Below, piece after piece: positions 1 to 64,000 of a stretch of 64,000 nucleotides of DNA. How positions within the stretch are numbered: position 1 is the first letter of the stretch; every line of letters begins with the position of its first letter. Source of the stretch: Crambe crambe (lineage: Eukaryota > Porifera > Demospongiae > Poecilosclerida > Crambeidae); NCBI GenBank assembly GCA_963924555.1, contig OZ004585.1, forward strand, positions 6,771,488 to 6,835,487, in the 5' to 3' direction. The notes below the pieces were generated by a model. That model was not told the DNA's origin. It did no database searches and saw nothing but the letters and a program-made list of their open reading frames with translations. The translations under genes and the position numbers were made by a program.

Positions 1-105
1 ATCTTGCCCCAATTCCAGCACTTCTGAGGTATCCACTTCTGTTGGAATTGTATCATTGAGTTCACAGTCTCTATCCAATTCTGAACAAGGGTCACAAATC
101 TCTTC
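1..105 (-). CDS. possible partial exon, unknown protein
   Basis: On the minus strand an acceptor (TTTCTTCAG) precedes exactly 35 open codons running off the left edge. The peptide starts EEICDPCSELDRDC and is acidic, with three cysteines. It could be a downstream exon of the neighbouring Sema-containing gene or belong to another gene. The neighbour's last exon ends in a stop, and I found no in-phase donor linking the two. Not recognised as any family. Confidence 0.3.
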
Positions 106-209
106 CTGAAGAAATAAAAATTATTGTTAACAGGTGGTCCCAGTTGACCATTTTTCAAGAAAGAAATTAATCTAGTAGCTCTGTTTCCCTTTTCTAATCA
201 TTTTCCTTA

Positions 210-285
210 CAGGGTTCATCTAAAGGGAGGAAGGAGGTGGGACAAAGGAAGTCCCCACCCCCTCCCCCACATAGATGAAACCCTG
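210..285. mobile_element. short MITE-like element, CAGGG...CCCTG ends
   Basis: The ends are inverted repeats (CAGGGTTCATCTA and TAGATGAAACCCTG) around a G/C-run core of 76 bp in total. The ends match the 22616-22912 element. No clear target-site duplication is visible (cctta versus gctat), so this copy is older or truncated. It lies seven bases beyond the stop codon of the Sema-containing gene. Confidence 0.6.
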
Positions 286-291
286 GCTATA

Positions 292-3200
292 CTATGCTTG
301 AGAAACAGCCAATAACACAGGTATGATTTTTGTCCTATGAGTATTAGCTACATAGCACAACTTCACCTGAGTAGATCTATCAATGCACACATATTTTTGC
401 CTGTCTGCTGAGCTCTTCAGTTCCATGATTCTGTCAAGATCTGATAACTTAATGGCACACACAAGATTAACAGAACTGTTTCCTTGACGACACCTTGACA
501 CCACCAGATTTGTTCCAGGGGAATCTGCAAAGTCCTCTACAACTGACACACCACATATATAATCTCTACCATCTGGCAACATTGCACTCCCACAAGTGAA
601 CACTTCTTCATGGAGTATGGCTATCGACTTCTTCCCATTACAGTCATCTTCCACATGGCACAGTCTCGTTATCTTGAGGCCATTAAAATCCGGTGGATTG
701 TGATCAGACACGACCAAGTAGGAGTGATTCCCACTTACAAATCCACTATGTATGACACGAGCAGATAATAGTGTTTCTTTTAGGGGGTACTCACAGGATC
801 GTAAGAGGGGTGGTTTCATTTCAATGTGATGCTGTTCAAAGACGAGAGATCCAGACTCTCTAGCTTCACTTGGTAGAATCACTTTTCCTAGGTAGTAAGT
901 GCTACCTGCAGTAAATGTGGCCATGCTGTAAAGAGTGTAAAGGGAATCGGAATCAAGTGTGATTGCTGTGGTGCTCATTTTGGAAAAGTCAGTGGTGTTG
1001 AACACAGTACATGAAACATAAGAGCACACCACCAGCCAATCCCCACCAGAACTCAGGGACATGTCTATGATAGGAATATACAATTCGATGGTTCGCTCTA
1101 CAATCAGATTCCTGGTGAGTCTCAGCAGTTTGCTCCCACTTGCAACGTAAGTCCTTTCTTCACTGTCCATTTGCAAACCTGATGGTTTTAATGGAGGATC
1201 TCCAGGCAGAATCAATTCCTCTCGTCCTCTTACTGTGGGAATAGATTTGCTTTATTATAGTGTTATTGAAACTACCCCACCTAGCTATAATTTGCTACAT
1301 GTAACTTTAAAGTCCAACTCACCATTGTCGTCGTCTATTATTGTAACTCGAACAACAGCGTTGGGAAAAGCATATCCTGTGGTTGCAATTGTGAAAGTGA
1401 TCTCAAAGTATTCATCACCTTCTGGTATATCGTCATTCAGAATCTCCACTGTAAACTCCTCTCCCGACACAGGTACTGCAAAGTTCATGCTGTGATTGGT
1501 AACACCTCTAAAATCCGAACCATCTGATGCTCCGCCAGCTAAATAATGAATTATACAAAATAGTGGAATACTGAAGTGGCTCTGTAGAAGTGTATGTGTA
1601 AAGAGGGTTATGGTTCAGTGATGTGATCACAGCATACGTATTATGTGCCAATCACTCACCATTAATGATCTTATTATAACTAGGGTATGTTTCGTGTAAC
1701 GTATTCGATTGGTGAGCGAAGCAGTTGGTGAAAGTCATTCGTATTCCATCTTCTTAGGCTAAGATATTGCTGTCAGGATGAAGTGATGGTGGCAGCTGCC
1801 TACACAAGAGGCTGTACCACAAGCACTTAGAAAATCAAGACCTACGATCCACTTAGATAAGCCTAGTGCCTCTATGACAAAATACTGTGGAAACCAATGA
1901 GCTCTAACTGTTTGCTATTAAGTGTTGTGGGCATGTTTTATTGGTGGGTTAAAGGTCAAACGAATGCATGACAATTAAAGGATAACTCATAAATATTGGA
2001 TACTCTGTCCAAAAAAAATCTTAATGGGTCCACTATAATTATTTCCTGATGACTGACCAACCTGCTACTAAAGTGTGCCAGGAAGCTCAGTGCATACCAT
2101 TTTGGTGTGCTATCATAGTCATTAAAAAGTGATAGTTCCATACCTGCACTCTCCATTGTGCTAACATATATGAGTGATGAAGCTGTAAGATCATCACCAG
2201 CTCTCTTGAATCGAACAGTTGCATGTCCAATGCTTTCTCTCACAGAAGTATCGAAAACAGAAATGCGTGGAACTATAGACAATAATAATAATTATTAGTT
2301 CATGCTGAGACTGCCACTGCATGTGTTATACATCACTTACGTCCAATGGGTTCAAGTTCATACCCAGCTGTTAATGGAAAAATATATTCAAAATAACGGC
2401 CATCTCTGTAATAATCTAAAACACTGTCATGAGCTGAAACAAAGAGGGCAGCATTAGGACTAGTATAGGAAATGGAAGCTGTTCCTGCAGGTATAGGTGT
2501 AAAAGCTCCATATCCACACACTTCGTTGTTGCTGCAATGGATGGGAATGTATCCTCCACTCCCATTATTACACTGGCTAGCAGGAAATAAAGTTGTTCTG
2601 TTGACCATGAAGTTGATTCTGTCATTGTTACTTTCATTGAAGAACTTGGCTGCTATGGCATAGCTTATGAAACGTATTGATGTTGTAGACAGTCCAAATA
2701 TGAGGTAATTATTACTGTACTGTGTGACAGGAGGAACCAGAGTTATATATTGGAAGGAACGTTCTAATTCCTTGACAAGTGTTTTATTCACATAGTAACG
2801 TGCTATTACATTTGAATACCGCATCACTATCGCTGGTCTAGATGTCTCTATGCAACAAAACTCCCATTGGTAGTCATTCGATCTCAGACCAGGTTCATTG
2901 TTGATTCTCAACTGATGATAATCTCCTGTATTGATGGTAACACTCATGGTATTTATGGGAGATCCTGAGGCTGTCCTCTGTGTACAGGTGACAGTGATCA
3001 CATTATTATCAGTTACTGATCCAACTCTGAAAATGTCACCTGGATGATGTGCAAGAGAATGACGTGCAAGAGAATGACGTGCAAGAGATGATAATGGTAA
3101 TGCAAAGAACGTTTGTCCATAAACTACATGAGGAGGAATTTGCTGAATTGTGATACAGTGACTAGTAACAACAGACAGAGGACCACTTGATGTGATGATT

Positions 3201-6143
3201 GTGCCTGTGATATCTCTATATTGAATAATGAGATATGTTTGATATTGTGACAGTGGTGGTACAGGAGTTTGGGTTCCTCCTGGTAAGGTATAAGATATCT
3301 GAAGGCCATCTTCACAGGGAACCAAGATGATCTTTGGATAAACACCGAATCTTTCTGATGATGAAAATACAAAATATTTATAGGACGTAGAGCTGAATCG
3401 GGCACATGGCAAAAGAAGAGCATTTTGCATACGAACAGTCAACTTTGCTCCATTGGTGCTTCTTATATGTATCCCCTTGTTACTCCTCTCTTCGCGATTT
3501 CCTATTAGTATTGCATAAGGTAATCGAATTTGTTCACAAGTGCCAGCTGCCACAGATATATTAATAGGGAGTCCCCCTATTTGTAACAGAGGAGTTGTTA
3601 TTGCCACAGTTGCCCCAAGAGGGTCATTGGTGCAGATTACCATTGGGCTATCTGTGCAGACGTATCTGAGTCCTATTACAAAATCAGTACCTTCATTGCT
3701 GTGAGCATTTGGGTCTAAAGAAAAGAGAAATTTTCATAGAGATTGAATAATTGTTGTATCAGAAGTAGCTCTAGCTAGAAACTAATGAGCGGTTTATTTC
3801 TTGTAAGTATAAGTATTAAGTAGAGATGGCCCCAAAATGGAACTGGATTATGTAGTATGACTGCAGCATGATACGAAACCAAGCCCTATGGCCGGAAGAT
3901 TTAGCTGGGATTATGTGGGATGGTAGAGACATAATATCTGTGCACTTATGCAGAGGGAAAATTTGACCACGCCCACTTTAGGATAAACACAGCATTTCAA
4001 TTGGCAGGATAAACCACACCCGCTTGAAAGATGCATTGAATGGAACAAAATACACATACAAGAAAAGAAAATACACATGGATGCTGATGGAACAAAATAT
4101 ATGGTGCAACAATGCAACAAAATACTGTATACATGGTGCAACAATGCACCAATGCAACAAAATACACATGGATGCTGATGCAACAAAATACATGGTGCAA
4201 CAATGCACCAATGCAACAAAATACACATGGATGCTGTGTCTTCTCCAAACTCGAGTTAGTCAGAGCATATCATTAAATCCCCATGGAACCTGCCGACATT
4301 TTGAAGACTGCCATCACCACTCAATTTGGTTTGTTTGAATTCATTCGCATGCCTCTTGGCTTGCATAATGCAGCTTCATGGATCAGGATTACATTTCTGT
4401 TTTGTCTACATTGATGATGAGCTGATTGCAAGCAGTTCTGTAGCAGAGTACGACCAACACTTACAGGAGGTTTTCCTTGTCTGTTTATTTTTTTAGCCAA
4501 AGTCCTTTGACTAAGTGTATGCAGGGACAGATGAAAGAAGTCTCTTGAGTGTATATGTACCTTTCTCCTTCTGACCAGTTCCATGGCAGCAATAATTTAA
4601 TAATTATGAGTGAGTCAAGTGTTCAGCAATTAACTATTACTATTACTAGGGCAATGTGTAACATTTAACAGCAAGAAGCTGCTTAGCAAGTATTCTTATG
4701 GCTTAGAGCTGATAGGCTCTAATTCAAAATCTTTGCTGTTGAGTTATGTAAGTCAGGGCTGTATTTAGAAAAAAATTCTTGGGGGGGGGACATGGATTGC
4801 GCCACAGTGAGGGGGGTGCGGGAGGGGGATGTGCCCCCCCCTGCACGGAGCACGAAGCTGAAACTGCCTCCATCTTACAGTGAATGGAAAGCTAAAAAGA
4901 GGTATTGAAACACTGTGTAAAAACACTTCATATAATTACAGGTTCAGTATAGATAGTTCCTATGATTTTAATTGTCTCCAGTTAGATTTTCTTTGATAAC
5001 TTCTACTGATGGTACACATGCTAGCACAGCTGTTGAAAAAAATTCCCCCCCCCCCCTAAATATGGCCCTGTAAGTGGCAGGCAGCTGCATGCACAGAAAG
5101 CTGTAATACTTACCACAATCCACTTAGATAAGTCTAGCACTTACAATCCAAGCCTAGCACCTACGTAGCTACAATCCACTAAACCAGAATTTGTATGGGG
5201 CTACTGCAGTTCTGCATGCAACCTTCATTCAAACCTTCCACAGCTGTTACCATGAAATAGTCCATTGGAGATCAAACCTGTTCAAACTCTTCCATAAGGG
5301 AAATAGGGAAATCATTCGTAGCCGAGTTAGCGTGGCTGTATTCTGCCTATGCCCCTGCATCCTCAATGGAATGTGTAGCTCTGAGAGCAACACCATCTTA
5401 CTATTGCTAAAACCTTCCAGGTAATCCAAGAATAGAGATCACTACCCCTATGGTCAGAAGGGAAATTAAGTGATATCCTGCAAGAAGGGCGTACGATTCA
5501 AGCTACTTAAGCACTCTTTAGAGGTATGTATGCATTCACTGTAGCTTTCATTAACTCTAAGTGGAGGAACTGGAATTTCACTTTTGTATTATGCAGTGGC
5601 CATTACCCCACCATCCCTACATAGAGAGAGATACCGCTCTCTTTGATACCATTCGCAGCAAGCACACAAATTTTGAAGTAAGAAGTAATTAGCAGTTGAT
5701 TATTCCGAAAAGAGGACAACCTATCTTCTACAAGGGACCAATGGTTTGGTATGTATCCCTTGTTCGCTTATCCCGACTATGATTTAGGAGCATTGAATTT
5801 AAGTGTCAATCTCGCACTAGTTGTGACTTTATTTTACAGTGTAGCTATAGATAACTAGTTGGTTGTACATTCATGCAGATTTGCAGTAGTAGTAGTAGCT
5901 TGCATGTTTCTGTTGGTATTTGCTCTATTTTTTTTTCTATCATGGACATGGTGCAAAATCAAACAGCCACTACGAATTTTGAGCACAACCACAAAGTAAC
6001 TAGCTAGCTATAGCTCATGGTAGCTAGAGCTAATCATGTCACTTACTTCTTCTGAGTAGCCTGAGAGGTTCGTCCTCCACACTACTGAATGCCACAGTGA
6101 AGAGGGAAAATACTACAAGAATCAATTTAGCATCCATCATCAT
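292..6143 (-). CDS. secreted IgGFc-binding-N / Calx-beta / Sema-like protein
   Basis: Five exons on the minus strand join in phase: 6143-6047, 3714-2341, 2272-2144, 1538-1323 and 1232-292, giving 918 aa. Residues 1-20 form a signal peptide (MMMDAKLILVVFSLFTVAFS). Residues 33-490 resemble the N-terminal domain of IgGFc-binding protein (FCGBP), opening with an EGTDFVIG-type strand. Residues 491-605 form a Calx-beta domain, with the signatures SVRESIGHATVRF, NDDIPEGDEYFEI and VTIIDDDNG. Residues 606-918 resemble the first part of a plexin Sema propeller, including a CAIKLSDLDRIM segment. No PSI, IPT or membrane segment follows, so the product looks secreted and the propeller incomplete. The first start was chosen because it begins the signal peptide. 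Domain calls are by eye: Calx-beta is strong, FCGBP-N good, Sema moderate. The first intron (6046-3715) contains a Gypsy relic and a MITE. Confidence 0.72.
4024..4235. repeat. irregular tandem repeat, AT-rich
   Basis: Blocks of about 70 bp built from 'atgcaacaaaatacacatgg' and 'atggtgcaacaatgcacc' recur about three times. All reading frames over it are repetitive and without recognisable protein. It sits in the first intron of the IgGFc-binding/Sema gene. Confidence 0.7.
4276..4490 (+). mobile_element. Ty3/Gypsy reverse-transcriptase relic
   Basis: Conceptual translation gives the Gypsy RT block DILKTAITTQFGLFEFIRMP followed by LGLHNAAS. After a frame change and an internal deletion it continues FCFVYIDDELIASSS, containing the YIDD catalytic signature. 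Only about 70 residues survive, across two frames, with no LTRs or other domains nearby. It is a dead fragment, antisense inside the first intron of the leftmost gene. Confidence 0.8.
4754..5070. mobile_element. MITE, CAGGG/CCCTG ends, 5-bp TSD taagt
   Basis: A 317-bp non-coding element begins CAGGGCTGTATTTAG and ends CTAAATATGGCCCTG, flanked on both sides by taagt (4749-4753 and 5071-5075). Subterminal G-runs and C-runs could form a hairpin. It belongs to the same family as 7667-7856 and 22616-22912. Confidence 0.8.
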
Positions 6144-7035
6144 ACGATTCAGCTGAAGGTTTGTGATCTTCAACTGAAACACTAAAGGCGGAGGTGCTGG
6201 TTATTTATAGCTCACAGTTTCATATTGCACATGTGCACAAAGGATCATTCAGATAGGTCCACTGATCACTACTTCTTCTTTTACAGGAAGTCTTATTATT
6301 GACCCACCATGCATAATTATACCTCAAAAACAATTACATAGCAGGATGAGGAGTTACATTATCAGAGAGTGCGTCAGTACTCTCTAAGTAAGGATGGCAG
6401 GCCAAAGGTCATAAGACTGTATAAATGTTTCTCTTTTACCGTTGCAATGTTTAAAAATCTAAAAACTAACATAAGATTTTTTCCTTTTTACTATCTTTTT
6501 CAGTTTATAGGTATAGAATGAAAATTGAAGAGATTCAATTCTTTTTATGTTTCTGCACTGGAAACCAAGTTGTATGCCCCTTAAATCTAGCTAGATTATG
6601 TACTTTGACTGCAGCATCATATCAATCCAGGCTTAGTTTGATAGGATGCTGCAATCATAATCAAGCTAGATTTTGGGGCTACACAACTTGGTTTGATGTG
6701 ATGCTGAAGTCATAGTCCAGCAAAATTCTGGGGCCATCCCTACTTAACAGTTTTATTTAGAATTTGCAACTCATTTTTATAGTGCATAATATTGAAAGTA
6801 TAGTTACTTAGCTCATTATTAATTATTCATTACATGACCATAGCTACAGGTTATTCTTCATTGCATACTATAACCCTGGATGTTTTGAGTTACCATGGTA
6901 ATATCGCTCTATACTGACTAGGTGAGGAAGTTTAGGATGAGAATGTACATATGGTACATACATAACTATGCCAACCCTTATCAGTGTGATGTGAGGTGAG
7001 GTGGCATGCTAATAATAATAATCATAAATCATATT
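6144..7035. other. upstream of leftmost gene, no gene recognised
   Basis: AT-rich sequence containing the presumed promoter of the minus-strand gene that starts at 6143. A 14-base block (gtacttaga-like) is absent and no strong promoter box could be assigned. Two diverged copies of a 'ttgtgatgctgcag' type phrase occur around 6600-6720. Nothing else is recognisable. Confidence 0.4.
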
Positions 7036-10000
7036 GGTTGTCATGATATTAATTAATATGCAAGATAACGGTATTTATTTTCCTGATTAAAACTAAGATA
7101 CCTCAGATTCTGGTATATAGCTATCCTTGAAACTATTGTGTATTGGGCACTATAATAATGTACCAAAGTAAAAATACTAGCTAGGAATTTTTTTTGAGGA
7201 TTAAAAAATTTTGTGATTAATAATTGGTCCTGAAAAAATTCCAATGAAAAAAAATTGGTAAAGTGATTATTATTGGTGGTACTCTTGGAGGACTGGCTCT
7301 GGCTCTCTCATTTCAACAAATCCATAGCTAATTCTCAAAAGAAGAATCAAGTAACAATCTTCATAAGAATTTTTTGAATACAATTTCAATTTGAATCACG
7401 TAAATCATATTAAGCCTCAAAAATTATATGTCAAGTGAGACCATAAAATAGTTACTGTGAGTGGTCACAATAATAAACGAGTAAGTCACAACAAAATTTT
7501 CTTTATGCTTCCATCTTCTCTATGCTAGGATTGATCAGGTGAAATGGATCAGTCCATTCTGCATAATATATATCATTAGTATAGGACACCAGAAATGCTA
7601 GTCTTGAATGCAATGGCTATAGATTATAGCTACTGTAGGTTCGTAAGTATACTTGATGATTCTAATCAGGGTTTATTTCAAAGGGGTGCAAGGGGGGGCT
7701 TCTGTCCCCCCTGAATGATGGCTCCCCCCCTAGGAATTAGCTAGCTTTTATTATGAGATTATCATAGAATTCCACATACATGTATATAGTTGCCCCTCCT
7801 CAAATTTTTTCACTAGGCATTTGACCCCCCTTGAGAAAATTCTGAATTAAACCCTGCTAATGTGCTAATCCGTTATCGAACAAGACTTTAATTTGTGTGT
7901 CTTGAATAATATTAGAACAGCTCCAGTTTAAAAATTTATACCATGGTCACAGGTGTATGAGTTTAGCAAGACTTTAATTTGTGTGTCTTGAATAATATTA
8001 AAACAGCTCCAGTTTAAAAATTTATACCATGGTCACAGGTGTATGAGTTTTGTCTGCTACATGACCACGACAGTTGATATTTGCACCAATTCAAGGTATT
8101 GTCATTAATCTCATGTGTGACCTTGAAAGTATAAGCCAAAAGTAAAGTGCAATGTACTGTGTGAACTCTATGAGTTCATAACTCTCTATACCTTGCTATT
8201 CACACTACTGATGTCAAATATTTACTATGCAGCCAGACCCTATATACACATTTTACTATCATGTTCATCAAGCAAAATATTACCAGTTACCAAAAACTCC
8301 TATGCATACAGTCAGAGATATGGATAGAAAAGTATAATTTTATAATGACATGCTTATAGCCTACTTGTGGTTAAGATCAAAACATTGCTACTTGGTTGTA
8401 ATTCTAGTACAGGCACAACCACAGGGTGATATTGATAAGTTGGTCAGGGTGATATCTGTTTTATGATAACAATTCATGCCCATAAATAGGTTATGCCATA
8501 ACCACTCAGGCACTATGGTTTACATTGCTCTCGCCCTTGGGCTCTAGCAATATAAACCATACAGCCTTCGTGGCTGTGGAATAACCTATACATAACACCA
8601 TTTGATGTTTAGTGGAGGAGCAAGCTATTATTTTGATGTATCACAGAATCTATTATCTCTGTGTGGTTATAACTCCTGGAAAATCTCTTTAACTTTATTC
8701 TAGAACATATCAAGGGAAAATGGTCACACATCAGCAAATTACTATAGCAGAGGTGCTGGCTTTATGGCTTCCACATGTGCATAAAGAAAACAGAAGAGGA
8801 AAGCCATGATCAATGCTTCATGGAGGTGACTCTCATCACCTACATGACATTCTAAAATGTATGCAGAATGAACCAGCTTGCTAGTGGAATAATTCCAAGT
8901 TAGCCATGCATGGAAATCTCAGCAGTTGAAATGGAGCATATCATTATCCACCAGCTAATTATCAATGTTACTTTCTATTTGCTGATCACTCACAGCTGAC
9001 CACAACTTCCTCTTTTTGATCATTGGCCTACCATGGTATAGCTACAATCAAACAAAGTGTGCTACGAAAATACTTCACTGGATTAAAATCACACAATTAG
9101 CAATCTATGCTGTATTGAAACAATTTAGTGAGTGCATGTGGCCATAATGTAGTTCACAAGACATGTAGCTAATGTTGGATACTTTAAAAATAAGTTTTGA
9201 ATGCCAGTAGCAATTATAGGTGTATAAGAATAGAGGAAATCAGAGTAGACAATTCTAATGTGCCAATGTGTTATAATTGAGCATGTTTTGAATGTAGCTA
9301 TAATACAGTTCCAGATAGCTTACTATGCATGCATGCATGCATGGTCACAGGTGTAAGAGCTTTGTCCCACTAGAGGAATTATAGTTGGTATTTGCACCAA
9401 GGGTATGTTATTAATCTTATGTGTGATCTTGAAAGTAAAGTCAAAGTACAGTGCAATGTATCACTTATGTGACTATATGTAGCTAGTAGCTATAAACTTT
9501 CTCTTGGTTGTCATGACATTAATTAATTATGCAAGATAACGGTATTTCTTTTCCTGATTAAAACTAAGATACCTCAGACACTGGTAGCCATCCTTGAAAC
9601 TATTATGTATTGGGCACTATATAATGTACCAGAGTAAAAATACTATAGCTTGGAATTGTTTTGAGGATTAAAAAGTTTGTGATTAATAATTGGTCTTGAA
9701 AAAATTCCAATGAAAAAAATCGGTTATTATTGGTGGTACTCTTGGAGGACTGGCTCTGGCTCTCTCATTTCAACAAATCCATAGCTAATTCTCAAAAGAA
9801 GAACCAATGAAGAGTGTTTGACCACCACTTAATTAACAATGAATTTTTTGAATTTAATCACATTAAGCCTCAAAAATTACGTATGAACTGACTATATCAA
9901 GTGAGACCATAAAAATAGTTACTGTGAGTGACATTAATAAACGAGTAAGTCACAACAAAAGTTCTTTATGCTTCCATCTTCTCTATGCTGGGATTGATCA

Positions 10001-12400
10001 GATGAAATGGATCAGTCCATTCTGCATAATATATATGATTAGTATAGGACACCAGAAATACTAAATTCAATTAATGGGAGTCTTGAATGCAATGGCTATA
10101 GATATAGCTACTGTAGGTTCATAAGTATACTTGACGATTCTATAATGTGCCAATCCATTATCGAGCAAGACTTCAATTTGTGTGTCTTGAATAATAATAA
10201 TTAGAACAGTTCCAGTTTGAAAATTTTATACAATAAACTTAAAACATACACATGGTCACAGGTGTATGAGCTTTGTCTGCTACATGACCACGACAGTTGA
10301 TATTTGCACCAATTCAAGGTACTGTAATTAATCTCATGTGTGACCTTGAAAGTATAAGCCAAAAAAATAAAGTGCAATGTGAGACCACCTGTCTATGAGT
10401 TCATAACTGCTCTATACCTTGCTATTCACACTACTGATGTCAATATTTACTGTGCAGCCAGATGTCCAGTGGCCCTATATACACTCATATTCATCAAACA
10501 AGATTATTACCAGTTACCAACAACTCCTATGCATACAGTCAGAGATATGGATAGAAAAGTATAATTTTATAATGACATGTTATGTACCCTTATAGCCTAC
10601 TTGTGGTTAAGATCAAAACATTGCTACTTGGCACAACCACAGGGTGATATCGATAAGTTGGTCAGGGTGATATCTGTTTTATGATAACAATGTATGCCCA
10701 TACGTAAATAGGTTATGCCACAACCACTCAGGCTCGTCTATGGTTTACGTTGCTCTCGCCCTTGGGCTCTAGCAATACAGCCTTCATGGTTCCATAACCT
10801 ATATGTAACGACATTTGATTTTTAGTGGAGGAGCAAGCTATTTGATGTATCACAGAATCTAATATCTCTGTGTGGTTATAACTCCTGGAAAATCTCTAAC
10901 TTTATTTAATGTCTTCTGGAACATATCAAGGGGAAATGGTCACACATCAGCAAATTACTATAGCAGAGGTGCTGGCTTTATGGCTTACTGTTTCATAATG
11001 CACATGTGCATAAAGATAACAGAAGAAGAAAGCCATGATCAATGCTTCATGGAGGTGGCTCTCAGCACCTACATCATGACATTCTAAATGTCCATATTAG
11101 CTATGCAGAATGAACAAGCTTGCTAGTGGAATAATTATTACACCCTCCAAGTTAGCCTTGCATGGAAATCTCAGCAGTTGAAATGGAGCATAACATTATC
11201 CACCAGCTAACTACGTATCAATGAAAAGCAGCTTACTTTCTGTTTGCTGATCACTCACAACTGCAACTTCCTCTTTTTGATCATTGACCCACCATGGTAT
11301 TTCTAAAGTATAGTTAGGCCCAACACAGTTAAAAGTTAAACTGCATATCTTGAAAGTATAGCTACAATCAAACAAAGTGTGCTACAAAAATACTTCACTG
11401 GATTAAAATCACACAATTAGCAATCTATGCTGTATTGAAACAATTCCCTCTATAATAGTGAGTATTATTACTATACATGTAGTTCACAAGACATGTAATG
11501 TTGGATGTTTTAAATTGAATGCCAGTAGCAATTATAGGTGTATAAGAATAGAGGAAATCAGAGTAGACAATTCTAATGTGCCAATGTGTTATAATTGAGC
11601 ATGTTTTGAATGTAGCTATAATACAGTTCTAGATTGAGAAATTAGCTTACTATGCATGCATGCATAGTCACAGGTGTAAGAGCTTTGTCCCACTAGAGGA
11701 ATTATAGTTGGTATTAGCACCATGCAAGGGTATGTTATTAATCTTATGTGTGATCTTGAAAGTAAAGTCAAAGTACAGTGCAATGTATCACTTACGTGAC
11801 TATATGTAGCTAGTAGCTATAAACGTTCTACACAGACCACCTGTTTATATATGCATGAGTTCACAACTACTCTATACCTCGCTATTCACAAGTGATATCA
11901 AAAAATGTACTGTACGGTCAGAGCTTTAGTGGCCGGCCCTATACATTCTATATCATTTCATAAAGTGTAGTCTGCCAAGTTACCAAAAATGTGAACGGAA
12001 AAGTCTGATTTTAAAATGGCATGTTATTTTAGCAGAGTTATTATTATTCATTATATAATTATTATACAGACAACCCATTTCATTTTTAGTGGAGGCATGA
12101 TTAATTAATGTACCACAGAATCTAATAGCTAACTGTGTGGCTGCAACTCCTTGATATCTGTATACCTGCATATACTTGGACTGGTGGAAGATTCCATTTT
12201 TGCAGGACATTATGTTAAGCTGTCTGCATGACTTCCGAGTCTCCTAGCTTACTGACAGTTTTGCTCAGGTAATAGCTAATTTTTTAATGGCTTCATGAAA
12301 AATCTCTCAACTTTACGTATGTACGTCCTCCAAAAATATCAAGAAATCAAAGAGGAAATGGTCACACATTAGCATATTACTTATGGAAGCCAAATAATTA
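7036..12400. repeat. 2.4-kb tandem duplication, about 2.3 copies
   Basis: Unit 1 (about 7036-9495) and unit 2 (about 9508-11822) align over their whole length with scattered substitutions and small indels. A diverged partial third copy (about 11823-12400) restarts inside the unit, at the 'agaccacctgt' phrase also seen at 10380. Unit 1 alone contains an 86-bp internal direct duplication (from 7882 and again from 7968) and a MITE. No open frame is conserved between the units, so I see no gene in it. Confidence 0.85.
7667..7856. mobile_element. MITE, 5-bp TSD ctaat, with paralogous empty site
   Basis: The 190-bp element begins CAGGGTTTATTTCA and ends AATTAAACCCTG, flanked by ctaat on both sides. 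Unit 2 of the tandem duplication lacks it (near 10138-10150, 'gattctataatgtgcc'). The insertion therefore followed the duplication, and the boundaries are supported by direct comparison. Confidence 0.85.
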
Positions 12401-15214
12401 ATGAATAAAGGTGGGCAAATGAAATACACCAATACATTCAAAGCAGCTAGGCCCCCATAAAGTATGTGGTAGTTTTATTTTAACCACTGAGGCTTCCATA
12501 TAGGGGGTGGAAGGTTTAAAAAGTTGTAACTAAGTACACTATTGGAAACAAGAAAGCTTTCTTTTGAGACCTTATAAGGGGGTATATAGCAAAAATCTAG
12601 TCTTTTGTGCAATAATTATTTTAGTGAAATATATAGCTAGTATAAACACAGAAGAATAAATAATTATTATGAACTTGGCTTATCCAAGCTGAAAGTGTAA
12701 CCAATTCACTTGAATTTGGTATGTAGGGTATTAATAATTTTACCTTTTCGTGGAAATGATGATGACTGTCAACATTTCCTTCCTGGAGTTCCATATTGCT
12801 GCACATCTCCCATGATTTTATCAGTCAATGATGTCATGACTCATCAAAAATTAAGAATGACAGCTGCTGCTAAAGCTATTCACACCCTGCACAATATAAT
12901 CAGTCAGTGTAGTAATCATAAGTTACAGGACTAGTGCACTGCAGTAGGAAAATATTCAGTACGAAAAGTGCGTGATAATCACGTGCGCATTATTCTGTTG
13001 CGCATGCTCACTAAGCTTATAATGCTAAGTACAATGATAATCAGGCATGCTTGGCCAATAAGAAGAGAGCTGCTAGGGATGCATAGAAAGAGCTCCTTGC
13101 AGTGTATGTAGCTTATTTTAATGCACCCCAAAATAGCAAAAAAAAAAAGATCTGGGAATGAAGATGCCAGTCTAAACACTTTATGGTCTTGATAGGAATC
13201 AATGAGCTTGCACCAAGGAACGATATCACACCAGGCTTGCTCCACTTCAATTGTTGGTGGTATGATCTGCTCAGATCTGGGTACTCTGTAAGATGCCACT
13301 TCAAATCTCTTTCAGGTTCCCATGAGACCAGTTTCCATCTCTAGCTGCGGAGGAGTATGGTTGTCTATACGATCATAGACAATTCTTTGACCTCAGAAGA
13401 TATAACAGGGGTATGCTGCTTCTCTTACTGGACTGAAGACACTGATTTTTTGATAATTCCACAGCCCACCCGAACCAGCTGGGCTTTGTGAAAAAATATC
13501 ATGTTGTACAAGATGTTCTCCATACTCACCAGAGAAGGAGACAAGGCATAGCTAGCTATCTATATTATTTGACTTTAAATAATAATCATGTGCTTGACTA
13601 CTTAGTACATAACTCCTAGTACATGGACAATGTATTGAAATTAGCTAACTAACAGCGAGTATAAAAAGTATAGCATGAGCATGAGATCACATGATCCACA
13701 TGACCAAAAAAGGAATGTGACTTATAAGTGTGCATGATTATGACATGATAGCTACACAATGTCTACTATAGAGTCATGAGTGCAATTTCAATAAAATGTA
13801 GGTGCAATTGAGTGGAAAAAGTCGATCTGTTTTGGATGAGGAGTTCACCAATGTACTGGGTCCATGCACACCTCAAAGAGTTATGCTTTTGCTTACAGCT
13901 AATGTTGATGATGTCTATACCAAGTGCCTAGGTCCCCACCCCCTTACGTATGTCACATGTATGTGTAACTCCTGGTACATAAACACAAAAATGTGGGGTG
14001 CAATTGAGTGGAAAGCAATCTCTATCAATCTGTTTAACTAGAATAAGATTCACAGTTTAAGATGGCAATTACTACATCAAATGGTAGCTATCTTCCTAGG
14101 GGAGTAAATAAAGGCTACATCAGTGTCATGATGCTACATTGGTTGAAGTGGAAAACATGAAGAGTTATCTCAGATCTCTTCCTAAAGTAGCTACAGAAGG
14201 GAAGGGATTCCAGGAAAGCTGGAGAGAGTTTCAACAGATTCTGTGTCCACATTTGTTTCAAATGTTATTTAGTAATTCATCAAACTTGAATGAATGGGAC
14301 AGATTTTCGATGAGATACCACTGGAGGGTGTACTCCAGCAATATTTGGCCACTTGTCTTATCACAACAGGGGGTGGGGTATTCCAAGCTCTTTGCATCAT
14401 CATAAAAGACCACCATGTGCATTTCAGATCAAAGAGTGTGGAACATGGATGTGATAGTCAGCAAAATTCAAATCTTTAGTAGCTATAGAGTGCCTTGATT
14501 TTGCATGGGGGGAAATAGGTTTTCTCCTCAACTGTGCAAATAGGCAATCCCACATTACACACTAATATAAGTCTTCATTACTCTAGCTCTAGCTCTCTAA
14601 TTATGGCTATAGCTAGTGGGTGGATGAATACCAATGTTGTGTTAGTTAAGTTAGCACAGTTTCAGTTTCAGTTGTACGTAGGCAGTGGAACAGACCTGAC
14701 CAATATTTCAGGCCTTACATCTAGGCTAGTGTACTAGCTATACCAGTTCATTGAATCAAAAAAAAAACTACAATAAAGAACTAGCTATAACCAGAGACAA
14801 AAAAACAAGTAAAGGTAAGCATCTGCAAATTGCTTTGTCCCGTGTCCCAGATGTTTAATAGACAGACGGCTATCAAATCTGGGCAGCTATTATTATGCAT
14901 GCTTGTGGCTGTACATTATTATACATCTTAGCCTCATGGATTTTTGGATCGAAAAGGCAAATTTTTTTCCTTTTTTTTCTTTTTTCTTTTTTGCTTATTC
15001 AATTGCACAATTTATACAAAATCGGGTGCACAGCTCATGCGCATGCGCATATGCGGGGCGTAACGCGCACGTGATGACGCGACATGAGCTTACACACTGG
15101 ATGACCCTTTACCACCTCATAAGTTCATAACTGTATTAGTGTTAAGTAGCTAAGGTATATGCATACAAAGTTGGGTGTGGTCCATCTCAACACTATTCTC
15201 ACTGCCAAGACTAT
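12401..15214. other. no gene recognised
   Basis: AT-rich sequence with only short open frames. Frames around 13802-14041 and 14139-14405 on plus and 12979-13299 on minus were read and resemble no family I know. Poly-T near 14965-14995 precedes a CpG-containing stretch with repeated catgcgcatgcgcat motifs at about 15036-15055. Confidence 0.5.
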
Positions 15215-18200
15215 CTAGACTCTCCATTGCAACAACTTATTCTTGATTTTCTTAATCTTTCCAAATACTCCTTTGGTGACCTTAGGTTTTTTATTCTTCA
15301 AATGATCTACAGTTAATAAAGTTATGTGTATCAAAGTATTGATTAAACATTTTTCCGGAGACCTCATGGCTCAGACATAGCTATTATACATAGTTACACT
15401 CACCATTTTTATAACCAGTCGCGTTTGGAGATGGAGGATGGTTTGGTTTTGGGTTGGACTTTACAACTGGAAGAGGTGAATCAACAAATCACAGTAAATT
15501 GTCCGTACTACCTAAGACTGGCAGGTTCTCAATTATTTTTTGAGCGAATTTAGGGCCTAATATGCTTAAAGTGTTGTGTAAATTCCAATACTACATGACC
15601 CCTGACCCCTATAGATCTGTAACTTTGTTAATCCGATAGTTGCAGTATAGCTAATGTTTGTTTTGTATAAATTAGCTAATACCTGCGAAATCCACAGCTA
15701 ATTTCCTTTGGTTTTGAAACCGCTAAAATTAGTACCCACTAAAAGTACATCAGGCACATTTCGGCCAGAGAAGAAGACATGTTTTGGCAGCTGCTTAGTT
15801 ATAGTTATTGAGCATATGCTCATGAAATAATGGAAGAAGTATTGGTAGATGCAGGCAGTGGGCGGAAAACTAAACTCTGATCTAATTTGGAGTAGCTAGT
15901 GCCGACAGTGCCAACATTTAATTGACTTCGTCCTTGCACATCCATGCAGCTCTTGTTATAGCTTTTCAGTCATCCTAGTTATTGCACGCTTAGAAGACTA
16001 AAGTTATGGCTCAAACATTATACTGAACTGATCAATAACACTGATACACAGACTTTTAAAAATGCAATGAAATAAAAACCACATGGAATGTAGCTATGCA
16101 TATGTATGTAATTAACAATGTTATTATAGTTCACGTATGTATCACAATTTTGAATAATCGTTTTTCCAGAGACCTCATGACTCAGACATAGCTATTATAG
16201 CTACATACACTCACCATTTCTGTAACTAGATGCGTTTGGAGAGGGAGGAGGGTTTGGCTTTGGGTTGGACTTTACAACTGGAAGAGGAGGCTCAGCTGAA
16301 TCACCTAAATAAATCACGGTACAATTTGCAACAATGATACTGCTCCTAGCCACCTTGCATATACTGATAATAATAATTCTGCTCACAATTAATCCCATTG
16401 TCTAGTCCATTTTCATATTTAATGAGAGATTTTTTCTTATCCAGGATGACCAGCTCTCTCCACCGCACTTGCATCTCATGGCCATGCTTCATCTTCTCGC
16501 TTAGGGATGGCTTGAGCAACTTCATCCTATGATCGGCTGCAGTCTGCACATATGACATGACATGTAGCTAGCTAGCTAACTTGGCCACACAATGTTCTCA
16601 CCATCGTGTATTAGCTATAGCCAATTCACTCACTCTTTTACTCACCTTCTCCAACTTCTTTATTTGCCATTGTAATTTGGCTATGTGCTATGTGGGACAA
16701 CAGAAAAGACAGGGATAATCACTGGTAGCTATAGTGCCTATGCCTCTATGATATGACTGCATGAGGTGTACACTGTAGGTGTGAAAGTGTGTGTTCCATA
16801 AAGCCCTGCCCTATAGCTACTGTTTCATAATGCCCCATTGGCCAAGCACTATTTCACAATACCCCACTATTAATTTTCGTAAATAGAGTGAAACCCACCA
16901 AAAGGTGGGAGATGATCTCTTTATAGAGGTCAAAATCAATAGTACAAGCATTGCAGGGACATGACCAAGTGGTCTGTAAAGAGAGGTGGTCTCTGAATAG
17001 GGTGGACATGCAGGTTGCACTGTATCCCACCTACATTATACCCTTAGTTACTTGAACACATGCATGCAGCTGTTTAGCTGCGTTGTTTAAAAAAAAATAC
17101 AATATCACAAGTACACAAAAATCAATCTCAGCTAGCTCAGCTTATAAGAAAACAAGTGGTGCCTATTTTCAATTCAGTTGCCAGAACATGCATTAGCTAA
17201 CACTATGAATGGTCTCATTATTACAACTACTAACCGGTGGCATCCACTGCTTTATCTCCTCCTCTTCCTCCTGATTAGTTTTTGGTTGGCGTTTTCGCTG
17301 AAATTTTTCATAATGATAATAATTAAAGTTTTACACTGAGCTACAACGTACGTAGCTAGCTATGGCTAATGAGCAGCAATCACCTTTTCAATTTTTTTAT
17401 TCTCCTTCTGCTCTGGTTGACATGGCTGCACAGCTGTTGTAATACATACAATAGCTAATCAGAAACTGATAAAGGGCTAAAACGGTCATTATGTATTACT
17501 ATTGACCATTATTAATATGTGAGTAGGCCCAGTACTCACTATTCAGCTGGTTCAACTTTTCATTGTATTTAGCGATGGATCCCTTTGCATACTCGATCAC
17601 TTGCTCTCTCCACTGCACCTGTATCTCATGGGCACGTCTCCCTTTCTGGCTGAGGTGTGGAGAAATCAGTAACCTTTGGTGATCGGCTGCAGTCTACCAT
17701 GGAATATAGTACATACTGTTGTTATAATATGTAGCTACATACATGCATCACATGATTTCTTATTCACTCACCTTTTCCCATATTTCTATTTTTCTCTCTA
17801 ACTCTGTGATACGCTGCATGCACAAGGATGAAAAAAGTGAGGAGGCATAATGATAGCCTCCTACTTTAACTGTAGCTAATAGCCTATAGCTGTGTATATA
17901 GCTATCCAGGGGAGTAACTAATCAGCTAGCTAGAACTTATGATTTGGTGGGGCAAAAAAATTAATTTGACCTTCCATACCCTTTTTGCTGACCACACCCA
18001 TTCTTCAGTCATACTATTACAGCTTTGTATCCATGCATGAAATTTTACTGAGGGTGAGTGCCCCAGTTGCCCTAATGGTAGCTAGCTACTCCTCTGATAT
18101 TATGGGTAGCTACGTTAGCTTCTGTGTTACAGATAATATTATGAATATCAATAGCTAACTAGCTCCATAACTATAGCCAAAAATTATGTGCCACCAGGAT

Positions 18201-18262
18201 ATAGGCACTGCATGCATAACAACACGTACCATTTCAATCCTTTCAGTTCTGCCTTTCTCCAT
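15215..18262 (-). CDS. charged, proline-tailed protein with duplicated exon block
   Basis: Ten small exons join in phase to 261 aa: 18262-18230, 17813-17772, 17693-17540, 17433-17384, 17297-17235, 16687-16646, 16543-16387, 16304-16215, 15466-15404 and 15306-15215. All junctions have GT/AG signals. Exon 2 (14 aa, helical, ending KIEIWEK) and exon 3 (starting TAADHQRLL, then HEIQVQWREQVI) are repeated as exon 6 (KLQWQIKKLEK) and exon 7 (TAADHRMKLL, then HEMQVRWRELVI). Exons 8 and 9 are a second duplicated pair, proline-rich (VVKSNPKPN). The C-terminus is very basic (KGVFGKIKKIKNKLLQWRV). There is no signal peptide or membrane segment, so a cytoplasmic or nuclear coiled-coil protein is likely. 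I do not recognise the family. The uninterrupted phase over ten exons is the main evidence that this is a real gene. Confidence 0.7.
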
Positions 18263-19236
18263 TCTGAACTATAGTTAGCTATGTAGCTCGAGCAGTTATA
18301 TCAGATCACACTTAATTATTGGACTCAAGAGTTGTAGTTAGCTAGCAGCTATCCCAATAGATGCATGAAAGTATAGCACTAAGCCAAGTTGCCACCAATT
18401 ATAAAGAATTTTTGATGTGGCACATCATCGTCTTCAGGCATATCATTGTCTTCAGGCATATTATTGTCTTCGGGTTTTTTTTATAATAATTATTGCATAC
18501 CATAATTATCTATTAAGGTTTCTCACTGAGGAAAACTGTGGAATTTTCTATCCATAGTTCATAACAAAATTGTGTTAATCACATACTCTTATCAATTAGA
18601 TCCTTCAGGAGATAAATTGCATGCATGTAGCATAAAATGGCTGCATACTTGCTGTAATTATGTAGCTGGCTGCATACTCTCATCAATTAATCCTTCAGGA
18701 AACAGGATTCATCTTACATAAGACTTTCTGCATATGGAATATTATTATTAGCTAAGTCAATTAACTGGCATTTATACATTCCTTCACCATTCAGGAAGGT
18801 TCAAAGTTCAGGCATTAAAATTTTATACATCTTCTCGTTAAAGGTGAAGCACCATTACTATCATAAGAGGAGCAAATCCCGGGGCTAGTTCACTATAAGT
18901 TATGACCCACATGAAGGTGTCACTATAATTCACTACCATGGGAGGAACAAGTCCCACATATATGTTCATGTGCTTGCTCTTATTATAGTGGTGACCCTCT
19001 ACCCACCAAAGTTCCACTATGTGAGTGTGTCCAATGAAGGGTGCAACTATATATTTGATGTCGAGTGTTAGCTATGTACTGGAGCTGGTAGGTCTTTTAC
19101 AGTCACACATCAGGTGATCTGCCTGAGCTTTGGGAAGATCACTGTTTCAGATGATCTGAAGTAGTTTGAACGTATACCAGTAGTTTATTATCATAAGAAA
19201 TGATAGCTACATCTATAACTATTTTTCCCATTATAG
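18263..19236. other. no gene recognised; possible plexin remnants
   Basis: Contains short direct repeats (cttcaggcatatcattgtc near 18430-18475; atcaattaatccttcagga near 18595 and 18690). An open stretch at about 18993-19070 encodes LYPPKFHYVSV and then a stop. It could be a remnant of a missing upstream exon of the plexin-like gene that begins at 19237, but this is weak. Confidence 0.35.
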
Positions 19237-21738
19237 TTCATTATCACCAACACAACAACGACTCTTACACTTACTAATGTGTTCGGTGTACAACAACTTA
19301 CTTCTCGTGTGGATATACTGCAGTGGCAGGAAGGACTAGACTATGTCCTGGCAGCAACTGCCTCTGAGGTAGAACATAGCTAAAATGGAAAGAAAAGAAA
19401 AATCAATTTAATCATACAATTTTGTAGGTGGTAAGAGTTCCTGTGGAGGAATGTGCCTCCTCCAATTTAAACTGTTCTAGCTGTGTTATTGAGGACAACC
19501 CTCTATGTGGGTGGTGTGTGGTGGAGAACAAGTGTTCGCGACGGTCACAGTGCAGGGATGGAAACTCCACCAGCAGCACCAGATGGATCCCTAGCAGTGG
19601 CCCTTCAACCGATACTAACACTCAGTGCATAATGAATACCATTTCACCTGATCAATTCATGCTCAATAACCAACAAATTGTGAGTACAGAAAAAAATATA
19701 TAATTTATGTAAATCTATGTTAGCTCTTGATCCAGTTGAATGTGACAGTCAGCGGTCCAGAGTTGCCAGCTAACCTCGACAACGAGACCTACATGTGTCA
19801 CTTTGAAGACAGTAGAGGAAGGTTCAACATCACTGTCCCTGCAATGGAGGTTGTCCCACTCACACAGTACACCTGTGATATCACCAACCAAACTTTTATG
19901 TATGATGGAGTCCAAGCAGGTATGCATAATAGTAAAGTAGTGAAATCAATGTTCACATATCTTCCCATAAAGTGATGTTTTCTTCCTTTAGTGATGCACT
20001 TCAGTTTTGTGAGCTCACTGGTCAATGTGCCATTTGACAGGGCAGACAATGCCTTGACTATTTATAGATGCAATGCTACTAATAGGTATGTAGCATTATT
20101 TCTGCAGTGATGTATTCAATGAGATGGAGTATGTTATTTGAAACAGCTGTACCGAGTGTGTTGAGACTAGGAATGCCTGTGGATGGTGTTTGATCAACAA
20201 ACTGTGTAGAGGAACAGCTCAAGATTGCACCAACACCTCTAACTTCCTGCAGGTATATGACAATAGGTCATGTGACCTTCACACTATCTTTATGTCATAG
20301 CTGGATACAGCAGCAACGTTCCAAGAGGTGTGTCCACTGCTTGATCTTGACAATGGTGCCACCAACTACACTCTACATGTTCGTGCCCAACCAAAGCTCC
20401 ATCTCACTACCAAAAATTTACCCAATATTGTGAGCAGAAGTTATCCTCCTTTGTCAATTTTGTGTTTGTACTTTACAAATCTTCAGGTGCCTGGTTACAG
20501 CTACATGTGTGTGATAGGAAGCACAATGTTCATTGCTACAAGGAACAATGAAACGTAAATTAATTTCCGTTTAATGCTTTTTTATTTTTTATCAATGTTT
20601 TCAATAACTTCATTTTCCATAAAAATGTAGCTCTCCTTATTAAACTTCTAGCAGTGGCATCGAAGCCACTGATATTGGAATCATCTGGTTCAGTCCTACT
20701 ATTAGCCATAGAATTGATACCATCAATGCTGCAAGTTGTAAGCAATACAAAAACTACGTCGTACAATGCTGTAATTTTTTTATTTCAAAGTTAAAATATC
20801 ATGGACAATTATAATAATGTGTAGCTAGCTATTATTATTGGAAGTATAAGCTGTGTGGGTAGCTACAAACTAATTTTGCTTTCCTACACTGTATCTCATT
20901 GAATTTTACAGTAACCTTCTATGATTGCCGAGTCTTGGCTACTGACTGCTCCTCGTGTATAGCAAGTCGAAGCACTCCAGGTTTCGAGTGTGGATGGTGT
21001 GATCACCCTGGCTCAATTTGCTCCATTTCAGAAGAGTGCAGACAGTCTGTGCCTTTCATAGTTATTGGAGAACAATGTCCAGCTCCTGTGGTTACGGGGT
21101 TCTCCCCTACTTCTAATGGAGGGACCATCTGTGGTAAACTTGACTTCCTGTTACTTAATATGTTAGTTATGAGCATGCTCAGTTAGTCCTTTATCCCTTA
21201 TTCTTCGTTACTTCTTTATTAGGCCTTACCATTGTTTTTGTGAATATATAGCTATTGTGTATAGAGAGTGTCTGTGCTCTATTATAATACTTTGTGCACA
21301 ATAATGAAAGTTAGTCTCTCAGTATTATCGTTCTCATTGCCATTGCCAACTACCTCTATCTTGTCTATCTAACCACGAACCCAAGTCACCACACCATCCT
21401 TGCCATCAGAGGTACAGACCTAGGTGTGGTATTTGATGATTTCCTGGAAGCTGCATGGTAGCAATATAACTGTTGGAGGAGTGATCTGCACTCCACTCAA
21501 CATGGACTATATCTCTGGAGTGCACTCTGTCAGACTGGATCAGGAATGGGAGAAGGAGCACAAAGAGTGGAGGTTAATCTCGTTAGAGATGCAGGAATAC
21601 GCACAGGCAGACTGGATGGTTTCATGGTTGTGTTGCCTACAGTAATAATATTCCAACTGGTTATCTTATCCATCAACTTCTACTTTTCAGTAACACTATA
21701 TTTCATTGGAAACGATCTCGATGTATCTCAGTATCCTC

Positions 21739-21930
21739 CCCCTCCCCTCCTTCTCTCTCTCTGAGCTCTCCCTTCTCTCTCTTTCCTGTCTTTTGAAATC
21801 CATCCCTTCTCCCTCTTTCCTCTCTTTTTTCCCTCCCCTCCTTCCTTTCCACTCTTCCTCCTTCTCCTGCTCCCCTCCTTTGGAGTCCATCACTTCCCCT
21901 TCTTTCCTCCTCCCTCCCCCTCCCCCTTCT
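21739..21930. repeat. polypyrimidine tract
   Basis: About 190 bases of almost pure C/T on the plus strand (tcctcccctcc, ctttcctctc types) inside an intron of the plexin-like gene. Open frames in it are low-complexity artefacts. Confidence 0.85.
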
Positions 21931-22615
21931 CAATACATGGCTAGTTACTTACTTACACTCATAATATAGGCTCCTTGCTCTAATGTGAATCACAAGCATC
22001 TCTCCTGCATTTCTCCTCCACTGCCCATTCAAGATGCTGTCATGTACTCACTTCGTCTGGACAATTCCCCTTCTCCAGATCCTACCGATCTTGGCCTTCA
22101 ATTATCAGTTGTTCCTGACCCCACTGGATTCATGCTGGTCACGAGGTCTGTGCTCAGAGGCTCAGATTCAACTATAATTATAGATGTGAGTAGATACTTA
22201 CGTATGTAGCTTCATACCATATTTATCTGACACCATTAGCAAAGCTTTGTGCTTCTTTCTCATAGGGACAAAATTTACAATCAGTAGATGAGAGTGAGAT
22301 AAGAATCCTCATTGCAGGACAAGTCTGCAAAATCAATTCTGTGACAGATAGCCAGGTATATACATAATAATAAGTAGCATTATTACAATAATAATTACGT
22401 ATGTAATGTACTGAATTATTTTTATGTATAGATTTCATGTGTGGCCCCAGCAGACCCTGGGGCAGGTATGGACAGTACCATGGTGATTGTAAGTGACCAA
22501 TTCTCACTCAGAAGAGGATAGGGTCACTGGTACTATCTCTCTTCTTGCTTCAGATTATGATAGGCCTTAATTTGAACTTTCCACTTCCCGATCGACTCTC
22601 CTATGACTCGCCTGT

Positions 22616-22912
22616 CAGGGTTTCATCTACTGGGGGGTGCAGGGGGGAAGCTTCCCCCCCCCCAGACCCTCAATCTTCCCCCCCAAAGTAATTCACTTAG
22701 TTACAAGCAGCCATAGCTACATGTTATATCATTAGTTTTCGAGTTTTTTTCTCCTTCCAGTGATACAATCTGAATTCAGCAAGTCTGTGCACATTATTCT
22801 TAGCTACCATTAGCTAGTATCCCAAAGTAGTATAATAACATGCAGTACTTACAAAAGTGGGGATTCCAAGGAGTTCTTCCCCCCCAAACAAAAAATCCTA
22901 GATGAAACCCTG
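22616..22912. mobile_element. MITE inside a coding exon, TSD cctgt
   Basis: 297 bp beginning CAGGGTTTCATCTA and ending TAGATGAAACCCTG, with cctgt at 22611-22615 and 22913-22917. Removing the element and one TSD copy restores the reading YDSPVPISVIVPAVV across the site, so the target was coding. Read through, the element introduces a stop (TAA) within about 75 bases. Confidence 0.88.
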
Positions 22913-23029
22913 CCTGTCCCTATAAGTGTGATTGTTCCAGCAGTGGTTGTCTCAGTGGTGGTGGTAGTCTTTGTTTGCTGTTTGATCCTGATCATCGTCA
23001 TTATCTGCAAATACTTTAAGTTGTGCTAA

Positions 23030-23973
23030 TCAGAATTCTAGTGTGTTGTCTCTGATTTGTATTAAACAGTGTTAGCTATAATTATTATGTTACATATTCA
23101 ATAGCTAGGCTAACTTATTCTAGAAATTTCAAGTACAATTATTAATTTTGTATGTTAGTATTAGTGCCCAGTGGGAGTCTGCTATAATACGAGCCAATCA
23201 TACAAATAATTATTGCTCATGAATGGTTCGACCACTCTGACTTGAGGACTTACGCTGGCAGCCCAGCACTGCATGGTTGCTAATTATCCTGTCAATTGTA
23301 TAGTTGCCATGACCACTTGAATTTGCTGGTGTTTCTGATGTATGTTTTGGGGACCCCCATCCCCAAATCTACATAGATATGGAGACCCCCCTCCCCAAAT
23401 CTACATAGATAGGGGATCCCCATCCCTAAATCTATAGAGATGTGGGAACCTCCTTCCCCGTAGATATGGGGACCCCTGCGTAGATATGGGGACCCCAGCC
23501 AGCTTTATCTATAGAGGCCAAGTAGCCAGTATAGCTATTATAGCAAAGCTAAGATTATTGCGTAATATGTAGTGACTAAGCCATATTTCCCTTTCTTAGC
23601 TCTCAATTTACAAGTATAGTATTGCTAGCTTGGGAAGAAAAAAATCAGTCTGGGAACTAAGCTGAACTAAGCTGTTCCCCTTTATATTCATATAGCTAGC
23701 ATGCTTGTAGGTATTATGGCTATAAACCACAATAATAGGCTGTTATCTGTTTCAGTTTGGGGCAAGATGTCTGAGGGTGCCTCACTGTCATAAGCTGAGA
23801 CAGAGAGGTAGACAGAGGTTTTCAAACAAGCAATCCTTGGCAAGCATTGTAAAGGAGCAGACCACCTCGTGAGAAGATACAAGTTGAAGCAGACCACCGA
23901 AAGGATTTGGCCCTGCAGACATGAAGCAATTCAAAAAGCGAAAGAGTGCCTAGGCAGACTGTACTGTATACAT
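23030..23973. other. no gene; short direct repeats
   Basis: A 40-50-bp phrase built on 'tagatatggggaccccc' is repeated about five times at 23340-23505. The rest is unrecognised non-coding sequence downstream of the plexin-like gene. Confidence 0.5.
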
Positions 23974-25358
23974 AATAGTTAGATAACGAGACCAAGGGAT
24001 CTACGGTCTATTTAGAAACCTGAGAGCCCTGGGCTGTAGCGTCCCGAGCGCAGCGAGGGCGCTACTAAGGGCCCGAAGGTTTCTAAACAGACCGTAGATC
24101 CCGTTGGTCGAGGTGTCTAACTTATTTAGACTATAGCCAATCACTGGAGTTGTTTAACTTACTTCAACACGCACTTGGAAACAATAACCATGGTTTTTAA
24201 ATGCAACAAACATGAATCAGAGCGCACCTAGAAACAATAACCGTGGCCACCGCGATGCGTTGCTAGAATTGGACCAATTGGAATGACCATCTTTACCGGG
24301 TTTACCTAGGGCAAGTGAATTCTAAGTGCTATAAGGCGTGATTCTAAGTGCCATAAGGCGTGATTCTAAGTGAATAGAATTCACCAAATGGACCAATCAG
24401 ATTCCTCGATTGTGACTAGCTATAGTCTAATATAAATTAGACTATAGCTAGTCACAATCAAGGAATCTGATTGGTCCATTTGGTGAATTCTATTCACTTA
24501 GAATCACGCCTTATGGCACTTAGAATCACGCCTTACAGCACTTAGAATTCACTTGCCCTAGGTAAACCCGGTAAAGATGGTCATTCCAATTGGTCCAATT
24601 CTAGCAACGCATCGCGGTGGCCACGGTTATTGTTTCTAGGTGCGCTCTGATTCATGTTTGTTGCATTTAAAAACCATGGTTATTGTTTCCAAGTGCGTGT
24701 TGAGGTAAGTTAAACAACTCCAGTGATTGGCTATAGTCTAAATAAGTTAGACACCTCGACCAACGGGATCTACGGTCTGTTTAGAAACCTTCGGGCCCTT
24801 AGTAGCGCCCTCGCTGCGCTCGGGACGCTACAGCCCAGGGCTCTCAGGTTTCTAAATAGACCGTAGATCCCTTGGTCTCGTTGTCTAACTATTATTTAGA
24901 CTATAGCTAGTCACAATCAAGGAATCTGATTGGTCCATGGTGAATTCTATTCACTTAGAATCACGCCTTATGGCACTTAGAATCACGCCTTATAGCACTT
25001 AGAATTCACTTGCCCTAGGTAAACCCGGTAAAGATGGTCATTCCAATTGGTCCAATTCTAGCAACGCATCGCGGTGGCCAAGGTTATTGTTTCTAGGTGC
25101 GCTCTGATTCATGTTTGTTGCATTTAAAAACCATGGTTATTGTTTCCAAGTGCGTGTTGAAGTAAGTTAAACAATTCCAGTGATTGGCTATAGTCTAAAT
25201 AAGTTAGACACCTCGACCAACGGGATTTACGGTCTGTTTAGAAACCTTCGGGCCCTTAGTAGCGCCCTCGCTGCGCTCGGGACGCTACAGCCCAGGGCTC
25301 TCAGGTTTCTAAATAGACCGTAGATCCCTTGGTCTCGTTGTCTAACTATTATTTATAC
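23974..25358. repeat. three-arm foldback repeat, 460-bp arms
   Basis: Arm 1 (23974-24434) and arm 2 (24435-24894) are near-perfect inverted repeats meeting at 'tagtctaatataaattagac'. Arm 3 (24895-25358) is a direct copy of arm 2 with small differences, such as loss of a tttgg pentamer near 24940. Each arm carries its own outer 110-bp hairpin, whose stem is the phrase 'gggatctacggtct...agaccgtagatccc' around a GC-rich core (gcgtcccgagcgcagcgagg). No protein is encoded. A diverged relative lies at about 44000-44905. It is a non-autonomous foldback-type element or satellite seed. Confidence 0.85.
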
Positions 25359-25516
25359 TACAACGTAATTACGTAACCGGTTATGCATGCGCACGTGCCG
25401 CGCCAGTAGATCTCAAGCTCAGCGCGTGATAACCACGTGCGCATTGTAAAACCCCTTACCCGTTTTTTTTTGTTTTTTGTTGTTTTTTCCTACTTAACTA
25501 GCTTAGTATGTAATTT

Positions 25517-25537
25517 GGGGGGGGGGGGGGGGGGGGA
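25517..25537. repeat. poly-G run
   Basis: About 20 consecutive G just downstream of the first TRAF gene. Similar runs occur at about 33518-33538 and 36090-36114. Confidence 0.9.
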
Positions 25538-25572
25538 CTAGCTAACAACAAAAATAAATGGTGTGTCATGTT

Positions 25573-27240
25573 TTAAATTAGCCAAGGCTTATTCATATCA
25601 GACACTGTAGCCTGAGACACCCGAATATAGAGACAATCATCAATGACATAATCATCAAATAAGGAATCATCATCATCAGAATCATCATCAGAATCATCAT
25701 CACCATCATCAAGCTTCAAAAGTTTTGTAACCCCCCATCCTACATTGTTCTTTCCATTATCAGCAGTGACTTTTCTATTCTTTGGACTTGATCGCCTCTC
25801 CATGAATCTAGCTACGCCTTCCTTGTGGTCAGAGTCACTCTCTTGGTTCAGTAGCTCAAACGAGATTGTCCCTCTGAATGGCCATTTTAGCTTCTCATCA
25901 AATTCACCACGCATGAGGCACACCATAACAGACACATGGGAACCGATAGCCTCATCAAGTCCATTGGCATATACTTTGATATATAACTTATACCCTTCAG
26001 AATGTGTATAAAAGGGAGGGCTGTCCCATTCCACACAGTTATCTCTCAGAAATTTAAATCTTTGCATCTGGAATACAACTGGAGGGATTTTAACTTCCAA
26101 TTTTTGAACACGATTATTGAGTAATTCAATTCTACCAAGAGCCATTGCCAAATGATCAACAGCCAAGTTATGAGTGGCTAGATTTTTTTTGAGGAGTTTT
26201 TTCTTGCAGCCAACCATTGAATAAGGACATGAGATAAGTTCCTGAGAACATTCTTCTGCGTGTTTCTCCATCTCTCTCAGTTCTCCTTGCCATGGACAAC
26301 CATATTCATTATAAGAACATTTGACTCGGAAAGATAAGATATCTCGCTCACCTGCATAAAAAGGGACAGCATAGCTACCAACCATCTAGGGTTTCCCTGG
26401 GATTTGGCCATGTGTCTAGGTGTCCAGGAATTAAGCCTAGGTGTCCAGGGATTTTATTGTGGTCAGTGGTTATAATAATAATAACACCAGTAGCTAAAAT
26501 AACTGGAATGCTTATATACTTCATATGTCTAATGACTGGTATTGAGTCTACAACCTCAACAACCATAATAATTTATGCATAGCTACTGTGAGACAACGTC
26601 ATTAATGAATGTTTGACATAATAGGATCTCCATTATGTCGAGCCTAGTACTATGCAATCTGCTTACCCACTCCAGAAAGGTTTACCAAAAGAAGAAGCAG
26701 GTACACATATCAGTGAAAATGTTATGATTATCATAATGAATCTAACCAATCAATTTGTAAACAAAATTGATGGGAAACTGGTTCATAAAATTTAGGCAAT
26801 TTTTTTTTGACCTGATAGCTAGTAGCTAAGTCGATTGTGAGGGGTGGGGATCATCTCAGCTAGGCTAAATTGTAGCTAGCTAGCTAGTAGCTATAAGCCT
26901 AGCTCAATTATGACATGTTGTGCCAGTCTACCCTTTAGCTAATAGGCAATCTGGTTAGATAATACCCTCTTGTTCACTCCCTTCCTTATATATAAAACTA
27001 ACTTCTTTTATCATGAAATCCAGAGCACTGTCTGCTCCTACAGTTGGAGCAGGTCGAAGCAAATCCACTGTTTTGTTGGTCAAGGCAATACTTGCATAGA
27101 ACCTTTCCACAGCATTGCGTCTGATGAGGATTTCGGGCCGGGTACTTGCAAATGAGACAGATCAAGGAGTCAGGAACCTCGTTTAGAAATTCACATTCAT
27201 AACCACCCTTAGACTTTGCCTCACGATCACTCACAGCCAT
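25573..27240 (-). CDS. RING-TRAF-MATH protein, TRAF-like 1
   Basis: Two exons, 27240-27003 and 26351-25573, join in phase to 338 aa. The first encodes an N-terminal RING finger (CLICKYPARNPHQTQCC, then CKYC and CSNC). The second encodes a TRAF-type zinc-finger region (GCPWQGELREMEKHAEEC), a short helical linker and a MATH domain (WDSPPFYTHSEGYKLYIKVY, then WPFRGTISFELLNQ) ending in NKPWLI. By family this is a TRAF-like E3 ubiquitin ligase acting as a cytoplasmic adaptor for receptor signalling. Compared with vertebrate TRAFs the zinc-finger array and coiled coil are short. The loop before the last MATH strands is expanded into an aspartate-rich run (DDGDDDSDDDSDDDD). The start fits the paralogues. 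Two NRF1-like palindromes lie 110-145 bp upstream. The 651-bp intron holds a repeat shared with 38790-38900. Confidence 0.88.
26388..26520. repeat. dispersed repeat, partner at 38790-38900
   Basis: The phrases built on 'gtgtccagggattttattgtggtcagtggttataa' recur in inverted orientation within an intron of the pleckstrin gene. It is a short interspersed non-coding element, here in the TRAF-like 1 intron. Confidence 0.6.
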
Positions 27241-27348
27241 GTCGGATCGGTGTTTCGATGCGTAGGTGGAGTATAAGAATTTTTTTTTTTTTTAATTTAT
27301 TTATTTATTTATTATTTTTTTTTTTTCTTGTAATTAAGTATAAGAATA

Positions 27349-27384
27349 CGCATGCGCGAGACTCGATAGATTATGCGCATGCGC
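27349..27384. promoter_or_regulatory. NRF1-like palindromes upstream of TRAF-like 1
   Basis: CGCATGCGCG (27349-27358) and TGCGCATGCGC (27374-27384) lie 109-144 bp upstream of the start at 27240. TGCGCATGCGC is the consensus of the NRF1 transcription factor, conserved across animals. The same 11-mer precedes TRAF-like 2 (29357-29367). Confidence 0.55.
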
Positions 27385-27708
27385 TCCGATGTCGGAAGTG
27401 TATAAAGACAACTTTGAACTTTTATTTAACAGTGTTTAGGAGTGAATTAAAATAAAAGAAAAAAGAAAAAAAAAGAATGACATGTCGACATGAGCAAGAT
27501 TTGTTTTGTGAGTCTTCAAGCAAAGTTAACTGATTGGTTACTATTCTAAAAAATAGGTGAACTGAATACAACACCTGGACGTCGGACATGCACAAAGTCC
27601 AAGGTACAATATTGACAAATATTGATAAACACATGCATGCACATGGTAACATTATTACAGAATCATACTTAACACATAAGCCAGAGCATTCCAATCAGAT
27701 ACTGTTGC

Positions 27709-29304
27709 TTAAGATACACGGATATACAAACAATCATTGCGTATATACTTTTCACCATCATCTTCATCATCATCCATGTCATACTTGAGAATGTTACCTC
27801 CCCATCCTGCAGTATTTTTGCCATCTTTGACACTAACCCTTTGATTTTTTCCACTCGTATAAGATTCCATAAATAGTGCTTTCCCTTCCTTGTGATCTTC
27901 GTCCTCACTTTGGTTTAGGATCTCAAATGAAATAGTCCCTCTGAAAGGCCACACCTGTGGTAACTTTGGAACAATTTATGAGCATGCTCAGTATTGTGTT
28001 TTGTCCAGCTAGCGCATTGCGCTATAGCTCTTAGCTCTAGCTTATTTAACCTCTGTATCACTTCCAGTCGCTGGCTGGTTTGATCTGATTTTTGTCAATA
28101 GTTTATACTGTCAGCTGAATAATAAGAAGTTATTGCTAATTAACATTGTGATACTATTGGAGAACATCACAACACCAAATCTTCATCAAATTCACCTTGC
28201 ATCACACAGATGTAGACTGATATGAATCCTTCTCCAATGATTCCATTGGGATATACCTTGACATACAATTTATAGCCTCTAAGATGAGTGTAGAAAGGAG
28301 GACTCTCCCAGTTTGTGTTATTTTCATGATACGACCTGAAATTAGGGACCAGTCTACATAATTTCAGGCATAATAGCTATAGGTACTAGCATAATGGTTG
28401 CATATTAGGTGAATTTTAAGGCAAAGTGTTAGGGTCAAAGAAGTTAGTCGTCTCATGAACCATTATTTATAACCATGTATCATTGGAATGCATGCAATTA
28501 TCAGCTAGCTACAAACATGGCTGAACAACCTTTAAACTGAGTTAAGTGTGTGTGAAGAAGAAAACTTTGATTTCTCAGAAGATTATGGGCACAATTGAGA
28601 GAATAATGGGCATAATTGAAAGCGGAATTGCTCAAAAGCATAAAATTACCATAATAGACTGATACCTACCTGAAATCTTTCATTTTAAAGACAATAGGAG
28701 GTCAGGTCACCTCTGCTTTTGCCAGACGATCATTCAGCAACTCGATTTTCTCCACAGCCATTGCCAAATGGTCCACATCTGATTTATGAGCAGCTACAGT
28801 TTTCTTCAGAAGCATTTGCTCACAGCCAACAGCCTCATAAGGACAGGATATCACTTCTTGAGAGCACTCTTTAGCATGTTTCTCCATTTCTCTCAGTTCT
28901 CCCTTCCATGAGCAACCACAGTCATTGTTAATGCACTCCACTTGAAGAGATAAGATATCTCGTTCACCTATGAAGGACATGAATCAACTGAATCAGAACT
29001 TTAAAGCAGCTTGCTAGCTAGATAGTTAGGTAAGAATTTCAATCATAATACGCTACTGACCTCGTTTATCTTGAAATCCAGAGCAATCCCTGCTTCTGCA
29101 ATTGGAACAAGACGGGCGATATCTTTCTCTGTTCTGCTCATCCAAACAGTATTTACAGAAAACCTTTCCACAACATTTCACCTGGTACGGATTTCGAGCT
29201 GGGTACTTACAAATAGGACATACCAAGGAGTCGGGGACCTCACTCAAGAATTGGCATTCGTAACCACTCTCCGTTTCCCCTTCACTGTCGGACTCGTCTC
29301 CCAT
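27709..29304 (-). pseudogene. RING-TRAF-MATH paralogue with in-frame stops, TRAF-like 2
   Basis: Exons 29304-29061, 28967-28670, 28335-28176 and 27954-27709 join in phase and align with TRAF-like 1 from RING through MATH. Homology continues through a TGA at 28702-28704, just before PPIVFKMKDF. A TAA at 27709-27711 (CAA in the paralogue frame) ends the last exon early: the conserved ATVSD continuation is still readable beyond it. The first stop would leave RING plus TRAF zinc fingers (about 170 aa) without MATH. Either this is a recent pseudogene or the truncated adaptor is expressed. The splice sites are intact, although the exon 3 donor (GTGTTG) is weak. The MATH part has two introns where TRAF-like 1 has none. 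Confidence 0.75.
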
Positions 29305-29356
29305 TATTTCGGAAGGGGGGTGTGTGACCTCGATCAAGCGTAGGAGAGGCAACATA

Positions 29357-29367
29357 TGCGCATGCGC
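29357..29367. promoter_or_regulatory. NRF1-like palindrome upstream of TRAF-like 2
   Basis: A perfect TGCGCATGCGC lies 53 bp upstream of the start at 29304, in the 82-bp gap before the stop codon of TRAF-like 3. In so short a gap it is the best promoter candidate for TRAF-like 2. Confidence 0.55.
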
Positions 29368-29386
29368 AATAGATTAAATTAATGAT

Positions 29387-32300
29387 CTAAATTAGCCATG
29401 GCTTGTTACTGTCTAGGACTTCTACTCTACAAACACGAATGAACACACAATCTCTATCATCATACAAGTCCATATCAGCAGTATTCAACTGAGGAAAGAA
29501 AATAAACTTCCACCCAACTTTACTCTTTCCCTGAGCTGCAGTCACTCTCCTGTTCCGGTCACTATCACGTCGCTCCAAGAACTTTGCCTCCCCTAACTCA
29601 TGATCATCATCAGAAAATTGGTTGAGCATACCGAAATGAATGATGCCTCTAAACGGCCAAATTAAATGGTCATCATATTCTCCATGCATGAGACAAACTT
29701 CAACTGATAAAGACCGACCGCTACAGTCCACTTTCAAATATAATTTATATCCTTTGGGCTGGGAGTAAAATGGAGGACTCTCCCATATGATTTTGTTCTC
29801 TCTGTGGCGTGTGAGATTGGATAACTTAAAAACCACAGGTGGGAGATTGCAAGGTGAATGACTACTCTGACTTCCTACATTCCCTCTCAATTCCAATGCT
29901 TGCAAACGTTCAGCGAGAGAATTCACTTTCTGAATAGCCATTTTCAAGTGCTCTGTGCTGCATTCCTCTTCATGTACAGTCAGTTTCTTTTTCGCCATCT
30001 TAGCCTTGCAGCCGAGAGAGGAGTATTTGCAAGCCGAAAGTTCACTGGAACACTTGGTAAGGTGCATTCCCAGCTGACTGAGTTCTCCTGTCCAACTGCA
30101 GCCACCATCATGATGAAGACATTTGACTGTTAGAGACTGGAGCTCCCGATTACCTGCAGTGAGGATTATAACTCTTTGAAATGATCTGTCAGACCATGGG
30201 AAGAGTTGATCAGCCATATTAGCCTTTAAATAGATACATTCAATGAGGTGTATAACATACAATGGATAGAACCAGTCCATAGCTAAAATCGAAATGGATA
30301 AAAGTGAAAAATTGATCATTTAATGAATGGAGGTAACCAGCACATCACAGTGGGACTTCTTAATACCTCCTTTCCTATAGAGACAATGGGACAATGGACC
30401 CCGATAAGGTATTAAGCATGTAAACATGGTGTCCAACAGGTGAATTACATGTAAACATGGTGTCCAACAGGTGAATTACATGTAAACATGGTGCCCAACA
30501 GGTGAATTACATGTAAACATGGTGTCCAACAGGTGAATTACATGTAAACATGGTGTCCAACAGGTGAATTACATGTAAACATGGTGTCCAACAGGTGAAT
30601 TACATGTAAACATGGTGTCCAACAGGTGAATTACATGTAAACATGGTGTCTAACAGGTGTTTTAAACATAAATTAGACATAATGGGTGCTGATACATCTG
30701 TCCACATGTATGCAGTTGCTCAAAGAGTGCCTGATGAAAATACAACAAATTTGAACAACGCTACATCTCAAAGCCTGTTTGGATTCTACGGTTAACTTCT
30801 GCAAGACCATATAATTTATGCAAAAATAGTTGATAGCAAGTGGTCATAAAAAAATGTAATAGTAAATGATGTGGTCACAGTACTACTACCCATAAATTTC
30901 CAGTATGATACAAGATGAAATGTGTGAAAGAACTAAGCCAAAAATTTGCTCATCTGAGTAGATGAACAAAAATTAAAGAGGCTGTAATTTCAGATGGTCA
31001 TGAAAATTAAAAACAAGACTAGAGTTCAATGCCCCACTGTAATAAGCTTATACTCGTTTCAGCTGGTTAGGATCATTAATTTTCGTGCAATCTATATCCA
31101 GCAGGATTGAATTAACTTGGAGGCGAAGCCAGCAAGAAAAACATGCAATCAAGCCACCAAAAGAGCGTTCCTTATGCTATCAGCATTATGGCTTCAAGAA
31201 AACAAGTATGAAATATGCTAGCAAAATGTGTCGAATAAGCTGGGGCAATAAACTAGAGGTAAAAAATAGGGATAAGAAATAGTTGACCAAAAATCAGCCA
31301 CTGAATTCAAGAGATTGGTGAGAGATAGTTTTATCTCTTGCCATTATAGAGAGCTTCATATCTCGGGAAGAATTGTTCATTTCCCTCATGTTTGGTATGT
31401 GTGGTAATGCATGTTTGGAGTTTCAAGACATCTTTTCATAGAGATTGGCTTCCTTGGCAACCATAGTGGGTGCGGTTGTCAGACCACCCTTAATCAGCAG
31501 GATTTTAGACAGCTGCTACCGGGGGGGGGGGGAGGGAGAGAGAGAGAGAGAGAGGACAAGCTTTTTGCAAAATTGGCTTGCAAAGCTCCAAAATAGACGC
31601 ACAGTAAAGAATGTAATTAACCTGATATTTGACAGGCTGTTTTATTTTCCCTGGACACAAGAAAGATCCAGTTGCTAGAAAGCAAACCAGTTTTAGCTAG
31701 CTGGGCTTTGAAATTCAGGTAACAAATTAAATCTCAAAAACAGGATGGGAATGGATTGGGTTCAGTCGCTTTTGAGATATCTACCTGTTAGATCTATCTA
31801 ACAGTCCAGGTTGGGTCTGCTCAAAGCATGGAATGGCTGAAAGTCAAATGTGCCTACTCAGCAATAATTGGCATTTAGCACTGGTAGTGTTTGTGGTTAA
31901 ATAGTGTTTGTGGTCAATTAGTGCTAGTATGTATGGATTATAGATTAAGTGGTTACTCATCACTCACTTTTCTTGTCCGAAAAGCTCTTCCACTTTCCCT
32001 TTCTGCAGTTTGGGCATGCTCGGTGGGCTGACCTCTTCAGCTTCCGAAGACAAGTCCTACAAAATACCTTTCCACAGCAGTCCACTTGCTGGGGATCACG
32101 TGCAGCTGAAGTACAGATGAGACACTGGAGTTCGTCTGGAATCTCGCTCACAAACTGGTATTCAGTATCATCACCTTCTTCTTCTTCTTCCTTTTTTACT
32201 CGAGCACGTGGCCCCGGCCCCAGTCTTAGTACATGTTCTAGCAATTCTGGTGAGACAGGAGAGAGCGTCTCGCGCGCCAAGCCGTAGAAGTCTTCACCGT

Positions 32301-32400
32301 CGTAGTAAGGGTATTCATCGGAGTCAGATAACAGCCCAAAAGGATACGCCGGGCCATCATCAAAAGCATCAAAACCTCGATCAAAACCTCCAGTCGCCAT
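29387..32400 (-). CDS. RING-TRAF-MATH protein, TRAF-like 3
   Basis: Two exons, 32400-31968 and 30153-29387, join in phase (SDKK-S-NRELQ) to 399 aa. An acidic N-terminus (about 95 aa, including a KKEEEEEGDD run) precedes a RING finger (CLICTSAARDPQQVDCCGKV, then CRTC and CPNC). TRAF zinc fingers follow (GCSWTGELSQLGMH; CKYSSLGCKAKM), then a helical linker and a MATH domain (WESPPFYSQPKGYKLYLKV; WPFRGIIHFGMLNQ) ending NKPWLI, as in TRAF-like 1. The family role is E3 ligase or adaptor. It lacks the aspartate run of its neighbour. The 1.8-kb intron contains a 31-bp minisatellite. Its start codon lies 145 bp from the divergently transcribed pleckstrin gene. Confidence 0.9.
30418..30660. repeat. 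31-bp minisatellite, about 8 copies
   Basis: The unit 'catgtaaacatggtgtccaa' plus 'caggtgaatta' repeats about eight times with near-identity, in the TRAF-like 3 intron. There are no spacers, so it is not CRISPR-like. Confidence 0.92.
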
Positions 32401-32545
32401 TTTGAATGTCTTGCACTCTGACCTAAGCTTAATTACTCATGCGTGCAGAATAAGAGGCGTGTCTGCGGACTCATTAAAATTCCTAAAGTTAACCGTTATT
32501 GTATTGCAGCGAACTAAGAGACTAGAGACTGAGACACCCATGTAA
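32401..32545. promoter_or_regulatory. 145-bp divergent promoter interval
   Basis: The start codons of TRAF-like 3 (minus) and pleckstrin (plus) are separated by 145 bp, so both 5' regions and core promoters must fit here or inside first exons. No TATA box is evident. Shared regulation of the two genes is an inference from spacing only. Confidence 0.5.
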
Positions 32546-40978
<8,433 letters not shown>

Positions 40979-41631
40979 TCTATACAAGAAAATACAGACT
41001 TGATTTTTTTTTTCTCTCATCATTACACTAACTTCTGACTTACTCTTAAAGTCTATATAGCTTCAGTCTTTTTATATCTCTGACAATTTTTAATCCCTAA
41101 TAATTATTCTCTGAAAAGCAATTTCAGTGAAACTTCAAATTTCAAAAGAGGACAAACTCTCAACAAAGGATGATCTGAGAGTAGTACCTTTGTGAACCCA
41201 CAGGTCTATACACTGATGCGCCAGGTGCCACTTACATAGCGTAATGTAGCTTATTAATCAGTTTATGAGATCAGGGGTGTATCCACCACTCCAGTTGGTC
41301 TGGTTTTCACCGGACCACTTTTATACAAAATACCACACCATTTTTGCAAAATCCACATAACTTTACTGATGGCATAGCCACCCGAAAATTTCCACGACCA
41401 AAATTCTGTGGATACACACACCCCTGTGAAATAATGTCTATAATGACGGAACTTTTGCAGTGCAAATAAATGGAAGAAAGTACAGAACCCCTAATATTAC
41501 AATGATAAAAAAATTATTAAAAATACACACACTACTTATTATTATTATTATTAAAGTGTATATACATCATCATCATTAAATGTTTGCTTGTTTGTTTGTA
41601 TACATGTAAAGGATTCCTTCTATGTGTCTGG
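40979..41631. other. convergent 3' intergenic interval
   Basis: Separates the 3' ends of pleckstrin and the SLC26 gene. It holds a possible MITE (41272-41426) and an ATT/ATC-rich stretch near 41530-41575. No gene is seen. Confidence 0.6.
41272..41426. mobile_element. MITE-like element, CAGGGGTGTATCC ends
   Basis: Starts CAGGGGTGTATCCAC and ends GTGGATACACACACCCCTG, 155 bp, with inverted ends of about 15 bp. The flanks show no clear duplication. It is possibly a distant relative of the CAGGG/CCCTG family. Confidence 0.6.
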
Positions 41632-51702
<10,071 letters not shown>

Positions 51703-51976
51703 CGGCCCAGCGCAGCTTTTTGTTTGTTTTTTAGGGGGCGTGACCATAAAATGATTTAATTATTAAACCATCAAAATGTTTTTACACATTAATTTTGTTT
51801 AGTATGGCTTAGATGATGGATGATTGCGCTGGAATCTTCTATATACATGCACTGATAAATTGCAAATTAATAAATACTCATAAATTAAATATGTGACAAG
51901 CAATTATTATACCTAATATTATGGTGAGTGACAGGTGAGTGTAATTAGATAAAGTCATGTGACAGTCATGTGAAGA

Positions 51977-54900
51977 TCATGTGCGCTGAACTCTAATATA
52001 TGAGTAGAGAGGTGGGAGACTATATTCAGGGGGAGGACCATCTGGTGGTGGTGATGGAGAAAATCGTTCCAATCTTGACACGCCCCCATGAATGGGGGAG
52101 GGGACAAGCTCGTACTCTCCATCAGGTTCATCTATATCGGATCCTTCTTCTTCTAAAAGTAGGTGTGCCCCTTCTGCCCTCTCGGGGGGCCCTTGCACCC
52201 GATTAATGAAACGAGGGAGATCACTAGCCAAGATGATCGGTCTGCCTCGTCGAGGAGGGAGGTCTAATTCATCTGGCAGAATCACAGGTCTTCGATTTAA
52301 GAATGTCTTCTCTCCGTCATGTATGTCCGTTATCAAAAGCTTCCTCTCTGACCTTCTCCTTCTGTACAATCCGAAGGCCAAGAAACTTGCCAAGAGGCAC
52401 AAGAGAGCCACAACAGCTATGGGGACCAAAATAGAGAGAAGGAGAAGCAGCCCTCGTCGTTCAGGCCGTACCCTCTGGGTCACAGGAGGATTCACAACAG
52501 TCGCATTACAGGGTCCATTTATAAATGGCATTTTTGTTGGGATGAAAGGAGAAATGGAACTGATGAATGTCGAAGTGTACCCCACATTGTTGACATATAT
52601 GGTTGAAACCCATTCCAGGAATTCCATGCAGTTGGAAATGGAAAGATTGCTGTACGTGATGGCCACACTCCCATTCCTGAAACCACTAATGTAAGTTATG
52701 CCTGGATCTGGAATTCCACTTGAATGAGAGGAGAGGAGAGATACGAGCTGAAGTCGGGAAGAGAGATTTTGGCTGAAGGTAAGAAAGTTGCCTTCGATGA
52801 AGAATGTCAGGAAATTGAGGACTGGGGGAGATCGGGGGTAAACTCGTACCACGATGAAATCGTGTGCCCTTCCTCCATTGCCATCATCTGCTTGTAAGAG
52901 AAAAACATGCTCCGTGATTTTATCTCCAATGAGTTGTTCTGTTAGGGGCAAACCCTCAATTCCCTGGTTTCTAAGTTGAATCCAGGTAGTGTTTTGAAGA
53001 GGATCAGCATTGGCATCAAGTAGTGTTAGTATCAACGTATCAGAATCAGGATCATGGAATATCTGATCAGACAGCGTGTATTGAAATAACAAACCTTCAG
53101 TGACTACAAATAGAGTACCAAGGGGGTTGAGCAAAATCGGGGGGTTATTTGGAGGGGGGATTTCACAGAGAGTGCCAGAATAACTGCTGGTACAATTACA
53201 GCTAAATTCCCCCCGAGGCAAGGAATTACAAGATGCATTGTTTAGACAAGGATTCAATTCACAACCATCAATTTCTTCATTGCATGTTGCCCCCCGAAAA
53301 CCTTGGGGGCAAGAGCAGTTGTAGTCATCGAATGATAACATTAAACATGTAGCATTGTTGAAGCAGGGAGTCTCATCACAGGGGTCGATTTCTATTTCAC
53401 ACAGCCCCCCAGTCAATCCCTGGGGGCAAGAACAAGTGAAGTTCTCAAAAGACTGTCTTATGCACGTAGCATTGTTGACGCAGGGAATCCTGTCACAGGG
53501 GTCAATTTCTATTTCACACTGACCCCCAGTGAATCCTTGGGAACAAGAACAAGTGAAGTTGTCGAAAGACTGTCTTACACATGTAGCATTATTGAAGCAG
53601 GGGGTCTCATTACAGGGGTCAATTTCTATCTCACACAGACTCCCAGTGAATCCTTGGGGACAAGAACAAGTGAAGCTCTCAAATGATTGTCTTGTGCATG
53701 TAGCATTGTTGAAGCAGGGGGTCTCATTACAGGGGTCAATTTCTATATCGCACAGGCCCCCAGTGAATCCTTGGGAACAGGAACAAGTGAAATTCTCGAA
53801 AGACTGTCTTGCACATGTAGCATTGTTGAAGCAGGGGGTCTCATTACAGGGGTCAATTTCTATTTCACACTGACCCCCAGTGAATCCTTGGGGACAAGAA
53901 CAAGTGAAGCTCTCAAAAGACTGTCTTGCACATGTAGCATTGTTAAAGCAGGGCATCTCATCACAGGGGTCAATTTCTATATCACACAGGCCCCCAGTGA
54001 ATCCTTGGGAACAAAAACAAGTGAAATTCTCGAAAGACTGTCTTGCACATGTAGCATTATTGAAGCAGGGGGTCTCATCACAGGGGTCAATTACTATCTC
54101 ACACAGACCCCCTGTCAATCCTTGGGGACAAGAACAAGTGAAGTCTTCAAATGATTGTCTCGAGCAGGTAGCATTATTAAAGCAGGGCATCTCATCACAG
54201 GGGTCAATTTCTATCTCACACAAGCCCCCAGTGAATCCTTGGGAACAAGAACAAGTGAAATTCTCGAAAGACTGTCTTGCACATGTAGCATTATTAAAGC
54301 AGGGCATCTCATCACAGGGGTCAATTTCTATCTCACACAGCCCCCCAGTGAATCCTTGGGGACAAGAACAAGTGAAGCTCTCAAATGACCGTCTTGTGCA
54401 AGTAGCATTATTGAAGCAGGGTGTTTGATCACAGGGGTCAATTTGTACATCACACAGACTCCCGGTGAAACCATCTGGACACAGACAGGTGAAATTCTCA
54501 CTGGATAGTGGAATACATGTGCCATTGTTGAAGCAAGAGGCAGTGTCACAAGGATTCAATGGAGTTTCACACCTATTCCCTGTCAAGTCATCAGGACACA
54601 AGCACAAAAACTGGTTGGAAGAAATGGTGACACAGGTACCATTCCCACATGGGGATGGATCACAAGGATTCACTTCTTCCTCGCAGAGGTTGCCCCGGAA
54701 ACCATTAGGGCACGTGCAGTTAGAGTTATTGGGACTGAGGATGTTGCAGGAACCGTTGTTCAAGCAAGGATTTGGTTCACAAGGGTTAGTCTCATCTTGA
54801 CAGAGAAGACCCCCATAGCCTTGTGGACAAAAACATCTGAAGGAGTCTAAAGATGATGTGAAACATGTTCCATTGTTCAAACAAGGGTTTGAATCACAAA

Positions 54901-57900
54901 GGTTAATTTCAATGTCACATATAGTGCCTTCAAATCCCACTAGGCATGTGCAGTTAAAACCATCACTATCATCAGAATTAGAGCATGTTCCATTGTTGAG
55001 GCAAGGATTGGGGTCACAAAAGTCGATCTCGAGTTCACACAGTGAGCCATTGAATCCTACTGGGCATGTGCAATTAAAACCGCCATCGTCATCGGAGTTG
55101 GAGCATGTTCCATTGTTGAGGCAAGGATTGGGGTCACAAAAGTCAACCTCGAGTTCACACAGCGAGCCATTAAATCCTACTGGGCATGTGCAGTTAAAAC
55201 CGCCATCGTCATCAGAGTTGGAGCATGTTCCATTGTTGAGGCAAGGATTGGGGTCACAAAAGTCATCCTCGAGTTCACACAGCGAGCCATTGAATCCTAC
55301 TGGGCATGTGCAGTTAAAACCGCCATCGTCATCGGAGTTGGAGCATGTTCCATTGTTGAGGCAAGGATTGGGGTCACAAAAGTCAACCTCGAGTTCACAC
55401 AGCGAGCCATTGAATCCTACTGGGCATGTGCAATTAAAACCGCCATCGTCATCGGAGTTGGAGCATGTTCCATTGTTGAGGCAAGGATTGGGGTCACAAA
55501 AGTCAACCTCGAGTTCACACAGCGAGCCATTAAATCCTACTGGGCATGTGCAATTAAAACTGCCATCATCATCAGAGTTGGAGCATGTTCCATTGTTGAG
55601 GCAAGGATTGGGGTCACAAAAGTCATCCTCGAGTTCACACAGCGAGCCATTGAATCCTACTGGGCATGTGCAGTTAAAACCGCCATCGTCATCAGATATG
55701 GAGCATGTTCCATTGTTGAGGCAAGGATTGGGGTCACAAAAGTCAACCTCGAGTTCACACAGCAAGCCTTCGAATCCTGTTGGGCATGTGCAGTTAAAAC
55801 CGCCATCGTCATTGTCATTAGAGTTGGAGCATGTTCCATTGTTGAGGCAAGGATTGGGGTCACAAAAGTCAATCTCGACATCACACAATCTACCAGTGTA
55901 GCCTTCTAAGCAGGAACAGTTGAAATCGTTCAGTGTGGTGATACAAGTTGCGTTATTGAAGCATGGATCAGGATCACATGAATCAATTTCAATCTGACAC
56001 AATTCACCAGTGTAACCTCTCAAACAAGAGCAATTGAAATCATTCAGTGTACCAACACAAGTGGCATTGTTAAAGCATGAACTAGAGTCACATGAATTGA
56101 TCTCTATCTCGCAGAGGCCTCCAGTATAACTATCCAAGCAAATGCAATCGAAGGCATTCAACCTGTTGATGCATGTGGCATTGTTACGGCAAGGGTTAGG
56201 GTCACATAAGTTGGCACCATTCTCACAAAAACTTCCCATAAAACCTCCTGGGCACATGCAACTGAAAATATATTCCACCACTCTGCCTTCAATAGTGAGT
56301 GGAAATGACGAACATGTGCCGTCATTGAGGCAGGGAGAGGTTAAACACGGATCGAAAGGTTCCTCGCACAAGGGACCAGTTCGACCAGGTGGACAGGTAC
56401 AATCAAACCCCAACATTGATGTTCCTGGAATCAATGATGTCACAGTGCAAGTTCCACCTTCCCGACATGGGTTCATATTGCAAGGGTTCGTAATTTCAAC
56501 CTCACATGTGTCGCCTGTATAGCCAAGAGTGCAGTTGCACGTTCGGTTGGTAAGAGGTAAGGGAACACAGGTGCCGTTGTTGAGGCAGGGGTTTGGGGTG
56601 CATGGGTCAATTTCTGTCCCACATTGATCTCCTGTGAACCCGTTGGGACACACACACACAAACTCTATTGGGGTCACACCAATACACGTCCCATCGCTGC
56701 CACACGGAGATGGTGAACAGGGGTCCATCTCAATCTCACACAAGTCTCCAGTGAATTCACTTGGACACGAGCACGTGAAGTTAAAATCGAAGCTAGTGCA
56801 AGTGCCGTTGTTGGAGCATGGAGTGGAGAGGCAAGGATCAAGTTCCTCTTCACAGAGCATCCCTGTGAATCCACTGGGGCAGATGCAAGTGAATCCATTA
56901 ATACCGTCCACACACGTGCCATTATTGAAGCAAAGTTTAATTGCGCAGTCATCGATATCGATGGAGCAATTCTGTCCTGTGAAGCCGGCAGAACATTCAC
57001 AAGTATAAGTTGAATTGCCGTCGATGCACAATGTGCTGCTATTAGCATTGCATGATGCTCCACGTGAACAGAAATCGATATCTACGGTGCAGAACTCTCC
57101 TTCCCATCCTTGATAGCACATGCATATGAAATCAGAGCCATCATCTGACACAATTTCAATGCATGATCCATTATTGCAATCAATGGTGTTGCATATTGGC
57201 ACTGTGGGAGAGACAGAGGGGGTAGGTATGGGAGTGGAAGGTGGTAGAGACTCGATCAAAGATGTGAATGGTTGTGGTATTGTTACAGTGGATGAATCTG
57301 GCATGAAGATATCAGTAGGCATGTCCACTTGAGATGAAGATGGCGGGAAGCGGGATGGTGCCTCCATTGAGGATGAAAATGGTTGGACTGATACTGTGGA
57401 GGGATCTGGCATAAAACTATCAGTTGAAGAAAATGGCAAATCTGTAGTTGTTGGTATGAAGCTAGGAGTAATGACTTCAGTAGTAGATAGCATTGTTCTA
57501 CTTTCTATTGTGGTGGAAAGAGAAATGAAGAAAGAGCTCAGATCAGTACTTATGGGAGGAATTGGAGTTGACATCGGTTGGGCCAGAGTTGGGATGAGGC
57601 TACTTGTAGAGATGCTCAAATCATCTGACATCGAGAAGGGCATCAAAAGATCTGAGCTTAAAGAAGGCTCTGGAGTTGGGATGAAGCTACTTGTAGAGAT
57701 GCTCAAATCATCTGACATTGAGAAGGGCATCAAAAGATCTGAGCTTGAAGAAGGCTCTGGCGTTGGGATGAAGCTACTTGCAGAGATGCTCAAATCATCT
57801 GAGGGCATCAAAAGATCTGAGCTTAAAGGCTCTAGAGTCATGATGAAGCTACTTGTAGAGATACTCAAATCATCTGAGGGCATTAAGAGATCTGAGCTTA

Positions 57901-60900
57901 AAGAAGGCTTTGGAGTCAGGATGAAGCTACTTGTAGAGATACTCAAATCATCTGAGGGCATCAAAAGATCTGAGCTTAAAGGCTCTGGAGTCAGGATGAA
58001 GCTACTTGTAGAGATACTCAAATCATCTGAGGGCAAGAGATCTGAGCTTAAAGAAGGCTGTGGAGTCAGGATGAAGCTACTTGTAGAGATACTCAAATCA
58101 TCTGAGGGCATCAAAAGATCTGAGCTTAAAGGCTCTGGGAAGCTACTTGTAGAGATACTCAAATCATCTGAGGGCAAGAGATCTGAGCTTAAAGAAGGCT
58201 GTGGAGTCGGGATGAAGTTACTTGTTGAGATCCTCAAATCTAATGATGGGGGTGTGTCAGTGAGGAAATCAGAAGGAAGTGGTGTCGCCATAAATGAGGA
58301 GAATAAAGAAGAAGACAATGCTGAGACTGCAGAAGAGATTGACAGGGAAGGTACAAGAGTAAGTATACGTGATGACAAAGATGATGCTGATACCGAAGGA
58401 GAAGAAGGTCCAGGAGAAGGAGCCACAGAGAGTAAAGGTAAAGATGATGAGACTGAGAGTGGAGGAGAAGGATCCACAGACAAAGATGATGAGACTGAGG
58501 TAGAAGGTGGAGGAGTAGGTGCTACGGAAAGTATGGACGTGGGCATGGAAGATAACTCGTCAATAACGGAAGGGATGGTGAAGGTGAGAGAGGGAGAGGA
58601 AGGAGTTGGCGTGAGCACCATCTGAATAGTTGTTGTCCCTGGGACAACAAATACCATTGAAGAGGAACTGCTTCTAATCTCCATTGTCTGGACATCGATC
58701 ACCACTACTTCAGTCTCCATGGTTTCTGAGAGTGATGGTGATGAAGGAGATGATGACAATGGTAGAGGGAAGGACATTGAAGTGAAGAGTGAGGAAAGTG
58801 ATTCTCTAACACCCCTAGAGGATTCTGAAATGAGAATGACCCTTGTGGGAGGGGCATCTTCGAGGGAGCTAGTCCCACCTGGTCTTTGTGAGGGAAGAGG
58901 CATGGTTGGACTTGGAGATGGAAAACGAAAACCAGCTGAACTTGTTTCAGTCAAAGATGAACTTGCCATGCTCAGATCCCCAAACCTCGTGGAACTAGTT
59001 TGATCGGCTGAAATTATCTGACTGGCTGATATGGTCCGATCAATTATGGTCCTCTGACCTGTTGGGATATTTGGAAATATTGGACTTGGAATTACTTGAC
59101 CACCTCGACTCACGTCACTTCCTTGTGAACCAGTCTGACTGGTGGGGATTATCTCCCTGAAAGTGCTCATAGGAATTACCTGACTTGTCAGACTGGTTTG
59201 ACTACTTTGAGTTGTAATTGTATCGGTTCTTATGGCACTCAAAATATCAGCTTGAGGGGTGTCCATTACCTCCAGGGAAGCGACGACTTGACTGGGGTTG
59301 ATTATTGAGCTAATGGAAATTAAACTTTGTTCTCCAGATCCTCGGATAATGGAGGTGGCTGTCGGCCCAATGGAACTAGTCGATGATGCTTGAACACTGG
59401 TGTTGGCAATTGGACCCACAGAAATAGTTGACAATCCTCGGACGCTGGAGGTGGCTGTTGGCCCGACAGAACTAGTTGATGATCCTCGGACGCTGGAGGT
59501 GACTGTTGGCCCAACAGAACTAGCCAATGATGCTTGGACACTGAAGGTGACAGTTGGCCCCACAGAACTAGTTGACGATCCTCGGACATTGGAGGTAACA
59601 GTTGGCCGCACAGAAGTAGTCGTAAACTCATCCTCTGGGATTGGCACAACGACTTCTTGCCTCCTGACTCGCCGGTGTTCATCTTCACTCCTCACTTCAG
59701 ACTGAGCTATAATGGACCCTTTCACACTAGAAAAAACCTGATAGCACGCCAGAGATTGCTCCACTTCATCCTCGATAACCAGTCCATTTTGACAAGCAGA
59801 GAAAGTCTCTTCAAGTCTACTCACTAGAGAAGAAAGGTCATTTGTAGTTTCAGAAAATTCACAGCCAAACGGTACTGATAGAATTGTCATGTGTTCTAGC
59901 AACTCAAAGTTACTTGGTGTCACAAGTTGACTCCAAATTTGTGTTGCTTCACTATCAGAGTCGTCTAAATTCCATAAGGATAACCATTTGATGCAAGCAT
60001 CTAGAACATCTGCTGTTCCTTTGTAGAGACGTGTTCTTGTGAGTGAGTCCATTGTTGTTATGGGAGAGATGAAGATGATGTTGGTGAGTATAGTGGATTC
60101 TTTTTTCGAACAGTTGAAATTGATTGGATCACAATGCGACAGTACGACAGGAGGGAGGTTAGAATCAGCCGTGATGTTGATGGATACAATCTCGGTGGAT
60201 ACATAACTCTTGCCCTCTCTCTGCCCATGTGCTTTGATACTGATGTAGGCATGGCCTATGTTGGAAGGGAGGGGTACACCAGAGAAAAGACCAGTCCGAG
60301 GGTCCAGGTAGAGCCATGATGGAAGTGCATTCTGACCAGCTTCATTTGCCTGATGACATCAACAATAAATAATTCTTATTAGTGTGAAACATTACCTTTC
60401 TAAACCTCAAGACAATGAGTGACATACTAAGGGTAGAGAGATCATCCTCCTCTTTCGGAGGTTATCTTTCCTTTGTTGAGAGGTTTGTCCTACGTATTTC
60501 GGGTGGTTCCACTTAGTATAGTAAATATCATGCCCATGGTACCATCTCAAATCTCACACGACTGAGATTACAACACAGACAGTGGGTAGGATATGGTGAA
60601 GCAGGAAGGGGGGAAAATCACTACTCTTTTTTTGGATGACCCAATTATGCTATCAAAAGTGTTTATTAGAGCCATACTGGTATTACTGGGACCTAAAAGG
60701 GGAGAGGAGAGAGGAGGGACTCAACCTCATCCCTGGATCTAGCCCTAGCCCTAGCCCAGTCCCGGTTTCAACACAGTGATGTAGGAAGATTTCCTCCATT
60801 GGAGCATTAAGATACATCGTTACATATTAGTGTTCATATAGCCATTGCATGTCCCAGCAAAAAAGACCCCACACTCAATACATGAATACACTAACATGCA

Positions 60901-62344
60901 AGCATGATTTTAGTTATCTTTGCATGCCACCCAAAAATTAAAGCATCTCAGTTCATACCTACCTGCAGCATAAGCCGCAGACTGTGTAACTGTGGCTGTA
61001 CTGTCCAGAGTTCTTTTAGTTATGTGGGAAATTTTCGCTGTCAAAAATTTGTTGCAATGTTCAACAATGATCCTTCGTGTGACTCAACTGTGTTTCCATG
61101 ACACTTCTACTGCACTTAGAAATGTCACAGAAGCACAACGAAGCACTCAGGAGTGTTGCTAGCTAGTACACCCAGTGTCACCTTTAACTTTGCAACAGGC
61201 TTATAACATGTGCCCCATGTAAGATTGAAAGCATTGTGGTGAGTAAAGCTTTAGCCGATGCCGTCACCGTATTGCAAAGGATGGAACCAGAAGAACGTAT
61301 GTATGAGATATGTAAAAAGTGCCCCTCTCATATCATTCAACCCCCAAGTGGCTCACTTTGCTCACAGTTATTATAAAAGCATAGGAATAACACTTTAAAT
61401 AAAAGGACATGCAGGTGAAAATTAACCCCTACTTGTCATTACTGTGAACTCTAGTATCCTTAACATTATCTACACTAATCCAGCCACCTTCGGGGCCAGC
61501 ACAAGTGTCCTGATTAGAGGGGTGGCCTCATTTCAGGGGTGGATTTATATTATGAAATATACATAGGGACTTTTTAAAGTGTCCTAAATACAGGGGTGGC
61601 CAGGAGAGGGTACTCAATCAGGAACTGCATTGAGCTTAACTATACCTGGAAATATGAGATGGAATCCATTCTACTGAAGGCTTCATTCGGAATTTGATAC
61701 TGAAATAATCTTCCAGTTGGGATCACAAAGTCTGGGAGCTGAAATAGTATATTGTCCGATGTATTTGACATAGGATCTTCATCAGAACTAATTTCACCAA
61801 TTATCCAGGATTGGAACGTGGATTTGGAAAGAGATTCCTGCTGAGCATAACCTCCATTCTGAGCGGCAGACGAGTGAAGGAGAGATGAGAAGAGGAGAGC
61901 AAAAAGAAACAGAATCTTGAAGAAGCCACGTGAGCTCTGGTGAAAAATTGGCAGTAGATGAAGTGATGTGGAAGGAGATCGCTTTAGTCTTGTCACAAGG
62001 CTATTGTAAGAAAATTGTCTTTTGGAATTCTGGTGTCTGTTCAAGCAAGGATTTTGTTGTCTTGCACTCCATGATGATAAAGATTTCTCCATTAGATTTG
62101 CTTTCTCTGGTTCACTGTCACCAACTGACACTAACTCTTCTTCCAATCTGTTTTTAGATTTCAATTTGGATGCAATTGGTATGATTGTTTCAATACTTTT
62201 GCAGTATGAATGGTTATAATGAAGAACTGTAGGAGATGGGTTAGTTCTATCATCTTGCAGAGGCAAATGAAGGTTTCTTCTTTCATTCTCAGCAAGGGTT
62301 AATGCTTGTTGGTGAGGAGCTGAATTCTCCATTGCATCCAGCAT
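51977..62344 (-). CDS. DAG1: dystroglycan homologue with 34 EGF-like repeats
   Basis: Exons 62344-61646 and 60349-51977 (8.4 kb) join in phase to 3,023 aa. The order is as follows. A hydrophobic signal segment (141-157) is followed by a CADG domain (about 195-310; GRLFQYQIPNEAF, LPSWLYLDPRTGLFSGVPLP). An S6-like domain follows (about 315-430; TILSVPFGCEF). RVRR (460-463) marks a furin site. A Ser/Thr/Pro mucin-like region is 464-1280. The 34 EGF-like repeats are 1286-2628. A second CADG (about 2632-2745) and a SEA-like domain follow, with NG|SVAIT at 2793/2794. The membrane segment is 2866-2895. The 128-residue tail has RRRR, then LPDELDLPP, PPEY (3006-3009) and PPLY (3012-3015). Human dystroglycan (895 aa) shows the same order without EGF repeats, with a furin RVRR, a Gly-Ser maturation site and a PPxY dystrophin-binding tail. 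Predicted role: cell-surface matrix receptor linked to dystrophin/utrophin. The 140 residues before the signal segment are odd, and the true start is uncertain (M85 is an alternative). Confidence 0.9.
53165..57193 (-). repeat. EGF-repeat-coding region with 117- and 120-bp tandem arrays
   Basis: Within the dystroglycan exon, EGF repeats 12-19 (about 54950-55870) are 120-bp units differing by a few bases. Repeats 23-33 (about 53300-54540) are 117-bp units. The remaining repeats are diverged. Each typical unit is DPC-x4-PC-x-NN-(A/G)-TC ... C-x-C-x(8)-C. Open frames on the other strand (for example 53529-54428 and 54858-55901) are shadows of this periodicity. Confidence 0.95.
57596..58240 (-). 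repeat. mucin-region tandem repeats
   Basis: Within the dystroglycan mucin-like region, a unit of 22-31 residues built on LSSDLLPSDDLSISTSSFI is repeated about nine times with length variation (66-93 bp). It is rich in Ser and Thr and would be heavily O-glycosylated. Confidence 0.88.
59660..59671 (-). other. furin-type cleavage site RVRR
   Basis: Codes RVRR followed by Gln, at residues 460-463 of the dystroglycan homologue, between the S6-like domain and the mucin region. In vertebrate dystroglycan an RVRR site at the same place is cut by furin to release the N-terminal domain. Confidence 0.8.
60350..61645 (-). other. dystroglycan intron 1
   Basis: 1.3-kb intron with donor GTATAG and acceptor TCATCAG, splitting the first CADG domain in phase 0. 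It contains diverged pieces of the 'gtgtcctgattagaggggtg' repeat (about 61500-61610) also seen at 45700-45760. No other gene is seen. Confidence 0.8.
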
Positions 62345-62709
62345 ACAGCTACTTACAAACTCTTCACTTACAAGCTCAGCATATCACTATAAAAAGATAA
62401 GAGAAATCAGTAAACACATCAGTAAACACATGCGCCCCGCCCCCTTTCTCCCTCCCCATGGAGCTAAAGAAAAAAGAAAAATGCATCAGAATTTCTTTCA
62501 GACAATTAAGTTTGAACTTACTTCTTATACAGGAAAATATATATCACAACGAAGAGTCGATCAGTTAAAACATTGATAAAAGAAACGAATTATTTCAATC
62601 ATTCAATTCAACCGCGCGGATGGTCAACGCCCCCTATTCGGACACGCCCCCTAGAATTTGTGCGTGTTGGGGTCAAAGCTCAATCCTGGAGGTCAAAGTT
62701 CAACACCAA
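62345..62709. promoter_or_regulatory. divergent interval between dystroglycan and next gene
   Basis: 365 bp between the chosen start codons of the dystroglycan homologue (minus) and the plus-strand gene at 62710. On minus, an acceptor (TTTTTATAG at about 62384-62392) precedes the start, so an upstream non-coding exon of dystroglycan may lie here. A CpG-containing stretch (accgcgcggatggtc) is near 62612. Confidence 0.4.
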
Positions 62710-63806
<1,097 letters not shown>

Positions 63807-64000
63807 GTAAAGGAGTGAGGGATGAGGGGTTATCAAAAGGAGGTGTGTGTGGAGGGACGGAAGGTGGGCTATTGTGCAAGTAAAAGTAGGAGGGAAAGAG
63901 ACTGACGGAAATGTGAGAGTGTGTGTGTGTATGAGGAAGACAGTGCTAGTGCAAAGGTCAAGGAGAGGGTGGAGGTTCTCAGAGAGAGACAGAGAGAGAC

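Follow-up and report, generated by a model that had tools for sequence, protein, structure and literature searches.

The locus analysed here, in a window of 64,000 nucleotides of Crambe crambe DNA, raises the question of whether a long array of EGF-like repeats has become part of dystroglycan, a core cell-matrix receptor whose faulty form leads to a group of human muscular dystrophies, and of what such an array would do there.

Gene structure

The dystroglycan-type gene lies on the minus strand, where conceptual translation of two exons (62344-61646 and 60349-51977) gives a protein of 3023 residues. From N to C terminus, the order is IG1/CADG, an S6-like region, the furin-type site RVRR followed by Q, a mucin-like region and 34 EGF repeats; the array is followed by IG2/CADG, a Gly-Ser/SEA-like region, a transmembrane segment and a tail with PPxY motifs. 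A preliminary description had given the same coordinates, strand, domain order and repeat count, all of which are correct, with the S6-like and SEA-like parts to be read as tentative assignments. The features are as follows.

61646..62344, minus: coding exon 1, 233 codons, open up to the CAG/GTATAG donor, phase 0; start codon putative
61862..61927, minus: hydrophobic signal segment, residues 140-161, GFFKILFLFALLFSSLLHSSAA then Q, read off the translation; cleavage site by eye
61646..61747, minus: IG1/CADG, exon-1 part, residues 200-233 (phmmer to 1u2c; He_PIG)
60350..61645, minus: IG1-intron, 1296 bp, phase 0, GT...AG with frame preserved; predicted splicing
51977..60349, minus: coding exon 2, 2790 codons plus stop, without internal stop (open frame, 2793 aa)
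60158..60349, minus: IG1/CADG, exon-2 part, including LPSW at 60314-60325 (phmmer, Pfam, shuffles)
59672..60151, minus: tentative S6-like region, residues 300-459; two Cys line up with human
59660..59671, minus: furin-type site RVRR, then Q (motif from residue 460)
57194..59659, minus: mucin-like region, residues 464-1285, whose DNA contains tandem repeats (composition and tandem repeats)
53165..57193, minus: 34 EGF-like repeats, residues 1286-2628, 1343 residues (six-cysteine pattern, Pfam, tandem units)
52826..53161, minus: IG2/CADG (shuffles against human IG2)
52454..52825, minus: tentative SEA-like alpha/beta maturation region (collinear alignment)
52667..52672, minus: Gly2793-Ser2794, putative alpha/beta cleavage site (aligned with human)
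52367..52453, minus: transmembrane helix (shuffles)
51980..52366, minus: cytoplasmic tail with KTFLNRRPVILPDELD block, PPEY and PPLY (shuffles, motifs)

We infer that the gene is expressed from the putative start codon and spliced as modelled. The modelled intron lies eight codons upstream of LPSW, and its Q/A boundary falls opposite human 95K/V96 in the alignment; it coincides, in phase 0, with the published site of the IG1-intron, which the text of PMC5216574 describes as universal in 35 species. One copy of the gene was found in the assembly and no further one, and an initial Pfam DAG1 search of the whole genome, run without a working control, gave no match.

Exon 2 (8373 bp) holds both the EGF array and the dystroglycan C terminus and is open throughout; because both lie in this one open 8.4-kb exon, it is unlikely that they belong to different mRNAs. 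An artefact of the gene model or of the assembly, in which two genes have been fused or the array is in fact spliced out, might be invoked, since the splice sites are predictions and tandem repeats are prone to assembly error. However, the mucin, array, IG2, transmembrane segment and tail form a single open frame within a 9.17-Mb contig, and dystroglycan features stand on both sides of the array in the correct order. Fusion of two genes is unlikely given the single open exon, and we regard an artefact of either kind as highly improbable.

Identity of the gene

When the N terminus was compared with the PDB (phmmer, E ≤ 10), all six matches were dystroglycan (best E, 1.7e-10), and the best of them, 1u2c, spanned residues 202-399. 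The Pfam family He_PIG was over its cut-off at residues 203-277 (E, 2.4e-7). For comparison with human dystroglycan, each domain was shuffled 2000 times and scored both locally and end-free. The IG1 score was reached by 0/2000 shuffles (z = 21.1 local, 19.6 end-free), and the same was true of IG2 (0/2000; z = 9.8 and 9.9), the transmembrane helix (0/2000; z = 8.2 local, 6.7 end-free) and the tail (0/2000; z = 6.2 and 6.4). The S6 and SEA/MAT_NU regions, each compared alone, were not significant: their scores were reached by 358 and 285 and by 1074 and 494 of 2000 shuffles, respectively.

The S6 region prolonged the IG1 alignment further than expected by chance: the joint score was 38.2 bits, a value that 4 of 1000 shuffles attained; among 423 overlapping natural windows taken from 27 open frames, none did so. 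PF18424, the S6 model of Pfam, gave no match in the sponge protein (the human control scored 255.1 bits), and dystroglycan was not among the phmmer matches of the S6-like piece alone in the PDB. The furin-type site conforms to R-x-RRQ, the dystroglycan furin motif given in the text of PMC4582122, and RVRRQ precedes an 822-residue Ser/Thr/Pro-rich region, as in dystroglycan. This mucin contains 26.2% Ser, 12.4% Pro and 11.2% Thr, with one N-sequon (counted over 465-1285).

Aligned end to end with human, the C-terminal region scored 19.1 bits, against a maximum of 5.0 in 200 whole shuffles, none of which reached it; when the SEA-like part alone was shuffled, the C-terminal score was still reached in 14 of 200. 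Within the SEA-like region, Cys2807 and Cys2847 stand opposite human Cys in the alignment, and among its ungapped 13-mers the best places NGSVAITYSNLSI opposite human RGSIVVEWTNNTL, with a score that 95 of 300 shuffles attain. The tail carries two predicted dystrophin-binding PPxY motifs, PPEY at 3006 and PPLY at 3012. The preliminary description had named profile matches at both dystroglycan ends as a check; they were obtained at the N terminus, whereas on the tail Pfam DAG1 gave 18.8 bits (E, 0.0011), below its cut-off of 23.3, which is a score for recognition rather than a feature of the protein's anatomy. In a phmmer search of the PDB with the C-terminal 400 aa, dystroglycan appeared at E 0.13 and 0.38, among chance matches to ribosomal proteins. 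The S6-like and IG2-SEA pieces, searched separately in Pfam, had no match at E ≤ 10, and an NCBIfam profile search gave none. AlphaFold2 models made without an alignment of relatives were of low confidence for both the S6-like region (pLDDT, 37.5) and IG2-SEA (pLDDT, 37.7); a Foldseek search with the latter model returned no match at E ≤ 0.001 and, given that low confidence, carries no weight. For relatives of the C-terminal 400 aa, the viral and genome contig collections yielded 5 and 35 pattern matches, none of them confirmed.

Based on the N-terminal PDB matches, the shuffles of IG1, IG2, the transmembrane helix and the tail, and the position of the IG1-intron, we identify the gene as a demosponge dystroglycan. 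The earlier reading of the locus, in which an orthologue of dystroglycan carries EGF repeats that separate the mucin from IG2, is upheld. The ectodomain is, as had been stated, several times the vertebrate length; however, the 822-residue mucin contributes to this length besides the array.

Structure and growth of the EGF array

The six-cysteine pattern counts 34 repeats; a narrower pattern, which misses the repeat with a long loop at 1568-1608, counts 33. In Pfam, 33 stretches of the array score as EGF (E, 2.2e-192). The array contains tandem units of 120 bp (7.9 copies), 117 bp (9.9 copies) or 234 bp (4.9 copies) and 114 bp (1.9 copies), and all of these periods are multiples of 3. The 120-bp units are near-identical (94% matches), and DNA identity between units reaches 0.98. 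By eye, most of the first 11 repeats look diverse; two of them form a weak tandem of two copies (76% matches). A recent donor did not emerge: among the EGF repeats listed outside the gene (150 of 574 candidates scored), identity to the query was at most 59%.

The near-identical 120-bp units, the 117/234-bp units, the high identity between units and the tandem repeats in the mucin of the same gene are what might be expected if a captured EGF segment had mostly multiplied in tandem by neutral growth, with little functional effect. Set against this explanation, which we consider quite unlikely, the array is open across 4029 bp with no frame break, and pN/pS between EGF units is 0.28 (7 units) and 0.25 (10 units), values that gene conversion could affect. 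Furthermore, the overlap of N-sequons with O-fucose motifs exceeds that in the four other EGF arrays examined.

By motif count, predicted O-fucose sites occur in 31 of 34 repeats, and in 28 of the 34 a predicted N-sequon overlaps the O-fucose Thr, the shared acceptor motif being NN[GA]TC and kin; owing to the tandem duplication, the repeats do not count as independent observations. The overlap was found in 4/34 repeats (one frame, in part), 10/57, 1/35 and 0/15 in the four other EGF frames. The array has 64 N-sequons by motif count, or 1.88 per repeat, and the other frames of the same genome (four examined of nine listed) have 0.27-1.02. The sequon and O-fucose sites may act as acceptors, and they are consistent with the separately glycosylated stalk suggested in the preliminary description.

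An alternative is that the array binds ligands, in the manner of Notch or in aggregation between sponge cells; the receptor would then have a second partner, independent of glycan, with O-fucose as the tuning element. The frequency of the O-fucose motif, the O-GlcNAc motif in 17/34 repeats, the O-fucosyltransferase matches in the genome (5 O-FucT matches) and the diversity of the first 11 repeats all favour this alternative; however, the strict calcium-binding EGF consensus was found in 0/34 repeats and the O-glucose motif in 2/34, the Notch LNR was absent among the 8 Pfam families found in the 2790-aa exon 2 (E ≤ 1), and the two homogenised tandem blocks resemble growth in length rather than a series of distinct binding repeats. 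We consider a binding module unlikely, and the Notch-like surface that had been proposed is not borne out. A relaxed calcium-binding pattern, devised for this analysis, matched 10/34 repeats; as no repeat fits the strict consensus, a stiff rod is not assured.

Proposed function and partner genes

The best explanation of the whole, and on balance a probable one, is a dystrophin-linked dystroglycan into which EGF sequence was inserted and tandemly expanded, with the array acting as a membrane-proximal, glycosylated stalk that raises the mucin. In this scenario, sequence coding for EGF would have entered the gene between mucin and IG2 and later been enlarged through tandem duplication. Once the intron had been spliced, the signal segment would lead the protein into the ER, furin would cut after RVRR, and a split at Gly-Ser would produce alpha and beta subunits that remain together, with the PPxY motifs of the tail bound by a dystrophin module. 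The 34 repeats would form a stalk near the membrane, coated with N-glycans and O-fucose; taking an EGF repeat to be 2.5-3 nm long, the stalk would hold the O-glycosylated mucin tens of nm, at most about 100 nm, above the cell, and the raised mucin would allow the receptor to reach matrix across the sponge glycocalyx and mesohyl.

The same genome encodes candidate partners. There is a gene of dystrophin type (WW-EF-ZZ), as judged by its predicted domains: EF-hand_3 occurs in two genes, one of which also has a ZZ, read by eye, and the two halves of a WW in neighbouring frames. Two LARGE-type genes were found, both with GT49 (Pfam recognises GT8 and GT49 in one, and the other is near-identical by eye), together with two loci for PMT (protein O-mannosyltransferase), on C13 and C16, and 19 laminin-G matches. 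A profile search of the genome for LicD (FKTN/FKRP) gave no match, nor did a search for FKRP with a query that had no positive control. Separately, the mitochondrial contig points to a demosponge host, and Amphimedon queenslandica was rejected as that host since the mtDNA keeps atp9 and the IG1-intron is of another size. Laminin binding via a LARGE-made glycan may occur, with LARGE and PMT genes present and LicD not found. The vertebrate LARGE site, Thr-Pro-Thr-Pro, does not follow the furin site, and the mucin contains a single TPT; because TPTP is absent and LicD and FKRP were not found, matriglycan of the vertebrate type is uncertain on the sponge dystroglycan.

A more ambitious, joint proposal is that the complete vertebrate-type IG1, S6 and furin module was already present in the common animal ancestor, and that the demosponge protein is a composite receptor in which N-glycan and O-fucose compete for one Thr in 28/34 repeats, thereby setting reach or binding. 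The first part runs against the text of PMC5216574, where the S6 domain is a gain later than sponges, and we regard the two parts together as doubtful.

Comparison with known systems

Dystroglycan is present in sponges and absent in ctenophores according to the texts of PMC4582122 and PMC10293626. The open-licence literature searched yielded no description of a dystroglycan with EGF repeats, and EGF has no mention in the main text of PMC5216574 or PMC4582122. Combining IG1 and a furin site with 34 inserted EGF repeats and what may be a remnant of S6, this demosponge gene suggests an ectodomain that could take in foreign modules while both ends of the receptor remained recognisable; a long-stalked dystroglycan would also be a natural test of what ectodomain length does.

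The sponge protein shares with vertebrate dystroglycan (DAG1; PDB 1u2c, 8uf4 and 9c3c) IG1, the furin motif R-x-RRQ, the mucin, IG2, the transmembrane helix, the DELD block and the PPxY tail; a putative Gly-Ser site and a Cys pair align with the human ones, and its modelled IG1-intron falls at the identical codon boundary. Unlike the vertebrate protein, it lacks TPTP downstream of the furin site and has 34 EGF repeats between the mucin and IG2; its S6 and SEA parts are very divergent.

Notch and other EGF-array receptors likewise have O-fucose motifs in tandem EGF repeats that number in the tens; however, the sponge array differs in its strict calcium-binding (0/34) and O-glucose (2/34) counts, in that no LNR was found and in its dystroglycan ends.

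The dystroglycan of Amphimedon queenslandica (Aqu1.217766; text of PMC5216574) similarly has two coding exons and the IG1-intron, which is 47 bp there compared with 1296 bp in C. crambe. Sponge dystroglycans are described in the text of PMC4582122 as long, with a Ser/Thr-rich N-terminal half, a feature that the C. crambe protein shares. Exon 2 minus the array (4344 bp) is close in length to A. queenslandica exon 3 (4254 bp; PMC5216574), from which we infer that the EGF array is a lineage-specific insertion into dystroglycan. Likewise, the dystroglycans of Nematostella and arthropods, as described in the text of PMC4582122, have ectodomains lengthened by repeated modules that are not tied to exons; whereas those proteins repeat a module of their own, IG2_MAT_NU, the C. 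crambe gene repeats a foreign one, EGF.

Results

Dystroglycan gene model and protein layout

The dystroglycan homologue of Crambe crambe is encoded by two exons, which when joined give 3023 residues in phase 0; the intron splicing and start codon are predicted. Exon 2 has no internal stops and lies in a single open frame of 2793 aa. The features are as follows.

62344-61646, minus strand: exon 1, 233 codons, ending CAG/GTATAG
1296 bp between exons 1 and 2, minus strand: intron, AG acceptor, phase 0 junction
60349-51977, minus strand: exon 2, 2790 codons plus stop
Residues 140-161: hydrophobic signal segment
Residues ~200-297: IG1 (CADG domain) with LPSW
160 residues between IG1 and RVRR: S6-like region
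From residue 460: RVRR, then Q
822 residues: mucin region, 26.2% Ser, 12.4% Pro, 11.2% Thr
Residues 1286-2628: 34 EGF repeats
After the EGF array, in order: IG2 (CADG domain), Gly-Ser/SEA-like region, transmembrane (TM) helix, tail
129 residues: tail, with PPEY and PPLY

Translation of the joined exons, with repeats at residues 1286-2628, bore out the preliminary description of 34 repeats and about 1,340 residues at 51977-62344. The open frame extends for some 136 codons upstream of the signal segment (61937-62344, minus strand), which is unusual for a signal peptide. A plausible phase 0 acceptor, tttttcaccag/AGC, lies at 61937/61936 in exon 1, so translation may actually begin in a short exon further upstream. 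A plus-strand open frame running from 62620 onward starts no more than about 300 bp from the predicted start codon.

Identity as dystroglycan

Membership of the dystroglycan family is near certain. All six PDB matches to the N-terminal 480 residues at E <= 10 were dystroglycan (best E 1.7e-10), and the scores of IG1, IG2, TM and tail against human dystroglycan (DAG1) were each equalled by 0/2000 shuffles; S6 alone and the SEA/MAT_NU maturation region alone were not significant (2000 shuffles). The human letters aligned concur with PDB chains, where they exist, save for single residues. The C-terminal region aligned with human end to end at 19.1 bits (whole shuffles reached at most 5.0, 0/200), and this score was still attained in 14/200 when only the SEA part was shuffled. 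By phmmer against PDB, the best dystroglycan match of the C-terminus was at E 0.13, and the Pfam DAG1 model scored 18.8 bits, below its 23.3 cut-off.

PMC5216574 describes one intron within IG1, universal in 35 species, between human residues 95 and 96. The only intron of our model, in phase 0, splits Q and A, which align with human K95 and V96, and eight codons separate it from LPSW in both proteins. Judged from sequence, this position is the strongest single character for dystroglycan identity. Searches of the assembly turned up no second copy; the second of them gave one extra match at E 0.716.

The S6-like and SEA-like parts

S6 was apparently acquired after sponge divergence, as stated in PMC5216574. 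In length, the interval from IG1 to RVRR roughly equals S6. Aligned with human, IG1 by itself scored 35.4 bits and IG1 plus this interval 38.2 bits (33.9 bits with the region reversed). The joint score was matched by 4/1000 shuffles (0/200 in a smaller set). Overlapping windows cut from 27 further open frames of the genome matched it in 0/423 cases. The Pfam S6 model (PF18424) did not match the region; the human control scored 255.1 bits. Together, these alignments are suggestive of a putative S6 counterpart. In the SEA-like part, the top ungapped 13-residue human match was the Gly-Ser cleavage window, a score reached by 95/300 shuffles, and two cysteines downstream likewise align with human. 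AlphaFold2, run without relatives, gave no usable model of either part.

Repeats and glycosylation motifs of the EGF array

Tandem Repeats Finder resolved the array into units of 120 bp (7.9 copies, 94% matches) and 117 bp (9.9 copies, higher period 234 bp) and a weak 114-bp pair, and found more tandem arrays in the mucin region. The pN/pS among units was 0.28 (7 units) and 0.25 (10 units). These values suggest that the encoded protein was conserved during block duplication or homogenisation. Among the candidates scored (150 of 574), the EGF repeats listed from elsewhere in the genome shared no more than 59% identity with the query.

By motif definitions that we take to be standard, 31/34 repeats carry an O-fucose motif, and in 28/34 an N-glycan sequon includes the motif's Thr, although tandem-duplicated copies are not independent in these counts; the overlap also occurs outside the tandem blocks, in the repeats at 1368, 1406, 1483 and 1615. 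The 64 N-sequons amount to 1.88 per repeat. Four other EGF frames, out of nine listed and with that on contig C16 covered for 1653 of 2322 aa, have 0.27-1.02 sequons per repeat and overlaps in 4/34, 10/57, 1/35 and 0/15. The O-glucose motif occurs in 2/34 repeats and the strict calcium-binding EGF consensus in 0/34. An open frame of 2190 aa on contig C12 (418500-426800; L036) has 57 EGF repeats and, after them, matches to laminin-G, and presumably represents a large neurexin/crumbs/agrin-like gene.

Partner genes in the genome

On contig C16, two LARGE-type genes (L004, L005) lie in tandem ~15 kb apart, each in a single open frame of ~700 aa; the one scanned has GT8 and GT49 by Pfam, and by eye its neighbour is almost the same in sequence. 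PMC8478517 mentions that LARGE was duplicated in vertebrates and possibly also in urochordates, and reports 4 of 13 M3 glycan pathway enzymes lost in Porifera. Protein O-mannosyltransferase has two loci; a profile search of the genome found no LicD (FKTN/FKRP), and an FKRP query, run without a positive control, had no match. Given these genes, the two not found and the poriferan losses, a LARGE-type glycan on dystroglycan is possible and a vertebrate-type linker doubtful. The genome also has O-fucosyltransferase matches, 19 laminin-G matches and two EF-hand_3 genes, of which that on contig C8 shows by eye both WW halves in adjacent frames and EF/ZZ sequence. A second dystrophin/dystrobrevin-like gene at ~3.83 Mb of C12 (L008/L026) shows by eye a WDHP half-WW, EF-hand, ZZ and coiled-coil.

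Other features of the window and assembly

25576-26385 and 29390-30319, minus strand: two TRAF-type zinc-finger/MATH open frames
31963-32436, minus strand: RING open frame near this pair
2336-3733, minus strand: 466-aa open frame with IgGFc_binding domain (E 6.9e-14)
39847-39919, minus strand: tRNA gene (74.2 bits)

The zinc-finger/MATH and RING frames are predicted TRAF-like genes. Long GA/CT microsatellites near the dystroglycan gene (~48520-48940 and 63440-63650) yield long spurious open frames (RERERE, LSLSLS). Contig C119 (L033/L034; 19,532 bp) is mitochondrial, with TGA as Trp, the order rns-trnG-trnV-rnl, trnR(ucu) and an atp9 ORF (Pfam ATP-synt_C, E 1.4e-13). Its features are among the demosponge mtDNA marks in PMC2444032; of the 22 demosponge mtDNAs covered there, that of Amphimedon queenslandica is the only one in which atp9 was not found. 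The contig thus points most probably to a demosponge host other than A. queenslandica.

Discussion

The array most likely serves as a stalk, a membrane-proximal spacer below the mucin region; this reading is favored because the ends of the protein are conserved, the array lies between the mucin and the membrane, it has grown by length and its glycan motifs are dense. The mechanism is one that we infer. It is also conceivable that the array is a binding module; neutral growth ranks third, behind both.

The A. queenslandica exon past the IG1 intron is 4254 bp, according to PMC5216574; exon 2 of Crambe crambe minus the array is 4344 bp (8373 - 4029). Going by exon length alone, the array seems to be missing from A. 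queenslandica and to have been inserted in the Crambe crambe lineage. A search of the open-licence literature, mostly at listing level, found no foreign EGF array inserted in a dystroglycan. The known lengthening of dystroglycan, as described in PMC4582122, is by repeated IG2_MAT_NU, with six modules in Nematostella; the 34-EGF dystroglycan is a new form of this known receptor.
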